This document shows positions 1-64,000 of a stretch of 64,000 bases of DNA, piece after piece (positions within the stretch are counted from its first letter, which is position 1; every line of letters starts with the position of its first letter). The DNA is taken from NCBI GenBank assembly GCA_029258375.1, contig JARHZA010000001.1, positions 1,097,564-1,161,563 of the forward strand, read 5' to 3'. The DNA is from Eubacterium sp. (GTDB lineage: Bacteria; Bacillota; Clostridia; Oscillospirales; Acutalibacteraceae). Position numbers and translations under genes: made by a program. The notes beneath the pieces were generated by a model that was not told where the DNA came from, ran no database searches, and worked only from the letters and a program-made list of their open reading frames with translations.

Positions 1-2249
1 ATTTTTTGTATAACTGTTGATTTGTTGTACTCAAATTTATTTATTCTTACTACACTATTACCGTCACAAAACTGTTTGCTATCAACAAGTTTCATATCTG
101 TTGGTTTCTTCTTAGTGTATTTAATATCAATATCCCACGCATTATATGGATGAACATATCTATCTTTGTAAACCCTTACTAAATTGAAAGCAGATGAAAC
201 ACAGTTGTAATTATTTTGTTTATCTAAAAGTTCAATTATTTGACCTTGTTCATTAAATGTTACCTTTAATAAATCATTTTCAATAACGTTTTTATCACAT
301 TTTACTTTTATAGATTTAGCAACAGGCTCAAGTGATGATGAAGAATATGGTTTAAGGTCATATTTAAACCAAGAATCTTTATATTTAAGAAATCCTTTTC
401 TCTCAAAATCAACTGAATTAACTGCAGTAAGTGTTTCATTTTCATCTCTTAGATACTCAAAAGACTCACTAATAATATCTTCAAGTTCTTTGTGCAAAAT
501 ATCATATCTTTCATTGCACTCATCATAAACTCTTTTGATTGATGAACCTGGCAAAATATCGTGGAATTGATATAGTAAAACTTCTTGCCATATTTCATCA
601 AACTTTTCTTTAGGATAAGGCATACCTTTTAGATAAGCTTGAGTTGCAATCCATTCTGCAAAATGAAGTAAAACTTCTGACTTTCTATTATTTTTTTTAA
701 CTTTTCCTTGAGTTGTATATGTTCCTTGGTGTTTTTCAAGATACAACTCGCCTTTATATTTAGGATATTTTGAAATATTCTTAGAAAGTTCATCAAAGAA
801 TTTTTCTGACGAAGAAAGTTCTACATCTGGTAAAAACCTTAATTTCTCGCAACGCTCTGCCATATTTATATGATATTCTCCAGGACCACCGCCACCATCT
901 CCAATACCAAAAGACATTAAAGCAATGTTAGATACATCTTTTTCTTTGTACTGCTTATAAGTTTTTGCAAATGCATATGGTGTTGCGTTTGAGTTATAGT
1001 CGCCTTCAGGTGGCATATGAACAAGAACTTCGCTATCATCAAGCCCGTTCCACACAAAAGTGTGATGAGGGAAACTATTTATATTATTCCAGCTAAGTTT
1101 TATTGTCATAAAATTATCCATACCACATTTTTTAATTATCTGTGGTAAAGCTGCAGTATATCCAAATACATCTGGCAGCCAAAGTGTCTTTACATCCTTT
1201 TGAAATTCATCTCTAAAAAACTTTTTGCCATAATAACATTGCCTTATTAGACTTTCTCCACAAGGCAAATTAGTATCTGGTTCAACCCACATACCACCTT
1301 GAACTTCAATATTACCAGCTTTTTGAGCTTTTAATATTTCTTTAAACAATTCTGGATTTTGTTCTTTTATCCACTTGTATTGCTGTGGTTGACTTCCGTT
1401 AAAAACATAATTAGGACATTTTTCTGCTTCGTAAATTGCATTGGAAAAAGTTCTTACAGATTTTCTTTTTGTTTCACGAACCGGCCACAGCCAAGCTAAA
1501 TCAATATGCCCATGACCAACGGCATAAACTTTAAAATCTTCCTTAAACTGACCGTCAAACATAGGTGAAATTTCTTTTCTTGCTTTTTCAACACTACTTG
1601 GACTTGTATCTTTTAATTTTGAAATTGTTTTATTTATGTAACTACAAATTATTGAAATTTTGCTTCTATCATTAACAGCAGAAACAAGTTGATAACAAGC
1701 TAAAACATCATAGTATAGCGCAAGAATATCTTCTCTTCTCTCACAAATAGTAGCTCTTTTAAATTTTGCTTCTCCGCTACTTTTGCCCATTTTTCCATTG
1801 TTACCACAATCTATATAAAATGAGATGTTGCCGTCTTTAAAATCACCAATTCTATTTATAGGTACGATTTGTTTTCCTTTAACTGACTGAAAACGGTCTA
1901 CCATTCCTAGAACATTAGTTATGCCTTGAACAGCACCATTTTCGTTATAAACACAACCTTCGCCGCCTATATCTAATACTGCAACAAGGTTTTCGTGGTT
2001 ATTACAACTAATTTTTCCATTTACTTTAAGCCATGCACAATCAAAGAAACCTCCCCAACTATCTCCCACTCTAATGCTATCAAACGATAGAGTTTTCACA
2101 TCACAAAATGGGATTGGTTCTTTAGATTTTGCTACCTGCACATCAAGTTCAACAATAGGGATATAAATTTTATTTCTTAAATTACTAAGAAATAAAGTAT
2201 ATTTTAAATTTCTATTGTGTTGCAAAAAAGTTAAAAAATTGCCGTCCAT
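1..2249 (-). CDS. Alpha-mannosidase, glycoside hydrolase family 38 (3' end cut by window edge)
   Basis: Reading the minus strand from ATG at 2249 gives an uninterrupted frame of about 749 codons that runs off position 1; family members are about 1,000 residues, so the C-terminal quarter is missing. The N-terminal ~230 residues are a beta-rich domain. The catalytic domain then opens with GHGHIDLAWLWPVRETKRK (about residue 242; His and Asp are zinc ligands of the family) and contains LWLPDVFGYTAALPQI (about residue 357; the Asp is the expected nucleophile). FHDILPGSSIKRVYDE marks the helical middle domain. GH38 enzymes remove alpha-mannose from glycans. No signal peptide is seen, so it is probably cytoplasmic and acts on imported oligosaccharides. 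The gene is first behind a promoter flanked by two near-identical palindromes (2260-2271, 2361-2372), which suggests a LacI-type repressor. Confidence 0.93.
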   Translation of the reverse strand, partial: MDGNFLTFLQHNRNLKYTLFLSNLRNKIYIPIVELDVQVAKSKEPIPFCDVKTLSFDSIRVGDSWGGFFDCAWLKVNGKISCNNHENLVAVLDIGGEGCVYNENGAVQGITNVLGMVDRFQSVKGKQIVPINRIGDFKDGNISFYIDCGNNGKMGKSSGEAKFKRATICERREDILALYYDVLACYQLVSAVNDRSKISIICSYINKTISKLKDTSPSSVEKARKEISPMFDGQFKEDFKVYAVGHGHIDLAWLWPVRETKRKSVRTFSNAIYEAEKCPNYVFNGSQPQQYKWIKEQNPELFKEILKAQKAGNIEVQGGMWVEPDTNLPCGESLIRQCYYGKKFFRDEFQKDVKTLWLPDVFGYTAALPQIIKKCGMDNFMTIKLSWNNINSFPHHTFVWNGLDDSEVLVHMPPEGDYNSNATPYAFAKTYKQYKEKDVSNIALMSFGIGDGGGGPGEYHINMAERCEKLRFLPDVELSSSEKFFDELSKNISKYPKYKGELYLEKHQGTYTTQGKVKKNNRKSEVLLHFAEWIATQAYLKGMPYPKEKFDEIWQEVLLYQFHDILPGSSIKRVYDECNERYDILHKELEDIISESFEYLRDENETLTAVNSVDFERKGFLKYKDSWFKYDLKPYSSSSLEPVAKSIKVKCDKNVIENDLLKVTFNEQGQIIELLDKQNNYNCVSSAFNLVRVYKDRYVHPYNAWDIDIKYTKKKPTDMKLVDSKQFCDGNSVVRINKFEYNKSTVIQK

Positions 2250-2259
2250 ATCAAATTCC

Positions 2260-2271
2260 GTTCACGTGCAC
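2260..2271. promoter_or_regulatory. Palindromic operator candidate, proximal copy
   Basis: GTTCACGTGCAC lies 11 bases upstream of the alpha-mannosidase start codon. Its core is a near-palindrome of the size and style of LacI/GalR-family operators. A second copy, GTTCACGAGCAC, lies 90 bases further upstream; 11 of 12 bases agree. The LacI assignment is an inference; no such regulator is in the window. Confidence 0.5.
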
Positions 2272-2331
2272 ATTTAATAATAAAAATTTTTGCAAACACA
2301 TTGCAAAAAGTAAAACAAACATACACTTTAA

Positions 2332-2337
2332 ATTATA
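2332..2337 (-). promoter_or_regulatory. Candidate -10 element for the alpha-mannosidase gene
   Basis: TATAAT on the minus strand, between the two operator candidates. The matching -35 region (about 2354-2360) is T-rich and weak and abuts the distal operator. That arrangement fits a promoter that needs tight control, but the assignment is by eye. Confidence 0.4.
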
Positions 2338-2360
2338 ATTTATTTATGATCGTAAAAAAC

Positions 2361-2372
2361 GTTCACGAGCAC
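2361..2372. promoter_or_regulatory. Palindromic operator candidate, distal copy
   Basis: GTTCACGAGCAC, differing at one base from the copy at 2260-2271. It lies just upstream of the -35 region of the inferred mannosidase promoter. Two sites around one promoter would allow looping or steric repression. Confidence 0.5.
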
Positions 2373-2538
2373 GGTTAATATTATATTAAAATAAATTTAT
2401 ATTGTCAATATTAAATACTTGTTAAAATGCATATTTGTTGTAAAAGTTATAATACATATATAAATGTATTATAAAGGCAACTATATTAGTAAAACGCATA
2501 TTATTTACTTTTCTAACTTTATAATATATAATAGCAAT

Positions 2539-3483
2539 ATGAAAAGTTTTATTATATCAAATAACGATGCTGGACAAAGAGTGGATAAGTTCATTTTAAA
2601 AACTTTTCCAAAACTTCCAAAATCACTAATGTTTAAAGAAATAAGAAAAAAGAATATTAAAGTTAATAGAAAAAGAATCGAACCATCAACAATATTAAAT
2701 GAAGGAGACAAAATAGAACTTTATCTGAAAGATGATGTTCTTGAAGAAAAGGTTAAGCACTACGATTTTACTAATGCTTCTAAAAATATAAATATAATTT
2801 ACGAAGATGATAATATTTTGCTAATAGACAAAAAAGTTGGTGTTCTTTGTCATCCAGATGGAAAAGAATATGTTGATACTCTAATTGCTCGTGTAAAGCG
2901 ATATTTATATGAAAAAGGTGAATGGAATCCTGAAAACAGCAAAACCTTTACCCCTTCCCTTGCAAATAGAATTGACAGAAATACCGGTGGAATAGTAATT
3001 GCCGCAAAGAATTCTGAATCTCTTCGAATTTTAAACGATAAAATTAAAAATAGAGAAATAGAAAAATACTACTTAACAGTTGTTCATGGGAAAATGGAGA
3101 AAGAAACTGATACAATTGTTGGTTATTTAACAAAAGATGAACGTAAAAATAAAGTAACAGTTCTTTCTAAAAAGACTGAAAGCAGTAAAGAAATAATTAC
3201 AAAATATACTGTTCTTGATTATTATGACGACAAGTCACTTCTTGAAATAGATTTAAAAACAGGAAGAACTCATCAAATAAGGGCACATCTTGCATCGATC
3301 GGTCATCCTCTATTAAATGATGGAAAATACGGAAATGAACACGGAAGATATCGACAAGCACTATATAGTTACAAAATTATTTTCAATATAAAAAATGCTG
3401 GTTTGCTTGATTATCTTGCTGGAAAAGAATTTATTGTGAATAATTGCGAACTATATAAGAATTTTAAGGAGAGAAAATACTGA
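2539..3483 (+). CDS. RluC/RluD-family 23S rRNA pseudouridine synthase
   Basis: 314 residues. An N-terminal S4-like RNA-binding region (GQRVDKFILKTF and IRKKNIKVNRKR, residues about 10-55) precedes the pseudouridine synthase domain. The catalytic motif reads NRIDRNTGG with Asp at about residue 146; the family norm is HRLDxxTSG, so His is replaced by Asn and Ser by Asn. The C-terminal motif GRTHQIRAHLASIGHPLLND is typical. The enzyme isomerises uridines in large-subunit rRNA; which position cannot be told. An in-frame ATG at 2464 exists, but homology starts at 2539. No clear Shine-Dalgarno site precedes 2539, and a TATAAT at 2520-2525 suggests a very short leader. The stop codon overlaps the next start by one base. 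Confidence 0.9.
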   Translation: MKSFIISNNDAGQRVDKFILKTFPKLPKSLMFKEIRKKNIKVNRKRIEPSTILNEGDKIELYLKDDVLEEKVKHYDFTNASKNINIIYEDDNILLIDKKVGVLCHPDGKEYVDTLIARVKRYLYEKGEWNPENSKTFTPSLANRIDRNTGGIVIAAKNSESLRILNDKIKNREIEKYYLTVVHGKMEKETDTIVGYLTKDERKNKVTVLSKKTESSKEIITKYTVLDYYDDKSLLEIDLKTGRTHQIRAHLASIGHPLLNDGKYGNEHGRYRQALYSYKIIFNIKNAGLLDYLAGKEFIVNNCELYKNFKERKY

Positions 3484-3995
3484 TGAAAAATAAATTTATA
3501 AGAATACTTTCTCCTATAACAATAGCAGTAATAATAGTTCTTGATATTGCTACAATAGCATATGGAATTTTTTCAATAAACAAAGTAATTCAGTTAAAAA
3601 ACACAAACTCAATTATTTTTCTTGTGATTGAAATTTTTGCGTTGGTAGTTGCAATTCTTGTCACTAAAGAAATTTTCACAAACGGTGTTAAATTTCATGA
3701 TGATAAAATTGAGTTTATAGGAATAGATGAAGAAAATATTTTTAAATATGATGAAATAGAAAAAGTTGAAACTTACCAAGACACAACTGCAAGTTTAACT
3801 AAAAACTTTATAGATCGTCATTCTCTTATTATTTTTACTTTAAAAAATGATAAAGTAACTACGATTGACATTGGTCTTACAACAAAAGGTACATTACAAA
3901 AAATAGCTAAAGAAATTTCTAATTTTATTGGTAGTGATAAAGTTATTCAATCGAAAAAAACAAGTGACTTACATAATTTATTTAAGAAAAAATAG
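3483..3995 (+). CDS. Two-TM membrane protein with a PH-like C-terminal domain, function unknown
   Basis: 170 residues, not recognised by name. Two hydrophobic segments at about residues 9-31 and 42-62 are followed by a soluble beta-rich stretch (KFHDDKIEFIGIDEENIFKY and similar) that resembles the bacterial PH-like domains often found after paired membrane helices. It is coupled to the pseudouridine synthase by a TGATG-type overlap (3481-3485) and followed by a strong terminator at 4003-4030, so the two genes form an operon. No catalytic motif is visible. Confidence 0.75.
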   Translation: MKNKFIRILSPITIAVIIVLDIATIAYGIFSINKVIQLKNTNSIIFLVIEIFALVVAILVTKEIFTNGVKFHDDKIEFIGIDEENIFKYDEIEKVETYQDTTASLTKNFIDRHSLIIFTLKNDKVTTIDIGLTTKGTLQKIAKEISNFIGSDKVIQSKKTSDLHNLFKKK

Positions 3996-4002
3996 ATATA
4001 AT

Positions 4003-4030
4003 AAAAAAAGCAGGTTTCACCTGCTTTTTT
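4003..4030 (+). terminator. Intrinsic terminator
   Basis: A short hairpin (AGCAGGT / ACCTGCT, loop TTC) flanked by A7 and T6 ends the pseudouridine synthase operon. It works in principle in both directions. Confidence 0.85.
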
Positions 4031-4095
4031 TATTATACAACGAACAGTTTTCGTATATAAATTATTATCATTTTGTAAAAATTTATAGTTATATA

Positions 4096-4110
4096 GTTAA
4101 TATTGTTAAC
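4096..4110. promoter_or_regulatory. Upstream MarR operator candidate
   Basis: GTTAATATTGTTAAC is an almost perfect inverted repeat and matches the site at 4154-4166 (TTAA-AT-GTTAAC core shared). It lies just upstream of the -35 box of the marR-like gene. Confidence 0.55.
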
Positions 4111-4126
4111 AAGTTATAAAAGATTA

Positions 4127-4154
4127 TTGACAAATCTAAAAAACTCATTATAAT
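4127..4154 (+). promoter_or_regulatory. Sigma-A promoter of the MarR/FUSC operon
   Basis: Consensus TTGACA (4127-4132) and consensus TATAAT (4149-4154) with a 16-base spacer. The -10 box ends at the first base of an inverted repeat, so repressor binding would block RNA polymerase. Confidence 0.8.
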
Positions 4155-4166
4155 TAACATCGTTAA
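4154..4166. promoter_or_regulatory. Downstream MarR operator candidate
   Basis: TTAACATCGTTAA is a perfect inverted repeat (TTAAC / GTTAA, 3-base spacer) that abuts the -10 element. Together with the copy at 4096-4110 it flanks the promoter of the regulator itself, the usual layout for MarR autoregulation. Confidence 0.6.
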
Positions 4167-4187
4167 CTTTTTTTTAAGGAGTTTTAT

Positions 4188-4649
4188 ATGAAAGAATTTG
4201 AGTGGCTTAAAATGCTTGAATATCAACAAGAACTTCATCATTTTTCAAGAGAACTCATAACTCAAAGTCAAAATAAAACATTGACAAGTTGTGAGCGTGA
4301 ACTTTTAGCTAGAATTTATCTTGAGCCAGAAGAAAGTACTCCGCTTGCTTTAAGTAAGTTGAGTGGAATGAAAAAGGAATCTGTGAGCAGGTCTTTAAAA
4401 AAACTTTCCGAAAAAGGATATATTAAGAAAAAAAAGCATCCACAAGATGATCGAAGTTATACACTTTCTTTAACAAAAGAAGGCACGGAAGAATTAAAAC
4501 AAAACTATGGAGCAATTTTACAACCACTTTACGATTTGAGTAGAGCTATGGGTAATGAGTTCTTCACTTTATTCGAACTGATAATTGATGCAAATAAAAT
4601 AATAAATCAAAAATCATACAATAATTTAGATGAGGAGGAGATAAATTGA
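4188..4649 (+). CDS. MarR-family transcriptional regulator
   Basis: 153 residues, the usual MarR length. The winged helix-turn-helix spans about residues 55-105: TPLALSKLSGMKKESVSRSL is the DNA-recognition region, and the wing carries the DDRSY motif. AAGGAG (4176-4181) precedes the ATG by 6 bases. Its TGA stop overlaps the TTG start of the FUSC-type membrane protein, so it most likely controls that gene and itself through the inverted repeats at 4096-4110 and 4154-4166. The ligand is unknown; MarR proteins next to exporters usually sense phenolic or other small toxic compounds. Confidence 0.92.
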   Translation: MKEFEWLKMLEYQQELHHFSRELITQSQNKTLTSCERELLARIYLEPEESTPLALSKLSGMKKESVSRSLKKLSEKGYIKKKKHPQDDRSYTLSLTKEGTEELKQNYGAILQPLYDLSRAMGNEFFTLFELIIDANKIINQKSYNNLDEEEIN

Positions 4650-5761
4650 GTTTTTACAACACCCTGCAACTTGATCCAAGCGTATTAAAGCCAAAAATAA
4701 GAAATGCTGAAACAAAAAAAGAAAAATACAAATTACAGTTTGCATTAGTTTTAAGATCTGTTCTTATAGTAGCGTTTGCAATTGCATTTATTGCTCCAAT
4801 TTCTAACTTTTTTGGTTCTGATAATAGCCCTATGGCAGTAGTAATATTTTGTATTTTATTAGCAGTTCGTTTTGTAGATTTTGGCTACTGTATAACTGAT
4901 TCAATGATAAACTTAGGACTAATATTTCTTTTGTTACTTTTTGGACCAGTTTTAGCATCAACATTAAATCCTATTTTAGCACTTATTGTTCATGTAGTTT
5001 CATTTTTTACTATTTTACTAATGTCTTGCAATAAACCTGAATTAGGAAACGGTGGATTATACTGCTTTGCTTATGTTTATCTATCAGGTAACCCTGTAAC
5101 TGGTGAACTTTTATGGAAAAGATCTGCAGTAGCTTTAATTGGGTATATTATTTGCGGTTTAATATTCTTTTTTAAACATAAAAACAAAAATAAAAACATT
5201 CGTTTTTACAAAGTAATTTCTGATTTTAGTTTGTCAAAAATCAAATATAGATGGGAATTTCGATTAGCACTTGGCACATCTTTAATTTTAACACTGGGTA
5301 ATTTCTTTGGTCTTGAAAGATATATGTGGGCTGGGTTCGCTTGCGCATCAATGATGTCTGGTTATCCTTACCTATTAGATATAAAAAATCGTATTTCACA
5401 ACGATTTATAGGTGTAGTTGCCGGTTCTTTAATATACTTCGTTTTATGCAAAATTACTCCAGAATCTTTACATCCACTATTTGGTCCCCTTGGTGGATTT
5501 TGTTTAGGCTTTTGTACTGATTATCGATTTAAAAACGCCATAAATTGTTTTGGTGCTTTAATGTTGGCTACTGGAATTTATGGAGTTGATGGAGCAGTAG
5601 TATTACGTATATTTGATAACTTTGTTGGCCTACTATTTGCATTTGTTTTTGTATTTGCATACACACTAATTGTAGACAAATATTTTGAAAGAAAAGAAAA
5701 CTCAAATGAAGATAACAACGATAACACTCCACATGAAAAAATCTCTCAAAACAATATATAA
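4646..5761 (+). CDS. FUSC-type (aromatic acid exporter-like) integral membrane protein
   Basis: 371 residues with about ten hydrophobic segments in two halves separated by a basic loop (FKHKNKNKNIRFYK, about residue 180), and a charged cytoplasmic tail. The halves resemble the FUSC/DUF2955 superfamily, whose known members export aromatic acids or related compounds; the assignment to that superfamily is moderately sure and the substrate is unknown. The start is TTG at 4646, preceded by a very strong GAGGAGGAG (4632-4640), and it overlaps the regulator's stop codon, so translation is probably coupled. It is the only target gene in the operon, which points to an inducible efflux function. A long terminator follows at 5773-5811. 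Confidence 0.8.
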   Translation: MSFYNTLQLDPSVLKPKIRNAETKKEKYKLQFALVLRSVLIVAFAIAFIAPISNFFGSDNSPMAVVIFCILLAVRFVDFGYCITDSMINLGLIFLLLLFGPVLASTLNPILALIVHVVSFFTILLMSCNKPELGNGGLYCFAYVYLSGNPVTGELLWKRSAVALIGYIICGLIFFFKHKNKNKNIRFYKVISDFSLSKIKYRWEFRLALGTSLILTLGNFFGLERYMWAGFACASMMSGYPYLLDIKNRISQRFIGVVAGSLIYFVLCKITPESLHPLFGPLGGFCLGFCTDYRFKNAINCFGALMLATGIYGVDGAVVLRIFDNFVGLLFAFVFVFAYTLIVDKYFERKENSNEDNNDNTPHEKISQNNI

Positions 5762-5772
5762 TTTATGACAAT

Positions 5773-5811
5773 AAAAAAGAGCTCTCAAGAATATTCTTGA
5801 GAGCTCTTTTT
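5773..5811. terminator. Bidirectional intrinsic terminator
   Basis: A perfect 15-base stem (GAGCTCTCAAGAATA and its complement, with no unpaired loop bases in the ideal fold) is flanked by A and T runs. It sits between the convergent FUSC gene and the phosphatase-family gene and can serve both. Confidence 0.9.
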
Positions 5812-5824
5812 GTGTTATAACTTA

Positions 5825-6880
5825 TTATTTAAGTTTTGCATTTAAGTAAACAGGATTGTGGTCTGCTGCGTGGAATCCTAAATCTAATGTCTCTACAGAT
5901 ATGGTTTCAACATTTGGAGAAAGAATAAATCCATCAATAATATAATGTTGAGTTGTTTTATCATTAACATCATAAGGCTTATCTAAAAGGCGGCATGAAG
6001 GAACTTTTGTGTCATATGCAAAAGACCAACCTTCTGGTAAAATTGATTCTTCAAGAACACCTGGAGTCCATGTTTCTTCATTAAGAATTGGAAATGCTTC
6101 AAGTGCACCAGGGAATGTTTGGTTAAAGTCACCACCAGCAATTACATAATTGCCTTTTTCGTATTCTTCTTGTAGTACAGAGAATAACATTTTTGTTTGT
6201 GCTTCTTTTCCTTCGCCGTTATCATAAGCTTCTAAATGTAAATTAACCATAACAAGTTCTTTGTCGCTATTTTCGATTGGAACTCTTGTTACGAGTAAAC
6301 AACGTTTTAAGTTAGCAGTTGAAACAGGCCATTTAAATGGGCATGGCAAACTAATTCTTTCTGATGAAGAAACAGTGCTATTTGATAATGTTTGTAATCC
6401 TGCATTCATTAAACCAAGTGGTGGAACTGGGTAAGGAACAAATGGACAAGAATAGTTGAGTGCAAATGTTCCTGCTAAATTTGTTTGTTCTACAAAATCA
6501 TTTACCTGATTTATTTTATATGTACGTTTAGACTTTTGGTCTACTTCTTGTATGAAATAGAAGTCAGCTTGATTTGATTTTAAAGTAGAAACAATTTCAT
6601 TGAAGTTTTCTTTAACTCTTGCTTCATCAGCAGTTATAACTTGCTTGCCGCCATCCATAAAGAAATCTGCATTATCACCAAGGCCGGCAAAACCAACGTT
6701 ATATGTAAGAACAGAAACAACATCACCGCTAAAGCTGTTTCTTCCTTCATTATTCATAACTTCTACTTTTTCAATTGGCTCTGGCTTAAATTCTTTTATA
6801 CTTAAAAATGCTACAAATGCACCAAGTAATAAAACAATTACCAATAAAATAGAACCAAATACTTTTAAAAATTTTTTCAT
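5825..6880 (-). CDS. Membrane-anchored endonuclease/exonuclease/phosphatase (EEP) family protein
   Basis: 351 residues. One N-terminal membrane segment (about residues 6-28) acts as signal anchor, and the rest is an extracytoplasmic EEP domain. The catalytic signatures are all present: LTYNVG, FIQEVD, MVNLHLEAY, IAGGDFNQT, a late Asp (IIDGF) and ADHNPVYL. EEP enzymes cleave phosphodiester bonds in nucleic acids, phospholipids or inositol phosphates; an exported version could be a secreted nuclease or phospholipase-type enzyme, which the sequence alone does not settle. It is a single gene with AAAGGGG before the ATG and shares the terminator at 5773-5811. Confidence 0.85.
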   Translation of the reverse strand: MKKFLKVFGSILLVIVLLLGAFVAFLSIKEFKPEPIEKVEVMNNEGRNSFSGDVVSVLTYNVGFAGLGDNADFFMDGGKQVITADEARVKENFNEIVSTLKSNQADFYFIQEVDQKSKRTYKINQVNDFVEQTNLAGTFALNYSCPFVPYPVPPLGLMNAGLQTLSNSTVSSSERISLPCPFKWPVSTANLKRCLLVTRVPIENSDKELVMVNLHLEAYDNGEGKEAQTKMLFSVLQEEYEKGNYVIAGGDFNQTFPGALEAFPILNEETWTPGVLEESILPEGWSFAYDTKVPSCRLLDKPYDVNDKTTQHYIIDGFILSPNVETISVETLDLGFHAADHNPVYLNAKLK

Positions 6881-7063
6881 TTTTAACCCCTTTAAAAATA
6901 ATTTTATTTGTAATAAAGCAATATTTTACATATCACTTTTTACCATCTTTTACATTATACACAATTTTCGCAATATTTCAACACATTAACCAATTATTTT
7001 TATAATTGTTTGATAATTATATATATTTTGTAAAACAATCAACAAAAATCGAACAAATTATAA

Positions 7064-7567
7064 CTAATAAAAACTAATATTAACATTTGCATTTTTAAAA
7101 GTTAGTGATTCATATGATTTATCATCATTTTGTATTAAAACAAATTCACCCATTCTGGTTTTGCCAGCATACTTAAAACCATTTTCAATTTTAGATACAT
7201 TCATATCTTTATTATTATTTAAATAGTCGAACACTTCATAAATCATAATTGCAGGATTAGTATAATCAATCTTGTTTCCGTCAAAATCTATCAAAATATC
7301 TTCATAATTAAATTTCACTTTATCTCCGTTATATAAAATCGTCATTCCATTTGCATTTGTGGAAGTCACTTTAATTTCTACCACATCTTCTTTTTTACAA
7401 ATTTCGCAAGTATATGAAAAATCCCCCAAATCAACAGATGCACTTTGCTTAAAATCTGTTAATTCAGGGGTATATTTTTCAACACTACAACCACATAATA
7501 AAAGCACAATAACAAGCACCAAAGGAATAATCTTTTTCAATAATATCAATCCTTTATTCAAATTCAC
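7064..7567 (-). CDS. Putative lipoprotein, function unknown
   Basis: Up to 167 residues. A basic start (LLKK) and hydrophobic segment end in the lipobox LLCGC, so the mature protein should be a lipid-anchored exported domain of about 135 residues with no recognised fold. The longest frame starts at GTG 7567, inside the end of nnr (14-base overlap). A TTG at 7540, ten bases after AAAGG, would give a more usual short signal peptide and is a good alternative start. It is the last gene of the acpS-nnr operon; a link to either function is not evident. Confidence 0.72.
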   Translation of the reverse strand: MNLNKGLILLKKIIPLVLVIVLLLCGCSVEKYTPELTDFKQSASVDLGDFSYTCEICKKEDVVEIKVTSTNANGMTILYNGDKVKFNYEDILIDFDGNKIDYTNPAIMIYEVFDYLNNNKDMNVSKIENGFKYAGKTRMGEFVLIQNDDKSYESLTFKNANVNISFY

Positions 7568-9059
7568 TCATTAAAGCACCTAAAAGTTCAATCATATCGT
7601 TAACTGACATTCCTCGTTGGCTAATTTCGCTCGCAGAAATGTCGCCACAAAGTCCGTGAATATAAACACCACATTTAGCAGCATTAAAGGGATTTATCCC
7701 TTGTGCTATAAACGAAGCAATCATACCTGTTAACATATCGCCAGTTCCACCCATAGCCATACCTGGATTACCTGTAGTGTTTACAAACACTTCGTTTCCA
7801 TCTGTAACAATTGTATTAGCGCCTTTAAGAACAACAATTGTATTGTACATTTTAGCAAAAGATTTTGCAACATCAATTCTATTCGCCTGCACAAAATCTA
7901 TTGGCTTATCAATCAATCTTGCCATTTCACCTGGATGAGGTGTTAAAACAACTGGTGCTTTTGAGTCTTTTAATACATCTTTATTCGCAACAATTGAATT
8001 TATACCATCAGCATCAAGAACTATAGGAACTTTGCTTTTACTTATAATTTCATTTACAACAACCTTAGTATCGTCATTTTTTCCTATTCCACAGCCAATC
8101 GCAACACAATCTGCCCATTCGAGTTCTTTAATTAAACTGTTTAATGATGCAATCGAAAAAGTTTTATCACCATTTTCGGTCATTGGTGAAAAAATAGGTT
8201 CTATAAGATGTGTAGTCATCACATTATAAATTGATTTAGGGAATGCACACTTTAAAAGTCCAACACCTGATTTCAAAGCAGACTTTGCACAAATGACAGC
8301 AGCCCCTGGCATCAAATAACTTCCGCAAATATTAAGTAAATGGCCGTTGCTTCCTTTATTGGAATTTGTCTTTCTTTTGTTAAAACAACTTTTTACAAAT
8401 TTTTTTGTTATTGTATTTAAATAATTGTCTTGGTAACAATCATTAGGTATGCCTATATTGACACAAACTGTTTTACCACAAAACTCATTTGCCGGTGGCA
8501 AAACATGACAATATTTTAAAGTAGATATTGCAATTGTTAAATCTGCCTTTACAGCTTTTGCAACAGTTGCATCGGTAGAATTAACTCCACTTGGTACGTC
8601 AATTGCAACTACTTTTGAGTGACTATTATTTATTGTATCAAACACTTTATCAAATGGTGCTTTTGGTTCACCATGAAAACCAATTCCAAAAACACAATCA
8701 ACTATTAAAGAAGAATCAAACGAACAATCTTTAAATTTAGTTACTTTAATTCCTAATTTCATTGCTTCATTAAAGTAAATTAGTGGTTCAAATATTTCAG
8801 GAATTTTATCTGCAATAACAATTTCTGGTATTGCACCAAATCTCAACAATTCTTTCGCAATAACAAAGCCATCACCTGCATTTTTACCGTTACCGCAAAC
8901 AATTGACACTTTTTGTGATTTAATCTCATCTCCAAAATATTTAATTATAATTTTAGAGCACCCCTGCCCTGCCTTTTTCATTAATTCTGCTTCTGTAAAA
9001 TAACGCTCAAAAGATATTTTTTCAACTTTTCTAATTTCATCTGCTGTTAATACTATCAT
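7554..9059 (-). CDS. nnr: Bifunctional NAD(P)H-hydrate epimerase / ADP-dependent dehydratase
   Basis: 501 residues, the full length of the fused repair enzyme. The N-terminal epimerase half shows VCGNGKNAGDGFVIAKEL (about residues 53-70), VDCVFGIGF and VVAIDVPSGVNS. The C-terminal kinase-like dehydratase half shows GSNGHLLNICGS, VVLTPHPGEMARL, VVLKGANTIV and the nucleotide-binding NPGMAMGGTGDMLTGMI. The enzyme converts damaged, hydrated NADH/NADPH back to the active cofactor. It lies just downstream of acpS (7 bases apart), a common pairing in Firmicutes, and overlaps the following lipoprotein gene. Confidence 0.96.
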   Translation of the reverse strand: MIVLTADEIRKVEKISFERYFTEAELMKKAGQGCSKIIIKYFGDEIKSQKVSIVCGNGKNAGDGFVIAKELLRFGAIPEIVIADKIPEIFEPLIYFNEAMKLGIKVTKFKDCSFDSSLIVDCVFGIGFHGEPKAPFDKVFDTINNSHSKVVAIDVPSGVNSTDATVAKAVKADLTIAISTLKYCHVLPPANEFCGKTVCVNIGIPNDCYQDNYLNTITKKFVKSCFNKRKTNSNKGSNGHLLNICGSYLMPGAAVICAKSALKSGVGLLKCAFPKSIYNVMTTHLIEPIFSPMTENGDKTFSIASLNSLIKELEWADCVAIGCGIGKNDDTKVVVNEIISKSKVPIVLDADGINSIVANKDVLKDSKAPVVLTPHPGEMARLIDKPIDFVQANRIDVAKSFAKMYNTIVVLKGANTIVTDGNEVFVNTTGNPGMAMGGTGDMLTGMIASFIAQGINPFNAAKCGVYIHGLCGDISASEISQRGMSVNDMIELLGALMSEFE

Positions 9060-9066
9060 ACTACTA

Positions 9067-9378
9067 TCACCACATTATAATTGTTGCTATTGCATATTCA
9101 CCATCATGACTTATTGATAAATCACAATTTTCAACGTCTTTGACATAAGGTTTGCCCTTTTCATCATGCCTTATTTCTATTTTATTTAGTTTTTTATCTA
9201 TACCGGTTCCAAGTGCTTTAAAATAAGCCTCTTTTGCACAGAAAATTCCTGCATAACTTTCTGCACTTTTACAATGTTTAATTTCATAATCAGTAAAAAC
9301 CGATTTTTTAAAATGTTCCTTTTGAACTGCCTTTTCTATTCTTGATATTTTTAAAATATCATTACCCACTCTAAACAT
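9067..9378 (-). CDS. acpS: Holo-[acyl-carrier-protein] synthase
   Basis: 103 residues, slightly shorter than the usual 115-125. It has the N-terminal GNDILKISRIE with the metal-binding Asp (residue 7) and the second conserved block FCAKEAYFKALGTG with the key Glu. The enzyme transfers 4'-phosphopantetheine from CoA to the serine of acyl carrier proteins. It could also activate the small ACP at 18920-19156. GGTGGG precedes the ATG. It is the first gene of the acpS-nnr-lipoprotein operon. Confidence 0.95.
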   Translation of the reverse strand: MFRVGNDILKISRIEKAVQKEHFKKSVFTDYEIKHCKSAESYAGIFCAKEAYFKALGTGIDKKLNKIEIRHDEKGKPYVKDVENCDLSISHDGEYAIATIIMW

Positions 9379-9551
9379 ATACCCACCAAAATAAAAAACA
9401 TATAATTATTACGTATCTTTAATATTCTTAATATAGTAGTATACACAAATTTTAAATTAATGTAAATATCTGAAAACTTCAAACAAAATTCTACCATAAT
9501 TGTTATATATTAGTTCAATAATCAATATACATTACCAAGGTGGTGAAACAC

Positions 9552-9809
9552 TTGAACGGTAATGTAGAAAAAAGATGCATTGAAATCGGCAAATATATTA
9601 GAGATACGGGATCAACTGTAAGACAGGCTGGATCTGTTTTTGGTGTAAGTAAATCCACTGTACATATAGATGTAACAAAAAGACTATATGAGATAGACCG
9701 CATTTTATTTGATCAAGTCAACAAAGTGCTACAAGAAAACAAAGCAGAACGCCACATACGAGGTGGAAATGCTACTAAGAAAAAATACCAAGATTTGAAA
9801 AAAATTTGA
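9552..9809 (+). CDS. spoIIID: Sporulation transcription factor SpoIIID
   Basis: 85 residues from TTG 9552. The protein matches SpoIIID throughout: IGKYI near the start, the helix-turn-helix FGVSKSTVHIDVTKRLYEID, and the basic C-terminal motif RHIRGGNATKKKY. SpoIIID is the DNA-binding switch protein of the mother cell during sporulation. Two GTG codons upstream (9540, 9543) are also in frame, but AAGGTGG (9538-9544) is correctly spaced only for TTG 9552, and that start gives the same distance to IGKYI as the Bacillus protein. Its presence shows that the organism has an endospore programme. Confidence 0.95.
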   Translation: MNGNVEKRCIEIGKYIRDTGSTVRQAGSVFGVSKSTVHIDVTKRLYEIDRILFDQVNKVLQENKAERHIRGGNATKKKYQDLKKI

Positions 9810-9864
9810 TATTTCATTTTTCTCGTGTTAGTATATAAATATATGGACACGGAGGAACATTTTT

Positions 9865-10662
9865 ATGAATATTGGATTTATTGGCTGTGGAAACATGGCA
9901 ACAGCTATTATTAAAGGTATAACCAATTCAAATGTGGTTGAAAGCAAAAATATATTTGTTTATGACCACACTCCACAAAAACTTGAAAATATGGTTGCAA
10001 AATATGGATTGACTAAATGCAGCAGTGCAAGTGAAGTTGCAAAACTTACAGATTACGTTGTTTTATCTGTAAAACCCAACGTAATTTCAAGCGTGTTAAG
10101 AGAGATAAATATTACACTTGATCAAAGTAAAGCTATAATTATTTCGATAGCAGCAGGCAAATCTATTGAATTTATTAGAGAAAATCTATCTCATGCCAAT
10201 AAAATAATTAGAGTAATGCCAAACATTAACGCAAAAGTTGGAGCATCTTGTTCTGCTTACTGTACAAACAACGATGTTACAGATAAAGAGAAAAATGACA
10301 TTGAAAAAATATTCGGTTCAATCGGTAGTATAATAGAACTTGAAGAAAAGAATTTTCCGTTATTTAGCGTTATTGCCGGATGTTCACCTGCATTTGTTTA
10401 TATGTTTATTGACGCATTGGCAAGAGCAGGTGTAAAAAATGGAATGAAAAAAGATGTTGCATTAGAAATTGCAGCACAAAGTGTTCTTGGAAGTGCAAAA
10501 ATGATTTTAGAAAGTGATTCACATCCGTTTGAACTCATAGACCAAGTATGTTCACCTGGTGGAACTACAATTGAAGGTGTAACATCTTTACAAGCAGATG
10601 GATTTGAGGCTGCAATTCATAATGCTGTTCAAAAAGCTGTTGATAAAGATAGCAAATTATAA
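9865..10662 (+). CDS. proC: Pyrroline-5-carboxylate reductase
   Basis: 265 residues, normal length. The Rossmann motif IGFIGCGNMATAIIKGI is at the N-terminus, VKPNVISSV follows in the NADP domain, and the C-terminal dimer domain carries SPAFVYMFIDALARAGVKNG and the signature VCSPGGTTIEGVTSLQADG. It catalyses the last step of proline synthesis in the cytoplasm. GGAGG lies 9 bases before the ATG. It is transcribed alone and ends at the shared terminator 10699-10728. Confidence 0.96.
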   Translation: MNIGFIGCGNMATAIIKGITNSNVVESKNIFVYDHTPQKLENMVAKYGLTKCSSASEVAKLTDYVVLSVKPNVISSVLREINITLDQSKAIIISIAAGKSIEFIRENLSHANKIIRVMPNINAKVGASCSAYCTNNDVTDKEKNDIEKIFGSIGSIIELEEKNFPLFSVIAGCSPAFVYMFIDALARAGVKNGMKKDVALEIAAQSVLGSAKMILESDSHPFELIDQVCSPGGTTIEGVTSLQADGFEAAIHNAVQKAVDKDSKL

Positions 10663-10698
10663 AATAAACACAACAAACAATTTAATTTTATATAAATA

Positions 10699-10728
10699 AA
10701 AACGGCTGAGTTGATTCTCAGCCGTTTT
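10699..10728. terminator. Bidirectional intrinsic terminator
   Basis: AAAACGGCTGAG and its exact complement CTCAGCCGTTTT enclose a 6-base loop between the convergent proC and metK genes. Confidence 0.88.
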
Positions 10729-10742
10729 ATTATATATAACTC

Positions 10743-11921
10743 TTACATATATTTTTTGATTTCGTCAACCATATCACATTTTTCCCATGAAACACCAAGA
10801 TCTTCACGTCCCATATGTCCATAAGCAGCAACATTTTTATAAATAGGTTTTCTTAAATCAAGTCTATCAATAATTGCAGATGGTCTTAAATCGAATACCT
10901 TATTGATGATTGCTCCGATTTCTTCATCAGATTTAACACCGGTTCCAAATGTATCAACCATAATTGAAACTGGCTTTGCAACACCAATTGCATAAGCAAG
11001 TTCAACTTCACACTTTTTAGCAAGACCAGAAGCAACAATATTCTTTGCTACCCAACGAGATGCATAAGCTGCACTACGGTCTACCTTTGTAGGGTCTTTA
11101 CCGCTGAATGCACCACCACCGTGACGAGCGTAACCGCCGTATGTATCAACAATGATCTTTCTACCAGTAAGACCACTATCACCTTGTGGACCACCAATAA
11201 CAAATCTACCTGTTGGATTTACATAGAATACTGTATCATCATCCATAAGTTCAGCAGGAATAGTTGTTTTGATAACTTTTTCAATAATATCATTACGAAG
11301 TGTTTCAAGTTCTACATCAGCACTATGTTGACTTGAAACAACAACAGTTGTAACTTTTACTGGTTTACCATCATCATATTCAACAGTAACTTGAGTTTTA
11401 CCATCTGAATAAAGGTATGGGAGAGTTCCATTCTCACGAACTTCTGTAAGTTTAATTGCAAGTTTGTGTGCAAGACTTATTGGCATTGGCATAAGTTCTT
11501 CTGTTTCGTCACAAGCATAGCCAAACATCATACCTTGGTCACCAGCACCGTTAAGATTGTATTCGTCTTCTTCTGAATTCTTTAATTCAAAAGATTTATC
11601 TACACCCATTGCAATATCAGGACTTTGCTTATCAAGTGCAACTAAAATTGCACAATTATTACCGTCAAAACCTTTTGCTCCATCATCGTAACCAATTTCA
11701 CAAATAGTTTTACGAACAATTGATGGAATATCAACTTGCGCTTTTGATGTAATTTCGCCCATAACAAGAACTTGACCAGTTGTGCAAGTAGTTTCACAAG
11801 CAACACGGCTCATTGGATCTTGTTCGATCATTGCATCGAGTATTGCATCAGAAATTTGGTCACAAATTTTATCTGGATGCCCTTTTGTTACGGACTCACT
11901 TGTAAATAAAGTTTTAGCCAT
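10743..11921 (-). CDS. metK: S-adenosylmethionine synthetase
   Basis: 392 residues from ATG 11921, the standard length. [20 protein letters not shown] holds the ATP/methionine-binding start, [12 protein letters not shown] and [20 protein letters not shown] are the two PROSITE-type signatures. The enzyme makes SAM from methionine and ATP. An upstream in-frame ATG at 12002 exists only because the frame stays open through the riboswitch. GGAGG directly before the true start is preceded by the terminator of a SAM-I riboswitch, so SAM represses its own synthesis. Confidence 0.97.
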
Positions 11922-11931
11922 ATAATTACCT

Positions 11932-11962
11932 CCAAAAAAAAACACACTCAAACGAGTGTGTG
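11932..11962 (-). terminator. Terminator of the SAM riboswitch expression platform
   Basis: Read on the minus strand, CACACACTCG and its partner CGAGTGTGTG-type arm (centred on 11951) are followed by a run of about ten T and immediately by the metK Shine-Dalgarno site. This is the expected Rho-independent terminator formed when SAM is bound. Confidence 0.85.
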
Positions 11963-11965
11963 AAT

Positions 11966-12063
11966 TTATCTCATCACTCGGATAATCCGCAGGATTTAGC
12001 ACCTTGCCTTAGCAGGTTGCTGTGGCGTCATTGGGCCAGTCCCTCAACCACTCTTGATAAGTA
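11966..12063 (-). ncRNA. SAM-I (S-box) riboswitch
   Basis: The minus strand holds the conserved S-box elements in order: CTTATCAAGAG (12061-12051), GAGGGACTGGCCC, ATGACGCC followed by CAGCAACC, AAGGTGCTAAATCC and a closing GATGAGATAA that pairs with the 5' strand to form P1. The aptamer lies between a good promoter (12136-12164) and an intrinsic terminator just before metK. Known function: with SAM bound, the P1 helix forms and transcription stops. Confidence 0.95.
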
Positions 12064-12135
12064 GTATTAAATTTACTATTTATGTTTATATTTAATAGTT
12101 ACAAGATAACTAATATCTTGATACCTATTGTAGTT

Positions 12136-12164
12136 ATGATAACGCACTATCAAATAATTGTCAA
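12136..12164 (-). promoter_or_regulatory. Promoter of the metK transcript
   Basis: On the minus strand, TTGACA (12164-12159) and TATCAT (12141-12136) are 17 bases apart. Transcription would begin about 65 bases before the riboswitch aptamer. Confidence 0.72.
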
Positions 12165-12277
12165 TATCAATTATGAATTTATATAGGTAAAAATTTGCTA
12201 AATATGTGTAAATTGAGCATTTTTATTCAATGTGTTTAGCAACTTTTAATATTTTTTGTTAATTTTGCAAAATATTA

Positions 12278-12306
12278 TTGTAATTCGTTTATAAATAGTT
12301 TATAAT
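12278..12306 (+). promoter_or_regulatory. Promoter of the SDR/zinc-ribbon gene
   Basis: TTGTAA (12278-12283) and TATAAT (12301-12306) with a 17-base spacer, about 40 bases upstream of the start codon. The intergenic 11922-12348 is fully explained by this promoter, the metK promoter and the riboswitch. Confidence 0.7.
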
Positions 12307-12348
12307 AATTTTATAAAATTTTGTCCATAAATTAAGGAGGAATATTTA

Positions 12349-13911
12349 ATGGCAAAGAAAACAGTATTTGTTACTGGTGGTACTGGTAACATGGGCTGGG
12401 CAGCAATTCAAGAAATGCTCAAAAAGCCAAATGAAATCAATATTAAAATGCTTGCAAGAAAAAGCGCTAAAAACGAAGAAAAGTTAAAACCATTAATGAG
12501 CAAACCAAATGTTCAGGTTGTATGGGGCGATTTTCTTGATTACGATGCTATCCTTGAAGGTGTAACAGGATCTGACTATATTCTCCACATTGGTGGTATG
12601 GTATCTCCTGTAGCTGACTGGAAGCCATATAGAACACAAAAAACAAACATCGGCGCTGCTGAAAACATCTGTAAAGCTGTTCTTTCACAACCAAATGCTG
12701 ATGACATCAAAGTTTGTTACATAGGCACAGTTGCTGAAACAGGTGGACGTAACTACCCAATTCACTGGGGACGTTGTGGTGACCCTATTAAAGTTTCAAT
12801 CTATGACCACTATGCAGTATCAAAAGTTGTTGCTGAACGTGTATTCGTTGAAAGCGGAATTAAGAACTGGGTTGTAATGCGTCAATCTGGTATCCTCTAC
12901 CCTAACATTCTTAAGAACATGGATCCAATTATGTACCACGTTCCACTTAATGGTGTTCTTGAATGGTGTACAGTTGAAGACTCTGGTCGTCTTATGTGCA
13001 ACCTTGTAACAGAAGACGCTGCTGGTCACCTTGGATCAGACTTCTGGAATCACTTCTACAACATCGGTTCTGGTAAAGAATACAGAGTTTCTAACTATGA
13101 ATTTGAAGAACTTCTTCTTGGCTCACTTGGTCTTCCAAAGCCAGAAAAACTCTTTGAACCAAACTGGTTTATCACTAAGAACTTCCATGGTCAATTCTAT
13201 GCAGATGGTGACAAACTTGAAGAATTCCTTCACTTCCGTGAAAATCTTCCTATTCGTGATTACTTCAACCGTCTTGCAAGCCAAGTAGAATTCTACTTTA
13301 GAATACCAAGATATCTTCCAAAGGGACTAGTTGCTGCATGTGCTAAACCTTTCATGAAGAAAATTGCTTCTACTCCAGACTTCGGTACTCTTGACTGGGT
13401 TGCTAAGAACAACGAAGTTCGTTTAAGTGCATACTATGGTTCAAAAGAAGAATGGGAAAAGATTCCAAAAACTTGGGATAAATTCGAATTTATCAAATTC
13501 GATAAAAACAGCAGTGCTGCTGAACAATTTAAACTTGATCATGGTTATGATGAAAGCAAACCAGAATCAGAACTTGATATTGAAGATATGAAACAAGCTG
13601 CTAAATTCCGTGGTGGTGAATGTTTATCTGATTCAATGGTTAAGGGCGACATGAGAACTAAACTTAGATGGAAATGTGGCCATTGTGGTGCTGAATTTGA
13701 AGCTAGCCCATCACTTATTCTTCTTGGTGGTCACTGGTGTCCAGAATGCTACGTTCCTCAAAAGGCATGGGATTACGATTCAATCGCTAAAACTAACCCA
13801 TTCTTTGCACAGGTTTGGTACCCAAGCCACTCTAAAGATGAACACAATTGTTATAAGTTTGATGACTTATTCCACATCAACGGTGTTGCATGGGACGATA
13901 TTAAGCGTTAA
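12349..13911 (+). CDS. Extended SDR (NAD-dependent epimerase/dehydratase) fused to a zinc-ribbon domain
   Basis: 520 residues. Residues 1-~310 form an extended SDR with the nucleotide-binding motif TGGTGNMGWAAIQEM and a YxxxK active site (HYAVSKVVAERVF, about residue 152). A middle linker of about 120 residues has no clear relative. The C-terminus (about residues 440-475) carries a CxxC...CxxC treble-clef or ribbon (CGHCGAEFEASPSL then HWCPEC), which should bind zinc. Substrate and product are unknown. The gene stands alone with an AAGGAGG site, a near-consensus promoter and a strong terminator, and uses a restricted set of C-ending codons (AAC, TTC, CTT), unlike its AT-rich neighbours; I infer high expression. 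It may act on a sugar nucleotide, but nothing in the context proves it. Confidence 0.88.
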   Translation: MAKKTVFVTGGTGNMGWAAIQEMLKKPNEINIKMLARKSAKNEEKLKPLMSKPNVQVVWGDFLDYDAILEGVTGSDYILHIGGMVSPVADWKPYRTQKTNIGAAENICKAVLSQPNADDIKVCYIGTVAETGGRNYPIHWGRCGDPIKVSIYDHYAVSKVVAERVFVESGIKNWVVMRQSGILYPNILKNMDPIMYHVPLNGVLEWCTVEDSGRLMCNLVTEDAAGHLGSDFWNHFYNIGSGKEYRVSNYEFEELLLGSLGLPKPEKLFEPNWFITKNFHGQFYADGDKLEEFLHFRENLPIRDYFNRLASQVEFYFRIPRYLPKGLVAACAKPFMKKIASTPDFGTLDWVAKNNEVRLSAYYGSKEEWEKIPKTWDKFEFIKFDKNSSAAEQFKLDHGYDESKPESELDIEDMKQAAKFRGGECLSDSMVKGDMRTKLRWKCGHCGAEFEASPSLILLGGHWCPECYVPQKAWDYDSIAKTNPFFAQVWYPSHSKDEHNCYKFDDLFHINGVAWDDIKR

Positions 13912-13926
13912 GTTTTACAAATTTTT

Positions 13927-13954
13927 GGGGCAGCGTTTTTCGCTGTCCCTTTTC
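13927..13954 (+). terminator. Intrinsic terminator
   Basis: GGGGCAGCG and CGCTGTCCC pair around a T5 loop (one G-U pair) and are followed by TTTTC. It ends the SDR/zinc-ribbon transcript. Confidence 0.82.
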
Positions 13955-13989
13955 TTTGATATATTATTTTAATTTTTTAATTTTAGGTA

Positions 13990-14018
13990 TTGACTATTAA
14001 GTGAAAAAATGGTATTAT
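13990..14018 (+). promoter_or_regulatory. tRNA promoter
   Basis: TTGACT (13990-13995) and TATTAT (14013-14018), 17-base spacer, 25 bases before the first tRNA. It most likely drives both tRNA genes. Confidence 0.75.
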
Positions 14019-14043
14019 AGGTAAGTCGCAAATGAAGATAATT

Positions 14044-14120
14044 GGGCCATTAGCTCAGTTGGTTAGAGCAACCGGCTCATAACCGGTTGGTCCGGGGTTC
14101 GAGTCCCTGATGGCCCACCA
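14044..14120 (+). tRNA. tRNA with anticodon CAT (elongator Met, or lysidine-modified Ile2)
   Basis: 77 bases with encoded CCA. All four arms fold: acceptor GGGCCAT/ATGGCCC, D arm GCTC/GAGC, anticodon stem ACCGG/CCGGT around CTCATAA, and a TTCGAGT T loop. The CAT anticodon fits either elongator tRNA-Met or the tRNA-Ile2 whose C34 is converted to lysidine. Base pairs C4-G69 and C5-G68 and the GGCTCATAACC anticodon arm resemble tRNA-Ile2, so I lean to Ile2. Confidence 0.95.
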
Positions 14121-14129
14121 ATTTTATAT

Positions 14130-14205
14130 AGGGGTATAGCTCAGTTGGTAGAGCAGCGGTCTCCAAAACCGCGTGCCGAGGGTTCAAGTCCTTCTGCCCC
14201 TGCCA
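14130..14205 (+). tRNA. tRNA-Trp (CCA)
   Basis: 76 bases with encoded CCA. The acceptor stem AGGGGTA pairs with TGCCCCT, the anticodon loop reads TCTCCAAAA with anticodon CCA, and the T loop is TTCAAGT. It follows the CAT tRNA by 9 bases and shares its promoter. Confidence 0.96.
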
Positions 14206-14214
14206 TAAGCAATA

Positions 14215-14242
14215 GAGTCAAATCTTATGATTTGGCTCTTTT
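14215..14242 (+). terminator. Terminator of the tRNA transcript
   Basis: GAGTCAAATC and GATTTGGCTC pair (one G-U pair) around TTAT and are followed by T4. Confidence 0.8.
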
Positions 14243-14263
14243 AATTTATAATTTAACATATAA

Positions 14264-14300
14264 AAACACACATCAAGTTAAAATATTTTGATGTGTGTTT
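14264..14300 (-). terminator. Terminator of the polysaccharide locus
   Basis: ACACACATCAA and TTGATGTGTGT form an 11-base stem. On the minus strand it is followed by a T run (14265-14261) and lies 8 bases after the rfbB stop codon, so it ends the 32-kb operon. Confidence 0.82.
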
Positions 14301-14307
14301 TTATTTT

Positions 14308-15303
14308 TTATTTTATTTGATATTCACCTGAAATGATATTTTGCCACCAATATTCATTATCTAAGTACCATTTTATTGTCTTTTTAATACCAATTTCAAA
14401 TTTTGTTTCTGGGAACCACCCTAAATCATTTTTGATTTTAGTTGGATCTATTGCATATCTTCTGTCATGGCCTTTACGATCGGCCACATATTTAATTAAA
14501 GATTCTGGCTTATTTAAGTCATTACAAATCAACTTAACAATATCAATATTTTTCATTTCGTTATGACCACCAATATTATATATAGTGCCAGCACCTGCTT
14601 CTGTAATAATTAATTCTATTGCTTTACAATGATCTTCAACATACAACCAATCACGAACATTTAAGCCATCGCCGTAAACTGGCAAATCATTATTATTGAG
14701 AGCATTTATGATCATTAGTGGTATAAGTTTTTCAGGAAATTGATATGGGCCGTAATTATTTGAACATCTTGAGATACTTACCGGTAAGCCATAAGTTCTA
14801 TAATATGACATCACTAACAAGTCTGCAGCCGCTTTTGAGCTACTATATGGACTACTTGTATGTAATGGTGTATCCTCTGTAAAAAACAGATCTGATCGGT
14901 TCAGTGGAAGATCTCCATAAACTTCATCTGTAGATACTTGATGAAAACGCTTTATACCATATTTTCTGCAAGCATCCATCAAAACTGCAGTTCCAATAAT
15001 ATTAGTTTTTAAAAAGATTTCTGGATCTTCAATTGAACGATCAACATGACTTTCAGCTGCAAAATTAACAACTATATCAGGTTTTTCATCTTCAAACAAT
15101 TTATAAATATTTTCACGATCACAAATATCCATTTTTACAAAGCTAAAGTTAGGATGAGAAGTTATAGGTTTTAATGTTGAAAAGTTTCCAGCATAGGTTA
15201 ATTTATCCAAACATATTATTCTATAATCAGGATGTTTTTTAATCATATAAAATATAAAATTACTACCAATAAATCCAGCTCCACCGGTAACAATAATAGT
15301 CAT
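14308..15303 (-). CDS. rfbB: dTDP-glucose 4,6-dehydratase
   Basis: 331 residues, typical length. The N-terminus has TGGAGFIGSNFIFYM (NAD binding), the active site has STDEVYGDLP and SPYSSSKAAADLLVMSY with the YxxxK pair, and NNYGPYQFPEKLIPLMI is characteristic of RmlB. It converts dTDP-glucose to dTDP-4-keto-6-deoxy-glucose. Neither rmlC nor rmlD is in the locus, so rhamnose is not the obvious end product; the adjacent DegT aminotransferase suggests a 4-amino-4,6-dideoxy sugar. Last gene of the polysaccharide locus. Confidence 0.96.
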   Translation of the reverse strand: MTIIVTGGAGFIGSNFIFYMIKKHPDYRIICLDKLTYAGNFSTLKPITSHPNFSFVKMDICDRENIYKLFEDEKPDIVVNFAAESHVDRSIEDPEIFLKTNIIGTAVLMDACRKYGIKRFHQVSTDEVYGDLPLNRSDLFFTEDTPLHTSSPYSSSKAAADLLVMSYYRTYGLPVSISRCSNNYGPYQFPEKLIPLMIINALNNNDLPVYGDGLNVRDWLYVEDHCKAIELIITEAGAGTIYNIGGHNEMKNIDIVKLICNDLNKPESLIKYVADRKGHDRRYAIDPTKIKNDLGWFPETKFEIGIKKTIKWYLDNEYWWQNIISGEYQIK

Positions 15304-15344
15304 AATAAATCTCCAAACACAGTAATAATTAGGTTTATAAAAAC

Positions 15345-16229
15345 TTAAAGAATTATTTTCCCCTCTGCAACTCTAAGTAAATGATCTGCATAAAGTGATT
15401 TGCCATACATTTTTGCAGATTCAAGTAATTCACTTTTAGAAATCCATTTTCTATAATATGCAATCTCTTCAGGTGCAGAAATTATAACTCCTTGACGTTC
15501 TTGAACTGTTTTAACAAAAGTTCCAGCTTCCATTAAACTGTCAATCGTTCCTGTGTCTAACCAAGCAAATCCCCTACCCAAAACCTGAACTTTTAACTTG
15601 TTATCTTTTAAATAATAGTCATTTAAAGTTGTTATTTCAAGTTCTCCACGGTCTGAAGGCCTTACTTTTTTAGCCATTTGAGAAACATTTTTTGGGTAAA
15701 AATACAATCCAGTTATGCAATAGTTTGATTTAGGATTTTTTGGCTTTTCTTCAACAGAAATTACATTTTTTTCTTCATCAAACTCAACGATACCAAAGTC
15801 TTCAGGGTTTTTAACATAGTAAGCAAAAATAGTAGCATTCCCCTGGTCAACATTCTTTATTGCCTCTTGTATATTTTTACTAAACCAACCACCATAAAAT
15901 ATATTGTCACCCAAAATCATAACACAAGAATCATTATCAATAAATTCTTCGCCAATGATAAAAGCTTCTGCCAAACCTTTAGGTTTTTTTTGAACTGCAT
16001 AAGACAAACTAATTCCAAATTGTTCCCCATTTCCTAATAGTTCTTTAAAACGAGGAGTATCAGACGGTGTTGAAATAATCAATATTTCACGTACTCCTGC
16101 CAACATTAAGGTTGACAACGGATAATAAATCATAGGTTTATCATAAACTGGCAATAATTGTTTTGAGGTTACTTTGGTTAACGGATATAATCTTGAACCA
16201 GAGCCACCAGCTAATATAATACCTTTCAT
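15345..16229 (-). CDS. rfbA: Glucose-1-phosphate thymidylyltransferase
   Basis: 294 residues, typical. [20 protein letters not shown] is the nucleotide-binding start, followed by [19 protein letters not shown] and, later, [11 protein letters not shown] (catalytic Asp) and [19 protein letters not shown]. It makes dTDP-glucose from dTTP and glucose-1-phosphate, the substrate of rfbB just downstream. An intergenic gap of about 40 bases separates it from rfbB. Confidence 0.96.
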
Positions 16230-16237
16230 ATAGTCCC

Positions 16238-17350
16238 CTATCCTTTAAATGCCAAAATGGTTTTACAAATATAATCTACGTCCTCAAGTGTTAAATCTGC
16301 ATATAATGGAAGTGTTAAAACACGTTCACTTATATATTTAGCGACTGGAGTTGTATTTGAATCATAAACTCCCTTATAACATTCAAATTCACTTGTTAAT
16401 GGATAAAAATATTTTCTTGTTTCAATATTTTCATTTAACAATAATTCATATAATTCATCACGACTTTTTCCAAAAACTTTTTCATTAATAACTATTGGAA
16501 AATATGAGTAATTTGATTTTACGTCATTGTTAACTTTATTCACAATGATTCCATTTATATTATCCAAATTTTCGATATATCTTTCAACGAGCAATTTTCG
16601 TTTCTCAATATTTTGTTCAATATGTCGCAAATTACAAATACCCATTGCAGCTGAAAATTCATTCATTTTTGCGTTTGCACCTATGTAATCAACACTTTCT
16701 GAGCCATTTATTCCAAAATTCTTTAACGATTCAAATTTTGAAACAAGTTTATCATCATTAAAACAAACTGCCCCACCCTCAATACTATTAAAAACTTTTG
16801 TTGCGTGAAAACTAAAGCAAGAAACATCACCAAAAGTTCCAACGCCTTTGCCTTTATATTCTTCGCCAAAGGTATGAGCGGCATCATAAATCACTTTTAA
16901 ATCATACTTATTTGCAATACGTTCAATTTCTTCTACATTACAAATATTACCATATACGTGAACCGGAACAATAGCAGTTGTTTTATCTGTAATTAAACTT
17001 TCAATTTTAGATTCATCAATTGTAAAATCTTTTGAATTTATATCACAAAACACTGGTGTTAATCCATTTCTAACAATTGCATGAGTTGTTGATGCAAATG
17101 TAAAAGGAGTTGTGATTACCTCCCCTTTTAATTCAAGCGCTTGAATTGCTAACTCAAGTGCCATATGACCATTTGTAAGTAAATCAATATTTTTAACTTT
17201 TAAATAATTTTTAAGTTTTGTTCTAAATTCTTCATGCTTTGGTCCCATATTGGTAAGCCAATGTGTATCCCATATAGATCTAATTTCTTCAATATATTCT
17301 TCAATACTTGGCATAGAAGAATATATTAGTGGAATTTTTTTGTTTTGCAT
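16238..17350 (-). CDS. DegT/DnrJ/EryC1-family sugar aminotransferase (VioA-like)
   Basis: 370 residues. PLP-dependent fold with [40 protein letters not shown] and [19 protein letters not shown], where the Lys of HATK should hold PLP. Family members aminate keto-sugar nucleotides. Sitting 8 bases upstream of rfbA and before rfbB, it most likely aminates dTDP-4-keto-6-deoxy-glucose at C4 to give dTDP-4-amino-4,6-dideoxy-glucose (Qui4N); a C3-amino product is less likely because no 3,4-ketoisomerase gene is present. The following ligase, ACP and acetyltransferase genes suggest that this amine is then acylated. Confidence 0.88.
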
Positions 17351-17420
17351 AACTAAGATTACCTCTAAACATAAAGACTAAACAAATTACGTTCTTTCAC
17401 ATATTTTTATATAACTATTA

Positions 17421-18860
17421 TTATCTAACTATTTTACCAACACCTGTTTTTGTGAAAGGCTTTTCCCTAAATTCAATAACTGTCATTTTTTTATAACCAG
17501 GTAAAGTCTTATTAACAGTATTTATATACTCTTTTATATTTTGCTGGTCATCAACTTCACAAAATACTTCAGCGCAAATTTTATCGCCTTTTTGTTTTAC
17601 AACAACTTCTGTTACTTTTTCATTTCGCTGAAGTAAAGCTTCAAGTTCTTCTGGATTAACATTTTCGCCACCAGAAAGAATTATTAGGTTTTTCTTTCTT
17701 CCTGATATGTAAACACAACCATCCTCATCAATGTAGCCTAAATCTCCAGTGTGTAGCCAGCCATCAACAATTGCTTTAGCTGTACCTTCAGGATCTTTTA
17801 CATAACCTTTCATCACGGCATCACTCTTGAAGCAAATTTCTCCATCATCAATTTTTATATCGCCTCTATACTTAACAACACCTATAGAATCAATCTTTTC
17901 GCATTCATCAGAGTTATTTATAGTTCCTCCACCAAAATCTTCTGTTAATCCATAGATTTGAATTATTGTAATACCATTGTCAACAAAGACTTTAAATACA
18001 TCTGGGTCTGCAGGAGCTGCCCCTGTAAAAATAGTTGTTAAACCACCCATTTTTTCAGTTGTTCCGTTTTTCAAATCTTTGTACCAAATTTTCATCATAG
18101 CAGGAACAACAAAAGTATAATCAGATTTCATAATTGCTAAATCTCTAAAAATGTATTTTGGAGAATTACAAAGACCTTCAAAATTTCCTTTTAAATTACC
18201 CGCTAAAATCGTAGCAAGACCTGCTGTGTGAAACATAGGAACAACAATAAATGATTGAAGTTGTTTTTTCTTCAATTTATTCATTATAAAATCAATCTGA
18301 CCAGTAAATGATTCCAAAGTTGTGAACATATTTCTTTGAGATAACATAACACCTTTGTTTTTACCAGTAGTTCCTGAAGTCATAATGATTGCAGATAATG
18401 AGTCAGGATCAGTTGAGCATTCAAAATCGCCTATTTTTCCAGTATAGTTTTTATAATCATCAATTCTAAACAATATTTTTTCATAGCGCTTTGCAGTATC
18501 TGGTCTAAATATTTCAAATTCTTCATCAGAAAAAATACAGCTAACATCTGCTAAATCGAGTTCATAATCTAAAATTTCATCTGATTCTTGTTTATTCATA
18601 GGAACTATTACAGCTTTAGCAAGAATTGTTCCCAAATAACATACCATAAAATGATAACTATTTTTTGATAGAATTGCTATGCGTTTTCCTTCAATATCTG
18701 AAAATTTATCACACAAATATGAAGCAAAACCATTTATATCATCTACATACTGTTTATATGTAACTTTAACAAGCTCATTCTTTTCAAAATATTGAAAAGC
18801 GTAATCATCAGAATACTCTTTTTCCATAAGAGAGAGCATATCTTTAACTGTATTTATCAT
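17421..18860 (-). CDS. Acyl/aminoacyl-AMP ligase (ANL superfamily)
   Basis: 479 residues, short for the family (about 500-550). Adenylation motifs are clear: AIIMTSGTTGKNKGVMLSQ (P-loop, about residue 157), IQIYGLTEDFGGG, LHTGDLGYIDEDGCVYISGR and the terminal TKTGVGKIVR with the catalytic Lys. These enzymes activate a carboxylic acid as adenylate and pass it to CoA or a carrier protein. The next upstream gene encodes an ACP, so this ligase probably loads that carrier with the acyl group used on the amino sugar. Which acid is activated is unknown. Confidence 0.88.
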   Translation of the reverse strand: MINTVKDMLSLMEKEYSDDYAFQYFEKNELVKVTYKQYVDDINGFASYLCDKFSDIEGKRIAILSKNSYHFMVCYLGTILAKAVIVPMNKQESDEILDYELDLADVSCIFSDEEFEIFRPDTAKRYEKILFRIDDYKNYTGKIGDFECSTDPDSLSAIIMTSGTTGKNKGVMLSQRNMFTTLESFTGQIDFIMNKLKKKQLQSFIVVPMFHTAGLATILAGNLKGNFEGLCNSPKYIFRDLAIMKSDYTFVVPAMMKIWYKDLKNGTTEKMGGLTTIFTGAAPADPDVFKVFVDNGITIIQIYGLTEDFGGGTINNSDECEKIDSIGVVKYRGDIKIDDGEICFKSDAVMKGYVKDPEGTAKAIVDGWLHTGDLGYIDEDGCVYISGRKKNLIILSGGENVNPEELEALLQRNEKVTEVVVKQKGDKICAEVFCEVDDQQNIKEYINTVNKTLPGYKKMTVIEFREKPFTKTGVGKIVR

Positions 18861-18919
18861 TTAATTTAACCTCATAACCTAATTATTTATTACTTAATTA
18901 TAATAGAAACTCATTTATT

Positions 18920-19156
18920 TTAAATGAGTTTTTCTACAACGTCAACAACATCTCCAACAGTTACAATACCAATAATATATTCATCAGGTATTTCAACACC
19001 AAATTCATTTTCTATTTCAGTTATAACTAAAATAACATCTAAAGATGAGAATTCTAAATCACTCATCATATTACTGTCTTTTGTTATTTCAATAGAATCG
19101 TTTTCTAAAATTTTTCTAAAAACTGAAATAACTCTATTTAAAGTATCATTATACAT
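18920..19156 (-). CDS. Dedicated acyl carrier protein
   Basis: 78 residues, acidic, helical, typical ACP size. The phosphopantetheine site is DLEFSSLDVI; the second Ser (residue 38) aligns with the modified Ser of the usual DSL motif. It lies between an adenylating ligase and a GNAT acyltransferase inside a sugar-nucleotide operon, so it is probably not the fatty-acid ACP but a carrier for an acyl group transferred to the amino sugar. AcpS (9067-9378) could activate it. Confidence 0.9.
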   Translation of the reverse strand: MYNDTLNRVISVFRKILENDSIEITKDSNMMSDLEFSSLDVILVITEIENEFGVEIPDEYIIGIVTVGDVVDVVEKLI

Positions 19157-19176
19157 ATATTACCTCCGGCTAATGA

Positions 19177-19743
19177 TTATAATAAATGATTATCTAATTT
19201 TTTTGTTCTTTTTGCATATTTTGATGAAAAAACTTCAACTGCTTTTGCAAGTTCTGAAAATTTTCCTTCCATATATATACTGTTTTCAGAAGCTTCTTCA
19301 CCTTTATAATGTATTCCTAAATTTTCACACATTCTTTGAGCTTTAACGTTATCTTTTCTTGTTTCAACCTTTAGAATATAATCCATCATATTATTTTGCT
19401 TAGCAATTTCAACACCATAAGAAAACATTTTTAAAAGTGCGATACCACCAGAAATTCCCAAATCAGGTCTTACGGCACAATATGTTGCATACATATAACC
19501 TTCTACTTGATTATTCATATATACGCCCCAACAGCCAATTGGCTTTTCTTCATAAAAAGCAGTTATTACATGAGCATTTTTAGCAAGTTTTTCTGCATAA
19601 GCCATTCTTAATTCATCTGAATTTTGCGCATTATCATATCGATCAAAATAAAAGCAATCTTCAAGATCATTTAGTACATCGTAAATTTTTGACGCATCGT
19701 GCAAATCAACAACTGATATTTCGTCATAAGTTTTTATATTCAT
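19177..19743 (-). CDS. GNAT-family acyltransferase
   Basis: 188 residues. A GNAT-like core is visible: VITAFYEEKPIGCWGVYMNN (beta strands), ATYCAVRPDLGISGGIALLK (acetyl-donor pyrophosphate-binding region, here without the full RxxGxG/A) and TRKDNVKAQRMCENLGIHYK (C-terminal signature). It overlaps the WbqC-family gene upstream by 20 bases and precedes the ACP gene. I infer that it transfers the ACP- or CoA-bound acyl group to the sugar amine; acylation of a protein is an alternative. Confidence 0.75.
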   Translation of the reverse strand: MNIKTYDEISVVDLHDASKIYDVLNDLEDCFYFDRYDNAQNSDELRMAYAEKLAKNAHVITAFYEEKPIGCWGVYMNNQVEGYMYATYCAVRPDLGISGGIALLKMFSYGVEIAKQNNMMDYILKVETRKDNVKAQRMCENLGIHYKGEEASENSIYMEGKFSELAKAVEVFSSKYAKRTKKLDNHLL

Positions 19744-20446
19744 TATTATTTTCCTCCAAAATAGTATAATTGTCTAACATCTTTTTTATTTCTTCTTTTG
19801 GATTAAACATTATAACATCAATTATAGACAAATTAGGAACAAATTCATTTTTGAATTGTTTATATTCAATATCTCCAGTTTTTATAAATCCAAGTTTTAT
19901 ACCATGTTTTCTAAAATCTTCATAAGAATATAGAGCCTGTCCACCTATAGCATTATAATATGTATCAGCACCAAGGCGTTCGCACATGTCATAAATTCTA
20001 TATTCTCTTTTATATTTTGAATTACCCTCAAAAGAAGAAGACTTAACAATATTGGTATTTATATCTAAATAATCACAAACACGATATATTGAATTAGTCA
20101 AAAAGTCTGCAAGGTTTCGGTCATCATAAGAAAAAATATCTTGCATAACTTTGAATCCATCGTCAAAATATGGCGCTTTAGAGTAAGAATATTCTAATGT
20201 TTTAAGTTTCTTTTGAACTGAAAAATCACAAAGTATCAATTCATTTATTAACTTTAATGAACTTGCGTGAGAAACTTCAATTCTATAATCAGTTGCCTTA
20301 CCATTAACTAATATTCTATTTTTTGATACCCAGCCTTTATTTATATATGCATAATCATCACTTATTTCAAATACATCTGCTGAATTTATAAGTTGCCAAT
20401 ATCCAATATAAGGAATAAAATATGGCTGGTTACCTGCACAAATCAT
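19724..20446 (-). CDS. WbqC-family protein
   Basis: 240 residues. The start ICAGNQPYFIPYIGYWQLIN and the following DVFEISDDYAYINKGW match the WbqC family, which is common in O-antigen and capsule loci but has no established reaction. The conserved His/Asn near QPYF suggests an enzyme. It is embedded between the ABC exporter and the acylation genes with a 20-base overlap to the GNAT gene, which implies a joint role in making or attaching the acyl group of the amino sugar. Confidence 0.85.
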   Translation of the reverse strand: MICAGNQPYFIPYIGYWQLINSADVFEISDDYAYINKGWVSKNRILVNGKATDYRIEVSHASSLKLINELILCDFSVQKKLKTLEYSYSKAPYFDDGFKVMQDIFSYDDRNLADFLTNSIYRVCDYLDINTNIVKSSSFEGNSKYKREYRIYDMCERLGADTYYNAIGGQALYSYEDFRKHGIKLGFIKTGDIEYKQFKNEFVPNLSIIDVIMFNPKEEIKKMLDNYTILEENNNEYKNL

Positions 20447-20467
20447 TATATTTCTCCTATAATAAAA

Positions 20468-22234
20468 TTAAAAATCGTTAATAAGATGTTCTACTTCTTG
20501 TTCATCTATTTGTCTAACTTTATGTTCAGCAATTCGATAAACCTTATCGCAGATGTTAAGAACAGATGGACGATGAGTAGTTAAAATACAAGTTCTTACA
20601 TTATCATGTTTCATAAGATTTTGAAGAACTTTTCTTTCTGTTGCAACGTCAAGAGCTGAAGTTGCCTCATCCAATAAAAGAATTGGGGAAGGATTCATAA
20701 GCGCTCGAGCAATGGCAAGACGCTGGTTTTGCCCCTCGGAGAAGCCACCACCATTTTCACCAATTTTGTGATTAATTCCATCTGGTAATTTTTCAACAAA
20801 AGGATAAGCACAAGAACCTTTTAGAGCCTCAATAATTTCTTCATCTGTCGCATTAGGACAAGTCATTCTCATATTCTCTGCAATAGTGCCACGCATCATT
20901 GTGTTACCCTGTGGAACATAAGAAATAAATCTTCTTGTTGCGGCGCACATATCCATTTTGCAATCTTCATCATTACCAACAGAAATCGTTGCATCACCAT
21001 TTTGTTGTTTTATAAGACTTAGAATAAGTCTTAACATTGTTGTTTTGCCTTCTCCAGAAGGTCCAACAAGAGCAACCATTTCTCCCGGGTTTGCTGACAT
21101 ACTAACATTATTAAACACGTTTGTGCCATTTTCATATGTAAAATCTATGTTTTTTAGTTCTACGCCTGCACCAAATGTTTTACTCTTTTTAAGCATTTCG
21201 TTATAATGTTCTTCATTTTCGATATTTTCTTCTGGTAAAGCAAGCAATTCTCTAACTCTTGTAGTTGCTGTTACAGTAGCAAGTGCATTTGGAATAAGTC
21301 TAAGAAGTTCTTTTGCTGAAGATGTTATCTTTGATGCAAATATATAAAGAATTGCAAGAGAACCAATAGAAATAACACCACTCATTACTCTATAACCTGT
21401 CCATAACAAACAAATTGCTGCTGCTACTTGAGTGAAAATAAATGTTACACCCCATGAAGCAACTGTGTATTTATTAACTTCCATTCCAAGTTCATAGTTT
21501 TTATTTTCTAAATCCATACGTTTGTCATAAAAAAGTTTATTAAGTCCAAACGCTTTGATTGACTGTATATTATGAAAACTTTCTTTGTAGAAAGACATCA
21601 ATTCACTGAAAAAAGCTCTTTGCTTTTCATTTGCATTATAAAGTTGCTTAACAAAAAGTCTTGAACCTAACAAAATTATTGGACCAACTAAGATTATAAG
21701 ACCAAGCATTGAAACATCATAAACTATGATAACTGTTGCCGCAACTATTAACTGGAACATTTGTGAAATAAGACAAGGAATCCAGCCAGAAATACAACCG
21801 GCAATAGTTTCAACATCTTCGTTTAATCTTGCAATTAAATCACCAGAATGGAACTTTGTCATTTTTTCCCATTTGCTCTTTAAAACAACATCATAAACAT
21901 ACATTACAAGATCTTTACGTACATTGTGATAGATATAGGCAGCATATCTTTGATTTAACATACCTAAAACAATGTTTATAACACCCATTGCTATATAGAA
22001 AAGTGCAAGATAAACAATGCCTTTCATATCTCCATTAAAAACAGAATCTACCATTCTACCAATTTGGAGAGTAAGACCAGCACTAATTATTACACCAATA
22101 ACATTGAGAATTATATATCCTATTACAGACCACTTATAGTGATTTGAAATTTTTAGAACAAATTTCATCTCATGGATTAGTTTTTTGAAAGTGTCTTTTT
22201 TACCTTTTTTAAAAACATCGCTAATTTTGGGCAT
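20468..22234 (-). CDS. ABC exporter, fused membrane and ATPase domains (MsbA/PglK-type)
   Basis: 588 residues, half-transporter size. Six membrane helices occupy about residues 35-320. The ATPase domain has Walker A VALVGPSGEGKTTMLRL, ABC signature FSEGQNQRLAIARAL (the usual LSGGQ reads FSEGQ), Walker B PILLLDEATSALD and the H-loop ILTTHRPS. It probably flips a lipid-linked sugar or exports a glycan/peptide; the setting favours lipid-linked oligosaccharide as for PglK. ATG 22234 lies 58 bases inside the preceding glycosyltransferase; an ATG at 22168 outside the overlap lacks a ribosome site. Confidence 0.88.
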   Translation of the reverse strand: MPKISDVFKKGKKDTFKKLIHEMKFVLKISNHYKWSVIGYIILNVIGVIISAGLTLQIGRMVDSVFNGDMKGIVYLALFYIAMGVINIVLGMLNQRYAAYIYHNVRKDLVMYVYDVVLKSKWEKMTKFHSGDLIARLNEDVETIAGCISGWIPCLISQMFQLIVAATVIIVYDVSMLGLIILVGPIILLGSRLFVKQLYNANEKQRAFFSELMSFYKESFHNIQSIKAFGLNKLFYDKRMDLENKNYELGMEVNKYTVASWGVTFIFTQVAAAICLLWTGYRVMSGVISIGSLAILYIFASKITSSAKELLRLIPNALATVTATTRVRELLALPEENIENEEHYNEMLKKSKTFGAGVELKNIDFTYENGTNVFNNVSMSANPGEMVALVGPSGEGKTTMLRLILSLIKQQNGDATISVGNDEDCKMDMCAATRRFISYVPQGNTMMRGTIAENMRMTCPNATDEEIIEALKGSCAYPFVEKLPDGINHKIGENGGGFSEGQNQRLAIARALMNPSPILLLDEATSALDVATERKVLQNLMKHDNVRTCILTTHRPSVLNICDKVYRIAEHKVRQIDEQEVEHLINDF

Positions 22235-23247
22235 CTTTCTTTTATACTCTCCTTCACTTTATCTTTTATTGTTAAAATTTCTCCATTTTTTTTACGAGCG
22301 GCTATCTCATTTTTTAATTTTGGAATGCCATATTCTCTTAAATACTTTTTATGATTACTAAATAAGTACATATAAATAATATTTAATATATACTTCTTTT
22401 TCTTTCCAAATTTATATTTCCACAGTGCATCTATAAATGATTCATATTCTTGTTTTTCAAAGTCAATTGGTAAATCAAGTAATTTACCTAACTTCTCCAT
22501 ATTTTTTCTTGTAAGGATTAAAACAAAATGAGAAACATAATTATCTTGACTATATTTTGAAGACCAATTTTGACCATTTTCCTTTAAAACCCAGCGATAT
22601 GCGCTCATAACATCTGGCATACAATATATTTTGCCCTTAGACAAAATATATATTGGAATCATTCTATCGCCTGGTATAAATCCCACATTCAGCATAACTT
22701 TTTTAATTAACTGTGGATCAATATTATTTACTACTTCTTTGCGAATCATCAAAGTACCTAATTGACCAGGTAACAAGAACTCTTCTGTAATATTTTTAAC
22801 GGTAAATTCACCAACAACATCAAAACGACTATCATTTTCTTCAATTACATTATTATTGTCATCAACTTTTTGATTTTTGTGATAACAAGCCAAATAATCT
22901 TTATTTGCATTCATAAACTCCACTTGTTTTTGGAGTTTATTTTCATCTATCCAAAAATCATCGCCTTCTAAAAAAGCTATATATTCGCCACTACATTTTT
23001 TAATTGCATCAAACGAATTTTTAGTACTACCAAGATTTTTTTCTCTTAATATCGGCTTAATTATACTTGGATTTTCTTTTGCAATATTAGCAATTATTTT
23101 TTGTGTATCATCTGTTGATGAATCATCTGCAACAATGATTTCTATTTCAAAATCCGTTTTTTGCATCAAAACACTTCTAATTGCTTTTTCTATGTACTTA
23201 CTATGATTGTAAGCAGTCATACAGACACTTACTTTAACGTTATCCAT
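22177..23247 (-). CDS. Glycosyltransferase family 2
   Basis: 356 residues from ATG 23247, which is 8 bases after AAAGGA; a longer frame from 23274 overlaps the previous gene and lacks a ribosome site. GT-A fold motifs: VCMTAYNHSKYIEKAIRSVL, VADDSSTDDTQKI and LEGDDFWIDENKL (the Asp-rich UDP/metal site). It has a ~100-residue basic C-terminal extension without membrane helices. Inverting transferase adding one sugar of the repeat unit; donor and acceptor unknown. It is followed with overlap by the ABC exporter. Confidence 0.88.
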   Translation of the reverse strand: MDNVKVSVCMTAYNHSKYIEKAIRSVLMQKTDFEIEIIVADDSSTDDTQKIIANIAKENPSIIKPILREKNLGSTKNSFDAIKKCSGEYIAFLEGDDFWIDENKLQKQVEFMNANKDYLACYHKNQKVDDNNNVIEENDSRFDVVGEFTVKNITEEFLLPGQLGTLMIRKEVVNNIDPQLIKKVMLNVGFIPGDRMIPIYILSKGKIYCMPDVMSAYRWVLKENGQNWSSKYSQDNYVSHFVLILTRKNMEKLGKLLDLPIDFEKQEYESFIDALWKYKFGKKKKYILNIIYMYLFSNHKKYLREYGIPKLKNEIAARKKNGEILTIKDKVKESIKERCPKLAMFLKKVKKTLSKN

Positions 23248-23270
23248 TTGAAATGTCCTTTCAACTAAAT

Positions 23271-24416
23271 TCAACTATAAATTAAATTTTCGATAGAATC
23301 GATGCGTTCTTTAAAATTGATTACACCTTTTCTTTCCATAATTTTTTCTTTGTAGTGCTCATGAAGTTCTGGATTTTCAATAATTCGTTTCATTCCTTCA
23401 TAAATATCTAAAACAGACTTACCAACTACGATACCGTACTCACTATCTCCTAAGAGTTCTCTAACTCCTGAACAATCTGTTAATATTTGTGGAATATCAA
23501 GCACTGCAGCTTCTTGGCTTACTAATGAGAACCCTTCAAATATTGAAGAAGATAAGAACCAATCACCACAAACCATATACTTATATGGATTTTTTCTTCC
23601 TCCTAAAAACTTAACTGATTGAACATTTAATCTTTCTTTAGCTCTGAATAAACGCTTATGTTCATCGCTCCACTGCTCTTTATCGCCAACTATCCAAACT
23701 TCAAATTTTAAATTATCTCTTTCAAGCATGTGACATGCTTCCAACAATAATTCGTAACCTTTTTGATAGTTTAAACGGCCAACTGTTACAAAACGAGTTA
23801 CACCTTTTTCTTTTGAAACATCAATATCTTCAACCGGCTCTTTAGCTTTTTCTTTAATTGCATCCACATCAATAGGATTGTATTTTACAATCAAATTTCC
23901 CGGATCACCAATAACGTCAATTATACTATCTTTAATAGTGTTGGCTACGCATACAACATTTTTATAACTTTTCATACATTGACGCTCTGCCTCAGCAGTT
24001 TTGAAAACTTCTTTAGTATAATAAAAACTTTTATAATCTGTATGAACCCAAGCATATTTTACAGGTGCATTATTCATCTTTGCAACTTCTTCCATAACCC
24101 AGCCATCTTTAATAGCAATTATTACGTCAAATTTTTTTGTTGCAAAAGTTTTTTTAAAGAAAATATTAAAGAATTTTGATTTGAACTTAGTGTACACACG
24201 TTCAACAATATTTTTATTATATTCTTTTTTTATTGAAGAACAAATATAATGAACGTCATCTGGATAAATTTCACTGAAATTTTCGCAATATATGCTTGTC
24301 ATAACTGTAATGTCATATTTGTCACGCCAATACATAACCATATCGTACATTAACTTTTCTACTCCGCCACCAACGACCAAGTCATTTACAATTAAAATCT
24401 TCTTTTTTGGAGTCAT
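23271..24416 (-). CDS. Glycosyltransferase family 4 (GT-B)
   Basis: 381 residues from ATG 24416, preceded by AAAGGTGAG (the frame is open to 24431). The N-terminal Rossmann half starts KKILIVNDLVVGGGVEKLMYD and the C-terminal half has FVTVGRLNYQKGYELLLEA and the retaining-enzyme motif IFEGFSLVSQEA (E-x7-E). It probably adds an alpha-linked sugar to the lipid-linked unit on the cytoplasmic face. Its stop is next to the upstream frame of the GT2 gene. Confidence 0.88.
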   Translation of the reverse strand: MTPKKKILIVNDLVVGGGVEKLMYDMVMYWRDKYDITVMTSIYCENFSEIYPDDVHYICSSIKKEYNKNIVERVYTKFKSKFFNIFFKKTFATKKFDVIIAIKDGWVMEEVAKMNNAPVKYAWVHTDYKSFYYTKEVFKTAEAERQCMKSYKNVVCVANTIKDSIIDVIGDPGNLIVKYNPIDVDAIKEKAKEPVEDIDVSKEKGVTRFVTVGRLNYQKGYELLLEACHMLERDNLKFEVWIVGDKEQWSDEHKRLFRAKERLNVQSVKFLGGRKNPYKYMVCGDWFLSSSIFEGFSLVSQEAAVLDIPQILTDCSGVRELLGDSEYGIVVGKSVLDIYEGMKRIIENPELHEHYKEKIMERKGVINFKERIDSIENLIYS

Positions 24417-24458
24417 TTTCTCACCTTTCACACGTTTAGGTCATATTTAAAACTAAAT

Positions 24459-25409
24459 TTACCAATATATTTTATAGTATAAATTTGGATTTATTATAAA
24501 CAATATATAGCCTTTTAGTTGTTCTAAAGATATAGATTTGTATTTAAAAAAGCTTTTTAAAAATTTTTGTTTAATCTTTTTACTAACACTCAAATTTTTA
24601 AAATTACTATATTGAATTATTATTGTATTTCTATATGCACAAATGATTTTTTTATAAAGGCTAAAATCAGCGATTCTGCTATAAACTGATATGCGTTCTT
24701 CAAAAGCATCAATTATATCCAAATGCCTAATGTCGCTTTTATTGTCACTTCCAACTATACTGTCATTTCGTTGACGATAGAAATACAAATTTGCATCAAC
24801 ATATACAAATTTGTTAGCATTTTCTAAAATTCTATTTATGTAGAATTCATCCTCGTGCCATTTTTTTAATGGAAAAGTTATCTTTTCTGCAATTTCTTTT
24901 TTTATCAATTTATTCCAAGCAACAACAATATGAATACTATTGCTTTTAGGACCAGTACAAGTTAACTGTTCCATTAACTCTTTTTTAGATTTTATACTAA
25001 ATTTATATTCGCTTTCTTCAAAATGTAAATCATCATAAAACTTCTGGAAGTTGCAAAAAGCTATATCTGAATCATTTTCAATTATTGCCTTGTGAAGAAA
25101 TTTAAGATAATCTTTTGAAACAAAATCATCTGAATCAACAAAGCATATATACTTACCGTTTGAATGTTCAACACCAAAATTACGTGCACTTGAAAGTCCA
25201 CCGTTTTCTTTTTTTAGGTATATTATACGATTATCTTTTTGTTCAAATGACTTGCAAATTTCTGATGAACCATCAGTAGATCCATCATCAACCAAAATTA
25301 TTTCATAGTTAGGATAACTTTGACTAAGGAGTGATTCTATGCAATTTACTAAATAATTTTTTGTATTATAAACTGGAACAATAACTGAAATCAGTGAATT
25401 ATCGTTCAT
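24459..25409 (-). CDS. Glycosyltransferase family 2
   Basis: 316 residues. GT-A signatures SVIVPVYNTKNYLVNCIESL, LVDDGSTDGSSEICK, GLSSARNFGVEHSNGKY and VDSDDFVSKDY are all intact. The C-terminal third is basic and hydrophobic and may touch the membrane. It overlaps the next upstream transferase by 4 bases. One of four consecutive GT2 genes that look like relatives with different specificities. Confidence 0.9.
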   Translation of the reverse strand: MNDNSLISVIVPVYNTKNYLVNCIESLLSQSYPNYEIILVDDGSTDGSSEICKSFEQKDNRIIYLKKENGGLSSARNFGVEHSNGKYICFVDSDDFVSKDYLKFLHKAIIENDSDIAFCNFQKFYDDLHFEESEYKFSIKSKKELMEQLTCTGPKSNSIHIVVAWNKLIKKEIAEKITFPLKKWHEDEFYINRILENANKFVYVDANLYFYRQRNDSIVGSDNKSDIRHLDIIDAFEERISVYSRIADFSLYKKIICAYRNTIIIQYSNFKNLSVSKKIKQKFLKSFFKYKSISLEQLKGYILFIINPNLYYKIYW

Positions 25410-26356
25410 CTCATCACCTGTCTAATCAACTGTTTACATTTTCTTGCTAAAGTATATAATTCAAATTCTAAATTAGGAATATTATTATCTTTTATAAATT
25501 TTTGATATATTGTGCTTTTCCATTTTAGTGAATCATCCCCTAAATGTTCTAATTCATTGTAATAAGAACGCATAATATAAAAATGAAGTCTAAAAGTCCA
25601 AAAACCAGTTAATTTTTCATTTTCGTAAAGATTTTTATATGAATAATATAATCTTAATATCTCATTTAAACGATCATTTTCGGATTTATTTATATTTGTA
25701 AGAGAATTTGTAACACCCCATGTATAAACATAAAGCTTGTCATCAATAACAGAAATCTTACTACATTTTGAAAAATAAGACATATTAAAAATAAAGTCTT
25801 CTCCAAGCGAAACTTTTGAATCAAACAATAAATCATTTTTTATATATTCACTTTTATAAAGTTTATTCCACAAAACGCCATAATAATGTGCTCCAGGGTC
25901 TTTAGAGAGCTCTTTTATAAACTGTTTTTTTGTATAATTTCCTGCATTAAGGCATCTGTGATTGACGTCATTATTTTTAGTTGAAATATCATTTTGATAA
26001 AAATTAGAAATTACTAAATCAGCATCATATTTAACTGCTGTATCCACAAGTTTTTTTGTACAATCAGGTGTAACTAAATCATCGCAGTCAACAAATTGAA
26101 TATAATCACCTGTGGCAAATTTAATACCTTCATTTCTTGCATTCGAAACACCTTTTTTAGTGCAATCCACATACTTAAAATTAGAATTTTCTTTTGCAAT
26201 TTGTTTAAGCATATTTTCGGTATTATCTGTAGAACAATTGTTAATAGCTATTATTTCAATATTGCTATATTCGTTTTTTATTATTGAATCAAAACAGTTT
26301 TTTATGTATTTTTCACCATTATGGCATGGCACTATAATTGAAACTTTTGGATTCAT
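25406..26356 (-). CDS. Glycosyltransferase family 2
   Basis: 316 residues. KVSIIVPCHNGEKYIKNCFD, AINNCSTDNTENML, GVSNARNEGIKFATGDYIQF and VDCDDLVTPDC mark the nucleotide-sugar site; the usual DDGS is NNCS here, a tolerated variant. Its stop overlaps the downstream GT2 start by 4 bases, and it starts 2 bases after the preceding stop, so translation is coupled through this stretch. Confidence 0.88.
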   Translation of the reverse strand: MNPKVSIIVPCHNGEKYIKNCFDSIIKNEYSNIEIIAINNCSTDNTENMLKQIAKENSNFKYVDCTKKGVSNARNEGIKFATGDYIQFVDCDDLVTPDCTKKLVDTAVKYDADLVISNFYQNDISTKNNDVNHRCLNAGNYTKKQFIKELSKDPGAHYYGVLWNKLYKSEYIKNDLLFDSKVSLGEDFIFNMSYFSKCSKISVIDDKLYVYTWGVTNSLTNINKSENDRLNEILRLYYSYKNLYENEKLTGFWTFRLHFYIMRSYYNELEHLGDDSLKWKSTIYQKFIKDNNIPNLEFELYTLARKCKQLIRQVMR

Positions 26357-26358
26357 AT

Positions 26359-27348
26359 TTATTTATCTCCTTTAGCTTTAACAGTTGCTATTTTGTAAAA
26401 TAAACCCCAATTTAATTTAAAAACAATAATTTTTATCCATTCTTTAAAAGTTTTTGCTGAACTAAATAGCATAGAAAACAAATTTAATGAATTTAATTTT
26501 TTGTAATATTCTTTTTTATTTACACTATTTGCTATATAGAACAACAACATAGATAAAAGTTCGATACTTGCTCTGCCAATTGCATGATTTTCAGGTTTAC
26601 CACAAGATTGATATAAATCTTTGTATTTTTCTAATATAACTATCAAGTTGTTTATTTCAAAATCTGTTCTATTTGAGTTTGTTAAACTCATTGGTCTATA
26701 TCTATAAAAATAATTATATTCTGGTATTGCAGAAACTCTTTTCGCTAGAAGTAAAATCTCATTAGTAAAAAGAACATCTTCGTATACTTTAATATTCTCA
26801 TCAAAATTTATACTATTTTTTTCTATAAAGTTGCGACTATATATTGCACTCCATACCTGATGTTCCCAATCTCCAAAATCAAGCCTTTTTTCTAAATATT
26901 GGCAACCTGACATCACACAGTTATCTTTTAAAACATCACGACTAATTACAGTATTTTTATTTAATGTTTCATCAAATCTAGTGAATCCTGCAAAAACTAT
27001 TTCACAATCATTTAACACAGCTGCGTTGTATAAATTTTCTATATAATTCTTTCCAATTTTATCATCGCTATCGATAAACACAACGTAATTACCACATGCT
27101 TTTTCAAGACCTCTATTTCTTGCAAAGCAAAGGCCGTGATTTTTATAAGTATATAATTTTACATTATCATATTTTTCGCAATAATTATTTACAATTTCAA
27201 CACTATTATCAATTGAGCCATCATCTATAACAATTACTTCGCAATTTTTAAATATTGAAGATTCAACTACAGAATCAAGACATTCGACAATATATTTTTC
27301 AGTATTATAAACAGGTATAATTATTGATATGTCAAACACGTTAATCAT
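26359..27348 (-). CDS. Glycosyltransferase family 2
   Basis: 329 residues. ISIIIPVYNTEKYIVECLDS, VIDDGSIDNSVEIV, GLCFARNRGLEKACGNY and FIDSDDKIGKNY define an intact GT-A domain, and the C-terminal ~100 residues contain an aromatic/hydrophobic segment (LLSMLLFYIANS). Sugar specificity cannot be read. Confidence 0.88.
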   Translation of the reverse strand: MINVFDISIIIPVYNTEKYIVECLDSVVESSIFKNCEVIVIDDGSIDNSVEIVNNYCEKYDNVKLYTYKNHGLCFARNRGLEKACGNYVVFIDSDDKIGKNYIENLYNAAVLNDCEIVFAGFTRFDETLNKNTVISRDVLKDNCVMSGCQYLEKRLDFGDWEHQVWSAIYSRNFIEKNSINFDENIKVYEDVLFTNEILLLAKRVSAIPEYNYFYRYRPMSLTNSNRTDFEINNLIVILEKYKDLYQSCGKPENHAIGRASIELLSMLLFYIANSVNKKEYYKKLNSLNLFSMLFSSAKTFKEWIKIIVFKLNWGLFYKIATVKAKGDK

Positions 27349-27351
27349 CCT

Positions 27352-28329
27352 TTAATTTAATAAAAAGAAATCTCTAAAAATATACATAGTTTTAGCGTAA
27401 AGTTTAGGTGCAAAAACTATAAAATGCGCAATAACATTGTTTTTTAAATTAAGCTTATTAAAAAACTTGGAATTTTGCTTAATAAAATTAAATTCTTCTG
27501 AATACTTTTTTAAAGCTTCAGTTCCAAACGCTTTACACATTCTATTTAAAATGAATATATTTACATTCAAATTATTGATAACTATATTTTCTTTTAGTTC
27601 TGGGAATTGTTTTTCTACAAATCTATTGCGTTTTCTTATTGCGTTTTTAAAATCTTTTAAAATCAATTCATCTTTTGATGCAACAACTGACGTTTTATGC
27701 CAAACATAATGATAAAGAGGATCATTTAGAACAGAAATCTTTTTACACTTAGAAAGAACTTGATAAAAATATAAAATGTCCTCATAAAAACAATTTTCTG
27801 GATATTTTAAATCAACCAAAAGATCGTATCTAAATAATTTATTACAAGAAAAACTGCCTATTTCATCACCTTCAAGTAGTGACTCAAATACATCTTTAGG
27901 CTCTATTAAACTTCCTTTTGAATAATATATTTCTTTAAACCTTGAACCAATGTGCCTAACATAACCACAAACAGCTATATCTGAATTGTCCCTTTCGATT
28001 GCCGCAACAAGTTTTGAAAAAGTTGAACTATCAATATAATCATCACTGTCCATAAAATACCAGTATTCAGCATTTTTATCACTTAAATTCATTGCATAAT
28101 TTCTTGCTCCACCTGGACCAGCGTGATTGATTGAATAAAATTCAAATTTTTCATTATGTTGCTGACAAAATGATTTGCACTTTTCAATAGAACCATCTGT
28201 TGAACCATCATCAACAATAATTGCGTGCCAATTTTTATAAGTTTGATTAAGCAATGAGCTCAGTGAACGATCGAGTTCATCAACAGAATTATAGACAGGA
28301 ATAACAACATTTATTAATTTATCGCTCAT
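27352..28329 (-). CDS. Glycosyltransferase family 2
   Basis: 325 residues. INVVIPVYNSVDELDRSLSS, IVDDGSTDGSIEKCKSF, HAGPGGARNYAMNL and FMDSDDYIDSSTF are intact GT-A motifs. It lies directly downstream of the first polymerase-like gene with 17 bases between them. Confidence 0.88.
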   Translation of the reverse strand: MSDKLINVVIPVYNSVDELDRSLSSLLNQTYKNWHAIIVDDGSTDGSIEKCKSFCQQHNEKFEFYSINHAGPGGARNYAMNLSDKNAEYWYFMDSDDYIDSSTFSKLVAAIERDNSDIAVCGYVRHIGSRFKEIYYSKGSLIEPKDVFESLLEGDEIGSFSCNKLFRYDLLVDLKYPENCFYEDILYFYQVLSKCKKISVLNDPLYHYVWHKTSVVASKDELILKDFKNAIRKRNRFVEKQFPELKENIVINNLNVNIFILNRMCKAFGTEALKKYSEEFNFIKQNSKFFNKLNLKNNVIAHFIVFAPKLYAKTMYIFRDFFLLN

Positions 28330-28346
28330 AGAAAAAAGATATCCTC

Positions 28347-29675
28347 TTATAAACTTATTTTATCTTCATTTAATGAATCATGGTTTCTAAAAATTAAAAA
28401 TGATGCAAGACAAAAATATGTAAAATAAGCAAAATCACTTCTAAAACTATTGTTATACCAAAGATTCATAAATATTGTTGCTGCAACTGCAATTGTAAAT
28501 GCTGAGACAAAACGGTTTCCTTTGTTTTTTAAAAATGCAATATATGATTGAACTGCTGCAACAACTGGAATAAGAATAAAGCTTAAAAATCCAAGTAAAC
28601 CTGTTTCGATATAAAGCATTTGATGTGAGAACCATCTATAATTATAATCACCATACTGATTAAAGAATTCACTTGTAAAAAACGAAAATCGTGAATATTC
28701 AGCATTACCAAAACCAATACCAAATAATTCTTTTATGATAGAATTATCGAAAAATAGTTGATTTATTTGTGGGAAAGGATTTGATCTGCTAAGTTTATAG
28801 ACTTCTGCTGTTCCCTTTTCATAGCTTTTGTAATGAAGCACTGCTCTTACATGACCTGGTTCCATAACAAAGTACAACAACAAGGAACCACCAAAAATAA
28901 GAAGAGTTTTTATAAATGTAGAAAAGTTGATTTTTTTTATATAAACGATTGATAAAAGTATGAATAGTAGTGATGCCTCAATTAAGAAAAACTTAATTTC
29001 TGCTAATGCAGCACAAGTCATAGTTGACAAACTAACAAATGCATACTGCCAAGTTAACTTATTTTTTTCAAAAACATCGATAAGCACAATTACCAATAGG
29101 ATGGCAAGATAAATATTTAATCTGCCGTTTACGCCTAATTCAAATCCACAGATTCCACCTATGTAGTCATTATATATGCCTTCGAGATTTTCGGCATTGG
29201 CTTTAAAATAAATGTGCTGAATAATTACAAGCGGAATGTTTATATACTGTAAATTAAAAAGAATATTAAAAAACCTTTTTAAATCATCTTTTGAAACATA
29301 TATAATTGCAGCTAAAAATAGCACTAAAAATCTAAATGTATTTCTAATAGCCCACGCAAACAAAAGAAAATCTACATTATTTATCATCGTAGAAACAAAA
29401 CATATTACTGCGTAGATTAACCAAGGAACAAAAATCCAAGCTTCTTTGATTTTAAATACAGATTTTATATCAATAAGTAATCCACATATTAAAACTACAT
29501 TTAATAAGTCTAAAGCATAGTTAAAACTTGAAACTACAGGAATAAATGAAGTAAAACCGTCTATAAAAAATACATATATAATTTCAAAAAGAATTATTGT
29601 TTTCATTATATTTCTGTGGTCTTTGAAAATATTTTTCACTTTATTATTTATATCTTTTATTGTAGACACTCCCAA
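28347..29675 (-). CDS. O-antigen polymerase/ligase-like membrane protein (Wzy-type, copy 1)
   Basis: 442 residues with 10-12 membrane helices and one large extracytoplasmic loop (about residues 290-370) that contains the GIGFGNAEYSRF-type glycine/aromatic motif common in Wzy_C proteins. Such proteins join lipid-linked repeat units outside the membrane. Sequence identity among polymerases is always low, so the call rests on topology, the loop motif and position between glycosyltransferases. A second polymerase-like gene is at 34869-36107. Confidence 0.78.
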   Translation of the reverse strand: MGVSTIKDINNKVKNIFKDHRNIMKTIILFEIIYVFFIDGFTSFIPVVSSFNYALDLLNVVLICGLLIDIKSVFKIKEAWIFVPWLIYAVICFVSTMINNVDFLLFAWAIRNTFRFLVLFLAAIIYVSKDDLKRFFNILFNLQYINIPLVIIQHIYFKANAENLEGIYNDYIGGICGFELGVNGRLNIYLAILLVIVLIDVFEKNKLTWQYAFVSLSTMTCAALAEIKFFLIEASLLFILLSIVYIKKINFSTFIKTLLIFGGSLLLYFVMEPGHVRAVLHYKSYEKGTAEVYKLSRSNPFPQINQLFFDNSIIKELFGIGFGNAEYSRFSFFTSEFFNQYGDYNYRWFSHQMLYIETGLLGFLSFILIPVVAAVQSYIAFLKNKGNRFVSAFTIAVAATIFMNLWYNNSFRSDFAYFTYFCLASFLIFRNHDSLNEDKISL

Positions 29676-29682
29676 CTTTAAA

Positions 29683-30753
29683 TTATTTATGTAGCATTGA
29701 TTTATACACTGATTTTAGTTTTTCTATATGACAATCTAAAGAATATTTATCATTAGCAATCTGAAAACTTGCCTTTGCGAAATTTATTCTTTTTTCAGAA
29801 TTAGTCAACAAATCAACTATTGCATTTGAAAAGTCTTCTATATCTCCAGGTTCAAACAAGTAGCCATTTTTATCGTTGTAAACAATATTAGGTATACCGC
29901 CAACTAAAGTGCTAATAATTGGCAATCCATATCCCATAGAATCTAATATAGACATTGGCATTCCTTCATTATAAGAAGGCAGAAAAAAGATATCTGCTTG
30001 TTTTAACAATTCATCTTTTTGTTCTCCACGAACCCATCCTGGTAAATCAATATTATTAAAAAGCCCTTTTTCTTTAATTGCTTCCCTTATATGATCTTTT
30101 CCTATACCATCACCAGCAAAAACAAATTTTACATTTGGTATCTTAGTAACTACTTTTTCTACAACATCTGGAATATCATAACAACACTTACGTGGCCCTA
30201 ATTCGCCTAAAAATAAAACAGTATTATTGCAATCTCGATTTAAGCGTTGCTCAAAAGCTTGTTCATTTATAACACTATAATTTTCAATAATAACAATTTT
30301 ATCTTCTGAAACAATCTTTGATAAGTTTTCTTTCCATTCATTTGAAAGTGCAATAAATTTTGTGCATTTATTGTATACTTTTTTTATTAAATTCTTTTTC
30401 TTGTGAGTTGCATTTGTATAAAAAACATTGAAATCAGCACCGTGAACGTGATTTAAAATAGGAATTTTAGCCCAACTTGCCATGTAAATAAAAGGAATTT
30501 TTCTATAAAATGAGGCTCCAAAAGACGAATGAATATGTACTATATCAGGCTTATTAAAAATCAAACATTTTATAAAGTTAAAATAACCGCTTAATGCTTT
30601 AAAAAATTTTGATAATTTACTACCATCTTTATATGATTCAACATAAGTAATATCGAAATCTTGTTCAAGCGTAGAACCGTAGTAACCACTAATTACAGCA
30701 GCTATACCACCTTTTACCATTTTATCTTGAACTATCATACATATTTTTGTCAT
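29683..30753 (-). CDS. Glycosyltransferase family 4 (GT-B)
   Basis: 356 residues from ATG 30753, preceded by a GGGG site (the frame is open 8 codons further). ICMIVQDKMVKGGIAAVISG begins the acceptor domain, and VLFLGELGPRKCCYDI, LPGWVRGEQKDELLK and YNEGMPMSILDSMGYGLPII (E-x7-E region) mark the donor domain. It is the first gene after the 300-base leader 30778-31078, which carries a long hairpin and an internal promoter candidate. Confidence 0.9.
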   Translation of the reverse strand: MTKICMIVQDKMVKGGIAAVISGYYGSTLEQDFDITYVESYKDGSKLSKFFKALSGYFNFIKCLIFNKPDIVHIHSSFGASFYRKIPFIYMASWAKIPILNHVHGADFNVFYTNATHKKKNLIKKVYNKCTKFIALSNEWKENLSKIVSEDKIVIIENYSVINEQAFEQRLNRDCNNTVLFLGELGPRKCCYDIPDVVEKVVTKIPNVKFVFAGDGIGKDHIREAIKEKGLFNNIDLPGWVRGEQKDELLKQADIFFLPSYNEGMPMSILDSMGYGLPIISTLVGGIPNIVYNDKNGYLFEPGDIEDFSNAIVDLLTNSEKRINFAKASFQIANDKYSLDCHIEKLKSVYKSMLHK

Positions 30754-30780
30754 ATAATTACCCCAGTTTAGATCCAATTG

Positions 30781-30835
30781 GAATAGTATTTACTAAAATT
30801 AAACGGTGAAAATTTTAATTTTATAAGCACTATTC
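30781..30835 (-). promoter_or_regulatory. Long hairpin in the leader of a glycosyltransferase gene
   Basis: GAATAGT (30781-30787) and ACTATTC (30829-30835) are exact complements. Inside them a second pair of arms, TAAAATTAAA and TTTAATTTTA, extends the stem almost to a 10-base apex, giving a 55-base imperfect hairpin. On the minus strand it ends about 28 bases before the start codon at 30753. No T run follows, so it is not an ordinary terminator; mRNA processing or stability, or translation control, is more likely. Confidence 0.65.
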
Positions 30836-31004
30836 TTTAAATACGTTTAACATATTTAACCTGAATTTTTTAATAATAAAGAATAAATATTATATTATTA
30901 AATCTATCACAATAAATTGCTTTTTCAATATATATCAAAATTTTGACACTTAGTTGTCCTAAAAATTAGACCTAAAAAACATTATTTGTCAGTCGCAATT
31001 TATC

Positions 31005-31013
31005 ATTATACCA
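31005..31013 (-). promoter_or_regulatory. Internal promoter candidate with extended -10
   Basis: TGGTATAAT on the minus strand is an extended -10 element (TGnTATAAT) with a weak T-rich -35 region. It would produce a leader of about 240 bases before the GT4 gene at 29683-30753 and split the long locus into two transcription units. Confidence 0.5.
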
Positions 31014-31078
31014 TAAATTATAAATAAATAAACATTAATTACCTATAAAATATATTAAAAGACAAATGATACAAAATA

Positions 31079-32269
31079 TTAAAATAAATTTTTATTTTTA
31101 AGTATATATTTAACTATTCTTAGGTAATATTTAATTCCATTTAATTTAACAAACCACTTTTCGACTCCATAATAGCCATGATTTTTATATATTTCCATAA
31201 CCTCATCTCTATTAGGATTTTTTTCACTTGGTTTTTTTAGTTGTAAATTACATTTTGATACATTTTCAAAATTTGTTTCTGCAACAAACATATTACATTT
31301 TAGTTTGTTAAACCAATTAATGCCATTTTGTGTATTTATTATTACACAAGAAACACCCTTACTTATATCGAAGTCTCCACCATTTTCAACAAGCAATTCT
31401 GGTTGAAACTTTTCTATTCCCCAATAATCTCCAATTGTAATATCACTTTGACGATTAGAATCTGCATACTTACAGTTATAACAACTTTCACGATAATTTG
31501 CTGAAGAAAGAAATGTATTATAATATGAAGACATATTTGGTTTAATTGGTATTTCTAACGTTTTTTTATCACTATGTGCTTTAATTAAGCCAGATAAACC
31601 CCAACCACGACTCTTATCTCTAAACGACATCGAATCAATTTTAATTTTGCATTTATTCTCAATTAAATTACAGTAATCATTGAGCATTTGAACACTTGGT
31701 ACACCATGACAAATAATATCTACCAACAATAAATTATCATAATTTTTACCGAGAAAACTTCTTAAACCTGCAACTTGGCAAGGTGTACCTGAAAAAAGAA
31801 CTAATCTTTCTTCGTCAAGTAATTTTTTTATTTTTTTAAAAGTTGGATACGCTGAACTTTGAACATATTTTGACCCTAAAGTCTTTTTTAGTGATTCATC
31901 ATCAGTTACAATAATATGTTCTACATCAATGTAATCAGTTTTTTTTACGTAAGACGCCCCAAAAGCAACACCATTTTCATCCAAAACAGTTTTTGCCATA
32001 CTTGCATATATTCCACCTGAGGTAGACATATTAATATCTGTATTTTTTGAAATTGCTGCATAAACTTTTTTGTGATTATTTTCATTAACTTCTTTTTGAA
32101 AATCACATACTTTTAGGCACAAACCACATTCTATACATTTTTCAGTTTTAATTTTTGGAAATACAAAGCCGTATTCATCTTTTTCCATTGTTATTGCTTG
32201 TTTAGGACACGCTACTGAACATACTCCACATCCACAACAATCTTTTTTTTCATCAAACAAGTTTATCAT
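31079..32269 (-). CDS. Ferredoxin-domain / F420 hydrogenase beta-subunit-like Fe-S protein (copy 1)
   Basis: 396 residues. Two 4Fe-4S motifs at the N-terminus (CCGCGVCSVACP and CIECGLCLKVC, residues 12-55) are followed by the FrhB-like N and C domains: STSGGIYASMAKT, LGSKYVQSSAYP, FSGTPCQVAGLRSFL, DIICHGVPS and CKYADSNRQSDITIGDYWG with additional Cys. FrhB-like proteins pass electrons between ferredoxin, flavin and a substrate. In polysaccharide loci this type sits next to pyruvyltransferase genes, as here (24 bases apart), but its reaction there is not established. A relative, in the same pairing, is at 38873-39970. Confidence 0.85.
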   Translation of the reverse strand: MINLFDEKKDCCGCGVCSVACPKQAITMEKDEYGFVFPKIKTEKCIECGLCLKVCDFQKEVNENNHKKVYAAISKNTDINMSTSGGIYASMAKTVLDENGVAFGASYVKKTDYIDVEHIIVTDDESLKKTLGSKYVQSSAYPTFKKIKKLLDEERLVLFSGTPCQVAGLRSFLGKNYDNLLLVDIICHGVPSVQMLNDYCNLIENKCKIKIDSMSFRDKSRGWGLSGLIKAHSDKKTLEIPIKPNMSSYYNTFLSSANYRESCYNCKYADSNRQSDITIGDYWGIEKFQPELLVENGGDFDISKGVSCVIINTQNGINWFNKLKCNMFVAETNFENVSKCNLQLKKPSEKNPNRDEVMEIYKNHGYYGVEKWFVKLNGIKYYLRIVKYILKNKNLF

Positions 32270-32292
32270 GTTAAATAATTATCTCCAAAATA

Positions 32293-33411
32293 TTATTCAC
32301 CAATAGCATCAATAAAGAATGATTTTGATTCATTTATCCAAGCATTTAATCTTTGTTTTGAATCCTCGTCTATCTTTTTTTTACATTTTGTTAAATCAAA
32401 ATTATAAAAATCATCACAATAATGATCCATTGCACGAATTTTACTTAAAAAATCTTTCATTCTAACACCTCTTGTTGAATGAGGTATTGTAACGAATGAT
32501 TTATCATAAATTACAGAAAAAGCTGTTCCATGAAAAGAATTTGTTATTATAAAATCCGCTTTATCAATTAAATAAAGAAACTCACTTGGATCATATTGAT
32601 AATAATTGTAAGACTCAACATTTTTAAACTCCTTTTGTCTTTTGCTATAATAAAAAACAGGAATTCCATTTAATTTTGTTAAACTATCAACAATCTTATC
32701 TATTACTTCGTTACATTCTAATGAATAAATCAAAATAAAATGTTCCGGTACATTAACTTTATTTTGTATTTTTTTCCATTCATTTTTATTTAATAATAAT
32801 GATGGGTCAACTACACATTCAACATTTCTGTTTAAAATGTTTTGTAAAAGTATTTTAGTGCTACTTTCCCTTACAGATATTGCATTAAATTTTTTTAATT
32901 TAGTTTCATATTCGTGTTTTAAATCATCTGGAATATACTCACTACCAACACTTGATGCATAAGAAATTTTATTACAGTCAATATCATTAGCAAATTCTAA
33001 AGTAAAAACATCGTTTAAATGCTTATTCATTTCCCAGTTCCACACAAGGTCACTTCCAACTATCAAAGTATTTGCGTCATTTACAAATTCTTTAATATTA
33101 GATTTATTACATGAAGATGTTTTTATTGAATTATCATTTACAAACTTATTAAACTTTTTTCGTAAACCAAATTCCTTGTTAAAATCAAAAATATCCCTTA
33201 ACAAACTTTTAAAATTTCTAATAAAGCTATAACCAGTTTCCCATCTACCACCTATTACCTTGCGATATTTTTCAATTCTATCGTCTCTATAGTCAACTAA
33301 TTTAATATCATAACCTTGCATTTCTAAAAATTTATATGTTGCTATTGCTTGTAATGCTGCTCCGTAGTTTATCGGTCTATGATAAGTTAGTAAATAAATT
33401 TTCTTATTCAT
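32293..33411 (-). CDS. Polysaccharide pyruvyltransferase family protein (copy 1)
   Basis: 372 residues of the PF04230 type. N-terminal TYHRPINYGAALQAIATYKF, the middle VGSDLVWNWEMN, SYASSVGSEYIP, VDPSLLL and the C-terminal TNSFHGTAFSVIYDKSF are the family hallmarks. Known members add a pyruvate ketal to sugars of capsule or cell-wall glycans. It forms a pair with the Fe-S protein directly downstream. The second pair lies at 38873-41154. Confidence 0.87.
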   Translation of the reverse strand: MNKKIYLLTYHRPINYGAALQAIATYKFLEMQGYDIKLVDYRDDRIEKYRKVIGGRWETGYSFIRNFKSLLRDIFDFNKEFGLRKKFNKFVNDNSIKTSSCNKSNIKEFVNDANTLIVGSDLVWNWEMNKHLNDVFTLEFANDIDCNKISYASSVGSEYIPDDLKHEYETKLKKFNAISVRESSTKILLQNILNRNVECVVDPSLLLNKNEWKKIQNKVNVPEHFILIYSLECNEVIDKIVDSLTKLNGIPVFYYSKRQKEFKNVESYNYYQYDPSEFLYLIDKADFIITNSFHGTAFSVIYDKSFVTIPHSTRGVRMKDFLSKIRAMDHYCDDFYNFDLTKCKKKIDEDSKQRLNAWINESKSFFIDAIGE

Positions 33412-33429
33412 TACGATCCTCTTATAAAA

Positions 33430-34842
33430 TTATTTCTTTATTTTCATTTTCATTAAAACATTTTTTATTATTTGGAATAAATAATCTTTTGTTATAAAAG
33501 CAATTACCACTAAACATATTGCCATAAATATATAACTTGTCCAATGTGGAATCAAAGAGAATATTAACATTGCCATAATTGTAATAAATAGTTTTATTGA
33601 ATAAGGTGTAACTACTTTTAATGGCAAATACTTCTTTGTATCAACAATTCTATAAACAAATACAACAAAGTGACTTACGCAAGTTGCAATTGCTGCTCCG
33701 GTAACTCCTAAAATTGGTATCATAATTAAATTTAAAATTAAGTTAATAACAGCGCCAGATGTTGCAGAAAGCAAGTTACCCTTTGCGTCCTTTTCTACAT
33801 AATAAGAAGTGCCAACAAAAGTTGCTAAAGTTGAAAATGACGAACTAACGATCAAAATTGGGCTATATTTCCATGCCTCATAAAACTCAGGTGCAACATA
33901 AATACTTAGAAATGGCCTGTTTATTAAAAGCAATCCAGCACAAACAATAGCTGTAGTAGACATATAAAGTTTAAACATTTTATTATTATATTCCACTTTA
34001 TCTTCGCTATCTGATTCTTTAATAGCTGATATTTGCCATGCTTGCATCAATATAGTATTAAAAGTTGATATCATAGTAGGAAGTTTAGCAGCAACAGAAT
34101 AGATACCATTTGCGGCAGCTGAAACAAAGTGAGTAATCATTAACTTATCAGAAGCGTTTGTTATCCACCACATCAATGAATTTGGAACTAAAGTTAAAGA
34201 AAAAATGGACATTTCCTTAAACAAAGCTTTATCAAACTTTAGTTTTTTTAATGTTTTTACTTGATTGCCAATCACAAAAGCCAAAACTGCTACAACAAAA
34301 TATGAAATTATATATGACCAATAATATCCTTCAATACCATAATGGAAATGAACAAGAAATAGTACATTTAATGATGCAATTAACACAGTTTGAATCAAGC
34401 TGAAAATTGTATATAAAACGAACTTTTCTTCGCCTCTTAAATATTCTAAACAAACAGTTACAAGAGCATTAGAAAAAACATATAAGCTCATTTCCATAGC
34501 ATAATTAGAATAGTATGGAACAAAAGTTAAAATAAAATATAAAAGCAAACTAATAAGACTACCAATACCAAACCAAATTAGCTCTACTGATTGAATTTTA
34601 CTTTTGTCAGAATTTTTATCTAACAAATATCTTCTAACAGATTCACTAATATTACATAATACTAATGGTATCAATATCCCACAAACACTTAAAATATTAT
34701 TTATTTCACCATATTCACTTGTAGACAAAACATATGTATATAACGGAACCATAAAGAAATTTATAAGTTTAGTTCCGAAATTACCAATTGCAAAAATAAT
34801 AGTGTTTTTTACAAAATACTTATTTCTTGAATTTGTTGACAT
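33430..34842 (-). CDS. Wzx-type polysaccharide flippase (MOP superfamily)
   Basis: 470 residues with about 14 hydrophobic helices. VKNTIIFAIGNFGTKLINFF and PLYTYVLSTSEYGEINNILS at the N-terminus are typical of polysaccharide-specific MOP transporters. It flips undecaprenyl-linked repeat units across the membrane. It is separate from the ABC exporter at 20468-22234, so the locus encodes two candidate flippases. Confidence 0.9.
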   Translation of the reverse strand: MSTNSRNKYFVKNTIIFAIGNFGTKLINFFMVPLYTYVLSTSEYGEINNILSVCGILIPLVLCNISESVRRYLLDKNSDKSKIQSVELIWFGIGSLISLLLYFILTFVPYYSNYAMEMSLYVFSNALVTVCLEYLRGEEKFVLYTIFSLIQTVLIASLNVLFLVHFHYGIEGYYWSYIISYFVVAVLAFVIGNQVKTLKKLKFDKALFKEMSIFSLTLVPNSLMWWITNASDKLMITHFVSAAANGIYSVAAKLPTMISTFNTILMQAWQISAIKESDSEDKVEYNNKMFKLYMSTTAIVCAGLLLINRPFLSIYVAPEFYEAWKYSPILIVSSSFSTLATFVGTSYYVEKDAKGNLLSATSGAVINLILNLIMIPILGVTGAAIATCVSHFVVFVYRIVDTKKYLPLKVVTPYSIKLFITIMAMLIFSLIPHWTSYIFMAICLVVIAFITKDYLFQIIKNVLMKMKIKK

Positions 34843-34868
34843 TTAATTTACTCCAAAAATTTATGAAA

Positions 34869-36107
34869 TCAATTCTTTTTTTCATCGCCATTATATTTTA
34901 AATCTAACTCTTTATATACTCTATTTGAATTATATAAAATAGATAAGCCTAAGAAGAATAATTCGCCAAATGGAATTTCAATTATTGCACACATGAACAT
35001 AGAAAAAACAAACCAAAAGATAGGTCTTAATTCTTTTAATTTGCTATTATATTTTTTATTAATTAATGAAATAATCATAAAGAACAGTATTACACCAATT
35101 ATTCCATATTCGCAATGTATTTCTAAAAATCCATTTTGCGTATTTATTGGTCCAACGTTTGTTTTAATTAAAGTATTACCAAATCCCCAACCAAAAATAT
35201 TATGACCCTGCATTAAACCAAAATAAGCAGCATATATTCTATCTCTACCAGTTAAACTAAGATTTTCATGCAAAACATCTTCAATAATAAATTTTAGGAA
35301 ATCGCTATTTTGTTGCACTTGAAATACAACGATAGCCACAGATAAAATAAGTGAAATTATAACGGCATGTGATATCTTCAATTTTAATAGTTTACTATCC
35401 TCTAATAAAAACAGAACTAAAATAACTACCGTAGCAACAATACCAGTTGAACATTCAGTGTAAACAGAAACAAAAATATTACAAACATATAAAACAACTA
35501 AAAATATTTTATATGTTATATTATTTGCAATACTATACCGAGTTACTTTTTTAAAATTATTTTGTATATTAAGCAATGCTATTGTAAACAAATTACAATA
35601 AGCAGTGGCAAATTTGTTTCCTATCCAATAAATTGGATCGCCAACTTCATTCTGTGAGATACCTTCTGGGAAAACAATCATACTAATAATATTCAGTATA
35701 ACCATAAAAGTGAAATACTTTGTCATGGCGTCAATTACAAATGCTGAATTCTTTTTACCAACAAAATCCCATATATAAAATATAAGTATTAGAGTAAATC
35801 CTTCAATTAAGGATAATCCCAATCTGTTAATATCAAAAGTGTTTAAAATTGTACATACAAAAATATTTATAGCATAAAGCATGAACAAACCTGTTCCCTT
35901 TGTAATAGTAAACTTACCATTTTGTTTTATGCTTTTTGTTATAGCCATAAAAATTATCAATAAAAAGAACAATGCTCTTATTGCACCGAACAAGTGATAA
36001 GGTAAATATCTAATAAAAGATGGCGGCACCATAAAAAAAACAAACGTATATGATATTATTAACGCATTTAAATTTTTCTTCTTATAATTTAAACTTTTCT
36101 TATTCAT
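34869..36107 (-). CDS. O-antigen polymerase-like membrane protein (Wzy-type, copy 2)
   Basis: 412 residues, about 11 membrane helices. The periplasm-type loop has SLTGRDRIYAAYFGLMQGH, GWGFGNTLI and QNGFLEIHCEYGIIG, the classic Wzy_C/O-antigen ligase pattern. It probably polymerises the repeat unit flipped by the adjacent Wzx (27 bases apart). It is better matched to the family than copy 1 at 28347-29675. Confidence 0.85.
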   Translation of the reverse strand: MNKKSLNYKKKNLNALIISYTFVFFMVPPSFIRYLPYHLFGAIRALFFLLIIFMAITKSIKQNGKFTITKGTGLFMLYAINIFVCTILNTFDINRLGLSLIEGFTLILIFYIWDFVGKKNSAFVIDAMTKYFTFMVILNIISMIVFPEGISQNEVGDPIYWIGNKFATAYCNLFTIALLNIQNNFKKVTRYSIANNITYKIFLVVLYVCNIFVSVYTECSTGIVATVVILVLFLLEDSKLLKLKISHAVIISLILSVAIVVFQVQQNSDFLKFIIEDVLHENLSLTGRDRIYAAYFGLMQGHNIFGWGFGNTLIKTNVGPINTQNGFLEIHCEYGIIGVILFFMIISLINKKYNSKLKELRPIFWFVFSMFMCAIIEIPFGELFFLGLSILYNSNRVYKELDLKYNGDEKKN

Positions 36108-36143
36108 TAATTCACACTCTCATAAAACACAAATAAATACTAT

Positions 36144-37394
36144 TTAAACTAATTGATTATAAATTTCAATCAAATCATTTTTTATTTGAGTTTGACTATG
36201 TCTTTCCTCTGCTTTCAAGATTTCATTTTTAGAAAAATAATTACATAGATTTTCATTTTCAAAAATTTGCTCTACATAATATGCAAGCATATATGGTGCA
36301 TCAGCTTGATAGTAAAAACCTTCTTTTGCAAAATCCATTAAATTTGCAACTCCTCCAACCATTGAGCTAACACAAGGTACTCCTAAAATCATTGCTTCGC
36401 ACAAAGAATTTGGTGAATTTTCTATACTTGAAGCTGAAACAAAAACATTTGATTTCAAATACCTCTCAACCATTTGTTTTTCATCTAAATATCCAGTAAA
36501 CACAACATTATTTTTCAAATCATTATTATTTATATACTTTATAATACTTTTTTCATAGTAGCTTAATTTATAAAAGTTTTTATCAAAATAACTCTTTCCT
36601 GCAATATACAATTTAACTTTAGGAAAGTCTCTTTTTATAATATTTAATGCCTCTAATACAATATGAAGACCTTTTAACGGCATTCCTGCTTGACTCAAAA
36701 ATAAAGTATATCTTTCGCAATCGTTTATGTTCCATTTATTTGAAATATAAAAGCTATTTCTAAGCATTTCGTTATTAAAATGATATTTTAAATTTGGATT
36801 TATTTGCAACGAACAAGCCTTGTCCCAATCAGTTCTCCCAATTACATGTTTAACATTTTGTAACGCTTTTATTTCATATTTTCCTAATTTGTTAAATCGT
36901 TTAGCGCATTTTTTAACATTACCTTTAAATAAATCTCTTAGTGTCATTCCTTTTACATCTTTATAAGATAAAAATGCTGAATAATGTTTACTACAAACAG
37001 AAACTAAGCCTTGTATTGAAATTACAACCTTATCAATAATTCCCATTTTTTTACATACTTCAGTAATAGCATACGTATGAATATATTCAGTTCCAAAAAT
37101 ATGTATAACGTCTGGTTTAGCTTCTTTTATTATATTTTCAATTTGTTTATTATATATGCCGGTTTTTCCTTTAAGATATTTTTTTTCGTTTATAGAAAAG
37201 CCATAGTAAGATAATTTGCCTGCATTTCCTCTTATAAAATTCTCACAAGGAAACGCAATAGAAAGTTCGATATTTTCTACATTTGACAATTCATCTGCCA
37301 ATTTGACCATCCATCCTCCAACAGGAAGATATTTTAATCCTACTGCTTTTGCAATTTGCGGAATTGCAATATTATTTACCCATAAAACCTTCAT
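36144..37394 (-). CDS. Glycosyltransferase family 4 (GT-B)
   Basis: 416 residues. KVLWVNNIAIPQIAKAVGLK and PVGGWMVKLADEL begin the acceptor domain, TLFLSQAGMPLKGLHIVLEA and SASSIENSPNSLCEAMILG (E-x7-E region) mark the donor domain. It contains no signal or membrane segment, so it acts at the cytoplasmic membrane face. Confidence 0.88.
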   Translation of the reverse strand: MKVLWVNNIAIPQIAKAVGLKYLPVGGWMVKLADELSNVENIELSIAFPCENFIRGNAGKLSYYGFSINEKKYLKGKTGIYNKQIENIIKEAKPDVIHIFGTEYIHTYAITEVCKKMGIIDKVVISIQGLVSVCSKHYSAFLSYKDVKGMTLRDLFKGNVKKCAKRFNKLGKYEIKALQNVKHVIGRTDWDKACSLQINPNLKYHFNNEMLRNSFYISNKWNINDCERYTLFLSQAGMPLKGLHIVLEALNIIKRDFPKVKLYIAGKSYFDKNFYKLSYYEKSIIKYINNNDLKNNVVFTGYLDEKQMVERYLKSNVFVSASSIENSPNSLCEAMILGVPCVSSMVGGVANLMDFAKEGFYYQADAPYMLAYYVEQIFENENLCNYFSKNEILKAEERHSQTQIKNDLIEIYNQLV

Positions 37395-37414
37395 ATATTA
37401 CTCCTAATACAAAT

Positions 37415-37996
37415 CTAATATTCTAATTGTTTTATAAACATAGCTGGGTTACCTCCCCAAACTTCTCCATTTGGAATTGTTTTAGTTACAACAGATCCAG
37501 CTGCTACTATAGATTTTTCTCCAACAGTAACGCCTTTTAATATAATTGAATGAGCGCCGATAAAAGCATCTTTTTTAATTATAACAGGTTTAGAAACAGG
37601 CGTTTCATTATGACTTCTACGATCTAAAAAATTCAAAGAATGAAAATTACTATCATAAATTTTACAACTATTTCCAATCAGTACATTATCTTCAATTTTA
37701 ATTGAACTTTCACTATAAAAGGCAGAATTAGAAATACCGACATTATTTCCTATTTCTAATTTAGCACCTTGTTTTATATAGAATATGGTCCTTGCATCTC
37801 CACCAATAGGATTTGATTCCATAGATGAATTTATTATAACATTACTTCCGATTGAAATTTTGCCCCTTCCTCGCACAAACAATTTACCATGAAATTTTAA
37901 GTTATCACCATATGTGATCCTTCTAATTCTAAGATTTATAAAATTGTAAATTCTACTTGGTGTCCATCTTAAAAAATATATTATTTTTTTTAACAT
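37415..37996 (-). CDS. Hexapeptide-repeat sugar O-acyltransferase
   Basis: 193 residues. Left-handed beta-helix hexapeptide repeats run from about residue 45 to 180 (ISIGSNVIINSS, LEIGNNVGISNS, VIIKKDAFIGAHSIILKGVT, IVAAGSVVTKTIP, GNPAMFIK), with the NFHSL catalytic-His region in the middle. Members acetylate a sugar hydroxyl with acetyl-CoA. It is of the WcaF/CapG-like type common in capsule loci. Confidence 0.88.
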   Translation of the reverse strand: MLKKIIYFLRWTPSRIYNFINLRIRRITYGDNLKFHGKLFVRGRGKISIGSNVIINSSMESNPIGGDARTIFYIKQGAKLEIGNNVGISNSAFYSESSIKIEDNVLIGNSCKIYDSNFHSLNFLDRRSHNETPVSKPVIIKKDAFIGAHSIILKGVTVGEKSIVAAGSVVTKTIPNGEVWGGNPAMFIKQLEY

Positions 37997-38044
37997 CTCA
38001 ACATCTCTTTCATAAATTCATATAGAAATACATATCTTTTTTAG

Positions 38045-38824
38045 TTATTTAATAAACTTAAATAACTTTATCCTTTTAAGCAAAACGATAATCTCATGTC
38101 TTTTTAATCTAATGTTTTTTCTTAATTGTGCCTTCCATTTAGGAACACCATTTCTAATAGAAACTAAAGCTCCTTCATCGAAAACCTTTTTTACATCAAC
38201 ATCACTTACCCCACCAGCATACATTATGCTTATAACACTTGGTACATATTTAAAAGAAGCACCACTCTTATAAAATCTTGCCAATAAATCTCTATCCATA
38301 GCGTATTTTAATGAAGTATCAAATAATCCAAAATTCATATATGTTTTCTTTTTCACAAAACAAGTTGGATGCATTAAAACCATTCTATACTTAAGTTCAT
38401 CAAGATTTAATTCAGATTTTCTTATATAACTTAAATTATTTTCCTCATCTATCCATAAACAATCACCACATACTATGTCTGTATCATCATCAAACTGTGA
38501 GGCGACAATATTTAAAGATTCTTTTTCTAATTGATCATCAGAATTTATTATACCAATAATATCTCCAGTTGCTCTTTTTATTCCTTTATTAAATGCATCG
38601 CTAATACCGTTGTCATTTTCTGATTTAAAGCTAAATTCTATGCCTTTTTGAAGTAATATTTCCTTGTATTTTTCTATCAATTCAATTGTCCCATCAGTTG
38701 ATCCTCCATCAACAAATACGTACTCCAACGGTCTATAACTTTGACTAAGAACTGATTTAATTGTTTTTTCTATTGTAGATATAGAATTGTAGGAAATTGT
38801 TATAATTGAAATTTTCTTATTCAT
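38045..38824 (-). CDS. Glycosyltransferase family 2 (WcaA-like)
   Basis: 259 residues from ATG 38824, seven bases after GAAGGG; a GTG at 38839 is upstream but inside the ribosome site. ISIITISYNSISTIEKTIKS, VFVDGGSTDGTIELI, DNGISDAFNKGIKRATGDI and INSDDQLEKESL are intact. The short protein without membrane helices is a typical cytoplasmic GT2. Confidence 0.9.
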   Translation of the reverse strand: MNKKISIITISYNSISTIEKTIKSVLSQSYRPLEYVFVDGGSTDGTIELIEKYKEILLQKGIEFSFKSENDNGISDAFNKGIKRATGDIIGIINSDDQLEKESLNIVASQFDDDTDIVCGDCLWIDEENNLSYIRKSELNLDELKYRMVLMHPTCFVKKKTYMNFGLFDTSLKYAMDRDLLARFYKSGASFKYVPSVISIMYAGGVSDVDVKKVFDEGALVSIRNGVPKWKAQLRKNIRLKRHEIIVLLKRIKLFKFIK

Positions 38825-38872
38825 AAAATCGCCCTTCACATAAAGATTAAATTATTTACATAAACATAAGTT

Positions 38873-39970
38873 TCAATTTTTAAAACATAAAATCATTCTT
38901 TTAATATTTTGTTTAAATGATTGCCACGGTAAACAATAATTAACAATTTTGTTAAAAGATCTATCATTTTCTATTTTTTTAAAAAATTTCTGCCTTGATT
39001 TCGGTTTTATAGCTGGTCTTCTAAGTTGTTCATTAGCTTCAATTGCATTGTTTAAGTCAACATTGAAAAGTTTTAGTTTTGAATTTTTAACAAGATTTTC
39101 ACCTTTATCATTTTGTATTAAAACTAATGAAATACCTTTTTTTTGCTCTTCGACTGCTAAATTAGTACCCCAACTATCACCAACTGTAATATCAGCGACC
39201 CTATTTATTTGAGCGTAATTACATTTATAGCAATTTTCCGTACTAATCAACGAGTTAACAAAAGCCAATGAATAGTTGTCACAAACTCCTTTAACATCAA
39301 CATATTTAAAATCGTTTGAAATGCCATATTTCGTTTTTGTTCTAAACGAAATATTTTTGGTATTATTTAAAGAAATATTATACTGATTTAAAAACTTGTC
39401 CAACAGTTTTGGAGATGGAGAACCATGACAAACAATATCAATGGTATATAAATTATCATTATTTCCTACATAATTTTTTAATGCTGCAACATGACATGGT
39501 AATCCAATAAAAAGCAACTTATCATTATTTTTTAATATCAGTTTTGATTTTGAATAAATTTCTGTTGGACAACTTTTAACATATTTTGAACCTGATATCT
39601 TATTAACATCATTTTCACTGTTGATTATTTCATAAACAAACTTACCATTTCTAAAAATACAAGTTGCCACATATCCACCACTGTTTATAAAGTATTTAGC
39701 AATGGTTGTAATTATGCCACCGGAAGCCGAAGATTTTCTTATATATTCATCTTCGCTCCAACCTTGATACCAAGTTTTAGGTTTAATACCTTGAACAGGG
39801 TTATTCTGTTGGCAAACTTTAAAACATGAACCACATTTAACACATAAGTTTTCATCAATTATTGCATTATAAGACTTAAGAGAATCACTAATTTTTATTG
39901 CATTTTTTGCACATATATCAACACATGCCATACATCCTGTGCACATATCTTTTTCACAAACAAATTTCAA
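38873..39970 (-). CDS. Ferredoxin-domain / F420 hydrogenase beta-subunit-like Fe-S protein (copy 2)
   Basis: 365 residues. N-terminal 4Fe-4S motifs CTGCMACVDICAKNAI and CVKCGSCFKVCQQ are followed by SSASGGIITTIAKYF, SGSKYVKSCPTEIYSKS, FIGLPCHVAALKNYVG, DIVCHGSPSPKLL and CYKCNYAQINRVADITVGDSWG. The domain order and all Cys blocks match the protein at 31079-32269, though the sequences have diverged. It again precedes (in map order) a pyruvyltransferase gene. Role in glycan modification is inferred from this repeated pairing only. Confidence 0.85.
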   Translation of the reverse strand: MKFVCEKDMCTGCMACVDICAKNAIKISDSLKSYNAIIDENLCVKCGSCFKVCQQNNPVQGIKPKTWYQGWSEDEYIRKSSASGGIITTIAKYFINSGGYVATCIFRNGKFVYEIINSENDVNKISGSKYVKSCPTEIYSKSKLILKNNDKLLFIGLPCHVAALKNYVGNNDNLYTIDIVCHGSPSPKLLDKFLNQYNISLNNTKNISFRTKTKYGISNDFKYVDVKGVCDNYSLAFVNSLISTENCYKCNYAQINRVADITVGDSWGTNLAVEEQKKGISLVLIQNDKGENLVKNSKLKLFNVDLNNAIEANEQLRRPAIKPKSRQKFFKKIENDRSFNKIVNYCLPWQSFKQNIKRMILCFKN

Positions 39971-40008
39971 TTTAATATTCCCCTTAAAACACTATTATAA
40001 TAACTAAT

Positions 40009-41154
40009 TTAATTCAAAGAATTTTTCAGTAATTCTAAACATTCTTTTCTCTTTTGTTCAATAATAATATCTGATCTTACAAAAGAATTTTTAACTTCTA
40101 CTTTTTCAATATCTGTATTTACATCTATAAGTCTGAAATCTTGTTCAGTTAACTCTAACAAATTTGTAACTCTTACTAATTGTCCGTCTTTATCATTCGA
40201 CTTTTTTAGAACAAAAAAGTTTGTATGAAAAATAATCGAAAACACAGAACAATGAAAAGAATCTGTAATTACAACTTTTGCGTTTTTAATTTTTTCTAAA
40301 AAATCAAAAGGTGTATCATCATAAATTCTATAATCGCCATAAATATATTCTAATTCACAGTGGTTTGTTCTTTCAAGAAGTGGATAAATAGCTACCTTTA
40401 GTCCCAATTTTTCTGCAATATCATTTACAAAATTTAGCTGTTCTTCATTTGCTCTTAGTAAATACACAAATATATAATCAGATTCAATACTTCTATTGGG
40501 TAACAAACTTTCCCAATAATCCTTTTCTAAAAGCATTGTAGGATCTAATACTGTAACAATGTCTTTATTTGGAACTATATCTTTAAGTATAATTTCACTT
40601 GCTTTTTCCCTTACAGTTATAGTTTTAAAATCTGATAACATATATTTAACTTTTTCTTTATATGAATTTGGTATTCCTTGAGATCCAATACTAGGCGCAT
40701 AACTAATTTTGGTTTTACCATTAACAAAATTTAGCCAGTAAAAATCTGAAAGAAATGTCAAATTTGGATTCCAAATTTGATCGCTACCACAAATATAAAC
40801 ATCATATTGATTACAACAATTGAAATTGTCGTTACTATATTTTATGGATGATAGTTTTAAATTTTCATCAATAAATTTGTCAAGAATTTTTTCTCTTTTA
40901 GAAATATAGATTAATTCATTTTTGTTTTTTTTAGATAGCATAACAGCGATTTTGTTTAAATAAAATTTTAAAGTTTTAAATAGTCCAAATTGCTTGATTC
41001 TATATAAAATTTTAGTTTTATTACTGCCATTTACATTATGTTGTATTGTTTCACAATTATAACCTATTTTGCTTACTGCCTTTTGTAAAGCATAAGCTTG
41101 TAAAACGGATCCATAATTTCCCCAATACCAAGTAACAATACCGACTTTTTTCAT
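40009..41154 (-). CDS. Polysaccharide pyruvyltransferase family protein (copy 2)
   Basis: 381 residues from ATG 41154, which follows GAAGGG by 7 bases (the frame is open to 41175). Family hallmarks: TWYWGNYGSVLQAYALQKAV, ICGSDQIWNPNLTFLSDF, YAPSIGSQGIPNSYKEK, LDPTMLLEKDYW and TDSFHCSVFSIIFHTNF, where the usual SFHG reads SFHC. It pairs with the Fe-S protein downstream (38 bases). Confidence 0.87.
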   Translation of the reverse strand: MKKVGIVTWYWGNYGSVLQAYALQKAVSKIGYNCETIQHNVNGSNKTKILYRIKQFGLFKTLKFYLNKIAVMLSKKNKNELIYISKREKILDKFIDENLKLSSIKYSNDNFNCCNQYDVYICGSDQIWNPNLTFLSDFYWLNFVNGKTKISYAPSIGSQGIPNSYKEKVKYMLSDFKTITVREKASEIILKDIVPNKDIVTVLDPTMLLEKDYWESLLPNRSIESDYIFVYLLRANEEQLNFVNDIAEKLGLKVAIYPLLERTNHCELEYIYGDYRIYDDTPFDFLEKIKNAKVVITDSFHCSVFSIIFHTNFFVLKKSNDKDGQLVRVTNLLELTEQDFRLIDVNTDIEKVEVKNSFVRSDIIIEQKRKECLELLKNSLN

Positions 41155-41175
41155 AATTATCCCTTCAAACAACAA

Positions 41176-42357
41176 TCATTTATTAGTTACTTCATTATAA
41201 ATTTTACTTAACATTTTATAATTTTGTTCTATTGAAAAATTTTCACTATATATATCGCTTAATTTATCTGTTAAATCTACTTTTTCAATACTATTTATTG
41301 AATCAATAATTGAATCAATATTGTTTTTAAACTTAAATCCATTTTTTCCATCTTCAATAAAACTGCCAACATTTCCTATATTTGAGCCTAAAACAGGCGT
41401 TCCTACTGAATATGCCTCTACAATAGTCATAGGAAAGCCCTCATACCATTGTGTTGGTAGTATCAAAGCTTTTGAACTTGCAACAATCTTTATTGCTTCT
41501 TCATTTGAAACAAAACCTACCATTTTTACAGAAGATAAATTGTTTTCTTTAATATAATTTTTACACCATTCTTCCATTGGTCCAATTCCGCATATTAAAA
41601 GATTTGGAGCATCATTTCCCATTTTTTTCCAAGAAGAAAGTAATAAATCAATGCCTTTAACTTCATCTAATCTGCCAATAAATGCAAACTGATTTTTTCT
41701 TTTACCGTAAGGAATTATTTCGCACTTCGATTCTACAAAATTAGGTTTAATAAAGACTTGTTTTGATTTTATTTGCTTTAATAATAATAACTTTTCTTTA
41801 TTAAAATTTGTTAGGCAAATATAATTTATTTTTCCAAATATTCCAGTCATTCTATGTATCTTTGTGGATATAACACATGCAGCTGTTTGAAGTTTACTAT
41901 TTCTATAACAACTATGCCTTATAGCACATGTAAGGCCTTTGCTTACACAATCTTCACATATATGTCCATCTCTATAGAAAGTTGCTGCAGGACATAAAAT
42001 ACGAAAATTATGAACAGTTTGAACAACCGGTACTTTACATTTTAGTGCTGCATAATAAACTGCCGGACTTATCAGATTTAATGTATTGTGGACGTGAACA
42101 ACATCAATTTTTTCTTGTTTAATTATTTTTTTAATATCAAAATATGTTCTAATATTAAAAACGGTCGAAAATGGGAGCATTAGTTTTCTCAATAGTGAAA
42201 AATTTTTTAGTTCATTATTGTGTCTACTATAGAAAACAACTTTGTGGCCGTTATCTTCAAGCATTTCTTTTTCATTAGAAACAACAATATCTTCTCCACC
42301 GGGTATTTGATAATAGTTATGAACTAAAAGAATTTTTTGTTTTTTATCTATGTTCAT
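41176..42357 (-). CDS. Glycosyltransferase family 4 (GT-B) with Cys-rich insert
   Basis: 393 residues. ILLVHNYYQIPGGEDIVVSN, VHVHNTLNLISPAVYYAAL and VVQTVHNFRILCPAATFYRD are followed by a Cys-rich stretch (HICEDCVSKGLTC, residues about 130-150) that is common in this capsule GT4 subgroup. The donor domain has FAFIGRLDEVKGIDLLLSSW and WYEGFPMTIVEAYSVGTPV. It shares one base with the TagA-family gene upstream. Confidence 0.9.
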   Translation of the reverse strand: MNIDKKQKILLVHNYYQIPGGEDIVVSNEKEMLEDNGHKVVFYSRHNNELKNFSLLRKLMLPFSTVFNIRTYFDIKKIIKQEKIDVVHVHNTLNLISPAVYYAALKCKVPVVQTVHNFRILCPAATFYRDGHICEDCVSKGLTCAIRHSCYRNSKLQTAACVISTKIHRMTGIFGKINYICLTNFNKEKLLLLKQIKSKQVFIKPNFVESKCEIIPYGKRKNQFAFIGRLDEVKGIDLLLSSWKKMGNDAPNLLICGIGPMEEWCKNYIKENNLSSVKMVGFVSNEEAIKIVASSKALILPTQWYEGFPMTIVEAYSVGTPVLGSNIGNVGSFIEDGKNGFKFKNNIDSIIDSINSIEKVDLTDKLSDIYSENFSIEQNYKMLSKIYNEVTNK

Positions 42358-43139
42358 TATTTACCTCTTAAAACAGCATTATAAATAAACTTTGTATTTG
42401 TATAAAAATATCTTTTAAATAATCTTTTTGGATCTTGAACTAATCTATAAAGCCATTCGAGATTATTTTTTTGCATCCATTCTGGAGCTCTCTCAATATT
42501 TCCAGCAAAATAATCGAATGCAGCACCAACGCCAACCATAAAACCATCAATTTTATCTTTATGTTTAGACATCCATATTTCCTGCTTAGGAGCACCAAGC
42601 CCAACCCAAACAAAATCTGGTTTAGCATCATTTATTTGTTTAATAATCATTTCATCTTCTTCAGTTGTTAATTCACGAAATGGAGGACTATACATTCCAA
42701 CTACTTGAATACCAGGAAAATCTTTTTCAAAAACACTTTTTAACTTATCTAAAGTTTCTTGAGTAGCACCATAAAAATAATGGCGATAACCTTTTTTTGC
42801 GCTTAGTTTTAAGACCTCACCCATATAAGATGGGCCTGTTGTGCGTTCCATTGATTCAAAACCACGTTTTCTTCCAACGGAAGAAAGTGGTCCACCATCT
42901 GGAATTGCCATTATTGCATTATTTTGAATATCACAATATGATTTGTCATCATACGCAGTAACAGTAGTGTGCACATTTGAAACACACATATATTCACCTT
43001 GTAATTCATATATGTATTTGTTTGTAAAATCCAACAACCATTCCATATTGATTGCAGCAATATTAACACCCATAATATTACATATTGGTATCTTTGATTT
43101 ATCAACTTTATTTATATTTTTTTCAACCATATTAACCAC
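42357..43139 (-). CDS. WecG/TagA/CpsF-family glycosyltransferase (GT26)
   Basis: 260 residues. PICNIMGVNIAAINMEWLL, CVSNVHTTVTAYDD, AIPDGGPLSSVGRKRGFE, YFYGATQETLDKL, VGLGAPKQEIWMSKHK and the C-terminal PEWMQKNNLEWLYRLVQDP define the family. Known members (TagA, WecG) add N-acetylmannosamine-type sugars to a lipid-linked first sugar. It is the second gene of the locus, so it probably adds an early sugar to the lipid carrier. GGGG precedes GTG 43139. Confidence 0.93.
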   Translation of the reverse strand: MVNMVEKNINKVDKSKIPICNIMGVNIAAINMEWLLDFTNKYIYELQGEYMCVSNVHTTVTAYDDKSYCDIQNNAIMAIPDGGPLSSVGRKRGFESMERTTGPSYMGEVLKLSAKKGYRHYFYGATQETLDKLKSVFEKDFPGIQVVGMYSPPFRELTTEEDEMIIKQINDAKPDFVWVGLGAPKQEIWMSKHKDKIDGFMVGVGAAFDYFAGNIERAPEWMQKNNLEWLYRLVQDPKRLFKRYFYTNTKFIYNAVLRGK

Positions 43140-43181
43140 TAATATCCCCTATTACTACATCAATTTTAATACAAATCTATT

Positions 43182-46148
43182 TTACACAAATGAACAATTC
43201 CAAACATCAACTGGATTATCTTGAAATACTTTCTTTAGTCTGATATGAACATCTTCTTTTGTTACACCTTTTTTTAATATAACCTGAAGAAAGCCTCCAC
43301 CACCTGCTCCGCAAACAAGTCTTCCATCAATAAGATCATCAATAGAAGCAAAAATTTGATCGATTAGAGTATTTGTACTTCCCTTATCTATTTTTTTACT
43401 TAATTCCCAATGTCTTTCTAATAACATTGCAAACTCATCTATATTTCCACGTTCTAGTTCAAACCTCATTAATGGCGCCATTCTTTGAATCTCGTTGAGT
43501 GCAAATAAACTATCTGGTTCGTTACCAAGATATCTACCAATTACTTCTCTTAATAAATTTCGTGCTAATCTTCTTTGTCCTGTATAAATTAAACAAAATC
43601 TTTCACTTAGTTCTTTTTTTGTTGTTTCACTTATCTCTACATGGTCAACTCTTAGTTTTTGATGAATTGTAGGACCACTTGTTGTATATTTAATACCACC
43701 TGTTACACCACCTACCTGATCTTGCCAACCACCGCCTGTTGACATAATCTGTTCCATAACAAGAACATGAGAATATAGATCATCATCGTTATATTTTATA
43801 TCCATAAAATCAAACATGGCTTTAACACAAGCAGCAGATAATATTGAAGAGGTACCTAAACCACTTCCTTTAGGTACATTTTTAACTTCTGAATGTAACT
43901 CAATTCCTCCGCCTAAACGATTAAGGATTTCAATAAGATTTCCACCCTCAAAAGGTATAATTCCACACGCAAGTAAACACGCTTTTTGCAATGCAAATGG
44001 ATCATTTGGATTTCCTGTATTTTGTAAAGGTTCAATTTCGTAGAATTCACCATGAACATCCATATCACGGCTATCAAATACAATTTTCTTTTCAGGAATT
44101 TTTAAAACAGTAACTTCAACAGGTAATTCACCATTTAGACTAATAGCCGCATTAATAACTGTTCCACCCAATTCACAACAAATTGGAGGTGTATCACTCC
44201 ATCCACCACCCCAATTGACACGAAGTGGAAGTTTTACAACACATTTATCAAGTTTAATTTTACATTTGTCATTATAGTTTAATTCTTTTATTGCCGCATT
44301 ACGTACAGTTTCAGAAATAGTTTGAAGGCAATCGGATATGTATTTATTTCCTTTAACTCCACCAAGTGCAACACCCAAATAATACTGCAATCTAATTTTT
44401 TCATGAAAATCATTTTTCTTAAAGCGATTTTCTAACCATTTTTCTTGGACTTTAGTAAGTGGATGATTAAATTGCAAATACCTAGCAGGTGTTTTTGAAT
44501 GAATCTCTTTTACAATTTCATCCATTTGAACAAGTTCAAGCATTTTTTTATTCCAATCAATTATTGCTCCTGCATCAGCATCGTTAAATGCAGAGCAAAG
44601 TGATTTTCTATTTGCATTCTTCCAAGAAAGTAAATCACCATTATTAGAGTGTAGCAAATTATAAACATTTAATGCAGCTTTTAATGATTCTTTACATGTT
44701 TCGCATTCTGGATACAATTTTGCATCCCACAATGTATGACTATCAGTAGCCCAAATATCTTTTTCATCTATATTAAGTTCACTAAAATATTCATTTAACT
44801 CTTTACCAAATATTTTGCTTTCTTTTGGATTATCATTAACATCATAAATTCTACATATGAACTTGCCATTTTTTTGTTTCAATCCATGTAACACTACATT
44901 ATCAGGGATAATTTCTTCATCAATATCAATATAAGAAAGCAAAACATTATTACCGATTTTTGCTCCACTATGAACATAAGAAACTTCTAAATAACATTTT
45001 TCACCAATTGTTGCATTTCGTGAAAGAATGCTATTATATCCGGCAGTTGATCCTAAGATACTACTGTTAACCTTTGAATTCCAGTCTAATAATTTATAAT
45101 CTTCAACATCACCAGTCATCAAAGACAATATTTCATTTGTTGTTCCAAAATGAATGAACTTTGCCGGCGCAAGACGCAATAACTTCATTCTATATGGACG
45201 TAAAGTTTCCCAAATTTTTGAACGTGCATCTCGAAGTTCTTCACAAAACTTACCTTCAGGAGTTTCAAGATAATAATTTTCTAAAGTAGAATCTTCTGCA
45301 AGTGGATATAAAAAATCACAATACAATGATAATCTAACCGTATCGTTTACATACTTATAATATTTTTCTTCTGTATCTATAAGTGAATATAGACTTTTAA
45401 TGATATCTGGTGCAAATATAATTGCACCTGTGTCTATATCAACGCAATTGTTTTCATTAACAGCACCCATTTTAGTTAATGTTTCAACTGTTTGCTTATG
45501 CATAAATTTTCGAACATTTCCGTTTTCGCCATTTAAAAAAACGCCATGATTTTTACCAATTTCAACATTTTCTTTGAATGAAATAGCACCTGCACCTTTT
45601 CCAGGAAAATCAATTTGAAGTGGATTAAATAATAAAAGAACATCACCTGACAACAAAACCATACCTTCAGTAATTCTTGAAGCAACTGATGACATTGCTA
45701 TTATAAATTCATCAAATAAAGTAGAAGACATTCCGTTTGGAAGCTTATGAGGAACAGGACTAAAAAGCTTACCAATAGCTGAATAATTAGGTACTCGTTT
45801 ACTATCACCACCTGAATGAATTACAAGTATTCTTAAATTATCAAAACTTCCTTTTCCTGTTAATCTTTTTTGTCTTTCAAATATATATTTAATAACTGAA
45901 AGAGTCGCTCCACCAGAACCTACTCTTCGTTCACCTTCATCAGGAATTACAGCAAAATGTGTTTTTTGAGGTAAGTATTCTTTTCGATGATTTAATTGCA
46001 TCCTATAGCCTTCTGCTTGATTTTCGTTTGAAGCAGTTAAGATAACATAATCCCAAACCGGAAAATTTTCCATATTTAATGAGCGGTTATAATCATCCCA
46101 AGTATCTTGATAAGATTGAGATAAAAAAAGTGATGTTAAGTTCTTCAT
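43182..46148 (-). CDS. fkp: Bifunctional L-fucokinase / fucose-1-phosphate guanylyltransferase
   Basis: 988 residues, near the 949 of the Bacteroides Fkp. The N-terminal ~600 residues form the pyrophosphorylase: RRVGSGGATLSVIKYIF (nucleotide loop, about residue 72), LVIHSGGDSKRVPNYSAIGK and a beta-helix tail (GSTAGYNSILSRNATIGEK). The C-terminal ~370 residues are a GHMP kinase: RVNWGGGWSDTPPICCELGG (about residue 640), PKGSGLGTSSILSAACVKAM and VCGAGGGGFLQVIL. It should phosphorylate free fucose and form GDP-fucose for fucosyltransferases. It opens the polysaccharide locus behind a GGAGA ribosome site. A related heptose or arabinose substrate cannot be ruled out. Confidence 0.88.
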   Translation of the reverse strand: MKNLTSLFLSQSYQDTWDDYNRSLNMENFPVWDYVILTASNENQAEGYRMQLNHRKEYLPQKTHFAVIPDEGERRVGSGGATLSVIKYIFERQKRLTGKGSFDNLRILVIHSGGDSKRVPNYSAIGKLFSPVPHKLPNGMSSTLFDEFIIAMSSVASRITEGMVLLSGDVLLLFNPLQIDFPGKGAGAISFKENVEIGKNHGVFLNGENGNVRKFMHKQTVETLTKMGAVNENNCVDIDTGAIIFAPDIIKSLYSLIDTEEKYYKYVNDTVRLSLYCDFLYPLAEDSTLENYYLETPEGKFCEELRDARSKIWETLRPYRMKLLRLAPAKFIHFGTTNEILSLMTGDVEDYKLLDWNSKVNSSILGSTAGYNSILSRNATIGEKCYLEVSYVHSGAKIGNNVLLSYIDIDEEIIPDNVVLHGLKQKNGKFICRIYDVNDNPKESKIFGKELNEYFSELNIDEKDIWATDSHTLWDAKLYPECETCKESLKAALNVYNLLHSNNGDLLSWKNANRKSLCSAFNDADAGAIIDWNKKMLELVQMDEIVKEIHSKTPARYLQFNHPLTKVQEKWLENRFKKNDFHEKIRLQYYLGVALGGVKGNKYISDCLQTISETVRNAAIKELNYNDKCKIKLDKCVVKLPLRVNWGGGWSDTPPICCELGGTVINAAISLNGELPVEVTVLKIPEKKIVFDSRDMDVHGEFYEIEPLQNTGNPNDPFALQKACLLACGIIPFEGGNLIEILNRLGGGIELHSEVKNVPKGSGLGTSSILSAACVKAMFDFMDIKYNDDDLYSHVLVMEQIMSTGGGWQDQVGGVTGGIKYTTSGPTIHQKLRVDHVEISETTKKELSERFCLIYTGQRRLARNLLREVIGRYLGNEPDSLFALNEIQRMAPLMRFELERGNIDEFAMLLERHWELSKKIDKGSTNTLIDQIFASIDDLIDGRLVCGAGGGGFLQVILKKGVTKEDVHIRLKKVFQDNPVDVWNCSFV

Positions 46149-46601
46149 AACTATTCTCCAGTCTTTTTCAAATAATTATTCCACAAAAAATTATATAATC
46201 GTATAATTAAAACAAGATAAACAACAAATTAGATTAATAATTAAGATTTTGTAAAAATTCCTATACAAAATACCATAATTTAATATATAAAGTAAAAATA
46301 TATAACTTAAATATACACGCACGCTTATATCATAACATGTAAACGCTTTTTTTTCAACAAACAATTTAATGTTATTTGTATTATTTCGCTAAATTATTAT
46401 GTTTTTTTAGTGTATTTTCAACAACTTTCGTTTTAGTGGTAACAATATTGAATTGAATTATTCTTAATTCAAAGTAAAAAATTTTTTTAAACAAGCATGC
46501 CTAAAAAAAACAAATAAATAAAAAATTTTTATAAAAATCTTGTCACTTTTTGTTGGTTATAATACTCTTATATATGAAATCAAATTTCAAGGAGTATAAT
46601 A
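46149..46601. promoter_or_regulatory. Divergent regulatory region between the polysaccharide locus and the MBOAT operon
   Basis: 453 bases without a gene. It contains TGTAAACGCTTTTT at 46338-46351, which agrees with 12 of 14 bases of the CcpA cre consensus; an inverted repeat with arms TTGAATT (46448-46454) and AATTCAA (46466-46472); and minus-strand TATAAT elements near 46190 that could start the fkp transcript. No small gene or RNA family was recognised. Confidence 0.5.
46540..46568 (+). promoter_or_regulatory. Promoter candidate of the MBOAT-SGNH-sigma-antisigma operon
   Basis: TTGTCA (46540-46545) and TACTCT (46563-46568) with a 17-base spacer; a TATAAT at 46558 overlaps. No clear ECF-type AAC/CGTC pair was seen. 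A perfect inverted repeat (TGAAAT-CAA-ATTTCA, 46575-46589) follows immediately before AAGGAG. Confidence 0.45.
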
Positions 46602-48017
46602 ATGGTTTTTAGTAGTCTTGAGTTTATTTATATTTTTCTTCCTATCTTTTTGATATTTTATTATATATTTCCGAGTAAATATAGGAATGCTTTGCTTTTT
46701 CTTGGAAGCATAATTTTTTACTCTGTTGGTACTTTAGATCATCCCTTATACATTCTCCTAATGATCGCTTCAATTTTAATTAACTATGTTATTGCATTAG
46801 GATTAGAAAAAACTAAAAAATCAAGTAAATTTTTACTTACAATTGGTATAATTTATAATTTTGGTTGGTTATTTGTTTTTAAATACTCAGATTTTTTATT
46901 CACTGGAATAAACTCAGTAATAAAAGCATTTTTACCAAATCAAAACTTTTCAATTCCACTTTGGAACTTAATTTTACCAATTGGTATAAGTTTCTATACA
47001 TTTCAAATTGTGTCATACTTAGTTGATGTTTACAGAAAAACATGCCCTGCTGAACATTCAATCATAAATCTTGGAACATATATCTGTATGTTTCCTCAAC
47101 TAATTGCTGGACCAATCGTTACTTATAACTCAATTAGAAAACAACTTACAAAAAGAACATATTCTATTGATAAAGTAAAATCTGGTATAGAGTATTTTAT
47201 TTTAGGACTTGGCCTTAAAGTTCTTTTAGCGAATCCGCTTGGAAGTATATGGTCTGATGTTACAAACATTGGATTTGAAAGCATATCAACACCACTTGCT
47301 TGGATTGGAATAATTGCATTCTCTTTTCAAATATACTTAGACTTTTTCGGATATTCCTTAATGGCAATTGGACTTGGTCATTTGCTTGGTTTTGATTTAC
47401 CAGAAAACTTCAATCATCCATATATATCAAAAAGTATGACAGAATTTTGGAGAAGATGGCATATTACTCTTGGAAGTTGGTTTCGTGAGTATGTTTACTT
47501 TCCACTTGGTGGTAGCAAAGAAGGAATTTTGAAAACAATTAGAAATCTATTAATTGTTTGGATGTTTACCGGCTTGTGGCACGGAGCTCATTTGAACTTC
47601 CTTCTATGGGGATTTTTACTTTTTACTATTATCACTTTAGAAAAAATCTTCTTAAAGAAGCAACTTGATAAATACCCTATTATTGGGCATTTATATATGA
47701 TATTACTCATACCATTGAGTTGGGCTATTTTTGCAATAACAGACATAAATCAACTCGTTATATTCTTTGGAAGACTATTTCCATTCTTTAGTCAAACAGG
47801 TGAAATTATAAATCAATTAGACTACTTGAAATACTTACAAAACTTTGGCTGGTTGTTGATACTTGGACTTATATTTTCTACTAAACTCCCACTTAAAATA
47901 TATAATAAGATTAAAGATAAGCCACTTGGAATTATTTTACTAATTGCAATTTTTTGGGGAGCAACGTACTGTATGTACATAGGTCTTAATGACCCATTTT
48001 TATATTTTAGATTTTAA
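46602..48017 (+). CDS. MBOAT-family O-acyltransferase (AlgI/PatA-like)
   Basis: 471 residues with about 11 membrane helices. FIYIFLPIFLIFYYIFPSKY at the start, the FPQLIAGPIVTYNSI loop, TEFWRRWHITLGSWFREYVY-type motif and WHGAHLNFLLWG (the second His is the expected catalytic residue, about residue 330) are family hallmarks. Such proteins move acetyl groups from inside to outside the membrane. Paired with the SGNH protein that starts 12 bases downstream it resembles the AlgI-AlgX or PatA-PatB systems that O-acetylate polysaccharide or peptidoglycan. AAGGAG lies 9 bases before the ATG. Confidence 0.93.
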   Translation: MVFSSLEFIYIFLPIFLIFYYIFPSKYRNALLFLGSIIFYSVGTLDHPLYILLMIASILINYVIALGLEKTKKSSKFLLTIGIIYNFGWLFVFKYSDFLFTGINSVIKAFLPNQNFSIPLWNLILPIGISFYTFQIVSYLVDVYRKTCPAEHSIINLGTYICMFPQLIAGPIVTYNSIRKQLTKRTYSIDKVKSGIEYFILGLGLKVLLANPLGSIWSDVTNIGFESISTPLAWIGIIAFSFQIYLDFFGYSLMAIGLGHLLGFDLPENFNHPYISKSMTEFWRRWHITLGSWFREYVYFPLGGSKEGILKTIRNLLIVWMFTGLWHGAHLNFLLWGFLLFTIITLEKIFLKKQLDKYPIIGHLYMILLIPLSWAIFAITDINQLVIFFGRLFPFFSQTGEIINQLDYLKYLQNFGWLLILGLIFSTKLPLKIYNKIKDKPLGIILLIAIFWGATYCMYIGLNDPFLYFRF

Positions 48018-48029
48018 GGAAGTATATTT

Positions 48030-48911
48030 ATGAATAAAAAAGATTCTAAATCAATTGATTCTAAAACTATTGTGATAATTTTTATAATATGTTTTTTTAT
48101 AGCACTTCCGTTTGTTGTAAAGGGGTTTGCTGATAATTACGTAAAAGAAAACGAAGAAGAAGTTGAAGAAGAAATAACAACTTCTGTTGTAGAAACAACA
48201 ACTGAAAGCACAACGGTAACTACGACCGAATCAACAACAGAATCTACAACAAATAAACCAGAAACAACTAATTCAAAAAAAGAAACAACTAAGCAATCAA
48301 CAACTAAAAAAGGAAAACCTTCCTCTTCTAAATCAGATTTATCGTTTTTTGATGACGCTTTGTTTATTGGAGATTCAAGAACAGTAGGTTTATCTGAATA
48401 TGGTGGTTTAAATAATGCAACTTTCTTTTCTACTGTTGGAATGAGCGTATACAACATACATAAAACAACCGTTTCTATTCCTTCTGTTGGTAAAGTTCAT
48501 CTAAATGACTTGTTGAAAAAAAAGAACTATGGTAAAATATACGTCATGCTTGGCATAAACGAACTGGGGTATGATTTCAATAAAACAGTAAATAAATTTG
48601 GAGATTTAATAAAAGAAATTAAATCTCTACAACCTAATGCAATTATTATTATTGAAGCAAACCTTCACGTTACAAAAAGTAGATCTGATTCAGATAAAAC
48701 AATCAATAACAAAAATATAAATCGTTTCAACCAAGCAATAAAAAAGTTCTCTAATAATAAAGATATTTTTTATATTGATATAAATGAAGTTTTTGACGAT
48801 AAAAATGGCAACCTCCGTGCTGATTACACAAATGACAACACACATGTATTTGCTAAATATTACAAAAAGTGGGGCGAATGGCTAATTTCTAAATCCGTCA
48901 AATTCAAATAA
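48030..48911 (+). CDS. Membrane-anchored SGNH/GDSL-type esterase or acetyltransferase
   Basis: 293 residues. A signal anchor (about residues 13-32) is followed by a Thr/Ser/Glu-rich linker (about 38-100, with repeated TTTEST motifs) that probably spans the wall. The SGNH domain has block I IGDSRTVGL (Ser about 115), MLGINELGYD (block III) and NDNTHVFAKYY (Asp/His). Next to an MBOAT protein it is the likely extracellular transferase (PatB-like) that places acetyl on the glycan. The low-complexity Thr linker also explains the long Val/Ser-rich frame on the opposite strand, which is not a gene. Confidence 0.88.
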   Translation: MNKKDSKSIDSKTIVIIFIICFFIALPFVVKGFADNYVKENEEEVEEEITTSVVETTTESTTVTTTESTTESTTNKPETTNSKKETTKQSTTKKGKPSSSKSDLSFFDDALFIGDSRTVGLSEYGGLNNATFFSTVGMSVYNIHKTTVSIPSVGKVHLNDLLKKKNYGKIYVMLGINELGYDFNKTVNKFGDLIKEIKSLQPNAIIIIEANLHVTKSRSDSDKTINNKNINRFNQAIKKFSNNKDIFYIDINEVFDDKNGNLRADYTNDNTHVFAKYYKKWGEWLISKSVKFK

Positions 48912-48932
48912 CAGAAACGGAAAGAGAGTTGA

Positions 48933-49433
48933 TTGCATTTGAAAGATGATAAAGAATGGTTTTGTGATTCCATTCAGACTTATCAAAATAGTATGTACAC
49001 CTTAGCAATCGGAATTCTTAAAAATGAAGATGACGCACAAGATGTTATTCAAGAAACAATATTGAAAGCCTATTCAAACTTGGACTCATTAAGAAATAGA
49101 AACAAATTTAAACAATGGCTAATGCAAATTTTAGCAAACACGTCTTACGAATTAATTCGTAAAAGAAAACCTACATCAGATATCGATGACCAATGGGATT
49201 TGCAAGAACCGGAAAAAGGAATTGATATTTCAACAAAACTTACTCTTCGTGAAACAGTAGAATCTCTACCAGTAATTTATAGAACAGTAATCATTTTGTT
49301 TTACTATGAAAATATGTCTGTAAAAGAGATTGCCGTTATAACTAATACTCAACCTGTTACAGTTAGACAACAATTACTAAGAGCAAGAAAGCTTTTAAAA
49401 GAGCGATTGTCAAAGGAGATCTTAGAATTATGA
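48933..49433 (+). CDS. ECF-type RNA polymerase sigma factor (SigV-like by context)
   Basis: 166 residues. Region 2 (MYTLAIGILKNEDDAQDVIQ and ETILKAYSNLDSLRNRNKFK, about residues 23-65) and region 4 (LPVIYRTVIILFYYENMSVK, EIAVITNTQPVTVRQQLLRA) are intact and there is no other domain, as in ECF sigma factors. TTG start at 48933 after AAAGAGAG. Its stop overlaps the anti-sigma gene by 4 bases. The partner carries the RsiV-type C-terminal domain, so this is probably the sigma-V branch, which responds to lysozyme in Bacillus and Enterococcus. Confidence 0.93.
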   Translation: MHLKDDKEWFCDSIQTYQNSMYTLAIGILKNEDDAQDVIQETILKAYSNLDSLRNRNKFKQWLMQILANTSYELIRKRKPTSDIDDQWDLQEPEKGIDISTKLTLRETVESLPVIYRTVIILFYYENMSVKEIAVITNTQPVTVRQQLLRARKLLKERLSKEILEL

Positions 49434-50347
49434 TTTATTTTGATAAGAAAATAAAAAAATATGCAAATAATAACAAACCAGAAATACCAGAATCAGTTGC
49501 AAAAGCCATACAAAGCACTCTTGATTCTTTGCCTGAAAAAAATACAAATGCTGCGACTTTACATATAAGACAAAAAAATACACATTATCGTTCTGCTTTA
49601 GCAGTTGCTTGTTTTGCACTTGTATTTACATTTTTTGTTTTACCAAACCTAAACCCAAACATAGCTTATGCAATGGAAAAAATTCCTGTTTTAGGAAAAG
49701 TTGTTCATGTAATTACTATTAAAAATTACAAATATTCTGATCCATATCACGAATTGAACGTTGACGTTCCTTCAGTAAACATAAAAGACGAAGAAAATTC
49801 TAATAACGAAGAGGCAGAAAAATATATAAATGCAAGTGTAGAAGAACTTACTAATTCGCTTATGGATGAATTTTATAAAAACGTTGACGAATTAGGTGTT
49901 TCTCGTTTTTCATTAAACGTTGATTATAATGTTATTTCTAATAACGATAAGTGGTTTACACTTAGAATTTGCGTTTCTACAAGCACAGGCAGTGGCGACA
50001 CATATTACAAATTTTATCATATAGATAAAACAAGTGGACAAATAATTACACTTGGTGATATATTTGAAAATAACAATCAAAGTTTGAAAAAAATCAGCAA
50101 AGAAATTAAACGTCAAATGAAAAAACAAATGGCAGAAAATGAAAACGTTTCTTATTTTCTTGACGCTGAATTTGAAGAATGGGAATTTACAAACATTGAC
50201 AAAGATCAAAACTTTTATTTTGCAGATAATGGTAATTTAGTTATTGTATTTGATAAATATGAAGTTGCGCCTGGTTCAATGGGTACACCAGAGTTTGAAA
50301 TTAACAAATCTATATATGAAAATTATTTAAAACAAGAATACAAATAA
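49430..50347 (+). CDS. RsiV-like membrane anti-sigma factor (DUF4179-like plus DUF3298)
   Basis: 305 residues. A cytoplasmic N-terminus (1-54) that can bind the sigma factor precedes one membrane helix (about 55-72). Then follow a DUF4179-like segment (AMEKIPVLGKVVHVITIK) and a C-terminal DUF3298 domain (FYHIDKTSGQIITLGDIF; FYFADNGNLVIVFDKYEVAP). RsiV of B. subtilis binds lysozyme through this region and is cut first by signal peptidase. Here the sequence NIAYA-ME (Ala79-Tyr80-Ala81) just outside the helix is a fitting signal peptidase site. It overlaps the sigma gene by 4 bases and ends the operon. Confidence 0.88.
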   Translation: MIYFDKKIKKYANNNKPEIPESVAKAIQSTLDSLPEKNTNAATLHIRQKNTHYRSALAVACFALVFTFFVLPNLNPNIAYAMEKIPVLGKVVHVITIKNYKYSDPYHELNVDVPSVNIKDEENSNNEEAEKYINASVEELTNSLMDEFYKNVDELGVSRFSLNVDYNVISNNDKWFTLRICVSTSTGSGDTYYKFYHIDKTSGQIITLGDIFENNNQSLKKISKEIKRQMKKQMAENENVSYFLDAEFEEWEFTNIDKDQNFYFADNGNLVIVFDKYEVAPGSMGTPEFEINKSIYENYLKQEYK

Positions 50348-50457
50348 AAGCCTTTTTATTTGTGTTTAAGCAACGTTCTATTAAATATCTTTAGTAAATA
50401 ACAAGCTGAAATGTATCATAACGTATAAAATTGTAGATAATTATTTAATAAAAAAAC

Positions 50458-50490
50458 AAAAAAACTCCTGATATTTATCAGGAGTTTTTT
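50458..50490. terminator. Bidirectional intrinsic terminator
   Basis: ACTCCTGATA and TATCAGGAGT pair around TT, flanked by A and T runs, between the convergent anti-sigma and GH26 genes. Confidence 0.9.
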
Positions 50491-50492
50491 CA

Positions 50493-51656
50493 TTAACTAT
50501 AGATGTTAAGTTCATCAAGCGTTATTGAATTGCCATTATCATAAACTGCTTTTAATTCCTCTTTTGTACTACACATCTCACTATATTCCGGTGTTAGAAT
50601 TTTATTACCTTCTTTATCTTCTTCATACACACAAACAAATTCTCTGCACCAAGTACAAAATAGCAACCATTTTGCATTAGTCTCAAACATTTTATCAACA
50701 TTTGGAACAAAATCATTTTCAGACATTGCGATCATCTTATTTGATGAAGTTTTTATATTTTGATTGAATCTCTTTACATTTGACGAATCATTTAAATATG
50801 CTTTTCTATCCTTATTAAAATATGGATCATCTGCAACAATATCGCATTTATCATCGCCAACATACCATTTTGGATTTTGACCATTATAAACCCAAATTAG
50901 ATTATTTAAATTATGATAATTAGTCATTCTATCATACATAATATTCCACAGTTCCTTATAAGCATTTGGACCAGTTGCTCCCCACCAGAACCAACCACCT
51001 GCGGCTTCGTGAAGCGGTCTCCATAACACTGGAACACCTGCATCTTGTAGAATTTTTAACTGCTCAGCAATTGCATCAATATCTTTAATAAGACCTTTAT
51101 ATTGCTCAGAATCTTTGTTTTTAAGTGTTTTCTTTAAATTGAATTTAGTATTTTCAGTATAGAACGCTCTGCCCTTTCCATCAAAATTATCAACATTCCA
51201 GTGCCAACAAATTGTAACTATTCCACCGTTTTTGTGCCATTCAATTGCCTGTTCAATAGTAAAACATTTTGCATCATATTCTAAGCCTGAGACGTCAAGA
51301 CCAATAACTGCTGGATATTTCCCTGTTACACTATGCACTGCCTGCAACTCGTTAGATTTAAAAACCGTTGATGGACTATTTTCATCGCTTGGATTTACTC
51401 TATACTGTGGCAAGCTAAAATCATCATATTCATTAACATACTGACCAGTTAAAACTTTTTTACCATAAATACTTTTTAGATATTTCATGAGTTCTTTTGC
51501 TTCTTCGGTGGCATTATCATTTATCAAATCAGATGTTGCGACTGTATAATCAATTTTGTTAACAACTGGTTTTTGATTTAGTTTGCAAAAGACACCAATA
51601 AAAACTATTAAAAAAACAATAAAAATAGAAAACACAATTACAAATCTTTTTTTCAT
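50493..51656 (-). CDS. Membrane-anchored GH26 endo-beta-mannanase-type hydrolase
   Basis: 387 residues. N-terminal signal anchor (about residues 4-24) without lipobox, then a full GH26 barrel: KKVLTGQYVNEYDDF, VIGLDVSGLEYD, GGIVTICWHWNVDNF, LWRPLHEAAGGWFWWG (acid/base Glu) and MIAMSENDFVPNV (nucleophile Glu). The family mostly cleaves beta-1,4-mannan and also some beta-1,3-xylan or beta-glucan; the substrate here is not certain. Single gene, no carbohydrate-binding module or cell-wall signal. Confidence 0.9.
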   Translation of the reverse strand: MKKRFVIVFSIFIVFLIVFIGVFCKLNQKPVVNKIDYTVATSDLINDNATEEAKELMKYLKSIYGKKVLTGQYVNEYDDFSLPQYRVNPSDENSPSTVFKSNELQAVHSVTGKYPAVIGLDVSGLEYDAKCFTIEQAIEWHKNGGIVTICWHWNVDNFDGKGRAFYTENTKFNLKKTLKNKDSEQYKGLIKDIDAIAEQLKILQDAGVPVLWRPLHEAAGGWFWWGATGPNAYKELWNIMYDRMTNYHNLNNLIWVYNGQNPKWYVGDDKCDIVADDPYFNKDRKAYLNDSSNVKRFNQNIKTSSNKMIAMSENDFVPNVDKMFETNAKWLLFCTWCREFVCVYEEDKEGNKILTPEYSEMCSTKEELKAVYDNGNSITLDELNIYS

Positions 51657-51762
51657 TTTCTTTTCACCCTATCATTATTTTATAAATTTCAGCAAATAAT
51701 TTATACAATGTAATTGTATAGTATAATTTTTTTGTTGTCAATATTACAATTCTATAAAAAAT

Positions 51763-51786
51763 AAAGGCAGGTTAAACCTGCCTTTT
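51763..51786 (-). terminator. Terminator of brnQ
   Basis: AAAGGCAGGT and ACCTGCCTTT (loop TAA) form a perfect hairpin that overlaps the brnQ stop codon, followed on the minus strand by an A/T-rich tail. Confidence 0.75.
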
Positions 51787-53095
51787 ATGATATATTTTTA
51801 GTTTTTTTGCCAAATAGTGCACCAATAATAATTCCTAACACAGTTGGTATTACCCAGCCAAAACCAAGTTCATATCCTGGTATAAAATGGGCATACTCTG
51901 TTATGAGTGGAATAGCTATACCCTGCTGATCAAGGACTGAAATTACACTTGCTACTCCACAAAATATTACCGAGCAAACATATATATACTTATAATCTTT
52001 TATAAATTTTTCTAAACAAGAAAGTAATATTAAAAGAATAGCCATTGGATAAATTGTATTCAATAGTGGAACTGAAAATTTTAAAATAGCATTTAATCCA
52101 ACATTAGATACAACCATGGAAAACCCTGCAAAAATAAGCACCCACTTCTTATAGCTAACTTTTGGAAATACTTCGTTGAAATATTTTCCACAACAGCTTA
52201 ACAAGCCAACACAAGTATTAAAACAAGCTATTACAAAAAGAACTGCTAATAAAATAGCACCCGCTTTACCAAATAAAAATGATACCATACTGGTTAAAGT
52301 TTCTGTTCCATCAATTGCATTTGAAAACTTATCGCTTGAGACAGCACCAACATATGCGAGCATTCCATAAACTACAAATAGAAGAACCCCTGCAATCCAA
52401 CCAGCATTCAATGTTTCATACATTACAGATTTTTCTTTTTTTATTCCCTTTTCTCTAACATTCATCGCAACAATCATACCAAAATTTAATGCAGCAAGTG
52501 TATCCATTGTTTGATAACCATATAAAAATCCAGCAACTGGTGCATTTTTTGAATAATCACCTTTTGCTAATGCAAAATCACCTGCAGGATGAATTAAAGA
52601 ACCAACAAATAGCACTAAAATTAGCATTAATAAAATTGGTGTAAGTCTTTTACCAAGAAACTCTGTTAACTTTTCTGGATGAAGAGCAACAAGTGAGGTA
52701 GCGACAAAAAATATTATTGTATAGATTATTTGAAAAATCCAAAGTTTTTCTCCACCAAAAAAAGGAGTTACTGCCATTGAAAAAGACGTACTTGCTGTTC
52801 TTGGAATAGCAAGACAAGGTCCAATTGATAAATACAAAATCATAATAAAAACAAAAGCAAACTTTGGGTGAACTTTTGAAGCGATATTGTTTATACCACC
52901 AGATTTCGTTACTGCGATTACACCTAAAACTGGAAGACAAACAGCACTTAACACAAATCCTATAAATGCTGGTATTGTTTGCTTGCCTGCTTCTGCACCT
53001 AAAAAAGGAGGAAATATTAAATTACCTGCACCAAAAAACATCGAAAACAGCGTAATACCAATAAGTATTCTATCTTTAATTTTAAATTTTTCCAT
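51785..53095 (-). CDS. brnQ: Branched-chain amino acid transporter BrnQ (LIVCS family)
   Basis: 436 residues with 12 hydrophobic helices. FSMFFGAGNLIFPPFLGAEAG at the N-terminus and FLYGYQTMDTLAALNFGMIV in the middle are BrnQ signatures. It imports leucine, isoleucine and valine with sodium or protons. Single gene; no T-box or leucine-rich leader was seen in the 53096-53190 upstream region. Confidence 0.95.
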   Translation of the reverse strand: MEKFKIKDRILIGITLFSMFFGAGNLIFPPFLGAEAGKQTIPAFIGFVLSAVCLPVLGVIAVTKSGGINNIASKVHPKFAFVFIMILYLSIGPCLAIPRTASTSFSMAVTPFFGGEKLWIFQIIYTIIFFVATSLVALHPEKLTEFLGKRLTPILLMLILVLFVGSLIHPAGDFALAKGDYSKNAPVAGFLYGYQTMDTLAALNFGMIVAMNVREKGIKKEKSVMYETLNAGWIAGVLLFVVYGMLAYVGAVSSDKFSNAIDGTETLTSMVSFLFGKAGAILLAVLFVIACFNTCVGLLSCCGKYFNEVFPKVSYKKWVLIFAGFSMVVSNVGLNAILKFSVPLLNTIYPMAILLILLSCLEKFIKDYKYIYVCSVIFCGVASVISVLDQQGIAIPLITEYAHFIPGYELGFGWVIPTVLGIIIGALFGKKTKNIS

Positions 53096-53186
53096 TTAAC
53101 ATCACCTTAACAAATTAGAAGGATAGTATATCAACTTTAATCTAATACGTCAACCAAAGTAAAATAACTGATATATTTATTTAGAT

Positions 53187-53244
53187 GTTGATTAGAAAAA
53201 ATGCAGTGCATATCTAATTTTTGGGATATTGTGCTGCATTTTTT
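53187..53244. repeat. Long-range inverted repeat left of the transposase remnant
   Basis: AAAAAATGCAG and CTGCATTTTTT are exact complements 36 bases apart, with further pairing inside. It may be a terminator-like hairpin of the insertion sequence or a residue of its left end; no matching copy was found at the right side. Confidence 0.5.
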
Positions 53245-53363
53245 ATTTAAAATCTGTTTAATTGTTGAAATGATTTGTTTAAATGTTGACTATGGGAAAT
53301 ATGGTAATGTTATGTCGAATAAAGTTGTTGAAAATCAATATTTGCAAAGGCAGGTTTTTGTGG

Positions 53364-54737
53364 ATGAATATTTTGCAACTCGATGAATTTGAGATTCTTA
53401 ATTACTATATTGACGACGATGATAACAGATGTTTTGATGTTGTCCCTGTTAATGTTCCTAAATTATGCCCATATTGTCATGAATATGGAGTTGTAAAAAA
53501 TGGAACAATTGACCGTATGTTTAAAGATTTAAAAATACTTGATAAATATACATATATAATCGTTAAAGACAACCGATTTAAATGTCCTACTTGAAACAGA
53601 ACCTTCGTTCAAGAATTTGACTGTATTGATAATAATGCTAAAATTACCAAAAGCTTAAATTAGCGGCACAAAAGAGATCTCTTGAAAGGACTTTGCAGTC
53701 TGTTGCGAATGAATATAATTTTTCAAACGCTACTGTTTATAATATTAGCAGAGAGTATGGTGCTCAAAAAGAAAAAGAGAGAATTAAATATTTTCCTAAA
53801 GTTTTAGGTGTAGATGAGGCACATTTGAACAAAGCTATGAGAGGCTTTTTTGTTGATATTGAGAAACACGGCATAATTGGAATATTGCCCTCTCGAAGTA
53901 AAGAAAATGTAATTCAATATTTTGAGTCATTGCCAAACAGAAAAAATATAAAAGTCGTTACGATGGATATGTGGTGACCATATAAAGAGGCAGTTGAACT
54001 TTGCTTACCAGATTCTCATATTGTTATAGATAGATTTCATGTTGTTAAAATGGCAAATTAAGCGTTAGAAAAACTAAGAAAAACAATAATGAAAAAAACT
54101 TCATCAAGAAGTGAAATAAAGTCTATTAGAGATAAGCGTTGGCTACTTTTAAAAAGATATGAAAAACTCAGTAAAGAAGACGAAGACGACCTTATGAAAC
54201 TATTAGTATATTATCCAGAAATTCAAGAAACCTATTTAGCAAAAGAAAATTTCCTATCAATTTATGATGCCCTCTACAAGAGCACAAGCTGAATTTACTT
54301 TTGAAAAGTGGGTTGAAGGCTTGAGCACAAAATGCAAGACTTTATATTCAGCACTTATTAAAACAGTTAAAAACTTTCACAAAGAAATATTCAATTATTT
54401 TGACTACACCTATACTAACGGAATTACTTAGTCTTTGAATAATACTATAAAGTCAATAGAATAAATGAGACGAGGCTATTCGTTTGAGATGCTTAGGGCT
54501 CGTGTTTCATATGGTACATCAGCAACCAAAAAAGCTAAATATGGAACAACTAAAAAGAAGCCTGCATATCATCCTATAATTTCTAGTTTTATAACAAAGG
54601 CAATCCCAATAATTGATGTAGATGCACCTGTATTACTGCATGGTGATTATGTTGTTATTGATGAACTAATGAATTTATATAGGAAAAATATTAAACAATT
54701 TTGCTGTTTTAATACTTTTGAAATTAAGAACCTATAA
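53364..54737 (+). pseudogene. ISL3-family transposase, decayed
   Basis: The region encodes, in pieces, a complete ISL3-type transposase of about 455 codons: an N-terminal CPYCHEYGVVKNG zinc motif, SVANEYNFSNATVYNISREY (helix-turn-helix), VLGVDEAHLNKAMRGFFVDI, VTMDMW-PYKEAVELCLPDS, IVIDRFHVVKMAN, FTFEKWVEGLS, and SLNNTIKSIE plus RRGYSFEMLRARV at the C-terminus. Lesions seen: TGA at 53592, frameshift near 53650, TGA at 53975, TAA at 54059, frameshift near 54277, TAG at 54429 and TAA at 54462. It is therefore an old inactive insertion sequence. Clear terminal inverted repeats or target duplications were not found. Confidence 0.9.
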
Positions 54738-54743
54738 GAACAA

Positions 54744-54775
54744 TAGCGTAATCTCAAAGATGGGATTACGCTATT
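54744..54775. terminator. Hairpin after the transposase remnant
   Basis: ATAGCGTAATC and GATTACGCTAT are perfect complements around a 10-base loop. The following TACTTTTATT is a weak T tract, so this is either a terminator or a structure belonging to the insertion sequence end. Confidence 0.55.
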
Positions 54776-54841
54776 ACTTTTATTAAAGTTTTTGATATTA
54801 TTGAACTATAAATTCCATATAGCAACAAGGAGGAAAAATTT

Positions 54842-55522
54842 ATGGATAAAAAAGATTTTCCCGAAGTATATATAAGACAAAATTTTAATGCTTATATGTA
54901 TTGCTATATTGTTTGTAATTCATACAAAACAATAGCAATGAATTTAAAGGAATAAAAATCTAAAAAAATAGCACCAACAATTGAAAGTGAATTAAAATTA
55001 AATATTTATACTCAAAAATTAGTTGCGGCTGTTTTTTCAGCGATGTGCATAGAGTCATACATAAACCATTATTTAGCAATGATTATGGGTAATGATAAAT
55101 TTTATAATGGTAAAAAATCTACTGAAAGAAAGCCTACTTTAATAAAATTAAAAATGATAACCGAGGATAGTTATAATGAAATAAACATAGAAAATTCAAA
55201 AATCTACAAAGATATAGAGAAAACTATTTATTCTAGAAATGACCTTGTTCACAATAAAAGCAAAGAAGATAATGATATACAAGCAATTATTGTTGATGAA
55301 GTATATTCTGATGTGGTTAAATCTTATGAGTCTGAAGAAAATATTCTTAAAGAAGTTGAGGACTTTATTAAAACTCTCTACGATTTTGCTTCATATATTG
55401 ATAATCATGATAAAAAATCATATTCAGTTAATTCAATATTCTTTATAAAGTATTATAATACTCCTGAAAGAAATTATTTTGATGAAAAAATATGCAGAAT
55501 TATTAAAGCGTTTCGGTATTAG
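54842..55522 (+). pseudogene. HEPN-like protein gene with one in-frame stop
   Basis: A strong AGGAGG lies 8 bases before ATG 54842, and one frame runs to 55522 (226 codons) broken only by TAA at 54953-54955 (codon 38). The frame continues with LVAAVFSAMCIESYINHYLA (helical, typical of HEPN/RiboL-type proteins) and contains YSRNDLVHNKSK, an R-x4-H motif like the catalytic site of HEPN ribonucleases. An internal ATG at 55043 could start a 159-residue fragment but has no good ribosome site. HEPN proteins often serve in phage defence or toxin systems; this function is inferred only from the motif. It follows a dead transposase, so it may be a decayed cargo gene. Confidence 0.6.
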
Positions 55523-55635
55523 TAGAACTGAAGAATGACATATATTTTAAAATAAGTTATTACCATTTCAAGATATTCTAAATTAAATTAGGCACTAATC
55601 ATTTGATTAGTACCTTTGTACATACATATTAAAAA

Positions 55636-57177
55636 TTATTTTGTTCCTAATTTCTTCTTAATTTTTTCTTGTCTTTTAATCCATTGTCTTGTTGAAAAAT
55701 CTTTGAATTTTTTGTTTAGTTTAATTACAAATATTTCAATTTTAGAGTATTTGGGAATTTCAACAGTTTTTTCATATGCTATAAATTGCTCTAAATATGG
55801 AGTACTTCTGCATTCTGTGATTTTTAAAACTACGCCATCGGCCTTAATTTCATCAAACAAAGCAATTTTTTTATAACCAATGATTGTACCATCATATATT
55901 TTTGTTTGTGTTCCGTTAAGTGTTGCAAATAGTGAAAATCTTTCAACTCTCTGAGAAAAATCGCATTGTTCCTTTAAAACCACCTTATCAATTGTTTTAG
56001 GCTCTACGAATTTTAAAGAAACTGTATATACATCGTTTTCTGCCTTTGGTGCATAGCAAGTATCGTCTTGATTTGTGCAGTTAATTGCATCAAAGCCATT
56101 TTCAAATTCGTCTGCATCAACATCTTTAACGCTGACAGGATCGGCGAAAATTTTGTTTAAAATTTCGCCCATTTCTTTGAGTCTATCAACATCTTGAGGT
56201 GAATATAGTCCATTCTTATTTGGTGGAACATTTAACAACAGTAAACTATTACCACCAACCGATGTAAAATATATATTCATTAAATTTTTAAGTGAACGGA
56301 TTTTAGAATCTTGATTTTTATGATAGTACCAGCCAGGTCTAATTGAAACATCAACCTCGGCAGGATACCAAATAAATTCATTATAGTTTGAGAGTACTTT
56401 TCTACTACCTAAATCTTCTTTTGATGGGTCTGAAATTTGCATTTTTGAGCCATCGTCATCTTGTTGTGATTTATCTGCAATATCTTGTGTATTAAACTGT
56501 ACACTTGGCACTACATTCCATTCGCTTTCTCTAGCAAATCCACCCTCATTACCAACCCAACGCACATCCGGTCCACAATTAGAAATGCAAGCATTCGGTT
56601 GCAATTTTCTAATTGTTTCATATATTCTTGGGAAATCATATTTTTGTGCTGGCTTACCGTCCATGTATGAACCACAAGCACCATCAAGCCATACGCAGAA
56701 AATTTCACCATAATTTGTTAATAGTTCTGTAAGTTGTTCCATATAAAAATCATTGTATTTAGGTGTACCATAATATTCACTATTTCTATCCCAAGGAGAT
56801 AAATAAATGCCAAATTTCAAACCGAATTTTTGACAAGAGTCACTTACTTCCTTTACAACATCACCATTACCTTTTTTATACGGTGTGTTTTTGACAGAAT
56901 ACTCTGTTGTTTTTGTAGGCCACAAGCAAAATCCATCGTGATGTTTACATGTTAGAATCACGCCTTTAGCTCCTGCTACTTTGAGAGCCTTAATCCATTG
57001 GTCTGTGTCTTGACACGTTGGATTAAAAACATCAAGAGAAACTTTTCCATTTCCCCATTCATCACCAGTAAACGTATTTAAGCCATAACTAATCATGGCA
57101 TTAAATCCCATTTCTTGATATGCTTTTTGTCGTTCACTAGGCGTAATTTTTATATAATCATAAACATTGTTTTTCAT
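55636..57177 (-). CDS. Alpha-L-fucosidase, glycoside hydrolase family 29
   Basis: 513 residues. The barrel contains YQEMGFNAMISYGLNTFTGD, GAKGVILTCKHHDGFCLWPT, GLKFGIYLSPWDRNSEYYG and IFCVWLDGACG, where Asp165 is the expected nucleophile. The C-terminal ~130 residues are a beta-sandwich. No signal peptide is seen, so it acts inside the cell or is released by lysis. It removes alpha-linked fucose. It is the third gene of the GH35-sulfatase-GH29 operon, 27 bases after the sulfatase. The fucose released could feed the Fkp enzyme at 43182-46148. Confidence 0.95.
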   Translation of the reverse strand: MKNNVYDYIKITPSERQKAYQEMGFNAMISYGLNTFTGDEWGNGKVSLDVFNPTCQDTDQWIKALKVAGAKGVILTCKHHDGFCLWPTKTTEYSVKNTPYKKGNGDVVKEVSDSCQKFGLKFGIYLSPWDRNSEYYGTPKYNDFYMEQLTELLTNYGEIFCVWLDGACGSYMDGKPAQKYDFPRIYETIRKLQPNACISNCGPDVRWVGNEGGFARESEWNVVPSVQFNTQDIADKSQQDDDGSKMQISDPSKEDLGSRKVLSNYNEFIWYPAEVDVSIRPGWYYHKNQDSKIRSLKNLMNIYFTSVGGNSLLLLNVPPNKNGLYSPQDVDRLKEMGEILNKIFADPVSVKDVDADEFENGFDAINCTNQDDTCYAPKAENDVYTVSLKFVEPKTIDKVVLKEQCDFSQRVERFSLFATLNGTQTKIYDGTIIGYKKIALFDEIKADGVVLKITECRSTPYLEQFIAYEKTVEIPKYSKIEIFVIKLNKKFKDFSTRQWIKRQEKIKKKLGTK

Positions 57178-57204
57178 TGTAAATTCCTTATTAAATGAAT
57201 AAAA

Positions 57205-58662
57205 TTATTTAATTATATTCTCATTTTTTATTTTATAAATTTCTTGTTCTAATTCCTTACGGATTTTTGAATTCTTTTTTGCAAGATTCTTTCTCTCGCC
57301 TATATCATCTTTTAAGCAGAATAATTGAGTATAAAATCTTGAACCAGTATCAATTCCTTTTTCTAAGAAAAATGGAGTATCATGGTCAGATTCAATATAA
57401 ATCCAATCTTTTTTTCTTAAAATACTAGTATCGTTATAGCCTTGAGCATATAACACATCCCTGCCTTTTTGCGATTCCCCCATAAGGACTGGCAACAAGT
57501 TTTGACTATCTTTATTAGGAATTTCTGTATTTAACATTGCTGCAAAGGAATTGAGTAAATCTACTTGACTGATTACTGAATTACTAACACAAGGAGTCAC
57601 TTTACCTTTATAACTAAATATAAATGGTATTCTGATTCCGCCGTCATATTTACTATATTTACCACCACGAAGTGGTCCTGTTGGTCTGTGATTTCCATTA
57701 AGTACTCTAGCTTTATCTGCATAGCCATCATCTAAAATAGGTCCATTATCACTTGAAAAAATAACAATTGTGTTATCTAACAAATTATGTTCTTTTAATT
57801 TATCCATAATTTCACCAACACACCAGTCCATTTCGGCAATAACATCGCCTCTGGCACCTAATTTTGTTGCACCTGCAAATTTCTTAGAAGGTAATCTTGG
57901 AACATGAGGCTGATGTAAAGCATAAAACAAGAAAAATGGATTGTTTTTATTTTCATCTACAAATGTTTTTGCTTTATCTAAGAATGTCTGAGCTAAATCT
58001 TCATCCTTCCAAAGAGCAGACTTGCCGCCTTTCATAAATCCGATTCTACCAACACCATTCACGATAGCATTATTGTGACCATGAGAAGCTCTTAGCTTTA
58101 ACAAGTTTTTATTTTTCTTTCCCGTAGGCAACTCTGGGAACGGGTTCTTTTTGCAATACTGAACTTCTATTGGATCATTTTCATCAAGATTAACAACATT
58201 TCTACCGTCAAAATAAACACAAGGTACTCTGTCTGCAGTTGCTGGGAAAATAAAACACTCATCAAATCCTACATCCAATGGAGTATGGTCAATTGGTTTA
58301 TTCCAATCAATTGGTTTTTCACCATCACTAAGCCCTAAATGCCATTTACCAACTAATCCTGTATGATATCCATTATCTTTAAATAATTTTGGAAGTGTAT
58401 AGCAATCTTTTTCAATTAGACATTTTGCATCACCAGGTAAAATCTTAACATTGTTATGTCTACATGGATATAAACCAGTCAATAATGAAAATCTTGCTGG
58501 GGTACAAACGGGACTTGTTGAGTACGCATCTGTAAATCGAATACCGTCTTGACAAAGTGAATCAACATTAGGTGTTTCAATATCAGATGCTCCATAACAG
58601 CTTAAATCCCCATAGCCTAAATCATCAGCATATATAATTACTACATTTGGTTTTGAATTCAT
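57205..58662 (-). CDS. Type I sulfatase (S1 family, Cys-type)
   Basis: 485 residues from ATG 58662, eight bases after AGGAGG (the open frame reaches 58683). NVVIIYADDLGYGDLSCYGA (metal-binding Asp pair), SPVCTPARFSLLTGLYPCRH (Cys53 in CxPxR is the residue converted to formylglycine), GLVGKWHLG and IVIFSSDNGPILDDG are family signatures. It removes sulfate esters from sugars. In an anaerobe activation needs an anSME radical enzyme, which is not in the window. No signal peptide. The placement between a galactosidase and a fucosidase suggests a sulfated galactose or GlcNAc of mucin-type glycans as substrate. Confidence 0.95.
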   Translation of the reverse strand: MNSKPNVVIIYADDLGYGDLSCYGASDIETPNVDSLCQDGIRFTDAYSTSPVCTPARFSLLTGLYPCRHNNVKILPGDAKCLIEKDCYTLPKLFKDNGYHTGLVGKWHLGLSDGEKPIDWNKPIDHTPLDVGFDECFIFPATADRVPCVYFDGRNVVNLDENDPIEVQYCKKNPFPELPTGKKNKNLLKLRASHGHNNAIVNGVGRIGFMKGGKSALWKDEDLAQTFLDKAKTFVDENKNNPFFLFYALHQPHVPRLPSKKFAGATKLGARGDVIAEMDWCVGEIMDKLKEHNLLDNTIVIFSSDNGPILDDGYADKARVLNGNHRPTGPLRGGKYSKYDGGIRIPFIFSYKGKVTPCVSNSVISQVDLLNSFAAMLNTEIPNKDSQNLLPVLMGESQKGRDVLYAQGYNDTSILRKKDWIYIESDHDTPFFLEKGIDTGSRFYTQLFCLKDDIGERKNLAKKNSKIRKELEQEIYKIKNENIIK

Positions 58663-58682
58663 TTTAAATACCTCCTGATACA

Positions 58683-60767
58683 TTAAGACTTAATTGATTT
58701 TATTACAATTTGTTTAGCACTAATCAATGTTAACTTATTTGAATATAACGGAATCTCTACATCATTGAAAACATTTGATATTCCGAATTTTGTTTTAGGC
58801 ACTACTTTTATAGTAAGTTTGTTATTCCTGTTTAAATATTCCTTGTAATCTCTTAATCTCATAACAAAGTTTTTATCTATATTAAAGTAATCATTTATAA
58901 TTGTATCTCCGCTAAAAACTTGAAGATTTAATCCTTCAAAATCAAAATGCAATTCAATATCATAATAGTCTTCAATAATGTTTTTAGGCAATTCAAGTTC
59001 ATAATATACTCGTTTACCTCTCGAATAAAGATAATAGTCATATGGTAGTTTTTTCTTGTTACACTTCTTTAGTGTGAATTTATCTGTAATATCATTTGTT
59101 CTTTTTTCGCACCATATTATGTTATCATCTTTCCAAACATTTCCATCGTTAAAATAAACTTTATCATTAAAGCAATAAAGTGTTTTGGCAACCTCTGTTG
59201 GTAAAACTATAATTCGAACATTATCAATCAATATACCATCTTTATCAATTGGTAATTCAATCTTTTTACCATTTGTAACACAGTATGGAATAACGCCACT
59301 TATTTCTTGAAAATAACATACAATTTTGTTGCTTTTTTCCTCTTTTGCTATTGGCTGTGCCAAAATGTAATCAAATTTGTTATTACCTATGATAATATTG
59401 AATGGATAAAAGAACATTGACTCTGCTTTTACATCAATTTTAGGCAAATAGATCGTATTATTTAGCGTTTGAATTGTAACATTTACATCCTTAAAATCAT
59501 CAAATTTAATTGCTTTTTCATAACTATTCAAAAAGACGTAACCACTTTCATTTTCATCCATACGAACAGAGCACCTCGGAAAAGATACATCGTTAGAGTC
59601 CATTGAAGGCCATTTGGGGAAGAATGCTTGTTTTGTGCAAAACTTCTCATCAAACTGTGTAGCAAATAAATGCAAAAGTCGTAGCATATGACCATGTTCA
59701 CGCACATCTCCATATTTACTGATTGGTGCTTGGAAATCATAATCAATAATTGGATAGTTGTTAGGGTAACCTGTTTTCTTGCTTTCTTGCATAGGCTTAT
59801 AGTTTGGATTGCTACCACCGACAAACATATAGTATCCTTGTAAATTGACGCCGCTTGCTAATTTTGCAAAGCCAACACCATATCCATCCTTTGCGTTAAT
59901 AAGCGGTCTTCTATGTTGTGTTGGTTGTACTCCGGATCCAATTTCACAAGTAGCATATGGGATATTTTTAAATGAGTGTTCATCAATCTCGTTATTTTCA
60001 ATTAAGTCCGTTCCGATTTCTTCAGCTGATTTGCCAGGTAGTATTGCAAAACGATTGTTTGGTTTTAAAGCTTTCTTGCCATGAGTCCATGGTGCATCAG
60101 GATATCCACCAAACATTGGCAAAAAATCATTATCAGGAATACCAGTAGGCCAGGCTGTCATTGTGAAAAACGGCGTTTTAAATCCAATTTCTTCAGCAAT
60201 TTTTCTAAGTTCCTTTAAATGAGTCACAGGTCCACTATATTCATTTTCAAGCTGTATTCCAATGATAGTTTCACCATCTAAAAATGGTTTTACCTCTTTA
60301 TAAACGCCTTCCCAATATTCATAAACTTCTTTCAAATACTTTTTATCATTTGTACGAATTTTTTTCATTCTGACGATTCGTTTTGGAAATCCACCATAAA
60401 CAACCTCACCATGACACCAAGGACCAATTCTTAATATTACAGGTAAATCTAACTCTTTACAAATAGTTAAGAAATCAGAAACACTTTTATTTTCTGACCA
60501 ATCAAATTCGCTTTTAATTTCTTCATGATAATTCCAAAAAACATATGTCGAAATAGCATTTAAGCCCAATGCTTTCATTTTTAAAAGAGTTTCTCTCCAT
60601 CTATATTTAGGTAGCCTTGAAAAATGAATCTCGCCAGTAACCATCATAAATGGTTCTTCATTTTTTGTGAAATATTGTGTATTTACACCAAAAGAACTCT
60701 CAATATTAGAGTAATTAAAATGACCTTTATCAACTGATCTATGTTTTGTTGTAATTTTAATATCCAT
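58683..60767 (-). CDS. Beta-galactosidase, glycoside hydrolase family 35
   Basis: 694 residues. MMVTGEIHFSRLPKYRWRET, LKMKALGLNAISTYVFWNYH, ILRIGPWCHGEVVYGGFPKR, IGIQLENEYSGP (acid/base Glu, about residue 174) and YATCEIGSGVQP (nucleophile Glu, about residue 275) form an intact catalytic domain, followed by beta-rich domains. It removes terminal beta-galactose. No signal peptide. First gene of the operon behind the promoter at 60813-60841; AGGT precedes the ATG. Confidence 0.94.
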   Translation of the reverse strand: MDIKITTKHRSVDKGHFNYSNIESSFGVNTQYFTKNEEPFMMVTGEIHFSRLPKYRWRETLLKMKALGLNAISTYVFWNYHEEIKSEFDWSENKSVSDFLTICKELDLPVILRIGPWCHGEVVYGGFPKRIVRMKKIRTNDKKYLKEVYEYWEGVYKEVKPFLDGETIIGIQLENEYSGPVTHLKELRKIAEEIGFKTPFFTMTAWPTGIPDNDFLPMFGGYPDAPWTHGKKALKPNNRFAILPGKSAEEIGTDLIENNEIDEHSFKNIPYATCEIGSGVQPTQHRRPLINAKDGYGVGFAKLASGVNLQGYYMFVGGSNPNYKPMQESKKTGYPNNYPIIDYDFQAPISKYGDVREHGHMLRLLHLFATQFDEKFCTKQAFFPKWPSMDSNDVSFPRCSVRMDENESGYVFLNSYEKAIKFDDFKDVNVTIQTLNNTIYLPKIDVKAESMFFYPFNIIIGNNKFDYILAQPIAKEEKSNKIVCYFQEISGVIPYCVTNGKKIELPIDKDGILIDNVRIIVLPTEVAKTLYCFNDKVYFNDGNVWKDDNIIWCEKRTNDITDKFTLKKCNKKKLPYDYYLYSRGKRVYYELELPKNIIEDYYDIELHFDFEGLNLQVFSGDTIINDYFNIDKNFVMRLRDYKEYLNRNNKLTIKVVPKTKFGISNVFNDVEIPLYSNKLTLISAKQIVIKSIKS

Positions 60768-60812
60768 TCTATTTACCTGCTTAACTAGATTAAAAATATT
60801 ATTAATATATCT

Positions 60813-60841
60813 ACAATATTATAATAAATTTTGTATGTCAA
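60813..60841 (-). promoter_or_regulatory. Promoter of the GH35-sulfatase-GH29 operon
   Basis: On the minus strand, TTGACA (60841-60836) and TATTGT (60818-60813) with a 17-base spacer, about 45 bases before the GH35 start codon. A regulator of the AraC type begins at the right window edge and could act here. Confidence 0.65.
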
Positions 60842-60945
60842 CGGCATTGATGAATTAGAGCAAGATTCAACAATAATACGGCATTGTATGATAATGACAA
60901 TATATCAACAAAACATTAAAATTATAGTAAATTGTAGGATTTATT

Positions 60946-63722
60946 ATGAAACATATTTACGGAAATGTCGAAGCTTGGGTTGAAACTACAACAATTCCGA
61001 CATATGAAGTTGGAAAGCTGATAAAAACCCTATGTTTTTAGAAAAACGAGTCTATCAGGATAGTTCAGGTCGTGTGTATCCATATCCTGTAATAGACAAG
61101 ATATTAGACGAAAAATATCAAGCAGTATATTTAGAAAACGATTACATTAAGGTTATGATATTACCTGAACTTGTGCTCGTATCCAGTGTGCTTATGATAA
61201 AACAAACGATTATGATTTCGTTTATTATAATCATGTTATTAAGCCGGATTTAGTCGGACTAACTGGGCCTTGGATCAGTGGTGGAATTGAGTTCAACTGG
61301 CCTCAGCACCACAGACCAACAACTTTTTCTCCTGTTGACTATGCAAAAAAACAATGCTGATGGTAATAAGACAGTTATGATGAGTGAAGTAGACCAAATG
61401 TATGGCACAAAGGGTATGGCAAGTTTCACTCACTACCCTGATAAATCATATATAGAAATTAAAGGTCAACTTTATAACAGAACAAACTTACCACAAACTT
61501 TTTTATGGTGGGCAAATCCGGCGGTTGCTGTCAATGACTATACACAATCTGTTTTCCCACCTGATGTTAATGCTGTATTTGACCATGGTAAAAGAGATGT
61601 ATCAAAATTTCCAATAGCAACAGGTACATACTATAAGCATGACTATAGTGCTGGTGTTGATATTTCAAGATATAAGAATTTACCTGTTCCTACCTCATAT
61701 ATGGTTTATCACTCTGACTATAATTTCGTTGGTGGAGATGATTACCAAAAACAGGCAGGAATTTTACATATAGCTGATCATCACGTATCACCTGATAAAA
61801 AGCAATGGACATGGGGTTGTGGCGATTTTGGCAAAGCGTGGGATAGAAATTTAACAGATGAGGATGGTCCATATATTGGGCTTATGACAGGTATGTTTAC
61901 GGACAATCAGCCTGATTTTACCTGGCTTGCTCCATATGAAGAAAAAACTTTTACACAGTACTTTATGCCATACAAAAAAGTTGGATATGTAACCGATGCC
62001 AATAAAGATATTATTGTTAGTATGACTACAGAATCTGATAACATAAAACTTTGTATTTATGCATCATCAAGATACGAAAACGCAAAAATAGTTTTAAAAA
62101 ATAGTAATGATATTTTATTAGAACAAGTAGTTACTATTTCACCTACTGATATTTTTGAAAATGAAATTATAACAGAAATATCAGTTATCTTTGTCTGTAC
62201 ATAATGAAAATGGCAAAGAGCTTATAAAAGTTTCTACAAAAGAGCCTAAACTTAAGCCAATTCCTAATCCTGCTGAGACTTTGCCAGAGCCTAAAATGAT
62301 TCAAAGTTGTGAAGAGCTTTATCTTGCCGGTAAACATTTAGAACAGTATCGCCATGCAACATATATACCTGACGATTATTATTTAGAAGGTTAAAACGAG
62401 ATGATGGTGATATTCGTTTGAGCAATGCATATGGTGAATTATTAATTGTTTGAAAAAGCAGAAACTTATTTCCAAAAGGCTATAGACAGGTCCACTTGGA
62501 AAAATCCTAATCCACAGAATAGCGGTTCATATTTCAACTTAGGTTTGTCGTTAATATACCAAGGCAGAGACAACGAGGCATATGACACTTTTTATAAATC
62601 TGTTTGGACTGCTCCGCAACAAGAAATGTTATATTATTGGTTAGCAGCAATCAGTTGCCGTCGCAAAGATTGGAAACAACATTATATGAAGTAAAAAAAT
62701 CATTGGTTAAAAATTCTCATAATATAAAAGCCATAGTTTTATTGGCACAAATTTTGTTGCAATTTAATTGTGAAGAAGATGCAAAAGACAAACTTATTTC
62801 CAATATTTGTCTTGACCCGTTTGATTACTGTTCAAAAATTGTTTTAGATAATTTACTCTGTAAAGACCATAGTGAAACTATTACATTAATGGGTAATAGA
62901 ATATCAACTTATATTGATTGTGCAATCGATTTTGCTGAATACGGCTTTTATCAAAATGCTATTGATGTTTTAGACCTTTGTCCTACACAATCACCTATGA
63001 TTAAATATTATAAAGCATACTATCAAAACAATATAGGACAAGATAACATTGCAACTTTAAAAGACGCTGCTAATTGTTGTAGTGATTATTGTTTCCCAAA
63101 TCATTTGGAAGATATAATAGTCTTAAGTTATACGATAGAAAATAATCATAGCGATGCGAATGCATTATATTATTTAAGCTGTTTAAGATATGATAAAAGA
63201 TGATACAATGAGGCTCAAACCCTTTGGGAAAAATCAGCAGAAATAGATGGTACATTCCCAACGGTATGGAGAAATTTATCACAAATATATTTCAACAAAG
63301 TTCAAGATAAAGAAAAAGCAAAAGATGCCTTCGAAAAAGCAACTTTTGGTAGTTTAGAACCAGCAAGCGTATGGTATTATAATGATCAACCTGCTGATAT
63401 GATTTTATATAACGGTCTTGCAAGAAACGAAATTGGTGATAAGACTGATGCTTTAAAATGTTTCAACAAGCTAATAAGTTACGGAGAAGTTCACATATTT
63501 GATGATATCAAAATTGACTACTTCGCAGTATCACTTCCAGAATTGCAGTTGTTCGAAGAAGATTTAAACCTGCGTAATTCAATACACTATTATTATTTAA
63601 TGGGACTTGGTCACGTAGGACTCAATAATTTAGATAAGGCAAAAGATTGCTTTAATAAAGTCTTAAAAATGGACCCATCTCATCAAGGTGCAACAATAAT
63701 AACGCAAATTATCAATCAATAA
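60946..63722 (+). pseudogene. DUF5107 / tetratricopeptide-repeat protein, decayed
   Basis: The three frames together encode a DUF5107 domain (residues about 30-420: YPYPVIDKILDEKYQAVYLE, GPWISGGIEFNWPQHHRP, LPQTFLWWANPAVAV, WTWGCGDFGKAWDRNLTDED) and a C-terminal TPR array (FEKAETYFQKAIDRSTWKNP, IHYYYLMGLGHVGLNN). Lesions: single-base shifts near 61013, 61173, 61345, 62175, 62388, 62440 and 62672, a TGA at 63201, and an apparent internal deletion near 63345 where two repeat segments are joined. DUF5107 proteins occur beside glycosidases in gut Firmicutes and resemble mutarotase-like sugar binders; the function is unknown. The divergent GH35 operon is intact. Confidence 0.88.
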
Positions 63723-63726
63723 AATG

Positions 63727-63756
63727 TAAAAGTCATTGAAAAGTCAATGGCTTTTA
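63727..63756. terminator. Bidirectional terminator
   Basis: AAAAGTCATTG and CAATGGCTTTT (one G-U pair) enclose a short loop between the convergent DUF5107 pseudogene and the AraC-type gene. Confidence 0.8.
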
Positions 63757-63764
63757 TTCTTTGT

Positions 63765-64000
63765 TTATTTATCAAAATTTGAGTTTTCATTTCTGTAAAC
63801 TAAGGGAGTGTTTCCATTTATCTTTTTAAATGCGACAGAAAAGTTACATGCGTTTCCGAATCCACAACTTATAGCAATTTCCTTTAAAGGCATAGAAGTT
63901 GTTTTAAGAAGATATTTCGCTTTATTTATTCGTGATAAAACTAAATATTCATGAGGGGAATAACCAGTTTCTTTTTTAAAAATACGGGAAAAATAATACG
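63765..64000 (-). CDS. AraC-family transcriptional regulator (N-terminus beyond the window)
   Basis: The last ~78 codons of the gene lie in the window. They contain the second helix-turn-helix of an AraC DNA-binding domain: YYFSRIFKKETGYSPHEYLV, INKAKYLLKTTSMPLKEIA and CGFGNACNFSVAFKKINGNT. The order matches the C-terminal end of AraC regulators. By position it may control the DUF5107 gene and the divergent mucin-glycan operon in response to a sugar. Confidence 0.92.
   Translation of the reverse strand, partial: YYFSRIFKKETGYSPHEYLVLSRINKAKYLLKTTSMPLKEIAISCGFGNACNFSVAFKKINGNTPLVYRNENSNFDK

Follow-up and report, generated by a model that had tools for sequence, protein, structure and literature searches.

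Among the closest described counterparts of the operon considered here is the sigma-V/RsiV/OatA system of Bacillus subtilis (and E. faecalis), in which an ECF sigma factor is paired with a DUF3298 anti-sigma factor that carries a transmembrane segment and an AXA site; OatA is the route to lysozyme-induced wall acetylation in Gram-positive bacteria in published accounts, so far as their available text goes. The csfV (sigma-V)/RsiV/PdaV operon of Clostridioides difficile is another relevant case, with lysozyme-resistance effectors, a deacetylase and LbpA, encoded or controlled together with the sigma factor and RsiV (available portion of PMC9044953). The Gram-negative PatA/PatB pair combines an MBOAT protein, which has a conserved His and a C-terminal FXYXXF tyrosine, with a separate SGNH partner; PatA acetylates itself on that Tyr and PatB uses the acetyl-Tyr, as described in the accessible part of PMC12148441.

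The operon in the window (the whole 64,000-nucleotide stretch of DNA analysed here, from Eubacterium sp., a gut-type bacterium) has the same kind of sigma/anti-sigma pair as B. subtilis, a promoter of the same general layout and, presumably, the same output, wall acetylation. It differs in having an unfused MBOAT/SGNH pair 5' of the sigma gene instead of OatA, a -35 box of TGTCAC, several altered lysozyme-contact residues and a sensor scoring below the RsiV cut-off. It is set apart from the C. difficile operon by its predicted effector, an acetyltransferase pair, and from PatA/PatB by the lack of a third, Ape1-like gene, by its tie to a sigma/anti-sigma pair and by its occurrence in Bacillota. 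We favour, with moderate confidence, the view that this operon of the sigma-V/RsiV type is self-contained and autoregulated, that lysozyme induces it and that it O-acetylates the wall, the MBOAT/SGNH pair replacing OatA. A second, unrelated enzyme pair is repeatedly linked to an RsiV-type sensor, mostly in Clostridia; a literature search for MBOAT together with RsiV, with most subscription journals outside its scope, found none.

Operon organization and the acyltransferase pair

All four genes lie on the plus strand: the MBOAT acyltransferase gene (46602..48017; 471 aa; PF03062, 6.1e-29), the SGNH protein gene (48030..48911; 293 aa; Lipase_GDSL_2/SGNH, 2.7e-14), the ECF sigma factor gene (48933..49433; sigma-70 r2, 1.7e-13, and r4_2, 2.5e-14) and the RsiV-like anti-sigma gene (49430..50347). 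The sequence-only reading had described four co-directional genes with gaps of 12 and 21 bases and a final overlap of 4, exactly as the ORF coordinates have it, and the Pfam matches bear out the identities it gave them. The four genes are genuine and appear to form one operon. Two TTG codons are candidates for the sigma start, at 48933 and at 48939; alignment with relatives points to the second, which would widen the preceding gap to 27.

The conserved His of the MBOAT protein is His327, in WHGA, and its C-terminus, FLYFRF (residues 466-471, with Tyr468), fits the FXYXXF acyl-shuttle motif of PatA. Over the 27 operons with the exact gene order, the window's included, FXYXXF is present in every one, and the MBOAT His motif and the SGNH catalytic motifs in 26 each. 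The SGNH protein begins with a hydrophobic anchor at about residues 13-30 (placed by eye), followed by the Thr-rich linker (residues 37-105, 29% Thr) that had been noticed earlier and that may span the wall, and then by the SGNH domain with its catalytic set Ser116, Asp269 and His272; comparison of the modelled SGNH fold did not distinguish transferase from esterase. Identity with OatA was rejected: there is no AT3-SGNH fusion, MBOAT and SGNH being separate genes. Three AT3-matching frames (362, 364 and 275 aa) occur elsewhere in the genome.

Promoter and sigma factor

A sigma-V-like promoter, TGTCAC-N17-ACTCT (46541..46568, plus strand; -35 TGTCACTTTTT, -10 ACTCTT), stops 33 bases 5' of the first gene. 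Among 25 testable upstream regions the strict pattern is found in 14 and the loose one in 22, against means of 0 (maximum 0) and 0.5 (maximum 3), respectively, in 200 mononucleotide shuffles, and the opposite strand of the 25 regions gave no match. The loose match of locus L094 is misplaced (-131), its right site being counted in the strict list; L098 has a misassigned gene start and no match, and L102 and L107 are each one -35 base off the pattern as read by eye. L107 belongs to a cultured strain, Amedibacillus dolichus DSM 3991, and its promoter is of the TGTCCC/CGTCT type. The exact promoter copy is single both in the window and in the genome. A wider regulon in this genome was rejected, up to one mismatch giving 9 sites, the true one included, vs. 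13 for a reversed-pattern control; a scan for sigma-70-type promoters returned 16 sites, fewer than the 28.8 in shuffles. By its sequence, the operon is preceded by a conserved ECF-type promoter with a -35 box unlike that of canonical SigV members. This promoter is probably autoregulatory, controlling its own operon, and its conservation agrees with the self-contained design proposed at the outset.

The sigma factor itself scores 116.8 bits against the NCBIfam SigV equivalog, under the cut-off of 190. When 29 sigma factors from TGTCAC-type loci were compared with 8 from TGAAAC-type loci, many alignment columns discriminated and the best 16 all separated the two fully; since the separating columns are many and track relatedness, the difference cannot be pinned on any one residue.

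The RsiV-like sensor

The anti-sigma protein consists of a cytoplasmic part, a transmembrane segment, an AXA site and a DUF3298 ectodomain (residues 82-305; 79.2 bits, cut-off 24.1), and the expected alignment of its C-terminal domain to DUF3298 was obtained (PF11738, 4.6e-22); in the same Pfam scan PdaC and DUF4179 gave matches below their cut-offs. Among solved structures, the anti-sigma protein comes closest to the RsiV-lysozyme complex 5JEN (5jen_A, E 8.5e-31). The NCBIfam RsiV equivalog gives 234.6 bits, short of the cut-off of 250; the scores are 267.3 for L126, where the four genes stand in the same order, and 243.8 for L107. By alignment the AXA site lies between the transmembrane segment and the ectodomain, and cleavage is predicted at the signal-peptidase motif Ala79-Tyr80-Ala81, before Met82 (49664..49672, plus strand), which the alignment places directly against Ala64-Gln65-Ala66 in the B. 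subtilis protein. The first position of this motif is Ala in 26 of the 27 exact-order RsiVs and the second is Ala in 15, Thr in 6, Val and Ser in 2 each, and Glu and Asp in 1 each. The genome encodes one type I signal peptidase and a RasP-type protease (218 bits for two pieces, cut-off 147.55).

Sequence comparison with B. subtilis RsiV finds 6 of 17 lysozyme-contact or tested residues identical; P259 is kept, S169 is Gly, Y261 is Ser and H139 is replaced. The sequence-only interpretation as a whole is partly supported: the gene identities, the self-contained design with its own promoter and the pair in the OatA slot speak for it, and the replacement of S169, Y261 and H139, together with the sub-threshold RsiV score, speaks against it. 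Lysozyme would most likely be the signal, and the operon is best read as lying on a separate branch of the RsiV tree that has its own -35 box.

Recurrence in relatives and flanking genes

Of the 80 closest named loci, 26 have exactly the order MBOAT, SGNH, ECF sigma, RsiV-like, and 3 more have the halves swapped (sigma-RsiV first); a chance association of the genes is ruled out by this recurrence, as is the possibility, raised against the proposal when it was made, that the order is unique to this genome. Elsewhere the effector position is taken by an OatA-like AT3 protein, as in L136 and L144, or by a polysaccharide deacetylase, as in L119, in keeping with the earlier claim that the acetylation pair stands where OatA would be. 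A deacetylase takes the place of the pair even inside the window's own RsiV branch, in L119 by Pfam and in L117 and L120 by a purpose-built profile; the L119 deacetylase is preceded by a TGTCAC-type promoter and the L136 AT3 gene by a TGAAAC-type one. The MBOAT/SGNH linkage also occurs outside the window's branch of the RsiV tree (L126, L137/L139) and with DUF4358-type sets (L052, L068). The tree was made after 15 of 121 RsiV-like rows (near-duplicates, fragments, fusions and odd ones) had been left out, and on it the count of effector types, with L110 not taken as AT3, comes to 10 changes over 30 rows.

Downstream, a hairpin with a T-run (50455..50494) lies between the operon and a convergent GH26 gene and looks like a terminator for either direction of transcription; the terminator scan reported only the minus-strand version (1 found, against a mean of 1.1 in shuffles), the plus-strand arms, CTCCTGATA..TATCAGGAGTTTTTT, being read directly. 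Upstream, the divergent polysaccharide locus that the sequence-only reading placed next to the operon does begin there, 453 bases away, with an FKP-type fucose enzyme.

Proposed mechanism and alternatives

By homology, the RsiV-like protein would keep the sigma factor at the membrane in the absence of signal. Lysozyme, most likely, would bind the DUF3298 ectodomain and allow signal peptidase to cut after Ala79-Tyr80-Ala81, whereupon the RasP-type protease would complete the cleavage and free the sigma factor, a course with which the site and the protease genes are consistent. The freed sigma factor would then read the promoter at 46541-46568, as its strong conservation suggests, and so transcribe its own operon. 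On the model of PatA/PatB, the MBOAT protein would transfer acetyl from acetyl-CoA to Tyr468 of FLYFRF, and the anchored SGNH protein would pass it via Ser116 to a wall glycan, conferring lysozyme resistance; by analogy, the acceptor is most likely peptidoglycan.

With sensor and switch unchanged, the acceptor might instead be a secondary wall polymer, either a secondary cell-wall polysaccharide or teichoic acid. The SGNH acetyltransferase PatB1 of B. cereus modifies the former, according to the available text of PMC6174289, and the match to the SGNH fold is equally compatible with different acceptors. Against it, the genes that occupy the effector slot in other loci are OatA-like or encode polysaccharide deacetylases, and the characterized members of both kinds modify peptidoglycan. 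We consider this alternative unlikely. The capsule is a much poorer candidate. The proximity of the divergent polysaccharide locus had led to the suggestion that the capsule could be the acceptor, and Pseudomonas alginate is acetylated by MBOAT/SGNH-type proteins (portion available of PMC4148444), but in the fetched flanks of the 26 exact-order relatives (151 ORFs of at least 100 aa) no neighbour resembles any of the 21 polysaccharide genes of the window, while the same test does pick them up next to the window operon and next to a few other loci. The polysaccharide locus is moreover transcribed away from the operon and has no exact promoter copy. The neighbour therefore looks incidental, and the capsule, now improbable, was rejected as the main reading. 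Most improbable of all is D-alanylation of teichoic acid by the pair in the manner of DltB/DltD: DltB provides the nearest solved structures of the MBOAT protein (8jem, E 2.2e-20; 6bug, E 3.7e-20), but the NCBIfam DltB model gives 138.4 bits, under its cut-off of 375, and the operon itself contains no dlt-type partner gene, grounds on which the idea was set aside; the C-terminal FXYXXF, too, belongs to the MBOAT protein itself, as in the acetyl-CoA users of PMC12148441 (available part).

As to the signal, the sensor of the window's branch may have shifted to another muramidase or to a different envelope stress, with general wall acetylation as the output, which is compatible with either acceptor. 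The window's RsiV set does form a separate (starred) branch; no more than 11 of the 27 exact-order RsiVs have Tyr at position 261 (Ser in 8, Ala in 6, Val and Cys in 1 each) vs. 13 of 14 in Bacilli (the other being Phe); 8 of the 27 have Gly at position 169; and the DUF3298 protein Rv1980c does not bind lysozyme in the account given in the accessible text of PMC5014341, so family membership is insufficient. However, Y255, P259 and G260 show no variation among the 27, only 3 of which lack S168, Y261A alone leaves B. subtilis RsiV able to bind lysozyme (10 nM), and the damaging S169W substitution is bulky whereas Gly is small. We consider a change of ligand unlikely.

Rather more speculatively than the wall O-acetylation operon favoured above, the set may be a mobile lysozyme-response cassette, regulatorily insulated from ordinary sigma-V, with an MBOAT/SGNH effector. 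On one branch of the RsiV family, the acquisition of this effector would have been accompanied by a joint change in the sigma recognition helix and in the -35 box, from AAC(TTTTT) to TCACC(TTTT); the sensor loop that enters the active site of lysozyme would have been remodelled (Tyr261 is replaced by Ser, Ala and others in 16 of 27) so that different muramidases are sensed; and the cassette would have been exchanged between Clostridia and Erysipelotrichaceae, reaching the window's genus, it appears, on more than one occasion. The promoter and four genes provide a DNA signature for finding such operons, and the natural variation of the lysozyme-contact loops among these RsiV-like sensors lends itself to tests of ligand choice.

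Related sets in congeners

Congeners carry DUF4358/MBOAT/DHHW-type sets with a related MBOAT protein, at most 50% identical outside G702. The C-terminus is FLYFRF in 14 of the 15 such loci fetched and FIYFNF in L205. Unlike the window, 14 of the 15 (the exception being L192) have no sigma or RsiV gene. A literature search for a printed sigma-V consensus gave nothing useful, and the AACTTTTT/CGTC promoter type therefore rests on compared sequences. The AACTTTTT pattern matched 8 of 13 sequences, a post hoc choice since it was read from those sequences and then counted; a looser pattern fitted to one DUF4358-type locus matched 2 of the same 13. A DUF4358 gene adjoins the MBOAT gene in 9 of the 14 loci lacking sigma and RsiV, and a DHHW/ALGX protein is present in all three loci scanned (L193, L202, L203), whereas the window operon has neither.

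The operon and its relatives

The four genes at 46602-50347 (+ strand), encoding an MBOAT acyltransferase, an anchored SGNH protein, an ECF sigma factor and an RsiV-like anti-sigma, make up a variant of the sigma-V/RsiV-type system, with regulators that fall below the equivalog cut-offs. The sequence-only reading had their spacing right (gaps of 12 and 21 bases, then a 4-base overlap), though TTG 48939, instead of 48933, may be the start of the sigma gene. A hairpin with a T-run (50455-50494) separates the operon from the convergent GH26 gene. The host genome (1.72 Mb in three contigs) has a single DUF3298 match. It also carries two more MBOATs on contigs C2 and C3 (L077 and L078; frames of 527 and 529 aa), whose C-terminus is not FLYFRF.

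Both the architecture and its recurrence are well supported. An RsiV alignment run against the named-genome collection produced 423 pattern hits and from these 405 relatives, the best 80 of which were examined. The exact order MBOAT-SGNH-sigma-RsiV is found in 26 of these best 80, and is thus not unique to the window's genome, while in 3 of the same 80 the halves are swapped, as sigma-RsiV-MBOAT-SGNH; Amedibacillus dolichus DSM 3991 (L107) is among the loci with the shared gene set. Searches of further genomes with an RsiV model matched 63 of the 394 at order level and 62 of the 300 at family level. Among 40 regions fetched around the stronger matches of the order-level search and of the congener search described below, three have the exact order (L039, L046 and L051, apparently L094, L099 and L096 again), and two others, L052 and L068, read SGNH-DUF4358-sigma-RsiV-MBOAT.

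Within the genus, a search of 36 congeners gave the anti-sigma in one (G004), and the full operon is also present in congener G702 (L192, apparently the same as L088). G004 and L088 cluster in the RsiV tree and have flanking ORFs of 1178 and 632-635 aa in common, whereas the window, which lacks these ORFs, stands apart, closest to L084. Counting the window's own genome, 44 of 60 in the genus have an MBOAT match. Sigma and RsiV are missing from 14 of 15 congener MBOAT loci fetched; a DUF4358 gene adjoins the MBOAT in 9 of those 14, and the downstream proteins, in the three scanned, are of DHHW/ALGX type.

Promoter and sigma recognition

A conserved promoter before the operon is also well supported. 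Upstream regions of the MBOAT gene were long enough for testing in 24 relatives and the window, and most of these 25 contain TGTCACCTTTT followed at nearly constant spacing by C(G/A)TCT, 57 to 93 bases 5' of the start codon used. Of the 25, 14 match the strict pattern and 22 the loose one (the loose match of L094 is misplaced, its true site being counted under strict), against means of 0 and 0.5 regions, respectively, in 200 mononucleotide shuffles; the opposite strand of the 25 regions has none. The window's version, TGTCACTTTTTGTTGGTTATAATACTCT (46541-46568), has ACTC in the -10 place, like L116, and is the only exact match both in the 64-kb window, where up to two mismatches give 7 sites vs. 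5.15 expected, and in the whole genome. Allowing up to one mismatch, the genome has 9 sites, including the operon's own, vs. 13 for the reversed control, and so offers no evidence that the motif serves a wider regulon.

The -35 box of the window's branch, TGTCACC, also precedes loci of that branch with other effectors, namely a deacetylase (L119) or sigma alone (L103, L105). TGAAAC is found in 8 of 14 rows of a sister branch of the RsiV tree and in L133, which is absent from the tree; AACTTTTT with CGTC precedes sigma in 12 of 19 Bacilli, Clostridium-type and Peptostreptococcaceae-type loci. Loci of the TGTCAC and TGAAAC sets also have different recognition helices in their sigma factors, a lead only, since many other columns differ too. 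Alongside the SGNH-DUF4358 sets there is a second sigma/RsiV-like branch (L052, L068, L040, L069, L072), with a AACTTTTT/CRTCT promoter of its own, seen in 8 of the 13 loci tested; one genome, G124, has both types (L039, L040).

Varied effectors in one slot

The effector slot is variously filled. An OatA-like AT3 protein occupies it in L136 (597 aa) and L144 (651 aa), the AT3 domain being assigned by Pfam and the SGNH half unscored; L119 has a polysaccharide deacetylase with Ig-like domains, and L117 and L120 have deacetylases matching a profile built for this analysis. At L136 (1312-4606) two sigma-V-type promoters are seen, one before the OatA-like gene and one before sigma. Linkage to an effector is by no means general, as 54 of the 121 loci sorted have a sigma-RsiV run without any effector type sought, a count that includes L139 (MBOAT/SGNH) and L144 (AT3), overlooked by the sorting rule. 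When 106 RsiV-like proteins are placed in a tree, the window falls within a 37-row set (SH-aLRT 97), 27 of whose members have the MBOAT/SGNH pair, and the canonical Bacilli and DUF4358-type sets fall into other starred sets. The pair appears on further branches too (L126, L137/L139), and the effector label requires 10 changes on the tree.

The signal

The RsiV-like identity proposed for the anti-sigma is supported, its best solved-structure match being 5jen, RsiV bound to lysozyme (E 8.5e-31). The Ala-X-Ala cleavage site and the stretch after it give an ungapped alignment with B. subtilis RsiV; of the 27 exact-order RsiVs, 26 retain the first Ala and 15 the second. The genome encodes a RasP-type protease and a type I signal peptidase.

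Seventeen RsiV residues that contact lysozyme or were tested, as given in PMC5014341, were compared: the window keeps six (S168, T171, Y255, E256, P259, G260); ten are replaced, including S169 by Gly, Y261 by Ser and H139 by Arg, and K137 lies opposite a gap. Several of the changed positions vary among 14 Bacilli as well, but all 14 have His at 139, 13 have Ser at 169 and 13 have Tyr at 261. In the 27 exact-order proteins, position 261 is Tyr (11), Ser (8), Ala (6), Val (1) or Cys (1), position 169 is Ser (17), Gly (8) or Thr (2), and position 139 is His (19), Tyr (6), Arg (1) or Lys (1). In published work, Y261A RsiV still bound lysozyme (10 nM) although it activated sigma-V more weakly, so a change at 261 alone does not exclude lysozyme, which we infer to be the signal. 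The window's regulators do not reach the curated cut-offs for SigV and RsiV and are therefore called sigma-V-like and RsiV-like.

Separate RsiV-like ORFs of about 220 aa lie close to sigma-RsiV pairs in L036, L038, L041, L111 and L152, and may bind lysozyme as free ectodomains in the manner of C. difficile LbpA. Elsewhere in the window's genome are two polysaccharide deacetylase genes (L082, C3:235612-235971; L083, C2:149375-149716), neither near the DUF3298 gene, which are possible further lysozyme defences.

Candidate acetyl acceptors

The likely output of the operon is acetylation of a wall glycan. The earlier suggestion that the capsule could be the acceptor fared poorly: none of the 26 exact-order relatives has a flanking gene (151 ORFs) like the 21 polysaccharide genes of the window, and with polysaccharide-type genes duly detected beside the window operon and some other loci as a control, the capsule is a weak candidate. 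Peptidoglycan is the favored candidate, because OatA-like and deacetylase genes occupy the same slot elsewhere. A secondary wall polymer is a possible acceptor as well, with a precedent in B. cereus PatB1, which acts on such a polymer (PMC6174289); the odds of the rival readings, on the signal as well as the acceptor, are not mutually exclusive.

The polysaccharide locus itself is headed by an FKP-type bifunctional fucose enzyme (43182-46148, - strand; Fucose_pyrophosphorylase, 1.1e-90, plus GHMP kinase), which suggests incorporation of salvaged fucose into a surface glycan. Two short ORFs with an ISL3-type transposase zinc ribbon and the start of a DDE domain (53283-53977, + strand) are apparently fragments of an insertion sequence. 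Alpha-L-fucosidase, sulfatase and GH35 genes stand in a row at 55636-60767 (- strand), an arrangement that fits the breakdown of host mucin-type glycans, their presumed substrate.
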